Assembly: GCA_963169045.1 (NCBI GenBank) | Contig: CAUJDF010000044.1 | Coordinates: 186,001 to 250,000, forward strand | Direction: 5' to 3' | Source of the DNA: Myxococcota bacterium | GTDB taxonomy: Bacteria > Myxococcota_A > Bradymonadia > UBA7976 > UBA1532 | DNA length: 64,000 nt | Shown: piece after piece, positions 1 through 64,000 of the stretch | Numbering within the stretch: the first letter of the stretch is position 1 | Layout of the letters: the number at the start of each line of letters is the position of its first letter | Program-made: the position numbers and the translations under genes | Notes under the pieces: generated by a model | What the model saw: the letters and a program-made list of their open reading frames with translations, nothing else | Databases searched by the model: none | Told to the model about the DNA's origin: nothing

Positions 1-1529
1 TCCTCGAACGACGTGAAGTAGTAGTACGGCTGGATGAAGACGCCCTTCACCTTGCGGCTGATGCCCGAGTACACGTCGAGCGACCACAGGAAGTCGTACG
101 GCAGGTCCTTGGCGAGGACCTCGTGGAGCTTCTTCATGAACTCCTTGTACTTCTTGTAGTCGCGCGTCGCCTTCGCCGTGTCGAGCAGCGTGTCGACCTC
201 GGCGTTGTTGTAGTTGATGAAGTTCATCACCCCCTTGCTGTGGAACAGCGGGTAGACGTCCTCCACCTCTTCGAAGGACCAGACGTTCATCGTCAGGTCG
301 AACTTCTTGCGGCTGAACACCTGGTCGCGGTACCGGGCGTGGTCGACGTACTCGGGACGCACGGTCACGCCAATCTTCTGCAGCTGCGCCTGCATGCCGA
401 GGAACAGCGCCTGACCGCTGGCGAGCTCCTTGTCCATCACGAACATCAGGTCGAGCTTGTTCTTGCCCTTCTTGCGCACGTTGCCTTGCAGCTTGTAGCC
501 CGCCTGGTCCAATAGCTGGTTCGCGCGCTCGATGTCCTGCGCACGGGGCTCGACCTGGAAGTTGTAGAACGGGCTCGACTCGGTGAAGGGTCCGCTGAGG
601 ATGTCGCCGCGCCCCAAGTGGGCCTCGAGCAGCTCCTCGCGGTTCAGCGCGAGCGAGATGGCCTCGCGGACGGCCTGATCCTTGAGGGGACCGCTGCTGT
701 GATTGAAGGCCATGTACCACCAGGAGACCGTGTGGTACGGCTCGAGCACGACCGAGTCGCTGTTCTCGAACAACGGAATGTTCTTGGGCGGGAGGAAGAT
801 GACCGCCTGGACGCCAGCCTTGCCGCCGGAGTACTGCAGCAGGTTCACTTGCGCCGACTTGTCGGGCGTGTGCTGCATGAGGATCTCGCCGACCTTCGGC
901 GGGTTCCAGTAGTCGGGATTCGCTTCGAGCGCCACCGAGCGGATGCTGAATCCGCCCTTCTTCACCATGTACGGGCCCGTACCGACCGGGTTCCGGTTGA
1001 AGTTGTCCTTGTGGCTGAGCGCCGTGCCCTTGAACTGCGCCTTGGGCAGGATCTTGAAAAGGAAGCGGCGCTCCGGGTCGGGAATCTGCCGGTCGAAGGC
1101 GACGTGCACTGCGAACTGGCCTTCGACGGTCGCCTCCCTGATGAACGAGAACTTGCTCTTGGCGTTGAAGACCGTCTTCGGATCCTTCGCCGCGTTGATC
1201 GTGAAGGCGACGTCATCGGCGGTGAAGGCCGAGCCGTCGTGCCACTTCACGCCCTCACGCAGGACGAACCGGATGCCGCCGTTGTCGGGGTCCACCTTCC
1301 ACGAGGTGGCCAAGGCGCCTTCGACATCGCCGCGCTTGTTGATGACCACCAGCGAGTCGAAGATCAGCTCGACCATGCGCACCGAGCTCATGTCCTCCGC
1401 GAAGAAGGGCAGAAGCGAAGTGGGCCGGGTGTCCTCCGGGTAGCGGAACGTCTGCTGCGCGTGCGCCGACGGCACCGCGCCTGCGACGAGCGCCAGGAGC
1501 GCCAGGCTCATGAGGCCACGGTTGGTCAT
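1..1529 (-). CDS. Peptide ABC transporter substrate-binding protein (family 5), C-terminus cut by window edge
   Basis: This is the periplasmic binding component of an oligopeptide/dipeptide-type ABC importer (SBP_bac_5 family). I translated the minus strand from an ATG at 1529; the frame stays open to base 1, so the C-terminal end is missing. The first 25 residues are a Sec signal peptide ending in A-H-A before QQTFRYP. Family features follow: an early 'lATSWKVD' strand, 'FVLREGVKWHDGSAFTADDV', the 'NPVGTGPYMVKK' loop and 'VREAISLALNREELL', in the usual order. It is the last gene in the window of a minus-strand run of exported proteins starting at the kinase near 8.2 kb. Permease and ATPase genes, if linked, lie beyond base 1. 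The ligand cannot be told from sequence. Confidence 0.9.
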   Translation of the reverse strand, partial: MTNRGLMSLALLALVAGAVPSAHAQQTFRYPEDTRPTSLLPFFAEDMSSVRMVELIFDSLVVINKRGDVEGALATSWKVDPDNGGIRFVLREGVKWHDGSAFTADDVAFTINAAKDPKTVFNAKSKFSFIREATVEGQFAVHVAFDRQIPDPERRFLFKILPKAQFKGTALSHKDNFNRNPVGTGPYMVKKGGFSIRSVALEANPDYWNPPKVGEILMQHTPDKSAQVNLLQYSGGKAGVQAVIFLPPKNIPLFENSDSVVLEPYHTVSWWYMAFNHSSGPLKDQAVREAISLALNREELLEAHLGRGDILSGPFTESSPFYNFQVEPRAQDIERANQLLDQAGYKLQGNVRKKGKNKLDLMFVMDKELASGQALFLGMQAQLQKIGVTVRPEYVDHARYRDQVFSRKKFDLTMNVWSFEEVEDVYPLFHSKGVMNFINYNNAEVDTLLDTAKATRDYKKYKEFMKKLHEVLAKDLPYDFLWSLDVYSGISRKVKGVFIQPYYYFTSFE

Positions 1530-1578
1530 TGTCGGTCTGGCTCCTTCAACTGCTGACGCGGGGCCGTCGCCCCCACTC

Positions 1579-3168
1579 TCACTGCCCCGCGGCGGCGCTG
1601 CCGGCCTGGTCCATGGCACGCGCCGTGAGAAGGTCACGAAGCATGTCGGACGGGCCGGCCACGTCGGGGAGCTTCTCCGCAAGGCGGCTCAGATACTTGA
1701 GGGCGACGCGTGGGCGGCCGAGCCCGACGTTGTCGCGGGCGGCGCACGCCAAGGCGGGCAGCCGGTTTCGCGGCGAAGGGCTGAAGGCGTTCGCCTTGTC
1801 TTCGGCCTCTTCGCGCATTTTGACGCCGAGCGCTTCATTCCCACCTCGGGAGAGCGCCTCGGCAAACCGAATCTGAACCTGGTCGGCGTATCGGTCGACC
1901 AGCCCGAGGGCCGCCACGTCGGCCGTCCCCTTCGCCGCCTGCCCCAGCGCCGCAAGCTCGTCTCCGAGAGCGCGCGTGAGCACGCCGCGGTCGTCGGGGA
2001 ACGCCTCGGCGTCAGCCTTCTCGCCGACGAAAGTTCCCGCCCATGTGCGCGCGACGCGCTGGCCGATCGTGCCGATGGGGATCTGCGCAAGCAGAGGACG
2101 CGCCGCGTCCACCTGGCCGCTCTCCGCCAGGACGCGGACGCGTAGCGCGAGCGCCTCCGCTCTCAAGTCTTCGACTCCCAGGCTGCCGCTGAGCACCAGT
2201 TCGGCAAGCGTCGCACGGTCCGGCGGCGCCTTCAACAGCCCTTCGAGCGTGGCGGACGCGTCGGCCGCCCGACCGGCGAGCAGCTCGGCGCGGGCCCGGT
2301 ACAAGAGCGCCCACCCGGTGGCGTCGCGAAGCGCCTCTGCGGCAAGAGCGGCGTAGGCCCGCGCGGGCGCCAGGGCCGCGACGGGGTCGCGCAATGCGAC
2401 CGCGCGCTCCCCGTCACCGACGACGACGTCGGCCTGCTGCGCTTCGAGGCCGCCGAGCAGCCGCCGCGCCTCGACGGCGCGACCGGCCGAGACGAGCGCC
2501 GACACCTTGAGCCGCCGGGTGAAGGCCGGCGTGCCGCCCGCCGGGGGCTCGGCGTCCACGCCCTCTGCCCTGCCCGCAAGGAGCGCGACGACCGTGGCGT
2601 CTCCTTCGCCGATCGCCGCCTGCCTCCACGCGGTCGCAGCCACGGGACCTTCGATGGCCTTCCAGTGTTCGGCCGGATCCGCGCCCGTCACCTGCGCGTG
2701 CCGAGCGAGGACGAAGCGCGTCCAGGCCGTCAGCTCCGGCATGCCGGAGGCGTCAGGGCGGCCAAGGACGACCTTGATATAGTCGGGCGTGGCGACGGCC
2801 ACCAGGTCGGCGAGCGCGAGATGTGCCTCGGCGAGCTCCAACGCGGCGCGAGCGGCGCCGACACGAGACGGCGACTCGGAGGCGGCCGACGCCAACTCGC
2901 TCTCGAAGGCAGACAGCGCGGCCGCGGCGTCGCCCTCGAACAGCCGAGCCCATCCTGCGCCGCTGCCCGCGAGCGCAACGAGTGGCGCGGGATCGCGGGC
3001 CACGTCGATGATCCAGCTCTTGCGGGCGAGCGCCCTGTCAGCCGAGACGTCGACGGGCGGAGCCGCCGCGGACCCCTCGTTGACGGGACCCTCGCGCTTC
3101 TTGCAGCCGCCCGTCGCGAGGACGAGCGCGAGCATCAGCGTGACGCTTCCGATCCGGCGCCCAGCCAT
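1579..3168 (-). CDS. Helical-repeat lipoprotein of unknown function
   Basis: A 529-residue predicted lipoprotein. The N-terminus has basic residues, a hydrophobic stretch and a lipobox LATGGC with the lipidated cysteine at residue 22. The rest is very rich in Ala, Leu, Arg and Glu, with short helix-turn-helix periodicity resembling degenerate TPR or Sel1-like repeats (for example around 'GAARAALELAEAHLALADL' and 'VALKYLSRLAEKLPDVAG'). No catalytic motif is visible. The next upstream gene, another lipoprotein with a TPR-like C-terminus, ends 4 bases before this start, so the two are almost certainly cotranscribed. A scaffolding role on the periplasmic face of a membrane is inference. Confidence 0.8.
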   Translation of the reverse strand: MAGRRIGSVTLMLALVLATGGCKKREGPVNEGSAAAPPVDVSADRALARKSWIIDVARDPAPLVALAGSGAGWARLFEGDAAAALSAFESELASAASESPSRVGAARAALELAEAHLALADLVAVATPDYIKVVLGRPDASGMPELTAWTRFVLARHAQVTGADPAEHWKAIEGPVAATAWRQAAIGEGDATVVALLAGRAEGVDAEPPAGGTPAFTRRLKVSALVSAGRAVEARRLLGGLEAQQADVVVGDGERAVALRDPVAALAPARAYAALAAEALRDATGWALLYRARAELLAGRAADASATLEGLLKAPPDRATLAELVLSGSLGVEDLRAEALALRVRVLAESGQVDAARPLLAQIPIGTIGQRVARTWAGTFVGEKADAEAFPDDRGVLTRALGDELAALGQAAKGTADVAALGLVDRYADQVQIRFAEALSRGGNEALGVKMREEAEDKANAFSPSPRNRLPALACAARDNVGLGRPRVALKYLSRLAEKLPDVAGPSDMLRDLLTARAMDQAGSAAAGQ

Positions 3169-3172
3169 TCGT

Positions 3173-4882
3173 TCAGGGCTCCAGGCCGGCCTTGAGATCC
3201 CGCAACTTCTTCATCCGGGCGTCGGCCGTCGCCACGCCTTGCGGATCGGCCCCACGGCTAAAGGTCTGGAAGTGCTCCCACTGCTGAAGGGCCTTGTCGA
3301 GCAACGTGCCGTTCGCCTTCTTGGCGTCCTCGTGGTACTGCCGCAGGAACTCGAACTCATACATCTCGGCATAGAAGCGGTACGCGTCACCCTTCACGTC
3401 GGCGGGCAGCGATCGCATGTTCACCTCGAGGCGGGACATCACGCTCAGGGCCTTGCGGTAGTTGCTCTGCCGCCCATAGGACTTCGCCAGCGACAACAGC
3501 AGCGTCGGATCACGCTTGTAACGTCCCTTCGACGTCGCGATCTCGAGTTCCTCCGCCTGTCGGCGATAGTCCTTCAGTTCGTGGTAGAAGTCGCCGAGCA
3601 GACGGTGCGCCTCATAGTAGCCGGGATGCGTCTGGTCGATCTGGCCGAGGAACTCGACGTCGGCACGCTGGAGCACCTTGCTGCGATCGAGGCCCGACTT
3701 GATCGAGTCGAGGCGCGTCTGCACCTCTTCGCGCGACATGCTGACGGGTGACGGACCCCCACCGCTGGCGGTCGGACGCGCCTGGGCCGTCAGCGCGGCG
3801 GCCTCGACCTTGTTGCCACCGTCGATCAAGAGGCCGTCCGGCCCTTCGCTGGGCGGCGGCTTCGACGGTCGCGACGGCGTAGGCGCGACGGCGAGTGCCA
3901 CGGGCGCCGGATCATCGCCGAGCAGGTCCAGGCCGGGCGCCGCAGGTTCGTCGCGCGGCGCGACGGCCAGGGGCTCCGGCTCGTCGCGCGGCGCCGGCTC
4001 GGGATCGTCGCGCAGCATGACGATCGCCGGCTGCTCCGCGGGACGCCGCTCCTCCTGGCGCGCGGGCGCCGCGGGCGCTTCCCAAGGGTTGCCCGCCGGC
4101 TCGGCACGCGCCACCACCGGCTCGCGCGCCTCACGCTCCGCCGGTGCCGGCGCCACCGGCCGCGCGGGTTCCGCCGCGGCGACCGCCTCGACCGGCACCG
4201 CCTCGGATGCCGGCGCCTCGACGACAGGCTGTGCCTCGGCCGTCGCCTCACCGGCCCTGTCCCCCCCGAGCGGCCCCGACTTCTTCTCGCTGAGGAGATA
4301 GACCTCGTCGTCCTCGGCGAACGTACCCTGGAAGGTGATGTTGCCTGCACGCGCGCTGAACTTCGTGCCCGGAACGCCGCCAACGCGGAGGAGGGCGTCA
4401 CCGGTCGGTCCGGTCTTGCCCACCAATTCGCCGTTGACCTTCACGGGCGTCGCCGGATCCGCCGTCCGCACCATGAAGAGGTAGTCGCGCTCCGGACGCT
4501 GTAGCGTGGCCTTGAAGTCGACCTGGAGCGGACGGCCGTCCTCCGGGTACTTGATCTTCACCTGCCACCGGCTCTGGTCGACGTTCGGCGGAACGCTGTA
4601 GCCCTGCGGCGCCTCGACATTGAAGGAGAGCGTCTCACCGTCTTTCGCGGCGTAGCGGCCGCGGAACTTTCCTTCGCCGTCCGTGATCCCGAACTTCTTG
4701 CCGTTGATGTAGAACCGGACCATCTCCACGGGCTTGCCCTGGAGGTCGGCGGTCATCACGTTCAGGATCACTTCCTGCTGCTTCGGCTTCTCTTCCTCCT
4801 GCTTGCCGCAGGCGAGCAGGAAGAGGACGAGCGAGGCCGCGAACGACAGGCGGATCGATGCGGTGCGCATGAACTGGCTCAC
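3173..4882 (-). CDS. Lipoprotein with regulatory-like Ig domain, Pro/Ala/Glu linker and TPR C-terminus
   Basis: A predicted lipoprotein with three parts. After the lipobox (LLAC, cysteine near residue 25) comes a beta-rich region of about 170 residues with carboxypeptidase-regulatory or PEGA-like turns ('FGITDGEGKFRGRY', 'VNGELVGKTGPTG'). A roughly 200-residue low-complexity linker rich in Pro, Ala, Glu and Arg follows. The last 150 residues are TPR-like. The longest reading starts at a GTG (4882) directly after the upstream stop codon; an ATG at 4870 gives a more typical signal peptide (MRTASIRL...) and may be the true start. It sits between two other exported proteins of the same run. Function is unknown. 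Confidence 0.82.
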   Translation of the reverse strand: MSQFMRTASIRLSFAASLVLFLLACGKQEEEKPKQQEVILNVMTADLQGKPVEMVRFYINGKKFGITDGEGKFRGRYAAKDGETLSFNVEAPQGYSVPPNVDQSRWQVKIKYPEDGRPLQVDFKATLQRPERDYLFMVRTADPATPVKVNGELVGKTGPTGDALLRVGGVPGTKFSARAGNITFQGTFAEDDEVYLLSEKKSGPLGGDRAGEATAEAQPVVEAPASEAVPVEAVAAAEPARPVAPAPAEREAREPVVARAEPAGNPWEAPAAPARQEERRPAEQPAIVMLRDDPEPAPRDEPEPLAVAPRDEPAAPGLDLLGDDPAPVALAVAPTPSRPSKPPPSEGPDGLLIDGGNKVEAAALTAQARPTASGGGPSPVSMSREEVQTRLDSIKSGLDRSKVLQRADVEFLGQIDQTHPGYYEAHRLLGDFYHELKDYRRQAEELEIATSKGRYKRDPTLLLSLAKSYGRQSNYRKALSVMSRLEVNMRSLPADVKGDAYRFYAEMYEFEFLRQYHEDAKKANGTLLDKALQQWEHFQTFSRGADPQGVATADARMKKLRDLKAGLEP

Positions 4883-5317
4883 TCAGATGCCGGTGATCGG
4901 CGTCGACATGTCGTCGGGCGCGACCTCCTGCTCCTGGGTCGGGTCCGGGGCGGTGTCGCCGATGTCGGGCGTACGAGGCTTGAGGACGAGGTCCTGGGCG
5001 AGCTTGGCTTCACCGCCGTCGACGAGGACCTCGAACGTCAGGTCCTCGAAGCCGAACTTGCGCACCTTGATGCGGTAGGTGCCAGGCTCGATCGGCTTCG
5101 ATTCGCCGAGGTCGCTGAGCGCCTGGCGGATGTTGAAGAAGCCGCGATTGTTGGTCATCGTCAGATCGGTCTCCGGCTCCGTGAAGACCTCTGCCTTCGC
5201 GATCGGCGTGCCCTTGTGATCGACGACGCGACCGGCGATGACGGTCGGCCCTCCCCCGCCGCACCCGGAGCCGAGGCCGAGGACGAGGGCGAAGCCCGAG
5301 AGGATCAGGGCGCGCAT
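4883..5317 (-). CDS. Small lipoprotein with carboxypeptidase regulatory-like domain
   Basis: About 144 residues. I placed the start at ATG 5317 because it begins a good lipoprotein signal (MRALILSGF..., lipobox GSGC) and overlaps the upstream stop in a TGATG arrangement, which suggests translational coupling. The longer open frame to 5371 has no signal-like N-terminus. The mature part is one beta-sandwich of the carboxypeptidase regulatory-like type: 'IAGRVVDHKGTPIAKAEVF', then 'TMTNNRGFFNIR', then 'GTYRIKVRKFGFED'. Such domains are usually structural or binding modules. No enzyme residues are present. Confidence 0.82.
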   Translation of the reverse strand: MRALILSGFALVLGLGSGCGGGGPTVIAGRVVDHKGTPIAKAEVFTEPETDLTMTNNRGFFNIRQALSDLGESKPIEPGTYRIKVRKFGFEDLTFEVLVDGGEAKLAQDLVLKPRTPDIGDTAPDPTQEQEVAPDDMSTPITGI

Positions 5318-5778
5318 CAGCCTCCCTCCATACGCTGACCGATGACGGTGAGCGCGTACTCCACCGTCCACTCGCGCGGATCGAGCTCGCGCAGCGCGGC
5401 GAGCTGGTCGTATGCCTGCGTGAGCTGACCCTCGACCGCAGCGTCGATGGCCTTCTTGAGCAGCTCGCGGCGCATCGCCGCCACCTCGGGCAGCCCATTC
5501 GCCTGCGCGATCTGCTCACTGATCTCGTTCAGCAGATCAGGCGCGTCGTTCTGAAGCTTGCGCCGAGTGAGGAGGAGATAGGCACGCGAATAGCGCTTCA
5601 GGCCTTCGGCGAGCAGGTTCGGCTTGTCTGCCGGTTTGGCCTTGGCGGCCTTCTCGAGCTCGGCCTTCCCCTCGCCGACCATTGCCCGAGCGTCGTCGAG
5701 CGGATCCGCGAGGGCCGCCGCGGGCGCGGACAAGGCCAGCGCGAGGAGGCCCAACGCAACGCGAGCCTTGATGGACAC
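5317..5778 (-). CDS. Exported helical protein, TPR-like
   Basis: A 153-residue exported protein. The chosen start is GTG 5778, which follows a strong purine-rich site (GGGGGAGGG) and opens a signal peptide ending in A-L-A before DPLDDARAM. The mature part is all helical, with TPR-like periodicity ('KPNLLAEGLKRYSRAYLLL', 'LTQAYDQLAALRELDPREW'). It is translationally coupled to the downstream lipoprotein through a TGATG overlap at 5317. It lies 82 bases after the kinase gene on the same strand. Function is unknown; it could be a periplasmic partner of the kinase's PEGA domains, which is inference only. Confidence 0.78.
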   Translation of the reverse strand: MSIKARVALGLLALALSAPAAALADPLDDARAMVGEGKAELEKAAKAKPADKPNLLAEGLKRYSRAYLLLTRRKLQNDAPDLLNEISEQIAQANGLPEVAAMRRELLKKAIDAAVEGQLTQAYDQLAALRELDPREWTVEYALTVIGQRMEGG

Positions 5779-5860
5779 AGGCGCCCTCCCCCGATGTAAC
5801 CGCCGGAATCTCGAACGGAAGCCTAGATCCACGCCCCCCCCAAGTCAATCCAGCGGCGGG

Positions 5861-8212
5861 TCATGGTTCCTTGAGGGCCACCGACACGTCCACCCCCTCT
5901 GACGTGGGCGTCGACTCGCGCTTCTCGACGGCATAGCCCTCGAGCTCGAGCTCGAACGTGACGGCGGTTCCGGGCGCACCCAAGTACGTAAGCGGCGTCC
6001 GGCCGACCGGCTTGCCGCCGACCTTCACCGTCGCGCCGCTGGGCTCCGAGGTGACGGTAGCCTGCGCGAGCTTCGAGTCGTCGCCGGGCGGGATCTTCAC
6101 GAACAGCCAGCTCGAGCCCGAGCGCTCGGCGACCTTGGCCTTGAACGTCCGTCGGTCCGGCGAAGCGAACTGGAGGTCGTGCGGCTGTCCCGACGGGGGC
6201 GCCGAGTACTGGGCCGGATTCTCGACGTAGAGCCCGCGGTCGAAGACCTCGACACCGGCCGGCTCGCTGTCGATGTGCACGATCGGCGGCCCTTCGGCGG
6301 CGGCCCCGCCCTTCTTGCCGCCGAACGGATCGAGCAGGACGACGGCGGCGGCGCCAGCGCCGACGAGCACGAAGAACGTGAGGCCCAGCAAGATTGCGCG
6401 CCTCGAACCGTCGCGCACGGGCAGGTTGACCGCCACCGTCGGCCGCTGATTCGTCTGCGTCGGACGAGCGGCGACAGGCGCGATCGCAGCCGGCGGCGGC
6501 GTCGGCGCGTCGTTGCGAACCGGACGTGGCGCGGTGGGCGGAGGCGCCATCGACGGGGCCGCCCCCTCGTCCGCCGACGGGGCGCTCGCCAGGCGCGGCA
6601 GGCCCTGAACGGTCCGGTGTTGCGGCGCTCCGCTCGTCGATGTCACCGGAGCGCCGGTCGATGAAGGCCTCGGTGCGGCACGGGTGGCGGGGGCGGACGT
6701 CGGCGCCGCTCGGGCCGGCGCCGGCACGGGCGTCGGCGCACCGAGTCCGAGCGCGGGCTGGAACGCCGTGCGGCGGATGCTGCCGGGCCGCGGCGCGTTG
6801 GGCTCTTCAGCCGTCGGAATCGGGACGACGCGCGACGGTTCGACCTCTTCGAGCTCCTCGTCATCGAGCTCGAGCATCGTCATTTCGTCGCGTGCCGCTG
6901 CCGGCGCGCGCGGCGCGGCTCGGTGCAGCCCGCCGTCCAGGCTGTCTCCGCCGACGCTGGAGAACGGGTTGTCGTCGGCGCCGTCGTCCTCGTCGGACTC
7001 GAACACCGTCGGCTCGTTGAAGTTGGCCTCTTCCTCGGGGAGCTCGAGGATCGTCCGTTCTTCGACGACCGGCGCTGCGGAGGCGACCCCGATGGCGGTC
7101 GCATCATCCGGCTCGTCGTCCTCGTCGAGACCGAAAGCCGGCGCCTCGGCCAGTGCGCGTCCAGGCTTCGCGGCCGCCGTCGAGGCGGAGTCGTCCCCCA
7201 ACAACAGCGTCTCCCCCTGCTCCTCCTCGTCGTCCTCAGCAGTCTCCGCCTTCTTCAGCGAAACGGCCGCGGGACGGACGGGGAGCCCCAGGTGGGCCTG
7301 CACCGCATAGAAGCCGCTGTTGAACTTGTAGTTCTCGAGGGCCTCGAGGAACTCGTCGCCGGTCTGGTAGCGTGCGCGGCGGTCCTTCTCGAGCGCGCGC
7401 AGCACCGTGCGCTCGAGCTCCACCGGCACTTCGGGGCGCAGAGAGCGCAGGGACGCCGGCTCGTCGCGCAAGTGCATCATCATCACGTCGACCGGCGTCT
7501 CGCCGCTGAAGGGCAGCCGGCCGGCGAGCACCTCGTAGAAGATCACGCCGAGCGAGTAGAGGTCGGACTGCTGATCGACCGTCTTCCCGCGGATCTGCTC
7601 CGGGCTCATGTAGTTCGGCGTGCCGTAGATCTTGCCCTGGACCGTCAGCCCGCCCTGATAGCCGCCGTCGATGTCGGCGCCCTCCTGAACGGCGGTGAGC
7701 TTGGCGATGCCGAAGTCGAGGACCTTCACGTAGTCCTCGTCCCCCTCGACGCGCGTCAGGAAGATGTTGTCCGGCTTGAGGTCGCGGTGGACCAGCCCCA
7801 TGCGGTGAGCCTCGGCGATGGTGCGCAGCGCCTGGCTCATCACCTTCACGGCGGTCTCGACCGGCGTCGGGCCCACGCGGCGCAGGCGCGCCTTGAGCGT
7901 CTCGCCAGCGAGGAACTCCATCGCGATGTAGAGGAGGCCACGCTCGCTCTGGCCGAAGTCGTGGATGACGATCGCGTTGGGGTGCTTCAGCCGCGAAGCG
8001 AGGTAGGCCTCGTGACGAAAGCGCTCCACCGAAATGGGGTCGCCGCGCTGATCGTGCAGCAGGATCTTGAGCGCGACGATGCGATCGACGGACAGCTGCC
8101 GGGCTTTGTAGATGGCCCCCATGCCACCTTCGCCCAACTTCTCGAGGATTTCGAATCGTCCGTCGATCACGGACCCGAGGAGGTCCGCCGCGGAGAATGC
8201 GTCTTGCGCCAT
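5861..8212 (-). CDS. Membrane Ser/Thr protein kinase with periplasmic PEGA domains
   Basis: A 783-residue Hanks-type kinase. The catalytic domain spans about residues 18-285: glycine loop GEGGMG (27-32), VALKIL lysine K49, HRDLKPDN (142-149, catalytic D144), DFG (167-169), and a long activation segment leading to GTPNYMSPEQ. All catalytic residues are intact, so it should be active. A cytoplasmic acidic and Pro/Ala-rich linker of about 300 residues precedes one transmembrane helix near residue 605. The periplasmic tail has two PEGA-like domains ('DSEPAGVEVFDRG', 'TSEPSGATVKVGGKPVGRTP'). The start was chosen as ATG 8212 (MAQDAF...), because the open frame beyond it to 9247 runs through the divergent gene. 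It heads the minus-strand run of exported proteins. Confidence 0.93.
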   Translation of the reverse strand: MAQDAFSAADLLGSVIDGRFEILEKLGEGGMGAIYKARQLSVDRIVALKILLHDQRGDPISVERFRHEAYLASRLKHPNAIVIHDFGQSERGLLYIAMEFLAGETLKARLRRVGPTPVETAVKVMSQALRTIAEAHRMGLVHRDLKPDNIFLTRVEGDEDYVKVLDFGIAKLTAVQEGADIDGGYQGGLTVQGKIYGTPNYMSPEQIRGKTVDQQSDLYSLGVIFYEVLAGRLPFSGETPVDVMMMHLRDEPASLRSLRPEVPVELERTVLRALEKDRRARYQTGDEFLEALENYKFNSGFYAVQAHLGLPVRPAAVSLKKAETAEDDEEEQGETLLLGDDSASTAAAKPGRALAEAPAFGLDEDDEPDDATAIGVASAAPVVEERTILELPEEEANFNEPTVFESDEDDGADDNPFSSVGGDSLDGGLHRAAPRAPAAARDEMTMLELDDEELEEVEPSRVVPIPTAEEPNAPRPGSIRRTAFQPALGLGAPTPVPAPARAAPTSAPATRAAPRPSSTGAPVTSTSGAPQHRTVQGLPRLASAPSADEGAAPSMAPPPTAPRPVRNDAPTPPPAAIAPVAARPTQTNQRPTVAVNLPVRDGSRRAILLGLTFFVLVGAGAAAVVLLDPFGGKKGGAAAEGPPIVHIDSEPAGVEVFDRGLYVENPAQYSAPPSGQPHDLQFASPDRRTFKAKVAERSGSSWLFVKIPPGDDSKLAQATVTSEPSGATVKVGGKPVGRTPLTYLGAPGTAVTFELELEGYAVEKRESTPTSEGVDVSVALKEP

Positions 8213-8237
8213 GCCGCTCCCGATTGCCGGCCCAGCG

Positions 8238-8265
8238 ATATTAACCACACCCTCCCCACGATCAA
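8238..8265 (-). promoter_or_regulatory. Sigma-70-like promoter for the kinase gene
   Basis: Read on the minus strand, TTGATC and TAATAT are separated by 16 bases, 26 bases before the kinase ATG at 8212. The AT-rich TTAATAT stands out in this GC-rich DNA. Confidence 0.55.
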
Positions 8266-8334
8266 AATCGCCACCTGAGGTCGATGCGCGAGATCGCGTC
8301 GATTTTCGCCTCGCACGGCGTCGCCCCGAGTGCG

Positions 8335-8364
8335 TTGACCGCCATTCGCCGCTGCCCGTACATT
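8335..8364 (+). promoter_or_regulatory. Sigma-70-like promoter for the IgGFc-binding lipoprotein gene
   Basis: TTGACC (8335-8340) and TACATT (8359-8364) with an 18-base spacer, about 35 bases before the start at 8400. It faces away from the kinase promoter in the same intergenic region. Confidence 0.5.
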
Positions 8365-8399
8365 GTGGCGTCGCAAAGCAAGCTGGGGCCACGGGACTC

Positions 8400-10460
8400 A
8401 TGATGCGCGCCGAATATCCGCTCCTGCGGTCGTTGTCGTCGATCGCCCTGCTCGGGGTGGCGCTGGTCGCCGCCGGCTGCGGGCAGGACAGCAACGGCGA
8501 CGACGACGCCGTCGTTGACGCGGCCGGCGGCGCCGGCGGCAACGGCGGCGACCCGGCCGACGCGGCGGGGACGTGCACCCTCGACGCGCGCCGCTGTGGC
8601 GACGACGGCGTGCCGCAGCTGTGCGTCGCTCCCGGCGTGTGGCAGGACGAGCCTGCCTGTCGCGAGGTCGAGGTCTGCGAGGCGGGCGCGTGCGTGCTGC
8701 CGGTCGTTTGCGAGGCGAACGCGTCGCGCTGCCGCACGGAGCTCGTCATCGAGGTATGCAACGCCGAGGGCACCGCTTGGGAGCCGACCACGTGCGAGGG
8801 CCGCTGCACCGAGGCAGAGGGCCAGGCGATGTGCGCGGGCTTCGTGTGCACGCCGGGCCAGAGGGTGTGCAACGGCCTCGAGCTGGTCGTGCAGTGCAGC
8901 GAGGACGGCACGCGCTTCGACTTCGTCGAGCGCTGTGACGGCGCGCGCCTCGGCCAGCAGTGCGATCGCGGCGAGTGCCTGCCGATCTGCGAGATCAATG
9001 AGAAGACGAAGACGAATGTCGGCTGCGAGTACTGGGCCGCCGACCTCGACAACGCCTTCGTACCCGGGGGCGAGCGGGGCTTTCTCGACGCCGCCGCCGA
9101 GCAATACTCGGTCGTGGTGTCCAATCCGCACGCCAGCCTGACCGCGACGGTGCGGGTCCTGAACGTCGAGGGCATGGTCGATTCCGCTGCGGTTCCGCCG
9201 CTCGGCCTCCACGTCTTCGACCTTCCGCGACGGGACGTGGACGGCACCGTGAAGGCGCCGCTGGCCTATCTCGTCCGCAGCTCGATTCCCATCATCGCCT
9301 ATCAGTTCAATCCGCTGGAGAACGTCGACGTCTTCAGCAACGACGCGTCCCTGTTGCTGCCGAGTCACGTGCTCGGCGAGCGCTACTACATCATGACCCG
9401 CGAGCAGAGCTTCGATCGACTGCGCGGTTATCTCACCGTCATGGGCATCAACGCCGAGGAGCCGACGACCGTGCGGGTGACCGTCACCGCGCGGACGCAG
9501 CCCGGCACCGGCGGCATCCCCGCCCTCGAGCCCGGCGACACGTACGAGACGACGCTCAACCAGTTCGAGGTCCTCAACATCGAGACGCATGCGCCGGGCG
9601 CCGACCTGACCGGCTCGCTCGTCGAGGCCTCCGGCAAGGTCGTCGTGTTCGGCGGCAGCGAGGCGGCGAACGCGCCCAACACGAACCACTGCGTCGACAT
9701 CGACCCCGAGACCGGTGAGGGCGTGTGCGAGTACAAGCGGGACGTGCCGTGCAGCGACAACTACGACTGCAACGACGCTCGCCTCAACACCTGCTGCGCC
9801 GATCACCTCGAGGAGCAGCTCTTCCCGATCTCCACCTGGGGCAAGCACTACATCGCCTCGAAGAGCTTCGATCGCGGCCTCGAAGAGGACTACTGGCGCA
9901 TCATGGCCGCCGAAGACGACACCAAGATCGAGACCATCCCGCCGCAGACGGTCGTCCCCACGCTGAACGCCGGCGAGTGGTTCGAGTTCGGCAGCCGCGA
10001 GCACTTCGAGATCATCAGCGACAAGCCCATCCTCGTCGGCCAGTTCCTGGCGAGCGAGCAGGCGCCGAACCCGAACGAGCGTGACTTCTTCGAAGAGGGC
10101 GACGCGGGCACGGGTGACCCATCGTTCATCCTCGCCGTACCGACACGTCAGTACCGCAGCGACTACGTGTTCCTCGCGCCCGACAAGTACGCCTTCGACT
10201 ACGTGAGCATCATCGCCCCCGCTGCGGCCGAGGTCTTCTTCGACCAGCTGCCGGTCCCCGTGTCGTGGGAGCCAATCGGCGACGGCGCCAACTGGAAGGC
10301 CGCCCGATTCGCGATCGGTGACGGCGTGCACTTCATCGAGTCCGAGGCCGACGTTCCGGTCTCCGTGATCGTCTATGGTTACGACCAGTATGTCTCCTAC
10401 GGTTACCCGGGTGGCCTGAACCTCGAAGTGGACGAGGAAGGCGCGGACCAGGACGAGTAG
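8400..10460 (+). CDS. IgGFc-binding-domain-like surface lipoprotein
   Basis: A 686-residue predicted lipoprotein (start ATG 8400, or the adjacent ATG 8403) with lipobox VAAGC, cysteine near residue 27. An Asp/Ala/Gly-rich spacer leads to a Cys-rich region of about 150 residues built from short repeats ('CTLDARRCGDDGVPQLC', 'CTPGQRVCNGLELVVQC'). The remaining 480 residues resemble the IgGFc-binding N-terminal domain found in many Myxococcota lipoproteins ('YSVVVSNPHASLTATVRV', 'IIAYQFNPLENV', 'SNDASLLLPSHVLGERYY', 'VGQFLASEQ'). The family name comes from a mucin-like animal protein; IgG binding should not be assumed. The next lipoprotein begins 22 bases downstream, so they are likely cotranscribed. 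Confidence 0.85.
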   Translation: MMRAEYPLLRSLSSIALLGVALVAAGCGQDSNGDDDAVVDAAGGAGGNGGDPADAAGTCTLDARRCGDDGVPQLCVAPGVWQDEPACREVEVCEAGACVLPVVCEANASRCRTELVIEVCNAEGTAWEPTTCEGRCTEAEGQAMCAGFVCTPGQRVCNGLELVVQCSEDGTRFDFVERCDGARLGQQCDRGECLPICEINEKTKTNVGCEYWAADLDNAFVPGGERGFLDAAAEQYSVVVSNPHASLTATVRVLNVEGMVDSAAVPPLGLHVFDLPRRDVDGTVKAPLAYLVRSSIPIIAYQFNPLENVDVFSNDASLLLPSHVLGERYYIMTREQSFDRLRGYLTVMGINAEEPTTVRVTVTARTQPGTGGIPALEPGDTYETTLNQFEVLNIETHAPGADLTGSLVEASGKVVVFGGSEAANAPNTNHCVDIDPETGEGVCEYKRDVPCSDNYDCNDARLNTCCADHLEEQLFPISTWGKHYIASKSFDRGLEEDYWRIMAAEDDTKIETIPPQTVVPTLNAGEWFEFGSREHFEIISDKPILVGQFLASEQAPNPNERDFFEEGDAGTGDPSFILAVPTRQYRSDYVFLAPDKYAFDYVSIIAPAAAEVFFDQLPVPVSWEPIGDGANWKAARFAIGDGVHFIESEADVPVSVIVYGYDQYVSYGYPGGLNLEVDEEGADQDE

Positions 10461-10482
10461 GCGGCGCATCAGAGGGGGTTCG

Positions 10483-13398
10483 ATGCGCATTCGAGGCCTG
10501 ATTTCGCTGCTGGTGCTCGTTCTCGCAGCCTGCGAGGGCGATGGCGGCAAGGTCGACGCGGCAGACTCCGGTCCAGCCGAGGCAGGTATCGGCGACAGCG
10601 GCCGCGACGTCGGGGTCGACGCCGCCGACGAGGACGCAACGGCTGATGCGGCCGGGGGAGACGCGCGCCCGCCCGAACCCGACGCCGTGCCATTCCCCGA
10701 CGCGGCCCCGCTCGACGAGCCCGTCACGATCAACTCGATCGTCCCCAACCGGGGCGTAGTCGCGGGCGGCACGCGGGTTCGCATCGTCGGCACCGGATTC
10801 GGCGCGGGCATCCAGTTCCGGTTCGATAACCGGCAGTGCGCCGACGTCATCGTCGAGTCGCCCAACCGGGCGACCTGCGTCACGCCGGCCCACCTGCCGG
10901 GCCCCATCGACATCCTCGCGCTCCTCGAGATCGAGCGCCTCGACGGCGTCGAACGTCGCCAAGACGTCCTGCGCGACGGGTTCACGTACTTCGAGGGGGT
11001 CTCCCTCGGTGCCGTCGAGCCCGCCCGCAGCCCGCTCCGCGGCGGCATCGAGATCGGACTGACCGGCACGGGCCTGATCGAGGGCACGCGCATCGAGATC
11101 GGTGGCCGTCGCGCCCAGGACGTTCACCTGCGGAACGACGGCGTCCTCGCGGCGCGCGTCCCGCCCGGGGAACCCGGCGCCCACGACGTCACCGTCACGA
11201 ACCCGAACGGATCGGCGACGCTGCCCAACGCGTTCTTCTACTTCGAAGACGTGAACGTCGCGGCGCTCGACCCGCCGATGGGCCCGGTCGAGGGCGGCAA
11301 TCGGGTCGCCCTCCTCGGGGGCGGCCTGACCGCGCAGTCGCGGGTCTCTTTCGGCGATCGCGAGACGGAGCTCCTGCAGTCGGCGGACGACCGGATCCGC
11401 CTCGAGGTGAACGCGCCACGAGGGCGCGCGACCGGCGCGGTCGACGTGACCGTCGCCAACGAAAACGGTGAGTTCGTCCTGCCGCGCGGCTACGTGTACT
11501 ACGACCCCGCCGCTCCGGGCTTCGGCGTGGCCGGCCTCGCGCCGGCCAGCGGCCCCGTCGCCGGCGGCAACGACGTCTTCGTCGCGGGGCACGGCTTCGG
11601 GGCCGACGCCACCGTCACGTTCGACGGCCGCGAGCTGAACTGCGACGTCCTCGATGCCAATCGCCTTCGGTGCACGGCTCCCCCCGGCGAGATCGGCGCC
11701 GTCGACGTGGCGGTGCGGAGCGGTGGCGAAGAGGCGTCGCTGCCCGACGGCTACACCTACTTCCAGCAGCTCACCCTCATCGCCGTCGTTCCCGATCGTG
11801 GCGCCGTCGCGGGGGGTACCCGCGTGCGAATGACCGGGACGGGCTTCGCCGAAGGCATCGCGATCGAGCTGGGCGGTCAGGCGCTCCTGGACGTCGTCAT
11901 CGAGGACGAGACCACGATCATCGGAACGACGCCGCCCAACACGCCCGGGCCGGTCGACGTCAAGGTGTCGACGCCGTTCACGCGCGCGGTGCTCGGCGGC
12001 GGCTACACCTACTTCGATCCGGTGAATCGGTTCGGCGGCGTCTGGGGCGACCCGATCGACGGCGCCGTCAACGTGACCGTCCTGAACGCCGCCAGCGGCG
12101 AGCCGCTGCCCGAAGCGGCGGTGCTGGTGATCAACGAAGAGGGCACCATTTCGCTCGAGGGTCTCACCAACGCCACGGGCCAAGTGACGCTCTCAGACTT
12201 CGACCTCATCCCACCGCTCATCGTCACCGCCGCGCTCGAGGGTTTCGAGGTCACGACCATCGAAGACGTCGAGGTCGAGAACATCACCATCTACCTGCAG
12301 CCGAACGACGGCATGGGGGACCCGCCGCCGGGCGTTCCCGCCGCGCTCCTTCGCGGCGAGGTCAGCGGCCTCGACCAGCTCCCGAAGCCGAACCGCGAGA
12401 GCGTGGTCAACGTGATCGTCGTGGAGACGACGCACTCGACGGCGTTCAACCGCACACAGCTTCCCCCGCCCGGCCCGGGGGGGATGCTCACCGAGGACGG
12501 GCCGTTCGAGATCGTGGCCCGACCCGGAGAGCTCGCCATCATCGCCACGGCAGGAGAGGTCGACCGCGAGACCCTCAAGGCCTACCAGGACGGCGAGATC
12601 GGCTACTGGGAGATGCGCCAGTCGTTGCTCCCGATCGCCATGGGCATCCGGCGCTTCATTTCGGCCAGCCCCGGCCAGGAGATCGATGACCTCGATGTGG
12701 TGATCGACCACCCCATGAACCTGACGCTCCCCGTGACGCTCGACAACCCGCCCCTCGGTCCCGATCCGGGCCCCTCCTACTACGCGGTGCTGCCGCGCCT
12801 GAACTTCGGCTCCGAGGGCTATTGGGAGCTCGACACCCAGGGCGTCGCGCTCGACCCGGCGCTCACGCTCGAGCGGATGCCCCGCCTCGACGGCTGGGAC
12901 CAGGATCTCAGGTACTACCTCATCGGGCTCGCGTTCAGCGCGACAGCCGACAACACGCCGATGTCGATCACGATCGAGGAGACACGCGACATCGCTGCGG
13001 GCGTGTTCATCACGCCGTTCGTCGGCACGCCGCAGTTCGAGGATCCCGTCGATGGGGGCCGGCTCAACGATGCGCGGCACGTCCGTTGGTCCGTTCATCC
13101 CGGCTTCGACGGCCCCATCCATCCGCCCTCTGCGAACATGGTCCTCATCGAGGAGCCCGCGCTCGGTCCGCCCAAGCCGTTGTGGCGGTACGTCACGCCG
13201 AGCGCGGTGACCGAGTTCGACTTCCCGGCGCTCCCGCAGGCGGCGGGCGAGGCCGGCCTCGGGCGCGGCGCGATGTTCTTGACCGTGCTGCCCTTCGTGA
13301 TCGACGGGAACTTCGCCTACGACGACTTCACGTACGACGAGCTCGCCAACTTCCGGTGGAAGGGTTGGGCGGTCGGCACGATCACCTTCCGCCAATGA
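10483..13398 (+). CDS. Lipoprotein with five IPT/TIG repeats and a regulatory-like domain
   Basis: A 971-residue lipoprotein (lipobox LAAC, cysteine at residue 17) with an Asp/Ala-rich spacer to about residue 80. Five tandem IPT/TIG immunoglobulin-like repeats follow, each opening with the signature P-x-x-G-x-x-x-G-G: 'PNRGVVAGGTRVRIVGTGF', 'PARSPLRGGIEIGLTGTGL', 'PPMGPVEGGNRVALLGGGL', 'PASGPVAGGNDVFVAGHGF' and 'PDRGAVAGGTRVRMTGTGF'. A carboxypeptidase regulatory-like domain ('NVTVLNAASGEPLPEAAVLV') and a beta-rich C-terminal region of about 350 residues complete it. The architecture suits a cell-surface adhesion or scaffolding protein. It forms a pair with the preceding IgGFc-like lipoprotein. 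Confidence 0.87.
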   Translation: MRIRGLISLLVLVLAACEGDGGKVDAADSGPAEAGIGDSGRDVGVDAADEDATADAAGGDARPPEPDAVPFPDAAPLDEPVTINSIVPNRGVVAGGTRVRIVGTGFGAGIQFRFDNRQCADVIVESPNRATCVTPAHLPGPIDILALLEIERLDGVERRQDVLRDGFTYFEGVSLGAVEPARSPLRGGIEIGLTGTGLIEGTRIEIGGRRAQDVHLRNDGVLAARVPPGEPGAHDVTVTNPNGSATLPNAFFYFEDVNVAALDPPMGPVEGGNRVALLGGGLTAQSRVSFGDRETELLQSADDRIRLEVNAPRGRATGAVDVTVANENGEFVLPRGYVYYDPAAPGFGVAGLAPASGPVAGGNDVFVAGHGFGADATVTFDGRELNCDVLDANRLRCTAPPGEIGAVDVAVRSGGEEASLPDGYTYFQQLTLIAVVPDRGAVAGGTRVRMTGTGFAEGIAIELGGQALLDVVIEDETTIIGTTPPNTPGPVDVKVSTPFTRAVLGGGYTYFDPVNRFGGVWGDPIDGAVNVTVLNAASGEPLPEAAVLVINEEGTISLEGLTNATGQVTLSDFDLIPPLIVTAALEGFEVTTIEDVEVENITIYLQPNDGMGDPPPGVPAALLRGEVSGLDQLPKPNRESVVNVIVVETTHSTAFNRTQLPPPGPGGMLTEDGPFEIVARPGELAIIATAGEVDRETLKAYQDGEIGYWEMRQSLLPIAMGIRRFISASPGQEIDDLDVVIDHPMNLTLPVTLDNPPLGPDPGPSYYAVLPRLNFGSEGYWELDTQGVALDPALTLERMPRLDGWDQDLRYYLIGLAFSATADNTPMSITIEETRDIAAGVFITPFVGTPQFEDPVDGGRLNDARHVRWSVHPGFDGPIHPPSANMVLIEEPALGPPKPLWRYVTPSAVTEFDFPALPQAAGEAGLGRGAMFLTVLPFVIDGNFAYDDFTYDELANFRWKGWAVGTITFRQ

Positions 13399-13402
13399 TC
13401 CC

Positions 13403-14446
13403 TCAGGCGACGCACCAGTAGTCGACCGTCTCCCTCAGGCCGAAAGCGTCGAAGTAACGACGCGCCCGCTCTCGACCACCCTCGGAGCCCACGGCGACGA
13501 GAACGAGCTCGCCTGGACGAAGGGTCGCTTCCTCGAAGCGCAGCACGGGTGCCCCGGCAATTCGCTGGCCGAGGCGACGCGGATTGACGTCGAGCCAGCC
13601 CCGCAACACGCCACCGTGAGCCACGATCGCGCGTCCGAGGCGCTTTCCGTCCACGCCGGTCCCCGCCATCCAGAAGCCGGTAGCGCCGTTCAGCGGTCCG
13701 CTGATGAGGTGCGTCGCCTTGCACGCCCGGAGCGCGTCCGCAGCGCACGCTGCCGCGGTTCGTGTGTACCGTCGCGGATGGTCGCGCCACAGGGTCAGAA
13801 TGCGCCGCACCTTTCCAAAACGTGCGCCCGCCGCGAAGAGCCGCAACCAGAGGTCATAGTCCTCCGCCCACCCCAGGTCCCGGTAGCCACCGACAGCCAG
13901 CACACGCTCGCGGAGAAAGATCGCGCTGGGATGCACCAAGGGGCTCTCGACGAATCGTTCACGGGCCATGGCGTCGTGGGTGACCAGGGCGTTCTGCCAC
14001 TGCTCGTATCGCAGGAGCCCCTTCCCCATCACCGCTCGCGGAAAGCAGCGCACGAGACTGCTGACGACGTCCCACCCCTCGCGCCGGCCCGCGTCGACCT
14101 GCAGGCGCAGGCGATCGGGATGCGCCAGGTCGTCGGCATCGAGCCGCGCGACCCAGGATCCGCGAGCCGCCTCCAGGCCGGCGTTCAAGGCGGCGACCAA
14201 TCCCGAGGCCGACTGCCGAAGGACGAGGACACGCTCGTCCTCGCGGGCGAACGCCGTGAGCATCACCGGCGTTGCGTCGGTGGAGCCGTCGTCCACCGCG
14301 ACGACCTCGAAATCGACGCCTCGCAGCCGCCGAATGCTGCCGAGCGTACCCGCCAGCCAGCGTTCACCGTTGCGGACCGGCACGACGACCGACACCTCGG
14401 GGCGACGGTTGAGTCGGCCGCGCGGCGCGGCTAGAGTGCGCTCCAT
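13403..14446 (-). CDS. Family 2 glycosyltransferase
   Basis: A 347-residue GT-A fold enzyme that should transfer a sugar from a nucleotide-sugar donor. The GT2 pattern is clear: 'VSVVVPVRNGERWLAGTL', 'FEVVAVDDGSTDATP', the metal-binding 'RLDADD', and the later 'WAEDYDLWLRLF' (ED motif). The last 100 residues form a distinct tail beginning 'ATGFWMAGTGVDGKRLGRAI', reminiscent of a small Rossmann-like segment. The start at ATG 14446 overlaps the start of the divergent gene by two bases (CATG); a GTG at 14395 is an alternative. A weak GAGAG lies 7 bases before the ATG. Acceptor and product are unknown. No other glycan genes are adjacent. Confidence 0.85.
   Translation of the reverse strand: MERTLAAPRGRLNRRPEVSVVVPVRNGERWLAGTLGSIRRLRGVDFEVVAVDDGSTDATPVMLTAFAREDERVLVLRQSASGLVAALNAGLEAARGSWVARLDADDLAHPDRLRLQVDAGRREGWDVVSSLVRCFPRAVMGKGLLRYEQWQNALVTHDAMARERFVESPLVHPSAIFLRERVLAVGGYRDLGWAEDYDLWLRLFAAGARFGKVRRILTLWRDHPRRYTRTAAACAADALRACKATHLISGPLNGATGFWMAGTGVDGKRLGRAIVAHGGVLRGWLDVNPRRLGQRIAGAPVLRFEEATLRPGELVLVAVGSEGGRERARRYFDAFGLRETVDYWCVA
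14409..14437 (+). promoter_or_regulatory. Possible promoter for leaderless AgmX/PglI-like gene
   Basis: TTGAGT (14409-14414) and TAGAGT (14432-14437) with a 17-base spacer. The ATG of the plus-strand gene is 7 bases past the -10 box, so transcription would begin at or next to the start codon. The element lies inside the coding region of the opposite-strand glycosyltransferase. Confidence 0.4.
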
Positions 14447-15191
14447 GCGATTCTCTCGTTCCCTGGCCTGTCTGGCCGGCTTCCTCGTCGCCTGCGGCGG
14501 TGGCGGCGGTCCATCGACCGTCCGCAAGCCCGATCCTCTCGAGCACGCGCCTCCGCCCGACAGCCGCCTCGATGCCCCCGACGACGGGATGACGGTCGTC
14601 GGCACGACGGGTGTGCTCGACGACGGCGACGTCCGGGCGGTGATCGACTCCCAGATGGGGGGCTTCCGCAACTGCTTCCAACAGCAGCAGTCGAGCAGCT
14701 ATGTCTCGGGCGAGGTTCTGCTCGATTTCGTCGTCCGCGCGGATGGCCGCGTCGAGCGCGTCTGGGTCTCCCGCTCCGACCTCGGCGCCTGGCGCGTCGA
14801 GGACTGCCTCGTCACGACGGCGAAGTTCCTCGAGTTTCCGCCTCCCCGCGGCGGTGGCCGGGCTCGCTTCGCCTTTCCCTTCGCCTGGAATCAGGCCGGC
14901 GCGCGCCTCTCGGCCCCCATCGAGCAGGCCTGGGGCTACCCCACGCTTCGCGCACAGCGGGAGGCCATTCGCGCCTGTCGGAAGGCGCATGACTTCAACG
15001 GCCCGTTCCACTTGACGTTGTACGTCGGACGCCTCGGGCGAGTGCTGGCGGTCGGCTTCGATTCGGCGACGGCACCGGCGGAGTTGTTTCCCGCTTGCGT
15101 CGCGCAGACCATCGAAGGAATGAAGTTCCCCGATCCGGGGCAGCGCACGGTCAAGTACCGCGCGCTCGTGGAGGATTTCCCCGACGTCTGA
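14445..15191 (+). CDS. AgmX/PglI C-terminal-domain-like lipoprotein
   Basis: A 248-residue lipoprotein (MRFSRS..., lipobox FLVAC followed by a Gly run). The mature part holds two copies of a TonB-C-like fold typical of AgmX/PglI C-terminal domains: 'VRAVIDSQMGGFRNCF' to 'GEVLLDFVVRADGRVERVWV' with 'EDCLVTTAKFLEFPPP', and a second copy from 'IRACRKAHDF' through 'LYVGRLGRVLAVGF' to 'FPACVAQTIEGMKFPDPG'. The paired cysteines in each copy (N-C-F, E-D-C; I-R-A-C, P-A-C) support the duplication. In Myxococcus, AgmX and PglI relate to gliding motility, but this short lipoprotein need not share that role. Its stop (TGA 15189-15191) abuts the convergent stop of the next gene in a TGATCA palindrome. 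Confidence 0.8.
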   Translation: MRFSRSLACLAGFLVACGGGGGPSTVRKPDPLEHAPPPDSRLDAPDDGMTVVGTTGVLDDGDVRAVIDSQMGGFRNCFQQQQSSSYVSGEVLLDFVVRADGRVERVWVSRSDLGAWRVEDCLVTTAKFLEFPPPRGGGRARFAFPFAWNQAGARLSAPIEQAWGYPTLRAQREAIRACRKAHDFNGPFHLTLYVGRLGRVLAVGFDSATAPAELFPACVAQTIEGMKFPDPGQRTVKYRALVEDFPDV

Positions 15192-15908
15192 TCAACCGGC
15201 TTCGGCAGTCGACATCGTTTTGCGAACGATATCGCGCACATAGCGCGCGACAACGCCGACGGCGACGCAATTGAGCAAGAAGTTGCAGAGCTGCCCGCGG
15301 TCGGGCGTGCGGAACTGGTTATAGAACACCAGGTCGCCCAGAAAGAGCATGTGGCCGTGCTTTTCGTCGTCGATCACGCCGGGAATGCCGTCCTCGACGT
15401 CACCGTCGGGTAGCGCCTCGCCGAAGCCCGGAAGGCAGAGCTCGGCCGGCAAGACGGTGCGGTCGGCCTGGAGCAGATTGCCCTTGTGGAAGAACCGCAG
15501 CGTCGCTGGGTCCTTCCCCACGCGCTGGATCACCGATTCGACGCGGGGGCTGCTGCTGAAGCTGACGTACAGGTCGGGGTTGATCGCCTGCGACGCGCTC
15601 GGCAGATCGCGCTCGACGTGGACGAGCAGCTCGGGCAGGCCGGACGGCTGGCGATGCATGCGCAGCATGCCCCAGAAGCGTCCTGGATACACGTTGAAGG
15701 GCTCGATCAGCCCCTTGAAGGGCATGAACTCGAGAGCGAGCCAGGGCTGCACCTGGTCCTTCCGCGTCGCGGGCGCCACAGGACGGTAGACGGTCTGGGC
15801 GTTGTGGATGTCCTGCACGAGCGCGTGCATCACCTCGCCGCTGAACAGCGCTTCAGCGCCGGTCTCGATCTGCTCGCGAAGAATCTCACTGATGTCCCGC
15901 AGTCGCAT
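15192..15908 (-). CDS. Conserved-looking protein of unknown function
   Basis: 238 residues, no signal peptide or transmembrane segment. I do not recognise the family. The start was chosen at ATG 15908 (MRLRDISEILREQIETG) because it follows a strong GAGGAGG ribosome binding site at the right distance; the open frame to 15980 adds an arginine-rich stretch without one. The protein is mixed alpha/beta with acidic loops ('GEALPDGDVEDGIPGVIDDEK') and conserved-looking aromatics ('PGRFWGMLRMH', 'DLVFYNQFRTP'). It is convergent with the AgmX-like gene. A TTGACG/TATGTG promoter lies upstream, so it is probably monocistronic. Confidence 0.75.
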   Translation of the reverse strand: MRLRDISEILREQIETGAEALFSGEVMHALVQDIHNAQTVYRPVAPATRKDQVQPWLALEFMPFKGLIEPFNVYPGRFWGMLRMHRQPSGLPELLVHVERDLPSASQAINPDLYVSFSSSPRVESVIQRVGKDPATLRFFHKGNLLQADRTVLPAELCLPGFGEALPDGDVEDGIPGVIDDEKHGHMLFLGDLVFYNQFRTPDRGQLCNFLLNCVAVGVVARYVRDIVRKTMSTAEAG

Positions 15909-15979
15909 TCTGCCTCCTCGGGCGGCCCGTCGCTGTCCGGCGCACCGCTCTCCCCCCGGCGACGCCAATTTCAGGTCCA

Positions 15980-16008
15980 CACATACCTACATCCAGGGAG
16001 AGCGTCAA
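15980..16008 (-). promoter_or_regulatory. Sigma-70-like promoter for the unknown gene at 15192-15908
   Basis: On the minus strand, TTGACG and TATGTG are separated by 17 bases, about 72 bases before the ATG at 15908. The -35 match is good and the -10 match is partial. Confidence 0.45.
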
Positions 16009-16066
16009 CCCGGTACGTTTCCGAACGATACGATCGAGGCGCCCCTCTCTGGCCGCCGCGGCACCG

Positions 16067-16645
16067 ATGTGTGATCATGCACGCGTGCTGCGCGTCTCGT
16101 TCCCCACGCTGCTCGCCCTCGGGCTGGGCGGCTGTCTCACCGATTTCCCCACCGGCGCAACGTATCGGTGCGACACCGCCGAGGATTGCGCCGAGGACAG
16201 CGTCTGCCGTGTGGAGGGTGGCGAGCGGCTGTGCCTCCCGCCCGACCCCCGCTGCGCCTCCGGAGATTGCGCCGACGCCGCCCTCCCGCGGGTTGCCAAG
16301 ACCGACGCCGAGCCGGACCCCCTGGCGCTCGTCGACGCAGCGACTGCCCCCCTCCTCGCCGACGCCGGGGCCCCGCCTTCCATGCCCTGCGCCGAGGGCG
16401 AGTACATCGATGAAGAGTCTCAGGTATACGTTCGGGCGTGTGGCGAGGCCGAAGCCGGGCGGTGTCGCTACGAGTTCGAGGCCTACGGCGAAGCGCAAAG
16501 CTGCGACGCCATCTGCGCGCTCTTCGACCACGGCTGCGTCAGCGCCGCGGACGACGACCCCATGTGGTGGTGCAGCCCCATTCCCCACGACGAGATCAAT
16601 TGCGGTCGCCTTGGCCGGACGCTGGTCTGCGACTGCGCCCGCTGA
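16067..16645 (+). CDS. Cys-rich small lipoprotein
   Basis: 192 residues. A short hydrophobic N-terminus ends in a lipobox LGLGGC (cysteine near residue 23). The mature part has a Cys-rich module ('CDTAEDCAEDSVCRVEGGERLC'-type spacing; about eight cysteines in the first 50 mature residues), an Asp/Ala/Pro-rich linker, and a C-terminal Cys-rich segment ('CGEAEAGRCRYEF', 'CDAICALFDHGC', 'WWCSPIP', 'VCDCAR'). This matches the many small disulfide-rich surface lipoproteins of Myxococcota. No specific function is suggested. The start could instead be the in-frame GTG at 16085, which would shorten the n-region. Confidence 0.7.
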   Translation: MCDHARVLRVSFPTLLALGLGGCLTDFPTGATYRCDTAEDCAEDSVCRVEGGERLCLPPDPRCASGDCADAALPRVAKTDAEPDPLALVDAATAPLLADAGAPPSMPCAEGEYIDEESQVYVRACGEAEAGRCRYEFEAYGEAQSCDAICALFDHGCVSAADDDPMWWCSPIPHDEINCGRLGRTLVCDCAR

Positions 16646-16658
16646 CGGAGAGTGACAG

Positions 16659-16732
16659 CGCCCCCAGCAGGACTCGAACCTGCGACCCCAGGTTTAGGAA
16701 ACCTGTGCTCTATCCAACTGAGCTATGGGGGC
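16659..16732 (-). tRNA. tRNA-Arg (anticodon CCU)
   Basis: A 74-base cloverleaf with a 7-bp acceptor stem (GCCCCCA/TGGGGGC), a D arm around AGCTCAGTTGGATAGAGC, an anticodon stem CAGGT/ACCTG with loop TTCCTAA giving anticodon CCT, and a T arm containing TTCGAGTC. The discriminator is G. CCA is not encoded. It reads AGG codons. It lies 10 bases after apt on the same strand. Confidence 0.95.
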
Positions 16733-16742
16733 GGACGGGTTG

Positions 16743-17264
16743 TCAGTAGCGCAGCAGGCTGTGCACCGGGCGTGGCGCCAAGCGCGACGCGGCGCCGAGC
16801 GCCGCCAGCTCGATCAGGACGACAATCGCAGCCACCTCGCCGCCCTGGCTCTCGACGAGCCGGCTCGCCGCCTCGGCGGTGCCGCCTGTGGCCAGGACGT
16901 CATCGATGATGACGACCCGATCACCGCGTTCGATGGCGTCGACGTGAATCTCGAGCGAGTCCTTCCCGTACTCGAGATCGTAGTCGATGCGGTACGTCTT
17001 GTGCGGCAGCTTGCCCGGCTTGCGCACGGGCGCGAACGGCAGCGCCAGGCGCGCGGCCACCGGCGTGCCGAAGAGGAACCCGCGCGACTCAATGCCGAGG
17101 ATGCGCGTGGGCGCATGGATGCGGCTCACGCCCGCCATTCCTTCGATGCATGCCTCGAATGCGGCGGCATGTCCGAGGACCGGCGTGATGTCCTTGAAGA
17201 CGATGCCGACCTTGGGAAAGTCGGGAATGTCGCGGACGAGCGTCTTGACCGGATCCATCACCAA
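16743..17264 (-). CDS. apt: Adenine phosphoribosyltransferase
   Basis: Converts adenine and PRPP to AMP and pyrophosphate in cytosolic purine salvage. The 173-residue length is normal for bacterial Apt. The PRPP-binding signature is complete in 'DRVVIIDDVLATGGTAEAA' (around residues 115-133). 'GIVFKDITPVL' near the N-terminus and 'GIESRGFLFGTPVA' are also diagnostic, as is the flexible-loop 'RKPGKLP'. The start may be the first (17264) or second (17258, MDPVK) methionine. It follows the M23 lipoprotein by 20 bases and precedes tRNA-Arg, so it lies in a mixed housekeeping run. Confidence 0.96.
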   Translation of the reverse strand: MVMDPVKTLVRDIPDFPKVGIVFKDITPVLGHAAAFEACIEGMAGVSRIHAPTRILGIESRGFLFGTPVAARLALPFAPVRKPGKLPHKTYRIDYDLEYGKDSLEIHVDAIERGDRVVIIDDVLATGGTAEAASRLVESQGGEVAAIVVLIELAALGAASRLAPRPVHSLLRY

Positions 17265-17284
17265 CCCTTGTGACCGCCGCGCCT

Positions 17285-17923
17285 TCAGCGCGCGGGGAGG
17301 TAGATCAGCGGATCGGTGGCCTCGCCCGCGTGCCGGATTTCGAAGTGCAGATGCGGCCCGGTGCTGTGCCCCGTGCTGCCCACCTCGGCGACGGGCGCAC
17401 CTTGCCGGACCTCGTCGCCCTCGTCAACCAGGTTTCGACGGTTGTGGGCGTACACGGTCACGTAGCCGTCGGCGTGCTGCAGGATCACGAGGTTCCCATA
17501 GCCGCGCTGCTTGTCATCTGAGTAGATGACGGTGCCGTCGGCGGCAGCGCTCACCGTCGTCCCGGGCGCCACTGCGATGTCGATCCCCTGATGCGTCCGC
17601 CCCCCCCGCGGCCCGAACCCGCTCGTGAGCACCCCGGTTTCTAGAGGCCAGCGAAATCGCGGCGTTCCTCCCGATGGCGGCTTCCGAGGCGGCAAGCGGC
17701 GTATCAGCTCGTCGATGCCGAAGAGGAAGAGCGCCTGCCCAGGCTCGATGCGGTCGGGGTCGTTCAGGTCGTTCAGCTCGACGATGTCGTCGACGGGAAC
17801 GCTGTAGCGGCGCGCGATCGACGCGACGGTGTCTCCGGGCTCGATCGTGTACCAGACGCCAACGAGCTCGGGCGCCTCGTCGGCCCGGCGGGTGGAGCCG
17901 CCGCAGGCCGACAGCACCATCAC
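17285..17923 (-). CDS. LysM and M23 metallopeptidase-family lipoprotein (NlpD/EnvC-like), start uncertain
   Basis: A cell-wall-associated protein with a LysM domain ('YTIEPGDTVASIARRYSV' to 'EPGQALFLF') followed by an M23 peptidase domain. The zinc-binding pattern looks intact (H-x-G-x-D in 'THQGIDIA', H-x-H in 'GPHLHFEIR'), so it may cleave peptidoglycan, or activate an amidase as NlpD does. The lipobox is LSAC. The start is a puzzle. The first codons allowed after the tRNA terminator are GTG 17923 and ATG 17920, giving a signal peptide without a basic n-region. The frame stays open upstream to ATG 18025 and encodes a textbook signal (KRPASR-FYFLLAWVMVLSAC), but through the terminator hairpin and tRNA-Pro. 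I give GTG 17923 as the safest coordinate. Confidence 0.85.
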   Translation of the reverse strand: MMVLSACGGSTRRADEAPELVGVWYTIEPGDTVASIARRYSVPVDDIVELNDLNDPDRIEPGQALFLFGIDELIRRLPPRKPPSGGTPRFRWPLETGVLTSGFGPRGGRTHQGIDIAVAPGTTVSAAADGTVIYSDDKQRGYGNLVILQHADGYVTVYAHNRRNLVDEGDEVRQGAPVAEVGSTGHSTGPHLHFEIRHAGEATDPLIYLPAR

Positions 17924-17930
17924 CCAAGCG

Positions 17931-17974
17931 AGTAGAAAATAAAAAGGCCGCGAAGCGGGACGCTTCGCGGCCTT
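17931..17974 (-). terminator. Rho-independent terminator after tRNA-Pro
   Basis: A 12-bp stem (GGCCGCGAAGCG at 17946-17957 with CGCTTCGCGGCC at 17961-17972) and a 3-base loop, followed on the minus strand by TTTTTATTTT. It lies directly after tRNA-Pro and overlaps the possible 5' coding region of the M23 lipoprotein. Confidence 0.85.
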
Positions 17975-17979
17975 CGATG

Positions 17980-18053
17980 TCGGGGTGAGAGGATTTGAAC
18001 CTCCGACCACTTGCACCCCATGCAAGTGCGCTACCAGGCTGCGCTACACCCCG
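17980..18053 (-). tRNA. tRNA-Pro (anticodon GGG)
   Basis: A 74-base cloverleaf with acceptor CGGGGTG/CACCCCG, anticodon stem CTTGC/GCAAG and loop ATGGGGT giving anticodon GGG, and T loop TTCAAATC. The discriminator is A. CCA is not encoded. It is preceded by its own promoter and followed by a strong terminator. Confidence 0.95.
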
Positions 18054-18065
18054 AAACGGCGACGG

Positions 18066-18095
18066 AATCTAACGGCACGCTCCATCGATTGTCAA
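18066..18095 (-). promoter_or_regulatory. Promoter for tRNA-Pro, overlapping the merR-family stop codon
   Basis: On the minus strand, TTGACA and TAGATT with an 18-base spacer, about 13 bases before the tRNA. The -35 box overlaps the TGA stop of the upstream MerR-family gene (18092-18094). Confidence 0.6.
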
Positions 18096-18628
18096 CCGTC
18101 GATTGCGTCTTCTGCAATTCCGCGCAATGCCTCGACCTGAGCGCGGAGTCGCTCGAGCAGCCCAGGCAGTGCCGGGCGGGCCTGTGCACGCCAGAACACG
18201 ATCTCCTCACGCGCCGCGGCGACCGTCCGCCGGAGGACCTCCGCCTCGTCACGCGCCGCCGCAAGCTCGCGCTCGAGGGCAGCGACTCGACGTGCGAGGG
18301 CATCGGCCTCCTGCGCGGTCTCTGTCGGCCGCAACGCCAGCGCCGCATCGATGGCGTCGGCACCGCGTGCCATCAACGACCGGACGCCGGCGATCGTGAA
18401 CTTGCGTTCGTGAAGCAGCGCGCGAATCTGCCGGAGTCGTTCCACGTCGGCGCGCGCATAGACTCGATGCCCGGCGCCCGACTTCGTCGGACGAACGTGG
18501 GCGAACTCGGTCTCCCAGAAGCGGAGGACATGGGGGGGGACGCCGACGAGGCGACTGACCTCGCCGATCTTGAACAGCAGCTTATCGGGAATCGGCGGGA
18601 GGTCGCTCACGCGCCCGGGGGACGCCAT
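18092..18628 (-). CDS. MerR-family transcriptional regulator
   Basis: 178 residues. The N-terminal winged helix-turn-helix is typical of MerR proteins ('FKIGEVSRLVGVPPHVLRFW', then 'GHRVYARADVERLRQIRALL'). It is followed by a long Ala/Arg/Glu-rich helical segment (about residues 95-165) that should form the antiparallel coiled-coil dimer interface. No C-terminal effector domain and no metal-binding cysteine pattern are seen, so the ligand is unknown. ATG 18628 is the natural start; the open frame beyond it is an out-of-frame copy of ihfA. It starts 8 bases after ihfA ends. This ihfA-merR pairing is common in Deltaproteobacteria. Confidence 0.92.
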   Translation of the reverse strand: MASPGRVSDLPPIPDKLLFKIGEVSRLVGVPPHVLRFWETEFAHVRPTKSGAGHRVYARADVERLRQIRALLHERKFTIAGVRSLMARGADAIDAALALRPTETAQEADALARRVAALERELAAARDEAEVLRRTVAAAREEIVFWRAQARPALPGLLERLRAQVEALRGIAEDAIDG

Positions 18629-18636
18629 GGACGAAC

Positions 18637-18921
18637 TCAGTCTTCGTCGTTGATGGCGCTCTTGAGGACCTGGCTCGGCTTGAAGGTCAGCACCTTGCGC
18701 GGCGCGATGCGGATTTCGTCGCCCGTCTGCGGATTGCGGCCGGTGCGCTCCTTCTTCTGCCGCACGACGAAGTTGCCGAAGCCGCTGATCTTGATCTTCT
18801 CGCCGCGCTCGAGCGTCTCCTTGATGGTCTCGAAGACCATCTCGACGATGTCCGCCGACTCCTTCTTGGAGTGGCCCCCCAGGCTCTCGTAGACGCGCTC
18901 GATGATTTCGGCCTTGGTCAT
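18637..18921 (-). CDS. ihfA: Integration host factor subunit alpha (HU/IHF family)
   Basis: A 94-residue nucleoid-associated DNA-bending protein. The sequence follows IhfA closely: 'MTKAEIIERVYESLGGHSKKE', 'KISGFGNFVVRQKKERTGRN' and the beta-arm 'GRNPQTGDEIRIAPRKVLTF', including the proline that intercalates into the minor groove. The start at ATG 18921 gives the standard N-terminus; nine extra upstream residues are possible from 18948 but do not resemble the family. It has its own TTGACA promoter and is followed by the MerR gene. Confidence 0.94.
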   Translation of the reverse strand: MTKAEIIERVYESLGGHSKKESADIVEMVFETIKETLERGEKIKISGFGNFVVRQKKERTGRNPQTGDEIRIAPRKVLTFKPSQVLKSAINDED

Positions 18922-18957
18922 GTCGTCGCTTCCGGCGAAGTGTCCCACCGAAGGGCA

Positions 18958-18986
18958 TTCCTACTCGGGACGCCGTCCCTTGTCAA
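18958..18986 (-). promoter_or_regulatory. Promoter for ihfA and the MerR-family gene
   Basis: On the minus strand a perfect TTGACA is followed after 17 bases by TAGGAA, 36 bases before the ihfA start. This lies between rplT and ihfA and implies ihfA is not dependent on the ribosomal-protein transcript. Confidence 0.6.
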
Positions 18987-19062
18987 CGACACTGCGCGGC
19001 GAAAACCTTAATGGCTGCGAGGACTTGCCGCCTGACGGCGGCGAGGGGCGGGCGGCGGCTGA

Positions 19063-19416
19063 TCAGAGGGCGGCGCGGGCAGCACCAACGACCTTCGCGA
19101 AGGCTCCGGGATCGGCCACAGCCAGGTCCGAGAGCACCTTCCGGTCGAGCTCGATGCCCGCCTTCATGAGGCCGTGTACGAAGCGGCTGTAGCTCAGGCC
19201 GTGCTGCCGGGCCGCCGCATTGATCCGAACGATCCACAGGCGGCGGAAAGCGCGCTTGCGCTGCTTGCGATCGCGATAGGCGTAGCACAGGCCACGCTCG
19301 ACCGCCTCGACGGCGCTGCGATACAGCCGACTATGGGAACCGCGGTAGCCCTTGGCGAGCTTCAGAATGCGGTTGTGGCGACGACGGGCTTTGAAGCCTC
19401 TCTTGGCGCGGGACAT
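19063..19416 (-). CDS. rplT: 50S ribosomal protein L20
   Basis: A 117-residue ribosomal protein needed for early 50S assembly. The sequence matches the family throughout: '[24 protein letters not shown]' N-terminal basic extension, '[20 protein letters not shown]', '[11 protein letters not shown]' and '[10 protein letters not shown]'. It follows rpmI by 82 bases on the same strand. infC, which usually heads this operon, is not present upstream; a tRNA-Val gene and its terminator occupy that place. Confidence 0.97.
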
Positions 19417-19498
19417 CGGTCAGGATCCTCCTGCGCGCCGCACGCCCCCGAGCCAAAGGGCCCGGGTGTTCACTGCGTGGGCGATCGCTGGTTCGGGT

Positions 19499-19696
19499 TC
19501 AGGCGTAGGGAAGCAAACGTTCGACGAGACCGGCGTCGCCCGGGGCCATGTAGCCGCCCCCCCGCGCCTGGCGCTTCATCTTCGACGACTTCTTCGTCAG
19601 GATGTGGCGACGATTGGCGCGGCCGAACTTGATCTTGCCGCTCTTGGTCTTCTTGAAGCGCTTGGCAGCGCCCCGGTTGGTCTTCATTTTCGGCAT
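19499..19696 (-). CDS. rpmI: 50S ribosomal protein L35
   Basis: A 65-residue basic ribosomal protein. '[22 protein letters not shown]' and '[13 protein letters not shown]' are diagnostic of L35. The start ATG at 19696 is the family start. It is followed by rplT and preceded by the tRNA-Val terminator. No separate promoter is obvious in the short gap, so expression may depend on readthrough from the tRNA promoter. Confidence 0.97.
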
Positions 19697-19718
19697 TGGT
19701 CACGCTCCGGGGCCAAGA

Positions 19719-19753
19719 CGAAAACGGCGCCCGCCTTGTGGACGGGCGCCGTT
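19719..19753 (-). terminator. Rho-independent terminator after tRNA-Val
   Basis: An 11-bp inverted repeat (19723-19733 with 19743-19753, core ACGGCGCCCG/CGGGCGCCGT) around a 9-base loop, followed on the minus strand by TTTT. The short U tract suggests partial termination, which would allow readthrough into rpmI-rplT. Confidence 0.7.
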
Positions 19754-19759
19754 CTGGGG

Positions 19760-19831
19760 TGGGCGCGGGTGGGATCGAACCACCGACCCCTTCGACGTCA
19801 ACGAAGTGCTCTCCCGCTGAGCTACGCGCCC
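19760..19831 (-). tRNA. tRNA-Val (anticodon GAC)
   Basis: A 72-base cloverleaf with acceptor GGGCGCG/CGCGCCC, D arm AGCTCAGCGGGAGAGC, anticodon stem CTTCG/CGAAG with loop TTGACGT giving anticodon GAC, and T loop TTCGATCC. The discriminator is A. CCA is not encoded. Confidence 0.95.
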
Positions 19832-19851
19832 TTGCCTGACGAGCGACGCAG

Positions 19852-19880
19852 CTTGTAGCAGTCCCCGCTCCCTGCGTCAA
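19852..19880 (-). promoter_or_regulatory. Promoter for tRNA-Val
   Basis: On the minus strand, TTGACG and TACAAG with a 17-base spacer, ending about 20 bases before the mature tRNA 5' end. Confidence 0.6.
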
Positions 19881-19951
19881 CATCAAAAAAGCGGCGTTCG
19901 CGTGCGCGTGGCTCGCGTACGATGAGCGCGTCCTCATCCACGGAGGTCGCA

Positions 19952-20398
19952 GTGAGGCGGACGCCAGCGCCCCGCCGCGCGGAGGTCGTATCGTTCTTTG
20001 CGGCGCTCGACGGCGTGCTCGCCGGGCTCCAGTCGCGAACGGACCGTGACTACGATCGCGTCCGCCTGAATTGGGCCCGCATCGTCGGCGCCCAGTTGGC
20101 GCGCGTCACCAGGCCCGCCGCCCTCCGAGGTGGCGCCCTCCGCGTGACGGTCGACGGCGAGGACTGGCGCCAGGCCCTCGAGACCGAGCGTTCGCGGCTG
20201 ATGGGGCGTCTGCGCGCGGTGGTGCCTTCGCTTGCTCGCCTGACGTTCGAAGTACGCCCCGTGCCGACGCCACCGCCGACGCCCGGCCCTCCGCCGGAGG
20301 TGCCCGCAGATCCCAGGAACGGCGCCGTGGCGGACCCGGCCTTGCGTCGGGCGCTGGACGCGCTTTCGGCGGCTGTCCATCGAGGAGCGGGTGCCTGA
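19952..20398 (+). CDS. DUF721/DciA-family protein
   Basis: 148 residues from GTG 19952, chosen because GGAGG at 19942-19946 is well placed; an in-frame ATG at 19922 lacks a ribosome binding site. The DUF721 core is clear: 'VRLNWARIVGAQLARVTRP' followed by 'LRGGALRVTVDGEDWRQAL'. In many bacteria this family (DciA) loads or recruits the replicative helicase DnaB; whether this copy does so is inference. The core is followed by a Pro-rich linker and a short helix. The stop overlaps the start of the next gene (TGATG), indicating coupling. Confidence 0.8.
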   Translation: MRRTPAPRRAEVVSFFAALDGVLAGLQSRTDRDYDRVRLNWARIVGAQLARVTRPAALRGGALRVTVDGEDWRQALETERSRLMGRLRAVVPSLARLTFEVRPVPTPPPTPGPPPEVPADPRNGAVADPALRRALDALSAAVHRGAGA

Positions 20399-21210
20399 TG
20401 CGACGCTTCTCGTTCGCCCTGGTGATCTCGCTCGTCGTGACCCACTCAGCCACGGCGGCGCCCCGTCGCGCTTCACTGGGAGATGTCCTCGTGCGCGCTC
20501 GAGTGCTCGCGCTCGTGCGTGTCGTCGCGGAGAAGGAAGGCGTCGCCGAGGTGGATCGGGTCGAGTCCGTGGTCGGGGAGGTCCCAGCTCGTTTCTCCGT
20601 GGTGCAGCCGGGCCCGGGACGACATGCGCTACCGAGCGGGGCCGAGGTACTCCTGGCGCTCGAGACCGGCGCTGATGGGCGCTGGATCTACCGGGCCGAG
20701 GCCTCGTCTCCTGCGATCGTCGACCCGCGTCACGCCCCGGCTGCCCTCGCCTTCGTGCGAGGGTGGCGACGCGACGCCCCCCTCGTGCCGGAGGTGCTCG
20801 CCAGCCGCTGGATCGCGCTGCTGGATCACCCGGCGCCGATCGCGCGCCGTGCGGCGGTCGAAGCACTGACGCGGCACGCGCCGGTGCTCTTCGGGCGCCT
20901 CCGCGAAGCCGACATCGAGGCGCTGGCCGCAATCGTGACGCGGCCCGGCATCGATGGCGACGCACGGCTCGCAGCACTGCGTGTCCTCGACATGCTCGGT
21001 GGGCGGCGCGGCGCCGACGCGCTCGCGCGCCGGTTCGCCGCTCTTCCCGCGACGTCCTCCGTGCAGCAGCTTGCGGTGTCGTTGATCGGTCGTTACGGCA
21101 ATCCCGCCACGCGTTCCGCCCTCGAGCGATGCGCCGAGGAATCAGGCCCGGCGGTCGCCGCTCGGTGCAGACAGCTGCTCGGCGGCGGCGGTACGCCGCG
21201 GACGCCTTGA
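20398..21210 (+). CDS. Exported HEAT-repeat-like protein
   Basis: 270 residues beginning with a signal peptide (MRRFSFALVISLVVTHSATAA). The first 110 mature residues are beta-rich ('VARVRVVAEKEGVAEVDRVESV'-like pattern), resembling small secreted domains that handle rate or promptness of cleavage rather than any named enzyme. The C-terminal 140 residues show HEAT-type helical pairs ('HPAPIARRAAVEALTRHAPVL', 'IDGDARLAALRVLDMLGG', 'LAVSLIGRYGNPATRSALERC'). The ATG at 20398 overlaps the preceding stop by one base. I do not assign a function. Confidence 0.75.
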   Translation: MRRFSFALVISLVVTHSATAAPRRASLGDVLVRARVLALVRVVAEKEGVAEVDRVESVVGEVPARFSVVQPGPGRHALPSGAEVLLALETGADGRWIYRAEASSPAIVDPRHAPAALAFVRGWRRDAPLVPEVLASRWIALLDHPAPIARRAAVEALTRHAPVLFGRLREADIEALAAIVTRPGIDGDARLAALRVLDMLGGRRGADALARRFAALPATSSVQQLAVSLIGRYGNPATRSALERCAEESGPAVAARCRQLLGGGGTPRTP

Positions 21211-21272
21211 CACGGGGCGGGCGCTGACCTAGGTAAGAGCGAATTTCCGGGTGAGTGTAGGTCGAGGTACGC

Positions 21273-22499
21273 GTGATGCACAGTCGAGCGAGCGGCCTCG
21301 GCACGATCCCCCTCTGGTGGGTCGTGGCCGCCGTCCTCTTCGCCAGTTGCGGCGAGAAGGGCGCCTCCGACCCCGGCGCGCGCCCAGACGAGACGCCCGA
21401 CGCGGCCGCCGTCGACGCCGCTCCGGTCACCACCGATGCCGGACCGGTGACGGCCCTCGAACCCTATCCCGGCGGCTGCACGTCCGACGGCGAGTGCCAG
21501 AATGGCGCTTGTCACCTCGGCATCTGTGTCGCGGTGCCGCCTCGCGATCTCGAAGCCCGCTTCGCGTGCGATGAGGCGCTCGTCGAGGCCACACCCGACC
21601 TCGACTGCTGGGACTCGCCGGCACCGCTCGCGGACGGCCCGGCGGCGGTCCCGGCGCGCGGCGTCGTCGAGTTCTTCGGCGACGGCAGCCTCACCGTCGG
21701 GCTGCGCGTGCGCTTCTACGACTACGCGTCGTTCGACCCGTCGCCCTGCGTCGATGCTTCCGCCAGCGCGCGGGACGTCTTCGAAGCGCGTCGCCTTGTC
21801 GAGGCCTGCGTCGACGAGGCGAACCCGAACCCGCTCGCCGACACCACGACCGTCGCTTGCGCCGATCGCGACGACGTGGGCTGCTACGCGGTCGAGTCGC
21901 TGCCCACCGGCCGACCGCTCGTCGTCCGCATCTGGGGCGAAGAGCAGACCTGGGTGCCGACGTACGAGTACGGCGTCTTCATCAATCCCTGCGTCGAGGA
22001 ACCCTGGTCCGCCTCCGGCACCTGCCCGGCCGATGGTTCGAGCACCAACCACTGCTCCCTCCGACAGGTCGGCGACGAGGCGGTCTACTATGACGACCTG
22101 ACCATCATCAGCACCCAGACGTACCAGACGTTTCCGCCCACCGCCGGCATCGGCCGGATCGAGCGCGGCGAGGGCACCATCGCCGGACGGCAGTTCGACT
22201 GCGCCGGCCGGTCGGTCGCCTTCGCCTCGGTCGGCGTGCACCGCTCCGGCCGCAAGACCACGTATTTCAACGACGATCCCGACAACATCCTGCCGCAGCC
22301 GGGGCTGCTGCAGACGAACGTCCGCGGCACCTACGCCGAGCTGTCGCTTCCCACCGGCCCCCAGGGCATCGTGTCGGTTGCATGGCTTGCCGGCCGGCTG
22401 CGGACGGTAAATTTCCGGCGGCTCTTCGTGTTGCCCGACTCGGTGACCTTCGTCAACACGCCGGGTCGCCTGCCCGTCGAAACCGAGCCGCCCTACTGA
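21273..22499 (+). CDS. Lipoprotein of unknown function with Cys-rich N-terminal module
   Basis: 408 residues from GTG 21273 (or ATG 21276). The lipobox is LFASC, cysteine near residue 26. An Asp/Ala/Pro-rich spacer leads to a short Cys motif ('GGCTSDGECQNGACHLGIC'), then a beta-rich domain of about 300 residues with repeated 'VGLRVRFYDYASFDPSPC'-type segments, a 'WVPTYEYGVFINPC' stretch and 'YYDDLTIISTQTYQTFPPTA'. Paired cysteines suggest disulfides. It resembles other myxobacterial surface lipoproteins in composition, but I do not recognise the main domain. No operon partner is certain: gaps are 62 bases before and 82 after. Confidence 0.78.
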   Translation: MMHSRASGLGTIPLWWVVAAVLFASCGEKGASDPGARPDETPDAAAVDAAPVTTDAGPVTALEPYPGGCTSDGECQNGACHLGICVAVPPRDLEARFACDEALVEATPDLDCWDSPAPLADGPAAVPARGVVEFFGDGSLTVGLRVRFYDYASFDPSPCVDASASARDVFEARRLVEACVDEANPNPLADTTTVACADRDDVGCYAVESLPTGRPLVVRIWGEEQTWVPTYEYGVFINPCVEEPWSASGTCPADGSSTNHCSLRQVGDEAVYYDDLTIISTQTYQTFPPTAGIGRIERGEGTIAGRQFDCAGRSVAFASVGVHRSGRKTTYFNDDPDNILPQPGLLQTNVRGTYAELSLPTGPQGIVSVAWLAGRLRTVNFRRLFVLPDSVTFVNTPGRLPVETEPPY

Positions 22500-22581
22500 T
22501 GCCTCGACATTCAGCGCACGGTCGCACGGCACTTTCCGGCCCCTTCGCCGAAGTCGTGCACCGTCAAACAGAGCCCAGCGT

Positions 22582-24642
22582 ATGACCGAACTGCAGTTCT
22601 CCGATCTACAGCTCTCCGAACACATGCTCGCCGCCCTCGACGAAATGGGCTACGAGCGTCCCACCCCCGTCCAGCAGAGTTCCATCCCGCTCGTCTTCAC
22701 TGGCCGCGACCTGATGGTCCAGTCCCACACCGGCAGCGGCAAGACGGCGGCCTTCGGCATCCCCACGATCGAGCGTCTCGCGAGCCGCCCGGGACAAGGC
22801 GTTCGGGTGCTGGTGCTGGCGCCAACGCGAGAGCTGGCCAAGCAGGTCGCCGACGAGATGGCCCGGCTGGGCCGGTTCCATCGAATCGCCACCGCGGCGG
22901 TCTACGGCGGCGCTTCGATGGACAAGCAGGTGGCGGAGATGAAGTTCGCGGCGGTCGTGGCAGGAACGCCCGGTCGCGTGCTCGACCACCTCCGTCGCGG
23001 CAGCCTTCGCCTCGATCGCCTCGAGATGCTCATCCTCGACGAAGCCGACGAGATGTTGAGCATGGGCTTCGCGAAAGAGCTCGACGACATCATGCAGTTC
23101 GTGCCCGAGCCGCGGCAGACGCTGCTCTTCTCGGCCACCATCCCCGAGGACATCCGGCGCTACGCACGGCGCTTCATGAAGGAGCCGGAGTTCCTCAGCC
23201 TGATCGAGGACACTGCCGCGCCCGACGACATCGAGCACCACTACTACATGGTGAGCGGCGTCGGGCGCTCGCGCGACCTCGTCCAGGTCATCGAGTTTGA
23301 AGAGCCCGACAGCGCCATCGTCTTCTGCAATACCCGCGCAGACAGCGAGATCGTGGCGACGTTCCTCAAGCGACAGGGTTACGACGCGGAGTACCTGAAC
23401 GGTGATCTGCCGCAGTCCGAGCGCGAGCGGATCATGGCGCGCACGAAGGACAAGTCGCTGCGCTTCCTCGTCGCCACCGACATTGCCGCTCGCGGCATCG
23501 ACATCAGCGGCCTGAGCCACGTCATCAACTTCCAGCTGCCCGAGTCGCCGGAGGTCTATATCCATCGGACGGGTCGCACCGGGCGAGCGGGACGCGAAGG
23601 CACTGCAATCAGCCTCATCGGGCCGCGTGAGATCGGCGTCTACTATTACCTCAAGCGCATCTACAAGCTCGCGCTCCAGGAGCGGAGCGTGCCCACGCAG
23701 GCGGAGATCGAGTTGCGCCGCGAAGAACGCCGGACGCAGTCCCTGGTGAGCGAGATCCTCGAAGCGGTCGGTGGCGAGGCGCCGAGTGATCCCGCGCTCC
23801 GCGCACAGACGGTACGGCTGCTTGAACGCGACGACGCCGTCGAGGTGGTCGGGGCGCTGCTGGCTGTGTTCCGGCAACGGCGCGAGGTCGGCGCCGCCGA
23901 GCCTGCGAAGCGCGCTGGCGGGGTGCTGGAGAGCGTCCCCAAGCCGGCGGCGGTTGCGCCCGGCGGTCGGCCGACGACGCTCGAAGGCGTGGCTCAGCGC
24001 GTCGCGATCGTCCAGGGCGAGTTCCGCGGCCTGCCCGGAGGTCGCAAGTCGAACCGCGAGCGCGCACGCATCAGCGAGGAGGAGCGTCAGGCGATCGAAC
24101 AACGGCAACGGGGCGAGCCCGTGCCCGTGCCGTCGCAGGACGCGTCCGCCGAGCAACCGCCTCGCGACGAGGCGCCGGTCGACCGGATGCGCGCGGAACG
24201 TGAGCCGCGACGGCCCGAGCCACAGGAGCGTCGCCCCGAGGTGGACGATCGAGCGGAAGAACGAGCAGGGCTCCCGTCAAGGCGCGAGCCGCAACGGGAC
24301 GCACGTGGCCCTGAACGCCGCGCGGACTGCCGTCCGAGCGAGCCCTCGGGCCCGGTGATCGCGGAACGCGCGCCGGCGGGCCGCGGCGACGGCGATGACG
24401 GATTGCTCAAGCTGTATGTGAGCATCGGCGAGCGCGACAATGTCGACGCCGACGCCCTTCGCGACACGCTTGCCGACCTCGCTGGCCTCGAGCCAGAGGA
24501 TCTCGTCGAAATCGACATGCACGGCCGCCACAGCTACGTGTCGGTCCACGCAGATTTCGCCGAGGACTTGATCGCGGCGGTGAACGGCGAGACCTTTGGC
24601 AACAGGAAGATCCGCGTTGAGTTGGCCAGAGATGAAGCGTGA
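22582..24642 (+). CDS. deaD: DEAD-box ATP-dependent RNA helicase with DbpA-type RNA-binding domain
   Basis: A 686-residue DeaD/CsdA-like helicase that unwinds RNA duplexes in ribosome assembly and RNA decay. All motifs are present in order: Q motif 'GYERPTPVQQ', motif I 'SHTGSGKT', Ia 'PTRELA', Ib 'TPGR', II 'DEAD' in 'LILDEADEM', III 'SAT', IV 'VFCNTR', V 'ATDIAARGID' and VI 'HRTGRTGRAG'. A dimerisation-like region follows, then a highly charged Arg/Glu/Pro linker (about residues 480-605), then a C-terminal RRM-like DbpA domain ('LKLYVSIGERDNVD', 'HSYVSVHADFAEDLI'). The 3' end overlaps the next gene by 11 bases. Confidence 0.94.
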   Translation: MTELQFSDLQLSEHMLAALDEMGYERPTPVQQSSIPLVFTGRDLMVQSHTGSGKTAAFGIPTIERLASRPGQGVRVLVLAPTRELAKQVADEMARLGRFHRIATAAVYGGASMDKQVAEMKFAAVVAGTPGRVLDHLRRGSLRLDRLEMLILDEADEMLSMGFAKELDDIMQFVPEPRQTLLFSATIPEDIRRYARRFMKEPEFLSLIEDTAAPDDIEHHYYMVSGVGRSRDLVQVIEFEEPDSAIVFCNTRADSEIVATFLKRQGYDAEYLNGDLPQSERERIMARTKDKSLRFLVATDIAARGIDISGLSHVINFQLPESPEVYIHRTGRTGRAGREGTAISLIGPREIGVYYYLKRIYKLALQERSVPTQAEIELRREERRTQSLVSEILEAVGGEAPSDPALRAQTVRLLERDDAVEVVGALLAVFRQRREVGAAEPAKRAGGVLESVPKPAAVAPGGRPTTLEGVAQRVAIVQGEFRGLPGGRKSNRERARISEEERQAIEQRQRGEPVPVPSQDASAEQPPRDEAPVDRMRAEREPRRPEPQERRPEVDDRAEERAGLPSRREPQRDARGPERRADCRPSEPSGPVIAERAPAGRGDGDDGLLKLYVSIGERDNVDADALRDTLADLAGLEPEDLVEIDMHGRHSYVSVHADFAEDLIAAVNGETFGNRKIRVELARDEA

Positions 24643-25168
24643 ACACCTCCTGCTGACCTCGCTCCTGTTGGCCGTCACCGCGGCGGGCTGCCAGAGCAAC
24701 AACCCATTCGAGTCGCCGACCGCGCCCGATGCGGCGCCGGCCGGGCCGCCGGCTCGCGTCGACCTGCCTCCGTCCGTACAGCTCGAGGGCTCGATGCCCC
24801 CGGAGACCCACACCGACGGCAAGATGCGGATCGACGGCCTGCTCGCCCGTCGCGAGAAGTACTTCGGGCAGACGATTCTGGTGCGAGGGTACCTCGTCGA
24901 AAAGTACGAGTGCCCGAAGGAGGCCACGCGCTGCGTGCGCAACCATGGATACCTGGCCGACACCCCCGCCGGTGGCGACAAGAAGCTCCTGATCGTCAAC
25001 ATGACGGACGACGTGCGCGACGCGTTGAAGGTGGGCGAGCCCTACGAAGTGAAGGGCACGTTTGCGCGCCGCTCCGACGAGGGCTTCGTCTCGTCCACGG
25101 GCTTGCTGATCTACGACTCGATCGAAGGGCTCGAGCTCCCCACGAAGGCCAACGCCCGAAGGCCGTAA
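24632..25168 (+). CDS. Lipoprotein with OB-fold-like domain
   Basis: 178 residues from ATG 24632, overlapping the helicase stop by 11 bases; the in-frame start at 24596 would put 12 extra residues before the signal peptide. The signal ends at lipobox TAAGC. After a Pro/Ala spacer comes a domain with OB-fold pattern ('RREKYFGQTILVRGYLVEKY', 'LLIVNMTDD', 'LKVGEPYEVKGTFARRSDEG', 'LLIYDSIEGLELP') and two cysteines 8 apart ('YECPKEATRC'). This resembles small exported OB-fold proteins; nucleic-acid binding is not implied. Overlap suggests cotranscription with the helicase, though a functional link is not obvious. Confidence 0.75.
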   Translation: MKREHLLLTSLLLAVTAAGCQSNNPFESPTAPDAAPAGPPARVDLPPSVQLEGSMPPETHTDGKMRIDGLLARREKYFGQTILVRGYLVEKYECPKEATRCVRNHGYLADTPAGGDKKLLIVNMTDDVRDALKVGEPYEVKGTFARRSDEGFVSSTGLLIYDSIEGLELPTKANARRP

Positions 25169-25185
25169 CGCCTGTCGGCGCCCCG

Positions 25186-26574
25186 TCAGGCGCGTCGCCG
25201 GCGGTCGACCTTCTGCGCCAACACCATGAGTCGTCGGCTCTCGGCGCCGAAGAAGGCGCCGGGTGTGTGCGTACCGCCCGAGACGCGCAGGACCTCGAAA
25301 CCGACGAGGTGCAGCATCTTCTTGAGCTCGTGAAGACTGAAGAGGCGCAGCGAGATGTCGAACTCGCGCTGCAGGCCGTCGGCGAAGACGACGAAGCGCT
25401 TCACCTGCAGGCGACTGCTGACGCTGTCGAACTCGATGTCCTCCTGCACCAGGCACCCGTCGCCCTCCCACCAGTTCCGCAGCGGTACGTCGCGGATGGC
25501 GTGGTCGCGGTTGACGACGTCGAGGAGGAGGCGGCCGCCTCGCTTGAGCGCATCGTGAAGACCTCGCAGGACGACGAGGTTCTCGGCGTCTCCGAAGTAG
25601 CCGAAGCTCGTGTCGAAGCAGAACGCGCCGTCGAAGACCTCCTTGAAGTTGAGGTCCCGCATGTCGCCGTGCACGAACTTGATCGACAGGGCGTCCGCCT
25701 GGGCCTGACTGAGCGCCATCTTGAGCATGTCCATGCTCAGATCGAGGCCGACCATCTCGTAGCCGCGGCGCGCCAATCGCAGTGTGTGGCGGCCGTAGCC
25801 ACAAGCGAGATCGAGCAGTCGCGCGCCTCGAGCGACGCCGAGCATCTCATCGAGGAACTCGACCTCGGCCTCGGTCGCCGGGTCGCTCCGGCGTGGGTGG
25901 GCCAGGAGGTACTCGGCACTGAAGAGGCGTGCAAACCAAGCGTCGTCGCGCCGCTCGCGCGTGTCGGTCGCCTGGCGGCGCGCCAGTCCCAGAATGGCGT
26001 CCATGGCGGCGAGCGGATCGACATCGGCGGGCAGGTCGGCCAGACCAGCGACGCCGGAGGGCTCCGTGTCGTCGGCCGAGTCCATGCTGTCGTCGTGCTC
26101 TTCGGCCGCGGCCACCGCCGGCGCAGGGGGCGTCGGGCCCTCTTCGCGGGTCACGCGGTACGCGTCGGTCAGGACGACGTCGTACTCCGCCTGGACGGGT
26201 TCCGGTGCGGCGAGGCCCCGCGCCGGCGTCAGCGAGGCGGCGATGCGTTCGCCCTCCCCCTCGGGCGGACCCTCGTCGGCGCGCGGATCGACCCGGCCCT
26301 CGCCGTCGTTCTGCCGCCGTCCGCCGGCCTTGCGGCGCTTGAAGACCACAGCCAGGGGCGCCTGCGTACCCTCGGCCCCGATGCTGAAGAGCCGCGTCGG
26401 ATTGTCGCCCTCGCGCTCGCCCTCGCGCTCGCCCTCGGCCCGCGGCTCTTCGCCGGAAGCTGCGTTTGCCCCCACCGCCGCCCCCTCCCGCGACGCGACC
26501 GTCGCGTCGTCGCCGGCCCCTCGGGCTTCGGCGGACGCGAGCTCGACCTCGCCCCTACCGTTCCGTCCCACCAA
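25186..26574 (-). CDS. SAM-dependent class I methyltransferase with low-complexity N-terminus
   Basis: 462 residues. The C-terminal half (about residues 220-455) is a class I methyltransferase: motif I 'LLDLACGYGRHTLRLA', 'GLDLSMDMLKMA', 'FVHGDMRDLNF', 'DGAFCFDTSFGYF' and 'LKRGGRLLLDVVNRD'. The pattern fits small-molecule O- or C-methyltransferases; the substrate is unknown. The first 200 residues are acidic and disordered, and include an 'EGEREGEREGD' repeat encoded by a tandem 12-base DNA repeat near 26404-26440. The start is GTG 26574, preceded by GGAGTAAGG. It lies 57 bases after psd on the same strand. Confidence 0.85.
   Translation of the reverse strand: MVGRNGRGEVELASAEARGAGDDATVASREGAAVGANAASGEEPRAEGEREGEREGDNPTRLFSIGAEGTQAPLAVVFKRRKAGGRRQNDGEGRVDPRADEGPPEGEGERIAASLTPARGLAAPEPVQAEYDVVLTDAYRVTREEGPTPPAPAVAAAEEHDDSMDSADDTEPSGVAGLADLPADVDPLAAMDAILGLARRQATDTRERRDDAWFARLFSAEYLLAHPRRSDPATEAEVEFLDEMLGVARGARLLDLACGYGRHTLRLARRGYEMVGLDLSMDMLKMALSQAQADALSIKFVHGDMRDLNFKEVFDGAFCFDTSFGYFGDAENLVVLRGLHDALKRGGRLLLDVVNRDHAIRDVPLRNWWEGDGCLVQEDIEFDSVSSRLQVKRFVVFADGLQREFDISLRLFSLHELKKMLHLVGFEVLRVSGGTHTPGAFFGAESRRLMVLAQKVDRRRRA
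26404..26440. repeat. Short 12-base tandem repeat inside the methyltransferase gene
   Basis: About three copies of a cgccctcgcgct-type unit. In the methyltransferase frame it encodes the alternating Glu-Gly-Glu-Arg run of the disordered N-terminal region. Twelve-base steps would preserve the reading frame if copy number varied. Confidence 0.6.
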
Positions 26575-26631
26575 GTGGCCTTACTCCAGCCGATGCTGGC
26601 CCGCACATCTTAGCACCGCCCGTCGGGCGGC

Positions 26632-27528
26632 TCACTTTCCTGATTTTTCGGCGCTACGGCGGGCGATGCACTCGCCGATCCGGATGGGCTGGTCTTCGCG
26701 CAAGCTGGCCAACTCCACTCTGGGATCGGCGAACACCATGACGACCGTCGAACCGAGGTGGAACGTACCCATCTCGTCGCCGCGCGCCACCCGGATGGGC
26801 GGAGTGTAGGAACGAGCGCCCGCGGTGCCACCCTTGTTGGCCTCGAGCGTCGCGTCGTACGCCATCGTGATGTGGCCGACGTTCGTCGCGCCCACCATCA
26901 CCAGCGCCACTCGGCCCAGCGGGCCGTCAACGTGCGTGACGACGCGCTCATTCACGCAGAAGAGGCGCTCGATCCTTTCGACCGCCGCTCTGTTCACGGG
27001 CCAGAGCGTGCCGGCGATGTAACGGGCCGACGTCACCGTGCCCTCCGTCGGGAAGTGCACGCGGTGATAGTCGCGCGGGCTGAGGTAGATCGTCACCCAC
27101 GTGCCGCCGATGTACGGCTCCGCCTCCGACGCGCTCCCCAAGAGGTCGCGCACCGAGTAGGGCCGACCTTTGACCTGCAACAACGTCTCGCCGTCGAGGC
27201 GGCCGAAGTTGAGCACCCGACCATCGGCGGGCGACACGGCGATCTTGGGGCGGCGGTCGATGGGTCGAGCGCCCGCCTTCAGGCGGCGGATGAAGAAGTC
27301 GCCGAGCGACGCGTATTCACCCACCGGGCGTTCGGCCTCGGTGAGGTCAACACCGTACCGCTTCGCGAATGCCTTGACGGCGGCCGTCATCAGCGGGCGC
27401 GGCAGCGACGTCGCCGCCACTCGGCCCATCGCGCGACTCATCAGATTGCGCGGCAGCAGCCCGAGCGCACCCAGGACGACGGCGTCCTTGGGGCGCAGAC
27501 CGGGCTTGCCCGTGTCCTCACTCGCCAT
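26632..27528 (-). CDS. psd: Phosphatidylserine decarboxylase proenzyme
   Basis: Makes phosphatidylethanolamine from phosphatidylserine at the inner membrane. The 298-residue proenzyme holds the autocleavage motif L-G-S-T (Ser near residue 260, in 'FHLGSTVVMVF'), where self-processing creates the pyruvoyl group. Other family segments are 'PVGEYASLGDFFIRRLK', 'SPADGRVLNFG', 'YLSPRDYHRVHFP' with the catalytic Asp/His region, and 'ALVMVGATNVGHI'. The ATG at 27528 is only 3 bases after the stop of the giant TPR gene, so it is very likely translated from the same mRNA. The methyltransferase follows after 57 bases. Confidence 0.96.
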   Translation of the reverse strand: MASEDTGKPGLRPKDAVVLGALGLLPRNLMSRAMGRVAATSLPRPLMTAAVKAFAKRYGVDLTEAERPVGEYASLGDFFIRRLKAGARPIDRRPKIAVSPADGRVLNFGRLDGETLLQVKGRPYSVRDLLGSASEAEPYIGGTWVTIYLSPRDYHRVHFPTEGTVTSARYIAGTLWPVNRAAVERIERLFCVNERVVTHVDGPLGRVALVMVGATNVGHITMAYDATLEANKGGTAGARSYTPPIRVARGDEMGTFHLGSTVVMVFADPRVELASLREDQPIRIGECIARRSAEKSGK

Positions 27529-27531
27529 GTC

Positions 27532-30500
27532 TCAGTTCTTCAGTTCTTCGAGGGCGCGCTTGGTCAGAGCGTGCTCCGGGTCGTAGCCCAGCGCGCGAGT
27601 GAACATGTCGCGCGCCTTCCGGTCATCGCCGAGCCGCAGCCGCACCACGCCGAGGTGATAGAAGATCTCCACGCGCTGCGCATTGCTCTCAATCTTCATC
27701 TGGTGCAACAGCATCGCCTGGAAGATCTTGAGCGCCTTGTCCCACTCCTCGCGACGGAAGTGGAGCTTTCCGAGCCGGAACAGGTTCGGCAGGTAGGTCG
27801 CGTCGTACTCGAAGCAGGAGGTGTACGAGGCGAGCGCCGCGTCCACGTCGCCTCGCTCCTCGGCCACGCATCCCATTCGGAAGTTGTAGGTGAACAGCTC
27901 CTTGAGGCGCCGCTCAGCCTTCAGGCGCTCGATGATTCGCGCCAGCACGGGCTCCGCTTCGTCATACCGGCCGGCCGCGAACCACGCGTCGAGCAGGGCG
28001 TCGGCGACCGCCAGGTCGTCCGGCGCGAGCGCGTGGGCCTCTCGCAGCGCCTCTACGCGTCCGGCAACGTCACCGGCGCGCTGGCGGAGCGCGGCGATCT
28101 CGCGCAGCAAGGCGACCCGCGGCGCTCCCTCCGCCGTCGCCAGCCGCTTCTCCAGCAGCGAGGCGACTTCGGCGTCGTCGCCACGGTCGCGCGCCAGCTT
28201 GAGGAGCGCCTGGAGCGCCTCTTCGTCTCCCGTCTCGCCGACGGCGGCCTCGAGCGAGGCGCGCGCCTCCTCGGGACGATCGAGCCTCTCGAGATAGAGC
28301 AGGCCCAGCCGCCGCAACGCCTCGCCGCGCTCCGCACCACCCGCCGCGTGCTGGATGGCCCGCGACAGCGTCTCGGCGCAGCGCTCCCACTCCCCGTTTC
28401 GTTCATAGAGACGCGCCAGCACGTTGAGCGCCCCGGCGTGGTTCGGGTCGAGCTCGAGCACCTCGTTGAGCGTCTCGATCGCCAGGTCGGCATCGAGCAG
28501 CTTGCCCTCGGCGACGCCGGCGACGCGGACGAGCAGCGGCAGCCGCGCCGCCCCCTCCACCGTGCCGAGGTGCTCGCGCAAGGTCTCGACGAGGTCGAAC
28601 CAACGCTCGGTCCGCTCGAACAGCGCCTCGAGCTGCTCGAGCGCGCGCGGATCGCCCTCGCGGATGGTCAGCACCTGGCGGTAGTACTCGATGGCGTTGT
28701 CGGGCTGGTCGAGGCGACGATCGGCGGTCTCGCCGAGTGCGAACAGGAGCTCGACGCGACGCTCGTCGTCGCTCACCACCGCGAGCTCCTTCAGCAGGAC
28801 GTCGCGCAGTCGATCCCAGCGCTCCATCGTGAAGTAGATCTCGCGGAGGGCGGCCATCGTGGCCACGTCCTCGGGCTCGTGATCGAGCACGCTCTCGAAC
28901 GCTTGCGCCGCGCCCTCGGGGTCGGCGAGCCGCCCGCGACGCAACTCGCCCGTGCGCCGGTGGATCGCCGCCAGCGCGCCGCCGTCCAACGTGGCGTCGG
29001 CCTTGCGTTCCAGGACGCCGCACAGCGCCGCCCAGTTGCCCGTCCGCTCATGCAGCCGTTCGAGGGCGGCGAGCGCCCGCGCGTCTGCCTCGTCGATCTG
29101 CAGGACGTCTTCGTACGCCGCGACCGCGCCGTCCACGTCGCCGAGCTTCTCGGCGCACAGATCGGCCAGGCGGAGCAGGCGCTGCTTCTTCTCGTCCAGG
29201 TCGAAGAGCATCGCCGCCTTGCGCCGATGCACGTCGGCCAGATCGGCCCACTGCTCGCCCTGCTCGTACAGCGACTCGAGCGCGTCGAGCGCGCGCTCGT
29301 TGGTCTCGTCGATCTCCAGCACCTTGCGGTAGCGGGCGACGGCGCGCTCCGCGTCGCGCAGGCGGCCGCGCGACCAGTCGGCGATACGGAGCAGGTCCTC
29401 GATGCGGAGCTCGAAATCGTCGATGCGCTCCTGGACCGCGTCGAACGCGTCGGCCAGCGCCCTCCACGCGCCACGCTCGGTGGCGACGCGGACGAGCTTG
29501 CCGCGGACGTCGGCGTCGGACGGCGACTCTTCGAAGGCCCAGAGCAGGCGCTCGAGCGCGGCGTCGGCGTCGTTCAGCTTCTGCTCGCGCAGCTCGGCGG
29601 CCTCCGTCCACAGACGCGCCCGCTCGTGCGCGTCGTCCGTGAGCTCGATGCGCATCTCGGTGAGGATGGCGAGCTTGTCCCACTTCTCCCCGTCTCGGTA
29701 GATGGGGTCGAGGACTTCGCTGATCACGCGGCGGCTTTCGAGGTCGACCGCCAGCCGCTCCATCGCCTCGAGCGCGTACACATGGTCGGGCTGCTCCCAG
29801 AGGATCGAGCGGTACAGGTCGATGGCGCCGGGCACGTCGTCCTCGACGACCTCGAGCAGGTAGCCGAGGCGGAACCGCTGGTCGCGCACCACCGGATCGG
29901 CGCCGCCCAACTCGATCTCCTTGCGCAGGATCTCGATGAGGGCCACCCAGTCCTGCCGCTCCTGGTAGAGGCGGTCGAGCGCCTGCAGCGCCTCGAGGTC
30001 GTAGGCATCGTCGCGGCGCAGCGCGCGCCACGTCTCGATCGCGCGCGTCCCGTCGCGCAGCTTGTCGTCGTACAGGCGAGCGAGCCGTCGCGTCAGCGTG
30101 CGCACCACCTCACGATCGAGGACGTGCTCGATGCGCTCCGCATAAAGGACCGCGAGCTCGGCGTGTGCGTTCAGTTCGTCGGCCAGGTCGTGGAGCGCCT
30201 GGGAGATCTCCTCGTCCGAGGGATCTTCGCGGAAAGCGCGCCCGAACGTCTCGAACGCGCTGCGCGGGTGCTTCAGCTGACCGTAGCGCAGCTTCGCAAG
30301 CCGCTTGAGCAGGTCGAGGCGCTCCGCGCGGTCGTCGATGTCGAGGAGTTGCAGCTCGTAGATGCGGGCGAGCGCTTCCGGCTGCCGCCGGTCGCGATAG
30401 TACGGCTCGAGGACGCGGCTGGCCTTGAGCCGGTGGTCCTCATCGCCGAGCAGACGCTCGAGCGCCTGCCGCGCGTCGTCGGCCCGACCGCTGCGACCGA

Positions 30501-33500
30501 GGATTTCGCCATAGATCTCGATGGCTTGTTCATGCTGCCCGAGTTGACTCTCGAGCACGTCGGCGATGCGGAGGTCGAGCGCGTCGACGCGCGCCTCGGT
30601 CCCCTGCTCCTCGGCGACGTGGCCGCGCTCGGTCTCGAGCAGATCGATCAGCTCACCCCAGCGGCCCTCACGGCTGTAGAGGCGATCGAGCGCCTCGATG
30701 GCACCGCGGTCGCGGGCGTCGGTCTCGAGGACCGAGCGGTAGGTGAGGATGGTCTCCGCGGGGTCGTGGAGCTGCTCCTCGCACGTCCGCGCGATGCGGT
30801 AGAGGATGCGCTTGCGCTCGTCGTCGTCCGCCGCCATCTCGAGCTTCTCGCGCAGCACCTGGACCAGGAGCTCCCAGTCGCCGGTGCGCTCGTACAGGCG
30901 GATGAGCGCGTCGATGGCCGCCTGATCCTCGGCGTCCTCCTCGAGCACGCGGCGGTAGGTCTCGATCGCCTGATCCGGACGGTCCAGCACCTGTTCCCAG
31001 ATGTCGCAGATGCGGAACAGCAGCTCCTTCTTCTCGACGACGTCACGCGCGAAGTCGGCCTTGCGCGAGAGCACCGTCACGAGGTCCTGGTGGCGACCCT
31101 CGGCGGCCAGGATGCGCTCGAGGGCGTTGAGCGCCTCGGCGTTGGCCTCGTCGATCATCAGGACCCGGCGATAGCAGTCGATCGCGCGATCGGCCTCGCC
31201 CAGCTTGCGATCGAACGTGGCGGCAACCTTCAGCAGGATCGCCGTCGCCGCCTCGAGGTCGTCGAACGTCTCGATGCCCGTGAGGTAGGCCTCCACGAGC
31301 GGCCGCCACGCCTCGAGCGTTGCGCCGAGGCGGTCGAGCTCGGCCTGAAGATCCGGATTGCCGTAGTCCTCGGCGAAGGCGCGGGCGTACGCGGAGAAGG
31401 CCGCCGCCGGATCGGCGCGGTGCTCCTCCTGGGCCCGAGCGATGCGGGTGAGCGTCTCCATGCGCTGCCAGGGGTCATCCTGGAAGCGAATCTGCACCTC
31501 GAGGACGTGCACCCAGTCGTCCCACCGGCCCCGTCCGGCGTAGATCGGCTCGAGGAGCTGAGCAACGCGCTGCTGCAACGGATCGGGCGGATCGGCGTCC
31601 TCGCGCTCGAGCAGGATGCGCTCGAGCGCGTCGAGCGATCCGGCGTGGCCGGTGTCGTCGTCGTGGAGGACCGTGTTCCAGACCTCGACGGCCTCGGCCG
31701 CGTCGTCGAGCTTCGCTTCGAGCACCTCGCCGAGGCGGTACCGAAGGTCGGCCCGCTCGAGGTCGGTGCGCGCGTGGCGGATCTCGTCGCGCAGCAGGTC
31801 GGCGAGATCCACCCAGCGCTCGCCCGCCGTGTAGAAGCGCTCGAGTGCCTTGAAGGCCTGCCGGTTCTCCGGCTCGATCTCGAGGATGCGGCGATAGGTC
31901 GCGATTGCGCGCTCGGTGTCGCCGACCACGTCCTGGAGAAGCTGGCAGACGCGGAAGTACAGCGCCTTCTGCTCCTCTTCGTCGGAGGAGCTGTCGGCGA
32001 GACGCAGGTACAGCTCGACGAGGTCCTCCCAGGCGGCGGTGCGGCTGTAGAGCTCGACCAGCGCGTCGACCGCCTCCTTCCGGCCGGGCTGGAGGTCGAG
32101 GACCTCGCGGTACACGTCGCGGGCGCGGACGTCCTGCCCGCGGTGCGTCTCCTGGAGCCGGCCGAGCTCGAGTAGGAGGTCAACCTTCAGCTCCGGCTCG
32201 ACGACGTCGGCGACGACCTCCTCGAGCAGGCCCGCCAGCGCGTCGAACGTGTAGCCGGCGCCCGCGAGACGATGCAGATCGGCCCGGTTCGCCTCGTGGT
32301 CGGGCGCGAGCCGTAGCACGCGGCCGCAGGTCTCGAACGCCCCGCCGACGTCGCCGAGCGCGTGCTCGCGCAAGTGCGCGATCTCGCGGAGCAATCCGAC
32401 GCGATCCAGCGGATCCTCCCTCGAGGCCTCCTGCCGCGCCTCGAGGACGGACACGAGGGCGCCGTGCTCGCCGCCCTCGCGGTAGATCGGCTCGAGGAGC
32501 AGGGCCACCGAGAGGCGATCGATGCCGACACGCTCGGCGCCGGCGGGATCGGCGAAGAGCGCTTCGAGGGCGCCCCGCGTCGGGCCGTGGTCCGGGAGAT
32601 CGGCGAGGATGCCGCGCCAGATGTCGAGCGCGCGTTGACCGTCACTCAGGCGCTCGGCCGAGAGCTTCGCGAGGCGGAACTCGACCTCGGCCCGCGGCGC
32701 CCGCGCCTCGAGGATGCCCATGCGATGCTCGTACATCGCCGCGAGCTCCGGCCAGCGCTCGGAGCTCGCCAACAGGCGCTCGAGGCTATCGAGCGCGTGC
32801 CCGTCGCGATCATCCTCGACGATCACCCGACGCAGGGTCTCCACCGCGGCGGACGGATCCCGGAGCATCGACTCCTGAAGCTCGGCCACCCGATAGAGGT
32901 ACAGCTTGCGCTCGTCGACATCCTCGGTGAGCGCCGCCTTGCGCTCGATGATCTCGACGAGCTCGATCGGCTCGTCCGTGATCTCGTACAGGCCCTCGAG
33001 CGCGTCCAAGGCGCGGGCATTGTCGGCCTCGAGATCCAGAACGCGGCGGTAGCCGGCGATGGCGCGGGGGGCATCGTCGAGGCGACCGTGGGCGATGGCG
33101 GCGACCTTCAAGTGGAGCGTGACCGCGCGCTCCGGCGCGTTCGGCACCATGTCCTCGAGCAGGCCCGCCAGCTCGGCGAAGGCGCCGAGGACGTCGGCCA
33201 GCCGCTCGAGCTGCGCCTCGAGCTCGACGTCGGCCTCGGTGTACCGATAGGCCTCGGCCAGCGACGCGAAGGCCGCGGCGGCATCGCCGAGGCGCTCCTC
33301 TTCGATCTGCGCGATGCGGCGCAGCGTCGAGACGCGCGCCTCGACCGCGTCGAGGTCGTCGAGGGTGCCGCGGAGGATGTCGCGCAGCTTGCGCCATTCT
33401 CCGTCCGCCTCATAGAGCGGCGCGAGGATGCCGGCCACCGTCAGACGAACCTCGGGCGCGGCGAACAGTCCCTCGAGCGCCAGCCGCGCGCCCGGGTGCC

Positions 33501-36500
33501 GGGGCGTGCGCCGGAGCACGGCGCGGAAGCGCTCCACCGCCCGCTCCGTCTCGCCGAGGGGCGCCCGCAGCAGGGTGCCCATGCGGAAGTCGAGCTCGTC
33601 GCGCGTCGCGTCGTCGGCGGCCAGCGCACGCTCCCGCTCGAGGATCTCGAGCAGGTCGACGGGGCGCTCCAGTCGCGTGTAGAGGCGGTCGAGGCGAGCG
33701 AGCGCCTCACCGTCGTCGGCGTCGAGGTCGAGGATGCGCCGCAGGACCGAGACCGCCTCGTCGGGGCGGTCGAGGCGAGCTTCGTACACCGAGGCCGCGC
33801 GGAAGAGGAGCTCCTTGCGCGTGTTCTCGACGCGGTCGGCGTGATCGAGGAGCACGTCGACGAGCGCCTCCCACTGTCCGGCCGCCTCGTGCAGCCGCTC
33901 GAGCGCGATGTGGGCCCGCAGGTCCTCGGGATCGACGTCGAGGCGGACCCGGCGGTACGCGTCGATCGCGCGCTCGCGGTCGCCGATGAGGCTCTCGTAG
34001 ATCTCGCCGGCACGGAAGAGCAGCGCTGCCTTCTCGCGGCCCTCCATCGTGACGGCGACGCGCCGCTCGATGACCTCGACGAGCGCGTCGACGTCACCGG
34101 TCCGCTCGTAGAGGCGGTCGAGGCTCGCCAGCGCCTGCGCATCGTCCGCATCCTCGTCGAGGATGCGTCGGTTGAAGGCGATCGCCTGGTCGAGGTTGCC
34201 CACGCGCGTCTCGTACAGGTCGGCGACGCGTCCGAGCATCTCCCGACGCAGCGCCGGATCGAGGTCGGCGCCGGCGTCGCCCTCGAGACCCGCCCGAAGC
34301 ACGAGCGCGAGCGCCTCCCATGCGTTCAGCTGCTCGGCCAGGCGCAGCAGCTGCGCGAGCGTGTCGGGATGACCGTACTGCTCCCCCATCGCGGCGCCGT
34401 AGCTGGCGAAGGCCGCACGGGCGTCGCCGCCCTCGCGCTCCTGCAGCTCGGCGATCCGGACGTGCAACGCCATGCGCTCCGCGGGCGAGCGGGCGTCGCC
34501 GAGGCGGATCTGCGCCACGTGCACCGACTGCGCCCAGTCGCCACGCCGCGCGAAGACCGGCTCGAGAATGTCGCTGGCGCGGGCGCGCAGGTCGCGATCG
34601 GTGGCGGTGTCGGCGTCGCGACCGATCAGCAGGGCTTCGATCGCCGTGATCGTGCCCGCGTGCTCGCCGTCGAGCTCGAGCACCTCGGCGTAGCGCTCGA
34701 GCGCCTCGGCCGGACGATCCAGATGCACCTCGAGGGTCTGCGCGAGCTGGAAGGTGAGCTCCGCCCGCTCGGCGCCCGCCGCGTCGTCGAGGCGCGTCAG
34801 GAGCAGATCGGCCAGATCGCCGAAGCGCCCGACGTTCCGGAAGATGCGCTCCAGCGCCGCCACCGCCTTGCGGCTGCCCGGCTCCTCGTCGAGCACGCGC
34901 CGATAGGCCGAGACCGCCTGCTCGGGCGCCTCGAGGACCTCTTCCCAGAGGTCGCCGATGCGGAAGAGGCGCGCAATGCGGGCGTGGACGTCGTCGAGCA
35001 GCGGCAAAGTGCGCTCCACGACGTTCACGAGGCCACGCCAGTCTTCGAGGCGGGTCGCCAGCCGGTCGACGGCCTCGAGCAGCTCGAGATCGTCACCCTG
35101 GGCCTCGAGCAATGCGTCGAGCGTCGCGCGCGCCTCCGCGAACCGGCCGAGACGCTCCTCGAGCAGCGAGGCGAGCCGGCGGCTGTAGTCGGCCGCCGAC
35201 GCCATGTCGTGGCCGACGTCGGCGCCGCCGAGGGCGAAGCGGCCGTACAGCTTCGCGAGGTCGTACCAGCTGTCGATCGACTCGGCGAGGCGCTCGAGCT
35301 CCGCGCGGACCGAGCCGTCGCCACGGTCCTCGGCGAGGAGACGCCGCCAGGAGTCGAAGGCGCCCTCGGCGTCGCCGAGGCGGGCCTCGCGCAACTGCGC
35401 GACTTCACGGAGCAATTTCGCGCGGAGGGCGCGATCGTCGCTGCCGTCCACCTGGAGCTCGAGCACGCGGCGCAGGCCGCTCCAGTTCTCGACGGCGCGC
35501 ATGTGGGGCTCGAGGACCTTCGCCGCCCGGGGCGCGAGCCGGCCACCGAGGAACCGCACGAGCGCCGACACCGTCATGGCGTGGTCCGGCTGCTGCTCGA
35601 GCACGCCTGCGTAGCGATCGAGCGCGGCCTCGTCGTCTCCGCGCACCTCGGCCAGCTCGCCGAGCCGGAAGAGCAGCGCCGCCACGGCGGCCGGCTCGCG
35701 GGTCAGCGACAGCTCGGCCTCGAGGTGGCCGGTCAGCCCATCGACGTCTCCGCTCGCCTCGGCCAGTCTTTGCAGACCGTGCAACGCGTCGAGGCTTTCG
35801 CCGTCGATGTCGAGCAGCTTCTCGAAGGCCTCGCGCGCTGCCGCAGCGTCGTCGCGGACGGTCTCGTGCAGCCGGCCGATCGCGGCGAGGATTGCCGGCT
35901 TGTCCTTCTTCTTCGCGCGCTCGAGGCGGGCGTTCTGGATGCCGAGCAGATCGTCCCAGCGCGCCAGCTTCTCGTAGAGACCGAGCAGCGCCATCAGCAC
36001 GTCGTCGGTGTCGCCGGCGAGCTCGCGGACGCGTTCCAGGTGCTCGGCGGCCTCGTCGTAGCGGCCCAGCTCCTTCGCGCACGCGTCGGCGAGGACGCGG
36101 CGCACGCGCACCTCGGCCTCGGCGTCGCTCAGCGTCGGCGCAAGCGCCCCCAGCAGATCGGCGAGCGGCGCCCACTGGCCGCTCGAGGCCGCCGTGCGGC
36201 GCGCCTCTTCGAGCAGATCCGCCCGCTCGGGCGCCGTCCGGAGCGCGCTCGCGAGCCACCGGTAGGCGGAGGACGTGTCGCCCCGCTTCTGCTCATGGAC
36301 CGCCGCCAGCTCGACCATGAGCGCGACGGGATCGCCCGGCTCGTTGCGCAGCACCACCTCGAGCACGCGCACGAGATCGTCCCAGCGCTCGTCGCGCGTG
36401 TAGTGCGGCACCAGCGTGCGCGCCGCGTCGAGGTTGTCGGCGTCCTCGCCGAGGATGCGCTCCCAGCACTCGATGGCCGCCGCCTCGTCCTCGAGGTTCA

Positions 36501-38979
36501 CGCGGCAGATGCGCGCCTGGCGCTGGTACAACGAGACGCGCGTCGCCACGTCGGCCGCGTTCGACGCCGCGCCGCCCAGCAGGCGCACGAAGCCGGCCCA
36601 GTCGCCGCGCTCCCCGTACAGCCCCTCGAGGGCCGACCAGTCCGAGCGACGCAGGTAGAGCTCGCGCAGGTAGTTCTCGGCGTGCAGGTCGCCCGGCTGC
36701 AGGCGCAGCACGGCCCGCCACGTCTCGGCCGCACGATCTTCGTCCGCGAGCGCCTCGGCGTAGAGATTGCCGAGCTTCTTGAGCCAGGAGACGCGCTCCG
36801 CGTCATCGGCGGCGCGCTGCGCCTGCGCATCGAAGAGCGACGCGAGGTCCTCGTGGCGATCCGTCTTGCGGTAGAGCGCCTCGAGCGCCTGCCAGGCGCG
36901 CGCGTCGTCGGCCCGTCGCTCGAGCACCTCGCGCCAGAGCGCGATGGCTTCGTCCTTCTCGTCCAGCTTCTCGGCGGCGATCCTGGCCATCTCGGTCAGG
37001 CGCTCGACGCGGGCGTCGCCCTGCAGAAGCTCGAGCTGACGACGGTAGATGCCGTACAGGCTGCGCCAGTCTTTGCGATGCCGGTAGATCTCGACGAGCT
37101 GATGGATGGCGCTCTCGTCCCGCGGGCGCTTCGCCAGGATCGCCTCGAGGTAGTCGATCGCCTGGTTCGGGTTCGAGAACTTCTCGAGCCACAGCCGCGC
37201 GATCTCGCGCAGCAGCTCGACGTGCTGGTTCTCGTCGGCCGTGGCGTCGGCGCGACGCCGGAGGATGCCGATCAGATCGTTCCAGCGCGCGCTCGCCTCG
37301 TACTTCTCCTGCAGCGCGTCGAGCGCCTCTGCGTTGACCGGATCGATCTGCAGAATCTGGTTGTAGGTGTTGACCACCATCACTTCCAGATTCAGCTGGT
37401 CGCGATAGATCTCGATCATCCGCCGATAGATGCCCACCCGCGCCTCGACGTCCGCCTCCGACGTCAGGTTCAGGTCCTCTTTGAGGAACTCGAGCAGCGC
37501 GTTCCACTTGGCGGTGTCGAAGAAGAGCCGGCGCAGCGACTCACGCGCCACTTCGTGGTCGGGTCGGAGCTTGAGGATCGACTTCCAGATGTCGATGGCC
37601 TTCTCGGGGTTCTCGAGGCGCCGCTCGGCGACCTCGGCCATGCGCAGACCCAGCTGGATGCGCGCCTCGATCGCCTCTTCGATGTTCTGCCTCGACGCCA
37701 GCGTGGCGAGCAGGTGTTTCCAGTCGCCCTTCGCCTCGTAGTACTCCGCGTAGAAGTCCAGCATGAGGCGATTGCGCGGGTCGTTGAGCTTGATGCGCTT
37801 GAAGTAGTTCTCGGCGGCTTCCAGATCCTGGACCTTGCGCCACAGGATCATCGCGATCTGGACCAGCATCGCGGCTTCGTTGCCGCCGCGCCCACGGGTG
37901 CGCAGCGCCGCCTCGTAGACCGCCACCAGCTCGAGCCAGCTCTCGCCGTCGCTGTAGTGGTCCACGCAGAAGTTGAGCGCCTCGGTCTCGACGGCGTCGA
38001 GCTTCAGCACCTCGCGGTACCAGCGCGCCGCTTCGTCGGCGTCGTTGCGCTCGTGGCGGGCGACCCGGGCGAGGCGCTGATAGAGCGCCGTGCGCTCCTG
38101 CTTGCTGGCGGTCGCCTCCGCGCGCCTGGCCAGAAACGCCGTCAGGTCCTGCCAGCGTGCGTTCGCCTCGTAGAACTGCTCGAGCAGGATGCGCGCGTGG
38201 TCGTTGCGCGGATCGGTGTCGAGCGCCTGCTGCAGGATCTGCTCGATGCGCCCGTCGTCGGGGCACTCCTTGATCCAGACGTCGACAGCCTCGATCTGCA
38301 GGGCGACGCGCTTGCGGGCGTCTCGCGTGCCGTCGGCCTCGGCGAGGAGCTGCTCGAACCGCTGGCGGCTCTCGTCGTGCACCGAGCTGATGAACTGCTC
38401 GAAGTCCCCCGCCCGCGGGTGGTCGGGCACGAGCTTGATCGCCGCGCGCACGCACAAAGCCGCGTCGCCCGGCTCGCCCATGCGCAAGCACGCGTCCGCC
38501 ATCTCGAAGTACAGGTCGGCCTGCCGCTCCTCCGACTCGGTCACCTGCAGCTCGAGGCTGTACAGCTGGAGGACCAGCTTCCAGTTCTCCTGCCGGACGT
38601 AGATCGATCGTGCCGCCTCGAGCGCCCGCGTCTGCTGCGGATCCAGCTTGAACGCGCGCTGATAGCGCAGCATCGCCTGCTCGATCTCGCCGAGCCGCTC
38701 CTCGAAGAGCTGCCCCACGAGCAGCGTCAGCGTCGACTCGGCGACCGGATCGCCGAGGGCGGCGGCGTGCTGCTCGAGCCGCTCCACGAGGGCGAGCCAG
38801 CGGCCTCGCACCTCGTCGGAGGGCCGCGCCTGCGCGCGCTCGGCGGTGAGGGCCACCAACCCGTCCCAGTCGCCGGCCTCGATCAGCGCCGCTTCGAGGC
38901 GCGCGAGCGCCTCGGCGTCGTCCGGGTTGGCGGCGAGCTGGTTGCGGAACGTCTGCAGTGCCGTGTTCATAGAAGCCAT
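27532..38979 (-). CDS. Giant TPR-repeat protein (about 3815 residues)
   Basis: A single uninterrupted frame of about 3815 residues made almost entirely of tandem helical repeats. No signal peptide, transmembrane segment or enzyme motif is visible, so it is probably cytoplasmic. The basic unit is about 72 residues, two TPR-like helix pairs: one starts 'LESLYEQGEQWADLADVHRR' and the next 'LERLHERTGNWAALCGVLER'. Each has a middle 'LGDVDGAVAAYEDVLQIDE'-type segment. Longer units insert an extra 'ASRVLEPYYRD' or 'LLEPIYRE' pair. The start is ATG 38979 (MASMNT) or ATG 38970. The stop is 3 bases before psd. Such arrays act as protein-binding scaffolds; the partner is unknown. Repetition also explains very long open frames on the other strand. 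Confidence 0.88.
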   Translation of the reverse strand: MASMNTALQTFRNQLAANPDDAEALARLEAALIEAGDWDGLVALTAERAQARPSDEVRGRWLALVERLEQHAAALGDPVAESTLTLLVGQLFEERLGEIEQAMLRYQRAFKLDPQQTRALEAARSIYVRQENWKLVLQLYSLELQVTESEERQADLYFEMADACLRMGEPGDAALCVRAAIKLVPDHPRAGDFEQFISSVHDESRQRFEQLLAEADGTRDARKRVALQIEAVDVWIKECPDDGRIEQILQQALDTDPRNDHARILLEQFYEANARWQDLTAFLARRAEATASKQERTALYQRLARVARHERNDADEAARWYREVLKLDAVETEALNFCVDHYSDGESWLELVAVYEAALRTRGRGGNEAAMLVQIAMILWRKVQDLEAAENYFKRIKLNDPRNRLMLDFYAEYYEAKGDWKHLLATLASRQNIEEAIEARIQLGLRMAEVAERRLENPEKAIDIWKSILKLRPDHEVARESLRRLFFDTAKWNALLEFLKEDLNLTSEADVEARVGIYRRMIEIYRDQLNLEVMVVNTYNQILQIDPVNAEALDALQEKYEASARWNDLIGILRRRADATADENQHVELLREIARLWLEKFSNPNQAIDYLEAILAKRPRDESAIHQLVEIYRHRKDWRSLYGIYRRQLELLQGDARVERLTEMARIAAEKLDEKDEAIALWREVLERRADDARAWQALEALYRKTDRHEDLASLFDAQAQRAADDAERVSWLKKLGNLYAEALADEDRAAETWRAVLRLQPGDLHAENYLRELYLRRSDWSALEGLYGERGDWAGFVRLLGGAASNAADVATRVSLYQRQARICRVNLEDEAAAIECWERILGEDADNLDAARTLVPHYTRDERWDDLVRVLEVVLRNEPGDPVALMVELAAVHEQKRGDTSSAYRWLASALRTAPERADLLEEARRTAASSGQWAPLADLLGALAPTLSDAEAEVRVRRVLADACAKELGRYDEAAEHLERVRELAGDTDDVLMALLGLYEKLARWDDLLGIQNARLERAKKKDKPAILAAIGRLHETVRDDAAAAREAFEKLLDIDGESLDALHGLQRLAEASGDVDGLTGHLEAELSLTREPAAVAALLFRLGELAEVRGDDEAALDRYAGVLEQQPDHAMTVSALVRFLGGRLAPRAAKVLEPHMRAVENWSGLRRVLELQVDGSDDRALRAKLLREVAQLREARLGDAEGAFDSWRRLLAEDRGDGSVRAELERLAESIDSWYDLAKLYGRFALGGADVGHDMASAADYSRRLASLLEERLGRFAEARATLDALLEAQGDDLELLEAVDRLATRLEDWRGLVNVVERTLPLLDDVHARIARLFRIGDLWEEVLEAPEQAVSAYRRVLDEEPGSRKAVAALERIFRNVGRFGDLADLLLTRLDDAAGAERAELTFQLAQTLEVHLDRPAEALERYAEVLELDGEHAGTITAIEALLIGRDADTATDRDLRARASDILEPVFARRGDWAQSVHVAQIRLGDARSPAERMALHVRIAELQEREGGDARAAFASYGAAMGEQYGHPDTLAQLLRLAEQLNAWEALALVLRAGLEGDAGADLDPALRREMLGRVADLYETRVGNLDQAIAFNRRILDEDADDAQALASLDRLYERTGDVDALVEVIERRVAVTMEGREKAALLFRAGEIYESLIGDRERAIDAYRRVRLDVDPEDLRAHIALERLHEAAGQWEALVDVLLDHADRVENTRKELLFRAASVYEARLDRPDEAVSVLRRILDLDADDGEALARLDRLYTRLERPVDLLEILERERALAADDATRDELDFRMGTLLRAPLGETERAVERFRAVLRRTPRHPGARLALEGLFAAPEVRLTVAGILAPLYEADGEWRKLRDILRGTLDDLDAVEARVSTLRRIAQIEEERLGDAAAAFASLAEAYRYTEADVELEAQLERLADVLGAFAELAGLLEDMVPNAPERAVTLHLKVAAIAHGRLDDAPRAIAGYRRVLDLEADNARALDALEGLYEITDEPIELVEIIERKAALTEDVDERKLYLYRVAELQESMLRDPSAAVETLRRVIVEDDRDGHALDSLERLLASSERWPELAAMYEHRMGILEARAPRAEVEFRLAKLSAERLSDGQRALDIWRGILADLPDHGPTRGALEALFADPAGAERVGIDRLSVALLLEPIYREGGEHGALVSVLEARQEASREDPLDRVGLLREIAHLREHALGDVGGAFETCGRVLRLAPDHEANRADLHRLAGAGYTFDALAGLLEEVVADVVEPELKVDLLLELGRLQETHRGQDVRARDVYREVLDLQPGRKEAVDALVELYSRTAAWEDLVELYLRLADSSSDEEEQKALYFRVCQLLQDVVGDTERAIATYRRILEIEPENRQAFKALERFYTAGERWVDLADLLRDEIRHARTDLERADLRYRLGEVLEAKLDDAAEAVEVWNTVLHDDDTGHAGSLDALERILLEREDADPPDPLQQRVAQLLEPIYAGRGRWDDWVHVLEVQIRFQDDPWQRMETLTRIARAQEEHRADPAAAFSAYARAFAEDYGNPDLQAELDRLGATLEAWRPLVEAYLTGIETFDDLEAATAILLKVAATFDRKLGEADRAIDCYRRVLMIDEANAEALNALERILAAEGRHQDLVTVLSRKADFARDVVEKKELLFRICDIWEQVLDRPDQAIETYRRVLEEDAEDQAAIDALIRLYERTGDWELLVQVLREKLEMAADDDERKRILYRIARTCEEQLHDPAETILTYRSVLETDARDRGAIEALDRLYSREGRWGELIDLLETERGHVAEEQGTEARVDALDLRIADVLESQLGQHEQAIEIYGEILGRSGRADDARQALERLLGDEDHRLKASRVLEPYYRDRRQPEALARIYELQLLDIDDRAERLDLLKRLAKLRYGQLKHPRSAFETFGRAFREDPSDEEISQALHDLADELNAHAELAVLYAERIEHVLDREVVRTLTRRLARLYDDKLRDGTRAIETWRALRRDDAYDLEALQALDRLYQERQDWVALIEILRKEIELGGADPVVRDQRFRLGYLLEVVEDDVPGAIDLYRSILWEQPDHVYALEAMERLAVDLESRRVISEVLDPIYRDGEKWDKLAILTEMRIELTDDAHERARLWTEAAELREQKLNDADAALERLLWAFEESPSDADVRGKLVRVATERGAWRALADAFDAVQERIDDFELRIEDLLRIADWSRGRLRDAERAVARYRKVLEIDETNERALDALESLYEQGEQWADLADVHRRKAAMLFDLDEKKQRLLRLADLCAEKLGDVDGAVAAYEDVLQIDEADARALAALERLHERTGNWAALCGVLERKADATLDGGALAAIHRRTGELRRGRLADPEGAAQAFESVLDHEPEDVATMAALREIYFTMERWDRLRDVLLKELAVVSDDERRVELLFALGETADRRLDQPDNAIEYYRQVLTIREGDPRALEQLEALFERTERWFDLVETLREHLGTVEGAARLPLLVRVAGVAEGKLLDADLAIETLNEVLELDPNHAGALNVLARLYERNGEWERCAETLSRAIQHAAGGAERGEALRRLGLLYLERLDRPEEARASLEAAVGETGDEEALQALLKLARDRGDDAEVASLLEKRLATAEGAPRVALLREIAALRQRAGDVAGRVEALREAHALAPDDLAVADALLDAWFAAGRYDEAEPVLARIIERLKAERRLKELFTYNFRMGCVAEERGDVDAALASYTSCFEYDATYLPNLFRLGKLHFRREEWDKALKIFQAMLLHQMKIESNAQRVEIFYHLGVVRLRLGDDRKARDMFTRALGYDPEHALTKRALEELKN

Positions 38980-39087
38980 TCTCGAGCGGTGTGACCGATG
39001 CCTTCCCGGGAGCAGGCCGGGAGCCGAAGGCGTGGACGCGGGCGGCGGCGGAGTCCCAGTGACCCCCCGGTGCCCGACGCCCCGGGC

Positions 39088-39117
39088 ATGGTACAAAAGC
39101 CCGATCCGGGAGCACAA
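39088..39117 (-). promoter_or_regulatory. Possible promoter for the giant TPR gene
   Basis: On the minus strand, TTGTGC and TACCAT with an 18-base spacer, about 110 bases before ATG 38979. Matches are partial, but this is the best candidate in the 222-base divergent region 38980-39201. That region also holds an AT-rich patch (39137-39153) nearer the plus-strand gene. Confidence 0.3.
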
Positions 39118-39201
39118 GGCGCATGGAAGTGCCGAAGCTTCCAAAATATTCGAGGCTTACGGCGCGAGGGCGGTCCGGAGGCGGCATTGGCGCGTTGGGC
39201 G

Positions 39202-39999
39202 ATGGTGGGGTCGCGGATGGTGGCGGCGGGGCGGCCCGCGCTGCGCGTCGACGACCGTGGATTCACGCACGGCGAGGGGGCCTTCGAGACGATCCGCGCC
39301 CGGGGCGGCGCCGCCGTGGGGCTCGCCCGCCACCTGGCGCGACTGGCGGGGACGCTCGGGCTGCTCGACATCGCGACCGCGCCCTGGCTCGACGACATTC
39401 CGCGCCGCCTGTGCGACCTGCTGGTGGCGAACGGGCTCGGCCGCGGCGAGGCGCGGGTGCGCCTGCGCGTGAGCCGCGGCGCCGGCCGGCGTGGTCCGAC
39501 CGTGGTGATGACGGCCGAGCGCCTGCCGCTCGACGTGCGTCGCCGGCGGCGGGGGGTGCGCGCGGCGACGGTGCCGGCCGCGCCGGGGTCGCTGGCCGCA
39601 CACAAGACCCTGTGTTACCTGCCCTGGCTCCTGGCGATGCGGAGCACTCCCGGCAGGGAGCCGCTCGCCGTCGACGGCGCGGGCCACGTGCTCGAAGGAG
39701 CGACATGCAACGTCTTCGCGGTGGTCGGCGGGACGCTCTGGACGCCGCCGGCCGACGGGCGCCTCCTGCCGGGCGTCGCGCGTGCCGTGCTGCTCGAGGC
39801 CGCCGCCCGCGCGGCCGTTCCGACGCGCGAAGCCCCTTTGCCGCTCGAGACGCTGATCGGCGCAGACGAAGCCTTCGTCAGCAACGCGCTGCTCCGCGCC
39901 GCGCCGCTCGCCGCGGTGGGCGACCGTGAGCTGCCCGCCCATCCCGGCCCCGTCCTCCGAACGCTGCGCGACGCCTTCGACGAGGTGGCCGGTGCGTAG
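39202..39999 (+). CDS. PLP-dependent class IV aminotransferase / aminodeoxychorismate lyase-like
   Basis: 265 residues of the fold-type IV PLP family, which includes branched-chain aminotransferase (IlvE), D-amino-acid transaminase and 4-amino-4-deoxychorismate lyase (PabC). The early 'RGFTHGEGAFETIRA' matches PabC/IlvE. The PLP lysine is K135 in 'AHKTLCYLPWLLA', with the later phosphate-binding 'LEGATCNVFAV' and 'GRLLPGVARAVLL'. Its small size and the K-T-L-x-Y pattern favour the PabC group (p-aminobenzoate for folate), but pabA/pabB are not adjacent, so I leave the symbol blank. The start is ATG 39202; upstream frame is Arg/Pro-rich and not family-like. It overlaps the next gene by 8 bases. 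Confidence 0.85.
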   Translation: MVGSRMVAAGRPALRVDDRGFTHGEGAFETIRARGGAAVGLARHLARLAGTLGLLDIATAPWLDDIPRRLCDLLVANGLGRGEARVRLRVSRGAGRRGPTVVMTAERLPLDVRRRRRGVRAATVPAAPGSLAAHKTLCYLPWLLAMRSTPGREPLAVDGAGHVLEGATCNVFAVVGGTLWTPPADGRLLPGVARAVLLEAAARAAVPTREAPLPLETLIGADEAFVSNALLRAAPLAAVGDRELPAHPGPVLRTLRDAFDEVAGA

Positions 40000-40606
40000 G
40001 CTCGCGATCGCGCTGCTGCTGGCCGCGTGCGGTGAAGGCGTTCGGAGCGATGCCCTCGTGCAGTGCGACGCCCTCGGCGACACGGGGTGCGCCGAGGGCG
40101 AGCACTGCCGGCTCGTCGAAGGGGGCGAGACCATCTGCCTCGCGCGGACGAGCGCTGGGAATTCCGCTTGCGGACCAGGCACTTGCGAGCCAGGCGCCGC
40201 CTGCCTGACCGTCGGCGGGCTGAAGGCCTGCCGTCCGTTGTGCACGGACGACGCGGAGTGTGGCGGCGCGCCGGGCACCTGCAGCCTCGAGATCGCCGGC
40301 GTGCCCGACGGAGGCCCGAGGGCGTGCGCGGTCCCGTGCGCGCTCGCCGCCGGCTGCGGACGGGCCGACGCCCACTGCACCATCGTCGGCGCGCTGCCCT
40401 TCCCGGTCTGCATCGCGCCGGGCGACGCCGGCGAGGGTGATCCGTGCGACGAGGCGCGCTGCGTCGCGGGGATGGGCTGCGTGGCGCCACCGGGCGGGGC
40501 CGCGGTCTGCCGCCGCCTCTGCGCCGACGACGTCCCCTGCGGCGCAGATCTCCGCTGCGAAGGCCTCCTCGGCGGGCTGCCCGACGTCCGCTACTGCATC
40601 CGCTGA
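39992..40606 (+). CDS. Cys-rich (Dickkopf-like) lipoprotein
   Basis: 204 residues from GTG 39992, which overlaps the preceding stop by 8 bases and opens a compact signal (MRRLAIALLLAAC). The mature part contains about 28 cysteines in repeated modules such as 'CAEGEHCRLVEGGETIC', 'CGPGTCEPGAACLTVGGLKAC' and 'CDEARCVAGMGCVAPPGGAAVC', with the spacing seen in Dickkopf N-terminal-type domains of Myxococcota surface lipoproteins. No enzyme residues are present. Coupling to the aminotransferase is probably positional only. Confidence 0.78.
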   Translation: MRRLAIALLLAACGEGVRSDALVQCDALGDTGCAEGEHCRLVEGGETICLARTSAGNSACGPGTCEPGAACLTVGGLKACRPLCTDDAECGGAPGTCSLEIAGVPDGGPRACAVPCALAAGCGRADAHCTIVGALPFPVCIAPGDAGEGDPCDEARCVAGMGCVAPPGGAAVCRRLCADDVPCGADLRCEGLLGGLPDVRYCIR

Positions 40607-40821
40607 CCCGGCGACTCACAGCGGCAGGTGTTCAAGCGGGTGACGGATCGCCTAGGACGTCGAGGCGAGGGCAAGGCGTGACCCCGACGGCAGGGCCGTC
40701 GTCCTGTCGAGGGGACGCACGGAGCCGAGGCCCTCGACATGACGGGGCGGTGGGCTCGCCCCGAAGGGGCCATCGCCTCGACGGACAGGCGAGGCGTTGC
40801 CCACTCGGACGGCCGGCGCTG
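40607..40821. other. Hairpin-rich region between convergent genes
   Basis: 215 bases without a gene between convergent stop codons. It contains a 9-bp long-range pairing (GTCGAGGCG at 40659-40667 with CGCCTCGAC at 40774-40782) plus GGGCAA/TTGCCC just outside the later arm, enclosing hairpins at 40685-40701 (7 bp, 3-base loop), 40706-40738 (8 bp) and 40758-40770 (5 bp, GAA loop); an alternative hairpin is 40774-40796 (7 bp). There is no U tract. It may be a terminator region or a structured RNA. Confidence 0.45.
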
Positions 40822-41958
40822 TCAGACGAGGGTGACCAGGCACTCGAACGCGCGCTTCAGCTGGTGGCCCGTGAATTCCAGGACTTCGCCCCCGAGCCCC
40901 AGGGAACGCGCCGCCGGATGGTCGGCGGGATCCTCGGGACCGTCCGAAAGGTCCCCGACACCGAACCCTCGTCGGCAGGCGATCACGTCGGCGAGGCGGA
41001 CGGCGGCCACGAGCTTGCGGTGGCCGAAAGCCTTATGCGGCTGATGATGGAAGAGGGCCACCTCGCCGAACGACTCCCCGAAACCCCACTTCTGGAGGAG
41101 CGCCTGCCCGAACTGCCCATGCAGGCCGTCGATCGTGCGCGCCACCTCCTCTCGGCCGAAGGGGCGTCCGGTCGGCGACTCGGTCTCGATGTCGTCGAAG
41201 ATCTTCCAGAGGACGGCTCGCCCGACGTCGTGCAGGAGCCCGTGCAGGAAGAACGTGCCGGGCGACGCGCCCTCGACCTCCGGTGCGAGCAGATCGGCGG
41301 CAAGGGCCGTCGCCAGGCTGTGGTGCCAGAGATCGCGCATCTCGGCCTCGCGGCCGGTCGTGACGAACCCGAAGAGCGCCTTGTTGCCGGCCGCCAGCGC
41401 ATAGCGCGTGAGGTCGCGGATGCCGACGCGCACCAGCGCCTCCTGGATCGAGCGCGGCTGACGCCCTCCGCTGGGGACGACGCTCGACGCCTGGTTCATC
41501 ACGCCGCTGCGCAGGACCGGATCGCGCTCGATCACGTCCGCGACCTCGGCCACGTCGTGATCCGGATCGCAGAGCAGCCGGTTCAGGCGAACCACCGGCT
41601 CCGGCAGCGTCGGCACCTTGAGCACGGAGCGCCGGTACCGCTCGACCACCGCCTGCACGGGAGAGCGGACGTCGGCCTCGATGTCGCCGAGCGCCACGGG
41701 CGTCGTGTCGAGCGCGCGCTCGTCGTTCGCCGCCATGGCCGCGTGCTCATCGAGCTCGATGGCCCGGTCGATCCCGTCCTGCAGCCCCGACAGGTAGAGA
41801 CGCGTCACGAGCTTCCGCCACCCGGCCTGGGCGGACGGATTGAGTGAACGCATCAGTCGCCGGCCGAGGCCCGTGTCGTCAATCCGTGTGAGCAGCGCTT
41901 CGACCGCTTCCCCTTCGGGTACGACGACGGCGACCCCGCGATAGATCAGCTTCGCCAA
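40822..41958 (-). CDS. HDOD-domain signalling protein
   Basis: About 378 residues. The central and C-terminal part (from about residue 110) is an HDOD domain: 'LPEPVVRLNRLLCDPDHD', 'ADVIERDPVLRSGVMNQAS', 'SIQEALVRVGIRDLTRYALA', 'LWHHSLATALAADLLA' and 'FLHGLLHDVGRAVLW'. HDOD proteins are non-enzymatic relatives of HD phosphohydrolases used in signalling, motility or stress control. No ATG or GTG starts the domain cleanly; I chose TTG 41958 (MAKLIYRG...), which follows CAGGGGACAAGG. The frame is open farther upstream but becomes Pro/Arg/Gly-rich and crosses the riboswitch, which argues against a longer protein. Confidence 0.8.
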   Translation of the reverse strand: MAKLIYRGVAVVVPEGEAVEALLTRIDDTGLGRRLMRSLNPSAQAGWRKLVTRLYLSGLQDGIDRAIELDEHAAMAANDERALDTTPVALGDIEADVRSPVQAVVERYRRSVLKVPTLPEPVVRLNRLLCDPDHDVAEVADVIERDPVLRSGVMNQASSVVPSGGRQPRSIQEALVRVGIRDLTRYALAAGNKALFGFVTTGREAEMRDLWHHSLATALAADLLAPEVEGASPGTFFLHGLLHDVGRAVLWKIFDDIETESPTGRPFGREEVARTIDGLHGQFGQALLQKWGFGESFGEVALFHHQPHKAFGHRKLVAAVRLADVIACRRGFGVGDLSDGPEDPADHPAARSLGLGGEVLEFTGHQLKRAFECLVTLV

Positions 41959-42199
41959 GCCTTGTCCCCTGATCGCTGCGATACGGGGCGCCGCTCCAGG
42001 CCCCACTCCCCCGTCCCTATCGGGCGGGGCGCGGGCCGGCCCAAGTCCCGACGAGCGAAGGCCGCCTCGGCGGGTCGGCGTGAACCCGGTGGGTCGGCGT
42101 CGCGAAGAGGCCGGCCCGTCGGCGTCCAGCGAACCGGCGGGGTCGTGGACGCGGTCCGCCGTGACCCCTGCGGACGGCGGCGCGCCGGGCCCCGGTGCG
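41959..42199. other. Intergenic DNA with no gene seen
   Basis: Very GC-rich sequence between the HDOD gene and the sigma-54 promoter of the plus-strand gene. I see no ORF with coding character and no clear sigma-70 promoter. Enhancer sites for a sigma-54 activator would be expected about here, but I could not recognise a specific motif. Confidence 0.4.
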
Positions 42200-42215
42200 T
42201 GGCACGCGCCTTGCG
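42200..42215 (+). promoter_or_regulatory. Sigma-54 (-24/-12) promoter
   Basis: TGGCACG-CGCC-TTGC is a perfect match to the sigma-54 consensus TGGCACG-N4-TTGC. The predicted start of transcription is about 42226, at the 5' side of the c-di-GMP riboswitch. Transcription would need RpoN and an enhancer-binding ATPase. Confidence 0.75.
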
Positions 42216-42225
42216 GTTGAGCGTG

Positions 42226-42320
42226 TCCGGGCGCGGCGGATGCCGCACTCCTCGAAACGGCAAACCACCCGCGAGAGTGGGACGCAAAGCCAGGGGTCCC
42301 CCGTGGACGGCCCGGCCACC
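42226..42320 (+). ncRNA. c-di-GMP-I (GEMM-I) riboswitch
   Basis: The core at 42251-42320 follows the GEMM-I aptamer: GGCAAACC, a P2 hairpin closed by the GNRA tetraloop GCGA (42271-42274) with CCAC/GTGG pairing, then the nearly invariant GGGACGCAAAGCC (42279-42291). A P3 hairpin GTCC-CCCGT-GGAC (42296-42308) carries the distal part, followed by GGCCCGGCCACCG. By alignment with the Vibrio cholerae Vc2 aptamer, the position equivalent to G20 is G, which favours c-di-GMP over 3',3'-cGAMP; that is an inference. The 3' end is a few bases before the GAAAGGAG ribosome binding site, so control of translation is likely. The exact 5' boundary is approximate. Confidence 0.88.
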
Positions 42321-42334
42321 GAAAGGAGCCCGTG

Positions 42335-42646
42335 ATGAACCGCATCTCCACCGTGCGCGCGCTCGGCGCCGCCGGCCTCGCCGGCGTGATGGCGCTCGGC
42401 GCCCTCGCGCCGGCTGCCCATGCCGACGAGCCGGACAGCGTTTCCTTCGCCTTCCCGGTCGCGGACGGCGAGCTGCCCCTGCCCGTCCCGGCGGACCGCA
42501 TCCTCACCGTCGCCATGGAGCGCGACGGCGAGGCCCTGCGCGGCGTGATCCTCCTCACCGACGGCGGCGTGATCCACTTCGACGGTGCCCGCAGCCACCC
42601 GCTCGGCGCGCCGCCCGCCGACACGTTCGCCGCCCTCGGCAAGTAG
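42335..42646 (+). CDS. Small exported protein under c-di-GMP riboswitch control
   Basis: 103 residues. ATG 42335 follows a strong AAAGGAG site (a GTG at 42332 is also in frame). The signal peptide is MMNRISTVRALGAAGLAG... with predicted cleavage after A-H-A, leaving about 72 residues beginning DEPDSVSFAF. The mature part is acidic and beta-like ('LTVAMERDGEALRGVILL', 'TDGGVIHFDGARSHPLG'), without cysteines or known domain. Its control by sigma-54 and a c-di-GMP riboswitch suggests a role in surface, motility or matrix biology, by analogy with other GEMM-I targets. The function is unknown. Confidence 0.82.
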   Translation: MNRISTVRALGAAGLAGVMALGALAPAAHADEPDSVSFAFPVADGELPLPVPADRILTVAMERDGEALRGVILLTDGGVIHFDGARSHPLGAPPADTFAALGK

Positions 42647-42672
42647 GCGCGATCGCTGCCCGTTAGCAAGCT

Positions 42673-42719
42673 GACGGCGCCTCCCGAAGCCGCCGCTTGA
42701 CAGGTCGGGAGGCGCCGTC
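42673..42719 (+). terminator. Strong hairpin after the riboswitch-controlled gene
   Basis: A 15-bp perfect stem (GACGGCGCCTCCCGA at 42673-42687 with TCGGGAGGCGCCGTC at 42705-42719) and a 17-base loop, 27 bases after the stop codon. No U tract follows, so it may protect the mRNA end or act with Rho rather than as a classical terminator. Confidence 0.6.
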
Positions 42720-42769
42720 GTAAGGACCCACGTCGCTCTGCGCCCCTGGGGGAGCCGGCGGCTGCCCGG

Positions 42770-42785
42770 TGGCGCGCATCTTGCT
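42770..42785 (+). promoter_or_regulatory. Second sigma-54-like promoter
   Basis: TGGCGCG-CATC-TTGC differs from the sigma-54 consensus at one position (A to G) and keeps the GG and GC at the required 10-base separation. It lies 76 bases before the outer-membrane protein gene at 42861. Confidence 0.55.
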
Positions 42786-42860
42786 CGACACCCCAGCCGC
42801 CTCGCGGAGGCGTCAAAGGACGAACGGCGCCACACGGCGCCGCGGCGACGGGGGAAGCGA

Positions 42861-43913
42861 GTGAAGAGGACGTTGCAGTTCGTGACCTGTGCGCTGGGCG
42901 TCGCGGGCCCGGCCACGGTCCTGGCCCAGACCCCGGACGCGGCGCCCGCCGCACCGGCCGCCAGCACCGCGGGCGCCAGCGGCATCGCGAGCGAGGCCGA
43001 AGAGAGCTACCCGGTCAGCGCCACCTTCGGCGTCGGCTATCGTCTCAACCACGCGAACTTCGTCGAGACCGAGGGCGAGGCCGCCAACTTCGGCACGCAG
43101 CGCCTCTCGTTCACCGCCGATGCGGGCTACGACATCACCGACTCGATCTCGGCGAGCGTCAGCTTCGGCGTCGACAAGGAGCTGAGCAACACCTTCGACC
43201 GTCCGGGCCTCGGCGGTGGTCTCGCGTCGGGCGGCGGCAGCACGCACGTCCGCCGCGCCACCGAGCTCCGCGACGTTGGCCTCGGCGTCGCCTGGAGCAA
43301 CTTCTACTCGATCCCGGTGGTCGACATCGGCCTTTCGGCGGGCCTCGACGGCCAGCTGCCGGCCTCCAAGGCGAGCCGCTCCGCCGGTTACCTCTTCGGC
43401 CTCACGCCGAGCCTGACCCTCGATTGGTCGATCGGCGACTTCTCCTCGAGCCTCGGCTTCTCGTACTCGCGGTTCTTCGCCGAGGAGGCGACGCAGAAGG
43501 TCAACTGCGATCGCTTTCCCGAACAGTGCCGCATCAGCGGCAACGATCTGGGCGTTCCGCTCGGGCTGCACGACGTCTCGGGCGAGCTCAAGCTCGGCTA
43601 CAAGTTCTTCGGCAAACTCAACACGTCGGTCAGCTACTCGCTCGGCAACTCCTGGGGCGCGGTCGAGTTCGAAGACGACGTGTTCACGGCCGACATGGCC
43701 CAGACGGGCCTGCAGGCGGGCACCGGCTACCACTCCACCCGCATCGCCGCGTCGTACAAGCTCTTCGACAAGACCTCGATCGGCATGAGCATGGCCACGT
43801 CCCGCGCCGTCTATAAGGCCGACGGATCCGGCGTCACCATGCCCTTCTTCGACATGGACTCCGACCTGCACCACCGCACGTCGTACACCGTCTCGATCTC
43901 CCAGGGTCTCTGA
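42861..43913 (+). CDS. Outer-membrane beta-barrel-like protein
   Basis: 350 residues from GTG 42861 with a signal peptide (MKRTLQFVTCALGVAG..., cleavage near VLA|Q) and an Ala/Pro spacer. The remainder alternates polar and hydrophobic residues in short strands typical of a transmembrane beta-barrel ('VSATFGVGYRLNHANF', 'QRLSFTADAGYDITDSIS', 'SSLGFSYSRFFAEE', 'GELKLGYKFFGKLNTSVSY'). One cysteine pair lies in a likely loop ('NCDRFPEQC'). It has no close match that I recognise; a channel or anchor is plausible. It follows the riboswitch gene and has its own sigma-54-like promoter, suggesting shared regulation. Confidence 0.75.
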   Translation: MKRTLQFVTCALGVAGPATVLAQTPDAAPAAPAASTAGASGIASEAEESYPVSATFGVGYRLNHANFVETEGEAANFGTQRLSFTADAGYDITDSISASVSFGVDKELSNTFDRPGLGGGLASGGGSTHVRRATELRDVGLGVAWSNFYSIPVVDIGLSAGLDGQLPASKASRSAGYLFGLTPSLTLDWSIGDFSSSLGFSYSRFFAEEATQKVNCDRFPEQCRISGNDLGVPLGLHDVSGELKLGYKFFGKLNTSVSYSLGNSWGAVEFEDDVFTADMAQTGLQAGTGYHSTRIAASYKLFDKTSIGMSMATSRAVYKADGSGVTMPFFDMDSDLHHRTSYTVSISQGL

Positions 43914-43946
43914 CCCGCCGCCTCGCCGGCGCCGCCCGGTTGGGCT

Positions 43947-45578
43947 ATGGTGCGCGGCGTGTGGCGCTCCCTCTCCTTCCGCTTCTCCCTGTTCGCCGGC
44001 CTGCTCGTCGCGGGTGCCGTCGGCTCGGCCACCTGGGCTTCGTATCGCGTCGCCGTCGACATCGGCCGTGACCAGGCGCGTGGCGTCGGCCGAGTGCTGG
44101 TCAAGGCGCTCGCCGACAGCCACTCTTCGCACCTGTTGGCCGGCCGCACGGAGGAGCTGCGCCTCAGCGCGCGCCGGCTGACCGCCGGCGGCACGAGCGC
44201 CACCGCAGGCGATACCAGCGCCACCGCCGTCCTCCACGCGACCTTCTTCGACAGCGCCGGGCGCCCACTGGCGCGCAGCCCCGACGAGGTGGCCGTCGGC
44301 GCCCTCCCCCCCCTGGAGCTCGAACACGGCGTCGACGACGTGCCGACCGCCGACGGCGGCCGCCGCTTCGTGGCGCCCGTCCACTTCGGCCTCGGGAGTC
44401 TCCGGCGCACCGTCGGCGCGGTGGAGATCGTGCTCGCCGACGACTTCTCAGCGCACCTCAAGCCGCAGCTGACCGGCACCTATCTCCTGCTCGGCCTCGT
44501 CGAGACGATTCTTGCGGCGGCGCTCGTGTTCGGCCTCAGCCGCTGGATGCTGCGACCGGTCCCCGCCCTCGCGGCGGCCATCGAGCAGGTACGCGAGGGC
44601 CGCTTCGATGCACGGGTGCCCGCGTTCGGCGCCGACGAGCTCTCGAGGCTCGCGACCGCGTTCAACGACATGTCCCAGCGCCTCGCCCTCTTCGGCCAGT
44701 ACACGAATCCGGCCATCATCCGCGCCCTGCTCCAGAACCCCGAGCTGGCGCTGCCGCGCGGGGTGACGCGCCACGTCACGGTGGTCTTTTCCGACATGCG
44801 CGGCTTCACACGAGTGAGCGCCCGACGGGCCCCATCGGACGTGCTGCGCCTGGTCAATCTGTACTTTCGGGTGTTGGAGCAGGTCGTCACCGACCACGGT
44901 GGGCACATCGACAAGTTCATGGGGGACGCGATGATGGCCCTCTTCGGTCTGTTCGACCCACCCGCCGACGACCTCGAGGGCCGCTTCGCCCGCGGCGAGT
45001 CGATCGCTTATGCCCGCAACGCCGTTCAGGCCATGCTGCGGGCGCGGGACGCCGTCCGCGTCCTCAACGGCTTTCTCGAGCAGGCCGCCGGCGTTCCTGG
45101 CTTTCCGCCCGAGCTCGCCCCGTGCACGTTCGGCTGCGGCATCGCCAGCGGCTACGCCACTGTCGGCAACATCGGCGGCGCGCACAGCAAGGACTACTCG
45201 GTCGTCGGGAGCATCGTGAACCTCGCCGCGCGTCTCGAGAGCCAGAGCCGCGCGGGCGAAGTGCTCATCGACAGCCACACCTGGCGGAACCTCGGCGGCG
45301 GCGCGCTGGTCCGTCCGCGCCCGCCCGTGGAGCTCAAGGGCTTCGAGTCGCCGGTCACGCCCTTCGAGGTGGTGGCGCTCGCGCACGACGAGGCCGAAGG
45401 CCGCCGCGACTTCGCTGCCTATGGCCGCCGCCTGTTCGACGGACGCTTCGTCGCCGACGTGGTGCTGCAGGGGGATCCGCTGGCGAGCGCCGCGGATGTC
45501 GATCGGCTCGGCGGGCTCTTGCAGAAGACGCTGGAGGCCTACTGCGAGGGGCTGCTCACGCCGAAAGCGCCCGGTTAG
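43947..45578 (+). CDS. Membrane class III adenylate/guanylate cyclase with HAMP domain
   Basis: 543 residues. A transmembrane helix (about 14-33) and a second one (about 178-198) flank a sensory periplasmic domain of about 140 residues. A HAMP linker follows ('RWMLRPVPALAAAIEQVREG', 'DELSRLATAFNDMSQRL'), then the catalytic domain. Metal-binding aspartates are in 'VVFSDMRGFT' and 'KFMGDAMMALFG'; the Lys of 'DKFMGD' favours ATP. The transition-state Asn and Arg are kept in 'VNLAARLES'. So an active cAMP-producing enzyme is likely, although the second specificity residue is Ser ('KDYSVVGS'). The 3' end overlaps the convergent lipoprotein by 4 bases. Confidence 0.9.
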   Translation: MVRGVWRSLSFRFSLFAGLLVAGAVGSATWASYRVAVDIGRDQARGVGRVLVKALADSHSSHLLAGRTEELRLSARRLTAGGTSATAGDTSATAVLHATFFDSAGRPLARSPDEVAVGALPPLELEHGVDDVPTADGGRRFVAPVHFGLGSLRRTVGAVEIVLADDFSAHLKPQLTGTYLLLGLVETILAAALVFGLSRWMLRPVPALAAAIEQVREGRFDARVPAFGADELSRLATAFNDMSQRLALFGQYTNPAIIRALLQNPELALPRGVTRHVTVVFSDMRGFTRVSARRAPSDVLRLVNLYFRVLEQVVTDHGGHIDKFMGDAMMALFGLFDPPADDLEGRFARGESIAYARNAVQAMLRARDAVRVLNGFLEQAAGVPGFPPELAPCTFGCGIASGYATVGNIGGAHSKDYSVVGSIVNLAARLESQSRAGEVLIDSHTWRNLGGGALVRPRPPVELKGFESPVTPFEVVALAHDEAEGRRDFAAYGRRLFDGRFVADVVLQGDPLASAADVDRLGGLLQKTLEAYCEGLLTPKAPG

Positions 45579-46639
45579 CGAGTGGCCTGGCTCAACGCGG
45601 CGAACCGCTCGTACATCGCCATCCCCTCGCGAGCGCGCGGGTTCTGTGGCTCGAGCGCGAGGACCCGCTGCCAATGGGCGCGCGCGCGTTCGAGGTCCTC
45701 TCGAACGTAAGCCGTCTCCGCCGCAGCGAGCGCTTCCCGGACGACGCGTGAGCGCTCGGCCTCTGCCCACGCGGCGAGCGCAGCGAGATCGGCGCCGACG
45801 GCGCCGGCGGCCCGCGCCTCGCGCAGGATGCTCATCAGCCCGGCGAGGTCGTCCTGGCGCTGGGCGCGCCGCGCCTCCTCGGCAAAGTTGCGCGCCGGCG
45901 CCTCGTTCACCACGGCAGTGGAGGCGGGACGAGCGGCGGCGCTCACGGCTCGACGCTTGGCCGGGCGCGGTGCGGCGGCGGGAGTGGCCTCCGCCGGTGG
46001 AGGCGCCTCTGCCTGCGCGACGGCATCCGGCTCGCTCTCGAGCAGGGGCGCGCGGCGCCTCGCGAGGCCTTCGAGCACGGCGAGGCCCACATCCGCCGGC
46101 AGACCGGCACGGTGACGCAGACGGCGCGCCTCCGCCGCGGCGTCGGCAGCGGCCGACCAGGCGTCGGCGCGAAAGGCTGCCCGTGCGCGCTGCCCCGCCT
46201 CGGCGGCGGTCGTCTCGGCTCCGAGCCGCGCCGCCTCCACCTCGCGGGCCACTTCCCCGGCGCCCCGAAGGGAACCCACCGCCCCGACGGCACGCTCCAG
46301 CGCCAGCGCTTCGTGCACGGTCTCCGTGGCCGCGGCCACGGCGCCCTGCGCGAGCAGCGCCTCCGCGTCGGCGATGCGCGCGTCCCGGAGCGACTCGAGC
46401 GCGGGCAGCGCCGCGCTCCACGTCGCCAGGACGCGCGCCCGCGTATCCCGATCCGTCAGCGGCGACGACAGCACCGCCCGCGCGTACGGCGCCGCGGCGA
46501 CCGGATCCTGCCCCACGAGCGCCTCGAACTGCATGACCGGCGGTAGCTCCGCACGCCGCGGCTCCACGCGAGGCGCGCCCGCACAGCCGGCGAGGAGACC
46601 GAGAGCGCAGATCCAACCGTGGTGCGCAAGGAATCTCAC
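45575..46639 (-). CDS. Ala-rich helical lipoprotein with C-terminal TPR-like motif
   Basis: 354 residues from GTG 46639. The lipobox is LLAGC (cysteine near residue 19). The mature part is strikingly Ala/Arg/Glu-rich and helical, with a Pro/Ala linker about two-thirds along ('AEAPPPAEATPAAAPRPAKR'). The C-terminal segment 'AYVREDLERARAHWQRVLAL' to 'EPQNPRAREGMAMYERF' is a TPR-like helix pair. It is convergent with the cyclase and 64 bases from clpX on the same strand. Function unknown. Confidence 0.75.
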   Translation of the reverse strand: MRFLAHHGWICALGLLAGCAGAPRVEPRRAELPPVMQFEALVGQDPVAAAPYARAVLSSPLTDRDTRARVLATWSAALPALESLRDARIADAEALLAQGAVAAATETVHEALALERAVGAVGSLRGAGEVAREVEAARLGAETTAAEAGQRARAAFRADAWSAAADAAAEARRLRHRAGLPADVGLAVLEGLARRRAPLLESEPDAVAQAEAPPPAEATPAAAPRPAKRRAVSAAARPASTAVVNEAPARNFAEEARRAQRQDDLAGLMSILREARAAGAVGADLAALAAWAEAERSRVVREALAAAETAYVREDLERARAHWQRVLALEPQNPRAREGMAMYERFAALSQATR

Positions 46640-46703
46640 GCCCGGTGGAACGGAACGAACAGCGGGATGGCCTGAGGGATGGGTAGAAAGCGACCGGGAG
46701 CGG

Positions 46704-47939
46704 TCAGGCGCTCTTCTTGGCGAGGACGAGCTGGGGCCGCTCGCCCTTCGTGACCACGTCCTCGTTGATCACCACTTCCCGCACGTCCTGGAGGTCGGGC
46801 AGCTCGTACATGATCTCGAGCATGATCTCCTCCATGATCGCGCGCAGGCCGCGGGCGCCGCTCTTGCGCACGATGGCCTCGCGGACGATGGCCCGCATGG
46901 CTTCAGGCGTGAAGCGCAGGTTCGTCTTCTCGAGCTCGAAGAGGCGCTTGTACTGTTTGATCAGCGAGTTCTTGGGCTTCCAGAGGATCTCGTAGAGCGC
47001 ATCTTCGTCGAGCTGCTCACACGAGACGATTACCGGGAGGCGCCCCATGAACTCGGGGATCATACCGTACTTGATGAAGTCCTCGGTGGTGACCTGGTGG
47101 ATGAGGCTGTTGTAGTCGCCCTCTTTGCTCTGCGCCTGAACTTCGGCGCCGAAGCCGATGGACGAGCGAGAGAGGCGACGCTGGATGAGCTTCTCGATGC
47201 CGACGAACGCGCCGCACACGATGAACAGGATGTTCGTCGTGTCGATCTGAATGATCTCCTTCTGGGGGCGCGTGCGGGCACCATCGGGATAGATGGTGAC
47301 CTTGTCGGCTTCGATCATCTTGAGGAGCGCCTGCTGGACGCCCTCGCCGCCGACGTCACGCGTGCTCGAAGGCATGTCGCCCTTGCGCGCGATCTTGTCG
47401 ATCTCGTCAATGACGACGATGCCACGGGACGCGCGCTCGACGTCGCGGTCAGCGGCGATCCACAGCGACTTGACGATGCTCTCGACATCCTCGCCGACGT
47501 AACCGGCCTCGGTGAGGCAGGTGGCATCGGCGACGACGAAAGGCACGTCGAGCAACTTGGCGAGCGCCTGAGCGATGGCCGTCTTGCCCGAGCCCGTCGG
47601 CCCGACCATGAGGATGTTGCCCTTGAAGAGCTGCACCTCGTCGTCGGACGGCGCGTCGATTCGCTTGTAGTGATTGTAGGTTGCGACCGCGATGGTCTTC
47701 TTCGCGGCTTCCTGGCCGACGATGTGCTCGTCGAGGAACGCCTTGATGTCCTTCGGCTTCAGACGACGACGGTCCTTGCCTTCGGACACCTCACCCCGGC
47801 CGTCCTGCGAGAGGATCTCATTGCACAGCGCGACGCACTCGTCGCAGATGTGCACCTGCGGCCCGGTGATGAGCTTGCGAACCTCAATGGCCTCCTTCCC
47901 ACAGAAGGAGCACCGCAGGTGGAACGTCCGATTCGTCAT
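46704..47939 (-). CDS. clpX: ATP-dependent Clp protease ATP-binding subunit ClpX
   Basis: The 411-residue AAA+ unfoldase that feeds substrates to ClpP. The N-terminal zinc-binding domain has its four cysteines ('CSFCGKEA' and 'CDECVALC'). Walker A is GPTGSGKT, the pore loop is 'GYVGED', and Walker B is '[10 protein letters not shown]'. The ClpP-docking tripeptide I-G-F is present in '[11 protein letters not shown]', so pairing with ClpP is expected. clpP and tig, which often precede clpX, are not here; rpsA lies upstream. It has its own TTGACA promoter. Confidence 0.97.
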
Positions 47940-47975
47940 CCTGTTTGCCGACCGCTCGCTCGCTTACGCGAATTG

Positions 47976-48005
47976 AAACTAGCACCCGCTGGATCGGGGT
48001 GTCAA
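47976..48005 (-). promoter_or_regulatory. Promoter for clpX
   Basis: On the minus strand a perfect TTGACA and a weak TAGTTT with an 18-base spacer, about 37 bases before the ATG at 47939. It lies in the 283-base rpsA-clpX gap, in which I see no gene; an imperfect GC-rich hairpin (near 48188-48212) after rpsA has no U tract. Confidence 0.5.
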
Positions 48006-48222
48006 CCGACGGTCCCGAGCCGATCCGACCGTCTCTTGAACGGCTTCTCGACCGGCTGACCACGAGTCTCGACGGTGGTGGACCCACCTCCCACGGGTGC
48101 GCTCACCGGAAGATGCGCGTCACCGCCGACAAGTTCCGAAACCGGCGTCAGGGAGGTGGAGATTTCCGGAAGGAGAGAGAGGAGACCGGCGCCCGCCTGG
48201 ACGAGCGCCGGGATCGAGCGAC

Positions 48223-49989
<1,767 letters not shown>

Positions 49990-50075
49990 GTTACCTGTAA
50001 CCCCCTGGGGTTGGATTGCACTCGCCCCCAAGGGCGAGGCCCGCCAGCTGGGGTGCCGGCAGGGAATGGTGCGGC

Positions 50076-50104
50076 ACCATACGTGAGGGCCCGCGGGTTG
50101 TAAA
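50076..50104 (-). promoter_or_regulatory. Promoter for rpsA
   Basis: On the minus strand, TTTACA and TATGGT separated by exactly 17 bases, about 87 bases before the rpsA start. It gives a leader of about 80 bases. Confidence 0.6.
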
Positions 50105-50162
50105 GCCGAAATGCCCCGGCGGATTCGCCGCCGGAATGCAAGTGCACAAAGGCCGGTTCACG

Positions 50163-51422
50163 TCAGGCGCGCGCGGTCGCGGGGAGCGTCGCGTCGCCAC
50201 GGGCGGCCCGGTGGACGCGCGCGTGCGCGGCGGCGCCGAGCGACGCGCCGAGGGCGGCCAACACGACGTCCCCGACGTCGACGACGCGCGTCGCGACGAA
50301 GATCTGGGCGCCCTCGAGGACCACGCCGACGCCCGTCGCCAGCAGGACGGCGCGCCGCCCCCCGAAGCGCGAAGCGAGCAGCGCGCCGAGAAGGACATAC
50401 GGCAACGCCTGGTCGATGACATCGTCGAGCACGTGCTGGCGCAGGTCCGCGTAGTAGGCGGCGAAAGGGACGAGCGACTGCGACGTCGCACGGGCCTCGA
50501 TGGACTCGGGCGTCGCGAGGGTGAACGGTGCGAGCGCCTCGGCGGCGGCCATCGCGACCAGCGCAAGGATCGCCGGTCGCGCCGCAGCGGCGCCCAAGGG
50601 TCGGGCCAGGAGTCCGACGGCGGCGCCGAGACCGGCAGCGAGCACCTCGCCGACACCGGGCGTCCGCGAGGCGACGAAGACCTGCGCGCCTTCGAGGCTC
50701 CCCGCCAGCGCGACACAGGCCAGCAGCGCGCGCCAGCGCGGCCCTGGCACGACGTCCGCAGCGACGAAGCCGAGGATCAGGAAGGGCACACCGACCACCA
50801 CGGCTTCGGCGGGCCCGGCGAGCCCCAAAGGCGCGTCGAGGAATGCCTTGATTGACGACTTCACCGAGCCGACGTCGATCGAGACGTCGAAGGGCGCGAG
50901 GCTGCGCAGTGCGATGGCGAACGCGACGAGGGCGAACGCGGCGTGCGCGGGCGTGGATCGGAACCAGCGCCCCATCGCCGATGACATGAGCGCCGGGAGG
51001 CGGCGCTGAAAGCGGGCGGTCAGCCCCGCCGCGGCCGCGCAGCCCGAAGCATTGAACACCACGTCCCCGAGCTGCGTGGTGCGGTCGACGGTCAGCAGCT
51101 GGAGCGCCTCGACGACGCAGGAGAGCGCCGCACCGAGGAGCAGCCCACCGACGGCCGCGGGCGCGACTCTCGTCAGCCCGCGCGCCATGGCGTACGAGGC
51201 GCCGAGCGGCACGAAGAACAGGCAATTGGCGACGATGTCCGGCAGTCCGCGCAGCCGACCGCCGACGACGTGCACCACCGCCCAGTCGACCGAGCCAAAG
51301 CGGCGCGCGACGGCGGAAGGGTCGAGATCGAAGCGCCACGGAATCGTCGTGCCGTAGAGGATGAACGCGGTGGCGGCGATCAGCCCGAGGCGCCCGGCAC
51401 GACGGACGGCGGCGTCGTCCAT
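50163..51422 (-). CDS. VanZ-family membrane protein with three VanZ-like repeats
   Basis: 419 residues, multi-pass. The VanZ pattern E-x-x-Q-(5)-R-(5)-D/E occurs three times: E105/Q108/R114/D120 ('EALQLLTVDRTTQLGDVVFN'), E244/Q247/R253/E259 ('EGAQVFVASRTPGVGEV') and E370/Q373/R379/D385 ('EGAQIFVATRVVDVGDVV'). Each is preceded by an aromatic-proline entry segment ('TTIPWRFDLD', 'LAPFDVSIDV', 'LAPFTLATPE'), so the protein looks like a triplication of a unit of about 130 residues. VanZ proteins are linked to teicoplanin resistance in Gram-positives, but in Gram-negatives they are often found in XrtA/PEP-CTERM-type exopolysaccharide loci, as here. It is the last gene of the polysaccharide cluster. 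Confidence 0.88.
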   Translation of the reverse strand: MDDAAVRRAGRLGLIAATAFILYGTTIPWRFDLDPSAVARRFGSVDWAVVHVVGGRLRGLPDIVANCLFFVPLGASYAMARGLTRVAPAAVGGLLLGAALSCVVEALQLLTVDRTTQLGDVVFNASGCAAAAGLTARFQRRLPALMSSAMGRWFRSTPAHAAFALVAFAIALRSLAPFDVSIDVGSVKSSIKAFLDAPLGLAGPAEAVVVGVPFLILGFVAADVVPGPRWRALLACVALAGSLEGAQVFVASRTPGVGEVLAAGLGAAVGLLARPLGAAAARPAILALVAMAAAEALAPFTLATPESIEARATSQSLVPFAAYYADLRQHVLDDVIDQALPYVLLGALLASRFGGRRAVLLATGVGVVLEGAQIFVATRVVDVGDVVLAALGASLGAAAHARVHRAARGDATLPATARA

Positions 51423-51429
51423 CCCCGCC

Positions 51430-52782
51430 TCACCGCGCGCCGCGCCGGAAGATCATGACCTTGGCGGTCTCGAGGATGATCTGGAGGTCGTAGAGCAGGC
51501 CCATGTGCTTGATGTAGGCGAGGTCGTACTGGAGCTTCTCGACCATGTCCTCGGCCGTCTCCGCGTACCGGAACTTCACCTGAGCGAGGCCCGTCACCCC
51601 GGGCTTCACGAAGAGGCGCTGGCGGAAGAACGGGATCTCGCGCTGAAGCTTGATGTGGAAGACGGGGCGCTCCGGGCGCGGTCCGACGAGGCTCATGTCG
51701 CCGCGGAGCACGTTGAAGAGCTGCGGCAGCTCGTCGAGCCTCGTCTTGCGGATGAAATTTCCGAAGGGCGTCACGCGCGGGTCGTTCCGCGTGGCCAACT
51801 TCGCGCCGTCGCGCTCGCTGTCGGTACGCATCGAGCGGAACTTGTAGATGGTGAACACGCGGCCGAACTCGCCGACGCGCTCCTGGGCGTAGATCGCCGG
51901 CCCGGGGCTCGTGAGCTTCACGAGGAGTGCCGTGATCGCCATCGGCACGCCGGCGACCACCAACCCGATGCTCGCGACGACCAGGTCGAGGATACGCTTT
52001 GTGACCTTGCGGATGTCGCTGCGTCGGAAGCCATCGGAGAAGATCATCGCCGATGGCTTCAGCTCGCGGATGTAGAGCTTCTCGGTGAACTGCTCGTAGA
52101 GGTTGCCGCCGTCGAGGATCTCCAGGCCGGCGAACTTGAGGTCGAGGAGGTCGACGACCGGCAGGTTGCCGCGGCGGTCGGACATCGCCACGACGACGGT
52201 GTCGACCTCGTGGCGCCGGCAGATCTCGGGGAGCTGGTCGTAGGTGCCGACCACCTCGGGACCGGGCGTGCCGCCGTCGTTGTTGCCGCCGGCCAGGCAG
52301 CCGATGAGGCGGTAGCCGAGCGCCTCGCGCGCCTTCAGCAGCGTGACGAGCTCTTGAGCGAGGTCGCCCGTGCCGAGGATGAGCACGCGCCGCAAGGGAC
52401 GGGAGGCCATGAACCTGCTCAGTGCGACACGCCACAGCGTGAAGAACAGCAGGTTGAAGAGAATGGCGATGAACGTGATGCCACGGCCGACGAACAGGCC
52501 GGGGATGACGTAGAAGAGGAGCGCCAGGAGGACGCTCGTGAGCACCAGCGAGGAAACGACGCGCACGAACAGCGTGCGAGACGGCGTCACCGAGCGGAAG
52601 TCGTACAGGCCGTTGTAGAAGAGCGCTGCCTGGGTCGCGAGGACCATGACCAGCGCCTTCCAAGCGTATCCCTCCGTCTCGAGGGTGTCGCTCCCGAGGC
52701 GCACGACGACGCCGAACACGTAGCCGGCGAAGAAGAGCGCGGCCTCGAGGAGGACGACGCCGGCGCGGAATCTACCGCTCAT
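51430..52782 (-). CDS. Polyprenyl-phosphate sugar phosphotransferase (XrtA/EpsB-type)
   Basis: 450 residues from ATG 52782, overlapping the upstream stop (ATGA). About four N-terminal transmembrane helices precede a Rossmann-like domain ('[19 protein letters not shown]', about 140-230). The C-terminal bacterial sugar transferase domain contains '[19 protein letters not shown]', 'FTIYKFRSM', '[20 protein letters not shown]' and 'LVGPRPERP'. It should start repeat-unit synthesis by moving a sugar-1-phosphate from UDP-sugar to undecaprenyl phosphate. The family resembles TIGR03013 (XrtA-system glycosyltransferase). It is the only initiating enzyme seen in this locus. Confidence 0.93.
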
Positions 52783-53618
52783 GCATCCGGTCCGTCGCGC
52801 ACCACGGGTGCGTCGTTGACGATGACGCCGAGCAGGCGGCGGCCGGCCAGCGCCCCGAGGGCGGCCTCGCACGCGCCGGTGGCGAGATCGAGCGGTCTGA
52901 CGACGAGGACGACCGCGTCGATCAGGTCGCTCGCGGCGCCGAGCGCCGCGGCGTCGCCGGCGACGGGGCCGTCGACGAGCAACAGATCGGCGGCTCCGCT
53001 CGCCTCTTCGAGCACGCGGCGCAGCGCGGGACCGCCGGCGCCGGCCTCGTCCGCCGTGCCGGCCGTCAGCGCGGTGAGGCGCTCCCCCAGCAGCACGAGG
53101 TCGATGGGAGCGGCGCGGTCGCGGCGCCGGGCGCGTGCGAAGTCGCGAAGTCCGGGGCCGTCCTCGAGGCCGAAGGCCCGCGCCACCCCCGGCGCGGCGA
53201 AGTCGAGGTCGACGAGCGTGACGCGCATCGTCTCCGCCAGGGCGGACGCCAGGTTGAGCGCCGTCGTCGTTCGACCCGCGCCCGGCGACGGGGCCGTGAC
53301 CCAGACGCAGCGCGCGCCGGCGACGTCCTGCACGAGCCGCGCCGCGGCTTCGCGGTAGCCGGCGGCCACCTCTCCCTGCGGCTCGAGGAAGAACACGAGG
53401 CGGCCGTCGAGGGCCGCGGCCTCGAGCCGGGGTCGCCGATGGCGCAGGCGCGCGGCCGACGGCGGCTCGGGACCGTCGAACGCCGGCTCGCGGGGCCCGA
53501 GCGGCCGGGCCGGCGGCGGTCCGGACGATCGCTCGCCCTGACGCACACGCCGCTGCTCCGGCGGCCGAACGAACAGATAGGTCCCGGTGGTCGGTCCGGT
53601 GCGGCGCGTCTCGCTCAT
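52779..53618 (-). CDS. CpsD/BY-kinase-like ATPase with altered Walker A
   Basis: 279 residues. A Pro/Arg-rich N-terminal segment of about 75 residues precedes a ParA/CpsD-like NTPase fold: 'WVTAPSPGAGRTTTALNLAS', 'VTLVDLDFAAPGVARAFGL' (Walker A' with Asp) and 'ADLLLVDGP' (Walker B). In Walker A the expected G-x-G-K-[ST] reads G-A-G-R-T, so the nucleotide-binding lysine is an arginine. The tyrosine-rich C-terminal tail typical of BY-kinases is missing. It lies between the Wzz-like protein and the sugar transferase, the normal place for the cytoplasmic half of a polysaccharide copolymerase. It may bind nucleotide weakly and be regulatory. Confidence 0.87.
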   Translation of the reverse strand: MSETRRTGPTTGTYLFVRPPEQRRVRQGERSSGPPPARPLGPREPAFDGPEPPSAARLRHRRPRLEAAALDGRLVFFLEPQGEVAAGYREAAARLVQDVAGARCVWVTAPSPGAGRTTTALNLASALAETMRVTLVDLDFAAPGVARAFGLEDGPGLRDFARARRRDRAAPIDLVLLGERLTALTAGTADEAGAGGPALRRVLEEASGAADLLLVDGPVAGDAAALGAASDLIDAVVLVVRPLDLATGACEAALGALAGRRLLGVIVNDAPVVRDGPDA

Positions 53619-53619
53619 T

Positions 53620-55062
53620 TCAGACGGGTTCGCTCATGGAGGGGCCATCGGGCCGGTCGGTCGGCGCCGGCAGCGCATGGCGCGGTATGCTCACGAGCAC
53701 CGGCAGATCGGTGACGCGCGACAGCTCGTAGTCGTTGTAGACCGCCTGGTCGAAGTAGAGCACCACCAGCGCCACGCCGAACCCCGCCAGGAGACCCAGC
53801 ACGCCGGCAAAGACCAGCAGCAGCGTGCGTCCCGGCGGATCGGGCGCCTGCGGCAGGTTGGCCCAGTCCTGGATGCGGAACTGCTCCCCCTTCTCGCTTT
53901 CGAGCACCTGCGAGTCGTACTCGGCCTGCTTCAGATTCTGGCTGACCTTGTTGAGCTCCTCTTCGACGCGCTGACGCTCGCGCTGCAGCTCGTCGTGCTG
54001 CGCCTTGAGCACCGGGTTGATGCGCGCCTGTGCCCGCGCCTCGTCGATCTCCTTCAGCAGGCGCTCCCGGTCGCGCCGGAGCGCCCGGATCTCGAGGTCG
54101 ACCTCGGTGACCTGGGCCTGCGCGGTGGCGATGCCCGGGTTCGCGCTCGGCCGGAAAGACTTTCGCGCGACGTCGAGCTCGGCCTCGGCCGCCGCGAGCT
54201 CGTCGCGGGCGCTGATCACGTCCGGATGCTGGGACGTGTTCACGCTCTCAAGCTGGCGCAGCTTCGCCCGCTGGGCGGCGACCTTCTGCTCCGCGGCCCG
54301 GATCGCCGGATCGGAGGCGCTGCCGCCCCCGCCCTTCTCGCGCCCGAGCTGGGCCTGGAGCGTCACCTTGCGGTCCTGCGCCCGGTTCAGGTTGTCGTCG
54401 ACCGTCTTCATCTGCTCGACGAGCGCGCTGACCGGACTCTGCAGCGTGATCTCGCCGGCGCCGCCGAAGGTCGGATTGTCGGCGACGAACTGCTGGATCT
54501 TCTCGTTCCAGCCCTTGACCTCCTGCCGGAGCCGGTCGACCTGCTTGCGGAGGAAGTCGACGCGCTCGCGCGCCCCCTTCACGTCCTCCGACACGCTGCG
54601 GTTGATGAGCAGGCGCGACAGGCGGTCGGTGACCTCCTGCGCGGTCTTCGGGTTGGGGTGCGTGAAGGTGACCTGGAACGAATCGCGGCCCGACACCTTC
54701 ACCTGCACGTAACGCCGCATGTAGTCGATGACCTTGTCCATCACGTCGGCGGCGCGCCGCTCGGGATAGAGGTTCAGGTCCTCGATGATCGTCTCGAGCG
54801 TCGTCCGGCTCGTCAGCATTGGCCGCAGGCTGCGCAGGCGGCCCTCGATGTTGACGTGCGACGGCGCCCGGGTGGGGTCGATGCCGCCGGGCTCGATGAG
54901 CACCAGCGCGCTCGACGTGAACGTCCGCGGCATCCGCATCACGAAGACACCGATGGCCGCGGTGACCACGGCGGCGACCCCCAGGATGAGCCACTTGCGC
55001 ATCAGCAGGCGGCGGCCCAACTGGAGGTAGTCGCGAAATGATTGAGGTCTGAAGAACGCCAT
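53620..55062 (-). CDS. Wzz-like polysaccharide chain-length determinant
   Basis: 480 residues of the polysaccharide copolymerase family. A first transmembrane helix (about 23-43), an N-terminal Wzz domain with 'FTSSALVLIEP' and 'LTSRTTLETIIEDLNLYP', a long coiled-coil periplasmic region (about 150-410), and a second transmembrane helix near 427-447 ('LLLVFAGVLGLLAGFGVALVV'-type). A short cytoplasmic tail of about 35 residues follows. The P-P-G-R before TM2 is typical. The kinase domain is a separate gene, as in XrtA-associated systems. It ends 1 base before the CpsD-like start. Confidence 0.93.
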   Translation of the reverse strand: MAFFRPQSFRDYLQLGRRLLMRKWLILGVAAVVTAAIGVFVMRMPRTFTSSALVLIEPGGIDPTRAPSHVNIEGRLRSLRPMLTSRTTLETIIEDLNLYPERRAADVMDKVIDYMRRYVQVKVSGRDSFQVTFTHPNPKTAQEVTDRLSRLLINRSVSEDVKGARERVDFLRKQVDRLRQEVKGWNEKIQQFVADNPTFGGAGEITLQSPVSALVEQMKTVDDNLNRAQDRKVTLQAQLGREKGGGGSASDPAIRAAEQKVAAQRAKLRQLESVNTSQHPDVISARDELAAAEAELDVARKSFRPSANPGIATAQAQVTEVDLEIRALRRDRERLLKEIDEARAQARINPVLKAQHDELQRERQRVEEELNKVSQNLKQAEYDSQVLESEKGEQFRIQDWANLPQAPDPPGRTLLLVFAGVLGLLAGFGVALVVLYFDQAVYNDYELSRVTDLPVLVSIPRHALPAPTDRPDGPSMSEPV

Positions 55063-55095
55063 CGTGCGAACTATATGTCCATTGGCGGTGAGTCG

Positions 55096-56592
55096 TCAGT
55101 AACCCGGATCCGCCGCCTCGCGACCGGCACCCGCGAAGTTGCCGCCCACCTCGGCCGCATCGGTCCCGATCGTCACGCCGACGAGAATTCGATGGCTGAG
55201 CAGCGAGCGGGTCGCCTCGTCATCGGAGAACCACTGGCTCGCGCTGTAGGCGAAAGTCGCCACCGTGTTGAAACCGAGTAGCCAGTCGAACTTGGCGGTG
55301 CCGTCGACGGAGTAGCCCTCGTAGCGACTCGGGTCGACGTCGCGCGGGTTCACGTTCTCCTCGACGACGAGCAGCAGCACGTCCTGGCGCGACGCCGACG
55401 CGGTGATCTGCCCCTGGACGCGCGGGAGCACGTTGCCCCGGGCGCCGAGCGCGAGGGCCGACGTGGCGAACACGGCCCCCAGCTCGCTGGCGTTGACGTC
55501 GCGGCGCAGCTCGGCCCGCAGCTGCCACTCCTCGACATTGCGGCTGACGCCGAGGGAGCCGATGCCGTCGAGGCGCTGCTGGTCGGGATCGGACACGGGG
55601 AAGAAGAGCTCGCCGCCGACGTTCAGATCGCCCGACCAGTTCGTCGCGAAGTCCCAAGCGAAGCCGGCGCGCGCTCCCAGCGTCTGCGTCGTCGTCGTCT
55701 CGGCCACGCCGTCCGTGCCGATCGCGTTCTCGTCGATGGCGCGAGCCGCCAGCTCCGGATCGAGCTCGTGCTCCGTCAGCCAGGTCGTCTGCGCGTCGAA
55801 GGCGAGGTTGTACCGCTGCCGCTCGCCGTGGCGGTAGGTGACGTTGTATGCGCCGCCGAGCGAGTAGGTGTCGAAGAGCGGCCGCACCACGAGGCGGCCT
55901 TCGCGCGTGCGCTGGACGAAGGGCTGGTCTTCGAGGAACCGCTGGATGCCGAAGGTGGCGGTCAGCCCGGTCGCCCAATACAGGCCACGGTCATAGCCGA
56001 TGCCGATCGACGAGTCGGTCCGGATGTAGGGGACCTCGTGCAGCGCGAAGGCGCCGCCGCCCAGGTCGAGGACCTGCGGATCGGTCGCGCCGCCCGGCGC
56101 CACGCCGCCCGGGGTGCCGGTGGGCACCGGAATCGGGTCGGGGCCGCCCTGCCCGTCCGCGGGATTGGCGCCGCCGATGGCGCTGATGTCCTGCTCGACG
56201 CGGTTGACGCCCCAGAAGAAGTTCTGACCGAGCTCGAGGCGCCACCAGGGTCCGAGGCGGGTCGTATTGTAGCCTTGAAGGCCGTGCACGATGTTGTCGG
56301 ACTCGACCTTCAGCGCGTCGGCCTTCAGCGGGTCGCCGATGGTGGAGACGCCGAGGGTGTACGACAGCTGGCCCGTGTTGCGCGGCAGCAGCCAGCGCGC
56401 GCCGGCGCTGCCCGTGAACGTGTAGCCGCTGCGCAGATCGGTGCCCTCGTCTCCCTCGGCCTCCTCGGCGATCAGCGGCACGTTCGACATGTCGAAAGTG
56501 CCGAAGGCGCTCCCGGAGGCGAAGGGCTGCCACCGCTGCGCGAACGCCGGACCCGCCGCCACGAGCGCGCTCGCCGCGACGAGGAGGCGCAC
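55096..56592 (-). CDS. Outer-membrane beta-barrel protein of the polysaccharide locus
   Basis: 498 residues from GTG 56592 with a signal peptide (MRLLVAASALVAAGPAFA|Q). The mature part is a succession of amphipathic beta-strands with aromatic girdles ('YTFTGSAGARWLLP', 'GYNTTRLGPWWRLELGQNFFW', 'GGAYNVTYRHGERQRYNLAF', 'GSLGVSRNVEEWQLRAEL'), consistent with a large outer-membrane barrel. Position between the Wza-like exporter and the chain-length protein matches the EpsL-like or XrtA-associated outer-membrane proteins. It may anchor or gate polysaccharide. I cannot place it more precisely. Confidence 0.8.
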   Translation of the reverse strand: MRLLVAASALVAAGPAFAQRWQPFASGSAFGTFDMSNVPLIAEEAEGDEGTDLRSGYTFTGSAGARWLLPRNTGQLSYTLGVSTIGDPLKADALKVESDNIVHGLQGYNTTRLGPWWRLELGQNFFWGVNRVEQDISAIGGANPADGQGGPDPIPVPTGTPGGVAPGGATDPQVLDLGGGAFALHEVPYIRTDSSIGIGYDRGLYWATGLTATFGIQRFLEDQPFVQRTREGRLVVRPLFDTYSLGGAYNVTYRHGERQRYNLAFDAQTTWLTEHELDPELAARAIDENAIGTDGVAETTTTQTLGARAGFAWDFATNWSGDLNVGGELFFPVSDPDQQRLDGIGSLGVSRNVEEWQLRAELRRDVNASELGAVFATSALALGARGNVLPRVQGQITASASRQDVLLLVVEENVNPRDVDPSRYEGYSVDGTAKFDWLLGFNTVATFAYSASQWFSDDEATRSLLSHRILVGVTIGTDAAEVGGNFAGAGREAADPGY

Positions 56593-56599
56593 GGCGGAG

Positions 56600-57202
56600 C
56601 TACGGGACGACGACGACGTCACCGCTCTGCAGATAGATGTTGTCGGCGATCTTGGCGCCCTCGACGACCGACGAGTAGTCGAAGAGGATGCGCTTCTCGC
56701 CATCGGGGAACCGGCGGACGATCACGATGCTGTCGCCCTCCGCGAACTGGGTGAGGCCGCCCGCCACCGAGAGCGCCTGGAGCACCGTGACGAAGCGGTT
56801 GGCGGTGTAGCGGTTCGGCGAACGCACCTGCCCGAGCACGAAGAACTCGTAGCTGCGCAGGTCGACGAGGGTCACAGTGACGATGGGCGCCTTGATGAAG
56901 GCCTCGAGGCGCTTGACGACCTCGCGCTTCACCTCGCTCGGCGTCAGGCCGACGACGCGGACGTCGTCGATCAGCGGGAGCGTGATGTTGCCGTCGGGAC
57001 GCACCGCCGCCTGTTCCGCCGAGAACGTCGGGTTGTCCTTGACGGTGACGCTGACGACGTCCGCGACGCCGAGGCGGTACTCCGGCTCGCCGCGGAGCTT
57101 GGTCATGTCGTCGACGTAGTTGGTCCCCGGGCCGCCTCCGCAGGCCGTCACGCCCGTCAGGCAGAACACCGCGAGCACGGTTGCCACGCGTCGTCGCACC
57201 AC
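56600..57202 (-). CDS. Wza-family polysaccharide export lipoprotein
   Basis: 200 residues from GTG 57202, preceded by GAGGAG. The lipobox is VTAC (cysteine near residue 21). The Poly_export domain is clear ('EYRLGVADVVSVTVKDNP', 'VRPDGNITLPLIDDVRVVGL', 'PIVTVTLVDLRSYEFFVLG'), followed by an SLBB-like unit ('VLQALSVAGGLTQFAEGD', 'IYLQSGDVVVVP'). It is short, with one SLBB and no C-terminal membrane helix, as in XrtA-type loci. It is the first gene of the cluster. Confidence 0.93.
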   Translation of the reverse strand: MVRRRVATVLAVFCLTGVTACGGGPGTNYVDDMTKLRGEPEYRLGVADVVSVTVKDNPTFSAEQAAVRPDGNITLPLIDDVRVVGLTPSEVKREVVKRLEAFIKAPIVTVTLVDLRSYEFFVLGQVRSPNRYTANRFVTVLQALSVAGGLTQFAEGDSIVIVRRFPDGEKRILFDYSSVVEGAKIADNIYLQSGDVVVVP

Positions 57203-57451
57203 GCCATCACTCCTCGGTCACGACCCGCCGGGCCGTGGTTCGTGCGCCCCCCGCGGGCGAACGTCGCTCAACCGCCCCGCTTTGTCCAGCGCGGCGACCG
57301 CCCCGCGCGGGCGCCCTTCCTCATGGAACAATGGAGACGCGGACCCCCAACGACGTTTCCCTCCCTCGTCGGCGGCGGCCCCTGCGCGGTGGTCATGGAA
57401 CATTTCAGCGTTCCTTGCCCACCGCGGCCGGGCGGCGATAGCCTTCGGCCC
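57203..57451. promoter_or_regulatory. Divergent regulatory region with a repeated 10-mer
   Basis: 249 bases between the divergent polysaccharide and VTC operons. The 10-mer TCATGGAACA occurs at 57321-57330 and 57393-57402, 72 bases apart (about seven helical turns). The second copy is part of an inverted repeat GGAAC-N8-GTTCC (57397-57414). These may be operator sites; no convincing sigma-70 or sigma-54 promoter was found here. Confidence 0.4.
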
Positions 57452-58252
57452 ATGTCCTCTTCCGGTGGCGTCATCGAGCGCTACGAGCTCAAGTACCGCC
57501 TGCCGCCGTCGCTCGTCGCGCCGGTGCGCGAGGCGATCGCCCGCTACTGCGCGCCCGACGAGGCGGGGGCGGGCGAGAGCTACCTGATCTCGAGCCTCTA
57601 TCTCGACACGCGCGAGTTCCGTCTCTATCGGGAGACGATGGAGCAGGCGCCGCGCCGCTACAAGCTGCGCATCCGGCGCTACGAGAGCGGTCCGTACTTC
57701 CTCGAGATCAAGCGCCGACTGAAGGACGTGATCATCAAGTCGCGCGCCGCCGTGCCGGCGGCGGCCTGGCCGGCGCTGATCCACGACCCGGCCGTCGAGG
57801 CGTCGCTCGTCCTCAAGCCACGGCAGCGGGCCGACGTCGCCCGGTTCGTGAACACCGTCCTGACGATCGACGCGCGCCCGGCGGCGGTCGTGCGTTACCG
57901 GCGCGAGGCCTGGGTCAGCCAGGTGGACGACTACGCCCGCGTGACGTTCGACCACCGCATCGAGGGCCACGCGCCGGTGGGCTGGACGGTGCCGGTCGCC
58001 GACGGACCCGGGTGGCGACCGGTCGACAAGCCCGAACGCTTCGGCCTCCCCATGTCGGGGGTCGTCCTGGAGTTAAAGGCCACCACCGCCGTGCCGTTCT
58101 GGATGATCGATCTCGCCCGGCGCTTCGGTCTGAAGCGCGAGGGATTCAGCAAGTTCGGCTCCGCGCTCGAGGCCGTCGTCGGCGTCCAGGGCGCGAGCGA
58201 GGGCTGGCGCGACATGCAAGCCGGACGCTGGGCGCGCGGAGGCCCGACGTGA
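57452..58252 (+). CDS. VTC-domain protein (polyphosphate polymerase-like)
   Basis: 266 residues, entirely a VTC domain of the triphosphate-tunnel superfamily. The tunnel residues expected of a polyphosphate polymerase are visible: 'ERYELKYRLP' (E-x-K type), 'KLRIRRY' (R-x-R), 'FLEIKRRL' (E-x-K), 'VVRYRREAW' (R-x-R), 'VLELKA' and 'FSKF' lysine. In eukaryotic Vtc4 these bind ATP gamma-phosphate and the growing polyphosphate. No SPX domain is present. The start is ATG 57452; the frame beyond is a shadow of other genes. The stop overlaps the next start by 4 bases (GTGA). Confidence 0.9.
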   Translation: MSSSGGVIERYELKYRLPPSLVAPVREAIARYCAPDEAGAGESYLISSLYLDTREFRLYRETMEQAPRRYKLRIRRYESGPYFLEIKRRLKDVIIKSRAAVPAAAWPALIHDPAVEASLVLKPRQRADVARFVNTVLTIDARPAAVVRYRREAWVSQVDDYARVTFDHRIEGHAPVGWTVPVADGPGWRPVDKPERFGLPMSGVVLELKATTAVPFWMIDLARRFGLKREGFSKFGSALEAVVGVQGASEGWRDMQAGRWARGGPT

Positions 58253-58944
58253 ACGAGTCGATCGACTTCACCCGCCTCTTCGGCACAGGATTGACCGAGG
58301 CCGGCTGGGAGCCGGTGGCGCTGGCCATGCTGATGGCGTTCGTGCTCGGCAAAGTGATCGCGTTCACCTATGAGCACACGTATGAGGGCGTGTCCTACTC
58401 GCGCTCCTTCATGCACTCGCTCGTGCTCGGCGCGCTCGTCTCGACGGTGCTGATGCTCGCCATCGGCGACAACCTCGCGAGAGGATTGGGCATTCTTGGC
58501 ACGATGGCCCTGGTGCGCTTCCGCACGAACGTTCGCGACAGCCGCGACATGATCTTCATCTTCGCCGCGCTGGCCGCCGGCGTCGCCGCCGGCGTGCGCA
58601 GCTACCCGGTCGCGGTCGTCGGGACGCTCGGCTTCTGCGTCGCCGCGGCCATCCTCCAGTGGTCGCCGTTCGGGCGCCGACAGCGGTTCGACGGCCTCTT
58701 GCGGTTCTGGCTGCCGCGCGAGGGCGCGAGCGGCGAGGTCGTCGGCGACATCCTGCGGAAACACTGCCGCGACTACGTCCTCGTCGCGCTGCGCGAGGCG
58801 GCCCAGGGCACGTCGCTCGAATACGCCTACCAGGTCCGCCTTCGGGCCCACGAGGGTCGCGACCAGCTCGTGCGGGCGCTCGAGGCCTTGCCCGGCATCG
58901 GCGGGCTGACCCTCTTGCTCGAGGAAGCGCACGGAGAACTATGA
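58249..58944 (+). CDS. DUF4956 inner-membrane protein
   Basis: 231 residues with about four transmembrane helices in the first 150 ('PVALAMLMAFVLGKVIAFTY', 'SFMHSLVLGALVSTVLMLAI', 'MIFIFAALAAGVAAGV', 'VAVVGTLGFCVAAAILQW'). The loop 'GILGTMALVRFRTNVRDSRDM' is characteristic of DUF4956. The C-terminal 80 residues are a soluble ferredoxin-like segment ('YVLVALREAAQGTSLEYAYQV'). DUF4956 genes commonly sit beside VTC-domain genes. GTG 58249 overlaps the VTC stop; its own stop overlaps the next ATG (ATGA). It could be the membrane channel or anchor for VTC's product. Confidence 0.9.
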   Translation: MNESIDFTRLFGTGLTEAGWEPVALAMLMAFVLGKVIAFTYEHTYEGVSYSRSFMHSLVLGALVSTVLMLAIGDNLARGLGILGTMALVRFRTNVRDSRDMIFIFAALAAGVAAGVRSYPVAVVGTLGFCVAAAILQWSPFGRRQRFDGLLRFWLPREGASGEVVGDILRKHCRDYVLVALREAAQGTSLEYAYQVRLRAHEGRDQLVRALEALPGIGGLTLLLEEAHGEL

Positions 58945-60917
58945 GACGCGGCGCGCGCGGGTGGATCTCCGCCGCCGTCTGGGCGTTCGCCGCCCTGGCC
59001 GCGGTGGTGTTGTGGATGCGGGCGAGCGTCGTCGGCGGCGGCCTGCCCGCCGTCGTCGACGCGCAGGCGCACCAGCTCGGCCCGATCGAGGCCGGCCGGC
59101 TCGCCGCGGTGCTCGTCGCGCCCGGGGACGAGGTCTCGCCCGGCCAGGTGCTGGCGCGAATGGACACGACCGACATCGACGCCGAGCTCGAGGTGCAGAA
59201 GGCCCTGCTCACCGAGTACCTCGCCGAGGTCGAGGCGACCGCCGTCACCTACGCCGAGGAGAGCCGCGATCGCCGCCTCTCCGTGGCCGCCGACCTCGCC
59301 AAGGTCCGGGCGGCCCTGGCGGAGGTCCGCGGGCAACAGGCCGCGCGGGAAGCGGAGATCGGCGCGCTCAAGCACCAGCTCCAGCGCCTCGACTCTGCGA
59401 TGCAGAACCGCCTCACCCTGGTCGACAAGGTGGGTGAGATGCAGGCCCGGCAGCAGAGCCTCGCCAACGAGTCGCGGCATGCGCCCGCGGCGCTGCGGGC
59501 CTGGGCGGATCTCGCCAGTCAGGTCGAGCGGACGATGTCCGAGCTCGGCGAGGGCGACCTCGCGAAGCGCCTCGGTCCGTTCAGGGCGCGCGCCGAGACG
59601 CAGTCCCGGCGGGTTCAGCAGCTCCTCGAGCTCCGCGAGCGGCGCAACATCCGCTCCCCGGTGCACGGTCGCGTCACCGTGGTGCTGCGGGCCGCCGGCG
59701 ACGCGGTCCCGACAGCCGATCCGATCATTCGCGTGGTTCCGCTCGGATCGCAGCGACTCACGGCGTACCTGCCCGAAGAGCAGGCGCGCGGGGTCACCGT
59801 GGGCATGGCCGTCGAGGCGGTCGTGCGCGACCGCACGTCCGGGATGGCGGCCACGGGCGTGGTCGAGCGGCTCGGCCCCGAGATCGTCCTGCTGCCGATG
59901 CAGCTCTGGCTCACCCCCGACCAGCCCCGCTATGGCCGCCCGTTCCACGTGCGCCTCCACGGAGACGCGCAGCTCCTGCCGGGCGAGGTTGCCTTCGTGC
60001 ACCCGCAAGCCGCCGGCGGCGCCCAGGCCGCCTCCACCGCGGTCCCAGGGCCGGCGGCGGTCGTCGTCCCCGACGCGCTGCGGACGCGGACGCGGCTCGA
60101 GCCGAGCGGCGCGGTCTGGGTGCCCTCGCTCGAGCGCCTGCTGGTCGTCAGCGACGATACGGGCCTTGGCGGCGACGACGAGCACACGCCGATGGTGTTC
60201 ACGGCCTCCGCCGACGGACGCTTCGACGAGCAGCCGCTGCCGCTGAGCGGCGTGGAGAGCGTCTCGGACCTCGAGGCGGTGACGCGCTCGAAGGACGGCA
60301 CGTTCTACCTCGTCACCTCGCAAAGCCGCAGCAGCAAGGGCAAGCGGCCCGAGAAGCGACAGTGGCTCCTACGGGCCCGCCTCGAGGGCAGGGAGCTGCG
60401 CGTCACGGGAAAGGTCGCGCTCTTCGAGCGGCTGGCCCGCGACCTCACGGACGAGGCGAAGTCCGACCTCGGCATCGGGCCGGATCTGGACATCGAGGGC
60501 GCCACGTGGCGAGACGGCGACCTGCTGCTCGGCCTGAAGGCCCCGATCGACCGCAACGGCCGCGCCGTGATCTGGCGGCTGGCGGAAGTCGACGCTCTCT
60601 TGGACGGCGGCAAGGCGCCGGTGGTGACTCGCTTCCGCGAAGTGTCGCTGCCGACCGAAGGCGCGCCCGGCGGCGTCTCCGACCTGTACCTCGAGGGCGA
60701 CCGACTCTTCCTCCTCAGCACATTGCCCGAGGGACCGGCCTGCGGCGCCGCCTGGCGGCTGGATCTCTCGAAGCCGGGCGCCAGCCCGGAGCGCCTCGGC
60801 CGCTGGCCCGACGTCAAGCCTGAGGCCCTCGCCCGTGCGGGCGACGGCCGTCTCGTGGTGCTGTTCGACGGCGGCGACGACGGACCCTCCCGCGTGGCCC
60901 ATCTCCCGGAGCCCTGA
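58941..60917 (+). CDS. HlyD-type membrane-fusion adaptor fused to a propeller-like domain
   Basis: 658 residues. A transmembrane helix (10-26) is followed by the first half of a lipoyl domain ('GRLAAVLVAPGDEVSPGQVLA', about 50-75), a coiled coil (80-235), the second lipoyl half ('RNIRSPVHGRVTVVLRAAGD') and a beta-barrel to about 350. After an Ala-rich linker a second part of about 280 residues begins: 'SGAVWVPSLERLLVVSDDTG', 'DLEAVTRSKDGTFYLVTSQ', 'DLDIEGATWRDGDLLLGLKA'. This resembles DUF3616 or SdiA-regulated-like beta-propellers. The fusion is unusual. The ATG overlaps the DUF4956 stop by 4 bases, and the TolC-like gene follows with no gap. Confidence 0.88.
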   Translation: MRRGARGWISAAVWAFAALAAVVLWMRASVVGGGLPAVVDAQAHQLGPIEAGRLAAVLVAPGDEVSPGQVLARMDTTDIDAELEVQKALLTEYLAEVEATAVTYAEESRDRRLSVAADLAKVRAALAEVRGQQAAREAEIGALKHQLQRLDSAMQNRLTLVDKVGEMQARQQSLANESRHAPAALRAWADLASQVERTMSELGEGDLAKRLGPFRARAETQSRRVQQLLELRERRNIRSPVHGRVTVVLRAAGDAVPTADPIIRVVPLGSQRLTAYLPEEQARGVTVGMAVEAVVRDRTSGMAATGVVERLGPEIVLLPMQLWLTPDQPRYGRPFHVRLHGDAQLLPGEVAFVHPQAAGGAQAASTAVPGPAAVVVPDALRTRTRLEPSGAVWVPSLERLLVVSDDTGLGGDDEHTPMVFTASADGRFDEQPLPLSGVESVSDLEAVTRSKDGTFYLVTSQSRSSKGKRPEKRQWLLRARLEGRELRVTGKVALFERLARDLTDEAKSDLGIGPDLDIEGATWRDGDLLLGLKAPIDRNGRAVIWRLAEVDALLDGGKAPVVTRFREVSLPTEGAPGGVSDLYLEGDRLFLLSTLPEGPACGAAWRLDLSKPGASPERLGRWPDVKPEALARAGDGRLVVLFDGGDDGPSRVAHLPEP

Positions 60918-62153
60918 GTGGGACCTCATCGTCGCGCGGCCATATGCGCGGCCGCGCTCGCCACGTCACTGGCGGGCTGCTACCGGCCCGCCCCCCTGCC
61001 CGACTTCGCGCCGCGTCCGGCCCCCGGGGCGCCCGACCCGTCGGCAGCGACGTCGGATCCGGCCGACTGCGAGGCCGCCGTCGCCGCGGCGCTCGCTCGC
61101 CACCCCCTCGTGAAGGCGGCCGAAGCCGGGATCCCCGTCCAGCACGTCGCGGCGAACGCGGCCGACGAGCTCCCCGTCCCCGAGATCCGCGCCCGCGACG
61201 ACGCACGCAACCCGGGCGGCATGCTGCGCGTCGGGGTGCGCGTCGACCTGCCCGTGCCGGGCGCGGCGAGCGCGCGTGTCGAAGCCGCTCGCGCCGAGGG
61301 GCGCCACGTCGCCGCCGAGGCGGACTTCGTGCGAGCGGAGGTGGCCGCCGAGGTCCGGATCGCGTTCGCGGAGCTGACCTTCGCGCGCGAGATGCGGCGC
61401 ATTCGCGAGCGGCAGCGCACGCTGGCGCTCGCGCGAAGAAGCGAGGCCGAAGCGCTGTTGCGCGCCGGCGCCGCCACCGTCCTCGCGGAGCAGTCGGCGG
61501 CGTTGCGGGTACTGCGCGCCGAGGCCGCGCTCGCCGAGGCCATCCAGGAGGAGGAGAGCGCCGCGGTCGCCATCCGTCGCTGGGCCGGTCTGCCGCCCGC
61601 CGCGGGGCCGTCCGCGTGCGCCGCGCCACCGGAGACGCCGACCGACCTGCGGACCCATCCGTCCGTGCGCGCCGCCGTGGAGGAGGCTCAGGCCGCCGAC
61701 GCCAATGCCTTCGCCGCGCGTCGGGACGCGTGGGCCTGGCCCACCTTCGTCGAGCTCAGCTGGGACCACGACGACGACGACGGCGACGCGCTGCTGGTCG
61801 CCACGGGTCTTCGCCTGCCCTGGGCGAGCGGTGAGGCGGACGTGGCGGAGGCCGAGGCCACGCAAGCGGTCGCCGAGGCGCGCGCCGCCCTCGAGGAGGT
61901 CGAGGCGGAGGTGGCCGCTGCCCGAGGCGCCCTGGCTTCCGCGCGGGCGGCGCTGGCCCACCTGGAAGGGGCGCGCGAGGTGCTGGGGACGGTGGCGGCC
62001 CTCGCGGATCGTGGCGAGCAGGGCGGCGCCGATCCCCGCGAGGTCATCGATCTGCGCGAACGTCTCGAGGACTACGCAGCCGACCTCGCCGAGGCGCGCT
62101 TGCGCGTCGACATCGCGGCCGCAGAGCTGCGACTGGCGTTGGGCCTGCCCTGA
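60918..62153 (+). CDS. TolC-family outer-membrane efflux lipoprotein
   Basis: 411 residues from GTG 60918, directly after the adaptor stop codon. The lipobox is TSLAGC (cysteine near residue 21), as in OprM-like members. The mature part is long alpha-helical with TolC-type repeats: 'AAVAAALARHPLVKAAEAG' and 'VRAAVEEAQAADANAFAARR', each followed by 'VGVRVDLPVPGAASARVEAA' or 'LLVATGLRLPWASGEADVAE', showing the two-fold internal repeat. It is shorter than typical TolC. It should form the outer-membrane duct that docks to the adaptor. A strong bidirectional hairpin follows. Confidence 0.9.
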   Translation: MGPHRRAAICAAALATSLAGCYRPAPLPDFAPRPAPGAPDPSAATSDPADCEAAVAAALARHPLVKAAEAGIPVQHVAANAADELPVPEIRARDDARNPGGMLRVGVRVDLPVPGAASARVEAARAEGRHVAAEADFVRAEVAAEVRIAFAELTFAREMRRIRERQRTLALARRSEAEALLRAGAATVLAEQSAALRVLRAEAALAEAIQEEESAAVAIRRWAGLPPAAGPSACAAPPETPTDLRTHPSVRAAVEEAQAADANAFAARRDAWAWPTFVELSWDHDDDDGDALLVATGLRLPWASGEADVAEAEATQAVAEARAALEEVEAEVAAARGALASARAALAHLEGAREVLGTVAALADRGEQGGADPREVIDLRERLEDYAADLAEARLRVDIAAAELRLALGLP

Positions 62154-62191
62154 GGCGCCCGTCGGTGCGGCGCCGTGTCGGCTTCAAGGGC

Positions 62192-62228
62192 AAAAAAAAA
62201 GGGCCGAAGCGGTTGGCTTCGGCCCTTT
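62192..62228 (-). terminator. Rho-independent terminator after tRNA-Gly
   Basis: A 13-bp stem (AAAGGGCCGAAGC at 62198-62210 with GCTTCGGCCCTTT at 62216-62228) around a 5-base loop. On the minus strand it is followed by nine T residues. It also lies after the convergent TolC-like gene and may stop that transcript too. Confidence 0.88.
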
Positions 62229-62230
62229 GC

Positions 62231-62302
<72 letters not shown>

Positions 62303-62357
62303 TCAGTGGACCGTCACTTCGTCTGTTGCTTGCGCTGTCGCCGCCGTGACGGGGGGT

Positions 62358-62386
62358 TGTATACGCCCGCCCGGGACGCCGTGCAA
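62358..62386 (-). promoter_or_regulatory. Promoter for tRNA-Gly
   Basis: On the minus strand, TTGCAC and TATACA separated by 17 bases, located between nadB and the tRNA about 55 bases before the mature 5' end. Confidence 0.6.
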
Positions 62387-62406
62387 CAAAAAAATCGTTT
62401 GCGCCG

Positions 62407-63999
62407 TCAGAGCCCCTCGAGGACCGTGTCGGTGCCGAAGCGGCCGTCGGCCCGCTCGGGGTAGTCGGTGGTGTAGTGAAGGCCGCGGCTCTCCTTGCGG
62501 AGGCGAGCGCAGCGGACGATGAGCTCGGCCACCAGCGCCAGATTGCGCAGCTCGAGCAGGTCGCTCGTCACGCGGTAGTTCCAGTAGTACTCGTGGATCT
62601 CCTCGCGCAGGAGATCGATGCGGTGCTTCGCGCGATCGAGCCGGCGATCGCTGCGCACGATCCCGACGTAGTTCCACATGAACTCGCGAATCTCGCGCCA
62701 GTTCTGGGTGATCACGACCCCCTCGTCGGGCTCGCGCGCGTCGCCCGCGTCCCACGTCGGCACGTCGGGGAGCGGCTCGCGCGCGCCGAGGCCGCGGACG
62801 GCGTCCTCTGCGGCGCGCCGCGCGAAGACCGCGCCCTCGAGGAGGCTGTTGCTCGCGAGGCGGTTGGCGCCGTGCAGGCCCGTGCAGGCCACCTCGCCGA
62901 TGGCGTACAGCCCTTCGACGTGGGTGCGCGCCCAGGTGTCGGTCACGACGCCACCGCACATGTAGTGCGCGGCGGGGACGACCGGGATGGGATCGCGCTC
63001 CATGTGGATGCCGAGAGAAGCGCACCGCTCGTAGATGTTCGGGAAGCGCTCGCGCAGGAATTCGGCGGAGAGGTGCGTCATGTCGAGCTGCACGTGCGTG
63101 TCGCCCGTACGCTTCAGCTCGTTGTCGATGGCGCGGGCGACGATGTCGCGCGGCGCCAGGCTGCCCATCCCGTGGTAGGCCTCCATGAACGACGTGCCGT
63201 CCCGCAGGCGCAACACGCCCCCCTCGCCCCGCAGCGCCTCGCTGATGAGGAAGCTGTTGGCCTGAGGGTGGTAGAGGCAGGTCGGATGGAACTGGAAGAA
63301 CTCGAGGTTGGCGACCCGCGCGCCGGCCCGGTAGGCCATCGCCACGCCGTCGCCGGTGGCCACGTCGGGGTTCGTGGTGTAGCGATAGACCTTGCCGGCG
63401 CCGCCGGTCGCGAGCACGACCCGGCGAGCGCGGACGGTCAGCACGCGTCGGCCGACCACGTCGAGCACGTAGGCGCCGACACAGCGGACCGGTCCACCGC
63501 GACGCAAGTGCTTGGCGGTCGTGAGGAGGTCGATCGCGTGGTGGTGCTCGAGGAAGCGGATGTTCGGGTGCGCGTCGCACGCAGCGAGCAGCGCCCGCTC
63601 GATCTCGTGACCGGTGATGTCGCCGGCGTGGAGCACGCGACGGCGGCTGTGCCCGCCCTCGCGGCCGAGGTCGAAGTGCCCCTCGCCGTCACGGTCGAAG
63701 TGCACGCCCCAGCTCACGAGGCGCTCGACGCAGGCCGGCCCCTCTTCGACGCACAGCTGTACGACCGGCGGCTTGCAGAGCCCGGCGCCGGCCACAAGCG
63801 TGTCGCGGACGTGCTCCTCGAAGCTGTCGTCGGCGGAGAGCACGCTGGACACGCCACCCTGGGCGTAACGCGTGTTCGCCTCGGTGCGCTCCCGCTTCGT
63901 GACGATCAGCACCGCGCCCGCCGTCGCGGCGTCGAGGGCGAACGACAGCCCGCTGATGCCGCTGCCGACCACCAGGACGTCGACGTCGACGACGCTCAC
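62407..63999 (-). CDS. nadB: L-aspartate oxidase
   Basis: Oxidises L-aspartate to iminoaspartate, the first step of bacterial de novo NAD synthesis. The 530-residue frame has the FAD-binding 'VLVVGSGISGLSFALDA', 'TRYAQGGVSSVL' (substrate loop), 'RRVVLATGGAGKVY', 'FFQFHPTCLYHP', 'HYMCGGVVTDTWARTHVEGL' and 'GEVACTGLHGANRLASNSLLE', all diagnostic. The C-terminal helical domain continues to the stop. The visible start is a GTG at 63999, the last bases of the window, so a start farther upstream cannot be excluded. tRNA-Gly follows on the same strand. Confidence 0.95.
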   Translation of the reverse strand: MSVVDVDVLVVGSGISGLSFALDAATAGAVLIVTKRERTEANTRYAQGGVSSVLSADDSFEEHVRDTLVAGAGLCKPPVVQLCVEEGPACVERLVSWGVHFDRDGEGHFDLGREGGHSRRRVLHAGDITGHEIERALLAACDAHPNIRFLEHHHAIDLLTTAKHLRRGGPVRCVGAYVLDVVGRRVLTVRARRVVLATGGAGKVYRYTTNPDVATGDGVAMAYRAGARVANLEFFQFHPTCLYHPQANSFLISEALRGEGGVLRLRDGTSFMEAYHGMGSLAPRDIVARAIDNELKRTGDTHVQLDMTHLSAEFLRERFPNIYERCASLGIHMERDPIPVVPAAHYMCGGVVTDTWARTHVEGLYAIGEVACTGLHGANRLASNSLLEGAVFARRAAEDAVRGLGAREPLPDVPTWDAGDAREPDEGVVITQNWREIREFMWNYVGIVRSDRRLDRAKHRIDLLREEIHEYYWNYRVTSDLLELRNLALVAELIVRCARLRKESRGLHYTTDYPERADGRFGTDTVLEGL

Positions 64000-64000
64000 G

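Follow-up and report, generated by a model that had tools for sequence, protein, structure and literature searches.

The question raised by this locus, which lies in a window of 64,000 nucleotides (the whole stretch of DNA analysed), is what a sigma-54 promoter box and a cyclic di-GMP riboswitch standing one behind the other would control together, and in which direction. The features concerned are as follows.

40822–41958, minus strand: divergent HDOD/HD-domain gene (Pfam PF08668), a conserved neighbour
42200–42214, plus strand: sigma-54 (-24/-12) promoter box TGGCACGCGCCTTGC, an exact consensus with the top PWM score in the window and an excess in the genome
42229–42250, plus strand: predicted 5' leader hairpin GGGCGCGGC-GGAU-GCCGCACUC, the 3' arm of which overlaps the P1 5' strand
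42248–42252, plus strand: P1 5' strand CUCCU, the anti-Shine-Dalgarno (anti-SD), with five Watson-Crick pairs to 42324–42328
42249–42324, plus strand: c-di-GMP-I (GEMM-I) riboswitch aptamer, c-di-GMP-I-GGC subtype (Rfam RF01051, RF03167)
42324–42328, plus strand: Shine-Dalgarno (SD) AGGAG, the P1 3' strand, 6 nt from the ATG at 42335
42335–42646, plus strand: open reading frame of an exported protein of 103 aa, a function-orphan, with a signal peptide at about 1–30 and a mature part of about 73 aa
42673–42719, plus strand: perfect 15-bp inverted repeat without a U-tract, downstream of the 103-aa gene

The promoter box, the aptamer, the pairing of the SD with the anti-SD, the signal peptide and the conservation of the unit are read from the sequence. 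We consider it likely that a sigma-54 promoter transcribes a c-di-GMP-I riboswitch controlling the translation of the small exported protein, with the switch OFF at high c-di-GMP. In the proposed mechanism, sigma-54 RNA polymerase, opened by some enhancer-binding protein, would start near 42226, and the aptamer would fold at the 5' end of the mRNA. At high c-di-GMP, the ligand would bind the three-way junction and stabilize P1, the 3' strand of which is the SD itself, and translation would be turned off; at low c-di-GMP, P1 would open and the protein would be made and exported. Production of the protein would thus require both an active enhancer signal and a low level of c-di-GMP, as in a motile or dispersing state, and the role of the protein would presumably be at the cell surface.

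The description of the sigma-54 box as perfect, made in an earlier sequence-only reading of this DNA, was confirmed, since 42200–42214 agrees with the consensus TGGCACG-N4-TTGC at 15 of 15 positions, is the sole exact match in the 64-kb window and is also its highest-scoring sigma-54 site in a PWM scan (16.2 bits). Throughout the source genome, the exact pattern was found 25 times, against 2 for the reversed pattern (a 12-fold excess), and because most of the 25 perfect sites sit approximately 45–60 nt upstream of a start codon with an SD, they appear to be mostly real promoters. The distance from the window box to the start codon is 135 nt, and its excess over approximately 45–60 nt is about the length of the aptamer; transcription is expected to start near 42225–42227, approximately 25 nt upstream of the aptamer. 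The genome contains rpoN (PF04552, 223 bits), and a search for a sigma-70-type site near the locus found none. A second sigma-54-like box, TGGCGCGCATCTTGC, with one mismatch and the second-best score in the window, was observed at 42770–42784, approximately 77 nt before a CglE-like gene (42861–43913).

The aptamer had been claimed to have a core of the Vc2 type, and the comparison with Rfam bore this out: RF01051 scored 55.0 bits at 42249–42324, against a gathering score of 35 (E 1.7e-9 for the genome), and the ligand-contact bases G, A and C match. These bases are G42259, A42286 and C42319, located by eye, the equivalents of G20, A47 and C92 in Vc2 numbering. The fold has two imperfections, namely a C-A mismatch in P2 (42269/42276) and an A-C at the base of P3 (42288/42317). 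No second c-di-GMP-I aptamer was found in the genome (9.0 Mb, 109 contigs), which holds 11 GGDEF matches. RF03167 (c-di-GMP-I-GGC) was the best-scoring Rfam subtype, only marginally above its gathering score (59.7 bits versus 59). The subtype assignment is not firm: of the five orthologous aptamers described below, two are reported as plain RF01051, and in the subtype test those of genomes G011 and G005 reached 58.4 and 54.6 bits, both below the cut-off of 59. We regard the element, from its sequence match, as a genuine c-di-GMP-I riboswitch and an ordinary member of this known class.

Since the equivalent of Vc2 G20 at 42259 is G, and not the A that marks GEMM-Ib, c-di-GMP is the expected ligand and 3',3'-cGAMP is unlikely. 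GEMM-Ib riboswitches are known in Geobacter (PMC6456294) and aptamers of the A20 type are present in Myxococcota in our phylum survey, and the base at the Vc2 G20 position influences selectivity without strictly fixing it (PMC9262584); with G at 42259, we nevertheless give very little credence to 3',3'-cGAMP as the ligand in place of c-di-GMP.

The 3' end of the aptamer meets the ribosome binding site (RBS), as had been proposed, for the aptamer overlaps the SD at 42324, and P1 pairs all five SD bases with 42248–42252. As ligand binding needs and stabilizes P1, and as Vc2, the best-known member of the class, is described as switching translation OFF, with P1 as its key element (PMC9262584), high c-di-GMP probably blocks the production of the 103-aa protein; the sequence-only reading had named no direction for the switch. 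At the window locus alone, the P1/SD pairing was no better than that of shuffles (p about 0.2). In energy models, the SD was partly paired also without P1, and because the SD is not cleanly exposed in the apo state according to the folding programs, an ON switch is retained as a rival. In such a switch, c-di-GMP would free the SD, which in the apo state would be masked by an alternative fold, through pairing either to CUCC within the first codons or to the 5' leader, that the holo aptamer would break. Unconstrained folding of the window RNA did pair GGAG with CUCC in the first codons, and the SD stayed mostly paired even when P1 was blocked in folding; however, the coding-region CUCC was not seen near the starts of the orthologous genes in G002 and G009, the P1 anti-SD is conserved across many families, and the formation of P1 itself covers the SD. 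We therefore judge the ON direction improbable and keep to translational repression by c-di-GMP.

The leader hairpin at 42229–42250 could, speculatively, serve as an anti-anti-SD stem trapping the anti-SD strand; its folding was no better than that of shuffles. The idea that a competing hairpin on the 5' side (P0) plays this anti-anti-SD part more generally looked suggestive by eye in some relatives, but the statistics did not support it, and it was set aside.

The product had been described as a small exported protein with no recognised domain, and the data agree: its signal peptide ends by eye between AHA and DE, and the comparison of the 103-aa protein with Pfam and NCBIfam gave no match. 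There was nothing below E 0.13 among PDB sequences, a single-sequence search of the genome contigs gave no match, and an AlphaFold model on a five-sequence alignment of the family was poor (pLDDT 58, pTM 0.37, at most three beta strands). PilY2 (PF14481) was considered for the protein; it scored 13.4 and 11.6 bits over approximately 22 residues in two orthologues, below the Pfam cut-off of 25, with no match in the window protein itself, and this identity was rejected. The inverted repeat at 42673–42719 is a likely 3' end of the transcript. Elsewhere in the window, an open frame of 3870 aa (27532–39144, minus strand) apparently consists of TPR-like repeats.

The search for homologues of the protein, proposed in the sequence-only reading, covered 56 other genomes of the same class and gave clear homologues in only four (G002, G005, G009 and G011), all uncultured Myxococcota of the same family. 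These orthologues share 33–39% identity, each begins with a signal-peptide-like segment, and all four genes are preceded by a c-di-GMP-I aptamer ending on their RBS (five of five genomes with the window). Searching with a DNA pattern of the aptamer returned these four relatives and two unrelated sites. The divergent HDOD neighbour is kept upstream in all four (46–49% identity), and in G002 the conserved order runs on past a gene recognized by eye as a Lon-like protease to homologues of the CglE-like, cyclase, TPR and ClpX genes of the window. Because protein, aptamer and HDOD neighbour, and in G002 the wider gene order, are conserved together, the riboswitch–protein unit is by this evidence old within the family, the protein travelling with the aptamer, and the 103-aa protein is, by the same comparison, a narrow orphan family. 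A second c-di-GMP-I aptamer was observed in G002, G009 and G011, and in G007 the only one (L033, L034, L035 and L036); in these the start codon is mostly distant, and they precede a conserved exported protein of approximately 200 aa resembling an outer-membrane barrel. This aptamer is missing from the window genome.

The promoter is less constant. The window box lies 59 nt before the aptamer GGC; in G002 and G005, sigma-54-like sites lie at 73 and 65 nt and score 11.4 and 11.6 bits, which is only suggestive because a reversed-sequence control also gives scores of 10–13, and the PWM scan found no site upstream of the aptamer in G009 and G011. The layout given in the sequence-only reading is right, and its proposal that the gene combines an enhancer-dependent input with second-messenger control is a fair inference for the window genome, whereas its sigma-54 part is not conserved.

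The phylum survey comprised 96 Myxococcota c-di-GMP-I aptamers, of which 58 sit directly on an RBS, taken to mean that the aptamer ends no more than 20 nt from a start codon. An anti-SD-like 5' strand was found in 45 of the 58 direct aptamers versus 11 of the 38 with distant starts (Fisher p 3e-6, an optimistic value as the sites are related), and in 11 of 17 families. The P1 duplex energy was -8.6 kcal/mol, against -6.6 for shuffled 5' strands (combined p 5e-9, optimistic in that kinship is ignored). The SD-in-P1 layout is the commonest among the surveyed aptamers, mostly before exported proteins, and is not special to the window locus. An A at the Vc2 G20 position, GEMM-Ib-like, occurs in 11 surveyed aptamers of several families, all direct (L124, L125, L137, L138, L144, L147, L159, L163, L165, L166 and L170), and a C in one, also direct (L149, G139:C89). 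A MAG labelled Gammaproteobacteria (JANQPY) contains two aptamers, L045 and L049, each approximately 150 nt before related exported proteins.

Sigma-54 scores of at least 10 bits upstream were found for 5 of the 96 aptamers, and equally for 5 in the reversed control (maximum 12.9). Only two sites exceeded this control, the window and L116 (G167:C168:5847-5921), whose perfect TGGCACGTCAGTTGCA box scores 20.2 bits and lies 60 nt upstream of the GGC of the aptamer. These data bear on the rival reading that the window box is a chance match or inoperative, so that the gene would be driven by another promoter, as is presumably the case for G009 and G011, and the riboswitch alone would matter. The absence of the site at two of the five orthologous loci and of the box from most Myxococcota aptamers would suit that reading. 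Its exact consensus at the right distance, the 12-fold genome excess, the consistent positioning of the remaining perfect matches and the same arrangement with nearly the same spacing at the independent L116 speak against it, and we hold a non-functional box to be unlikely. The pairing of sigma-54 with the riboswitch looks real, yet it is rare and only partly conserved.

Each part belongs to a known kind, but the pairing of a c-di-GMP riboswitch with sigma-54 is unusual; in the literature found, of which our coverage is incomplete, no paper described a c-di-GMP riboswitch transcribed from a sigma-54 promoter. A recurrent Myxococcota AND-NOT module, in which sigma-54 and an SD-masking c-di-GMP-I riboswitch would reserve small exported proteins for low c-di-GMP, with a new family here, is a tentative and rather doubtful generalization. 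The NtrC-like regulator EpsI/Nla24 of Myxococcus xanthus binds c-di-GMP (PMC4877007), and if the activator of the window promoter also did so, c-di-GMP would control both transcription and translation, which is speculation. The locus offers a testable two-input control, by an enhancer-dependent promoter and a riboswitch masking the translation start. Because the compact SD-in-P1 layout is most frequent there, mostly before exported proteins, Myxococcota are a good place to learn the roles of orphan surface proteins.

Compared with known systems, the locus resembles Vc2 of Vibrio cholerae (c-di-GMP-I, RF01051) in the aptamer fold, the ligand-contact bases and the predicted translational OFF control via P1. 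It differs in that the SD itself forms the P1 3' strand, whereas in Vc2 the masked RBS lies at a distance from the aptamer, going by the title of Inuzuka 2018, a reference of PMC9262584. With the GEMM-Ib (3',3'-cGAMP) riboswitches of Geobacter it shares a homologous aptamer and the control of exported or surface proteins, but those have A at the Vc2 G20 position where the window aptamer has G. Although its exported, probably lipid-anchored protein is by eye unrelated to that of the window, L116, from another Myxococcota family, is alike in the perfect box, the spacing (60 versus 59 nt), the aptamer placed on the RBS and the exported product.
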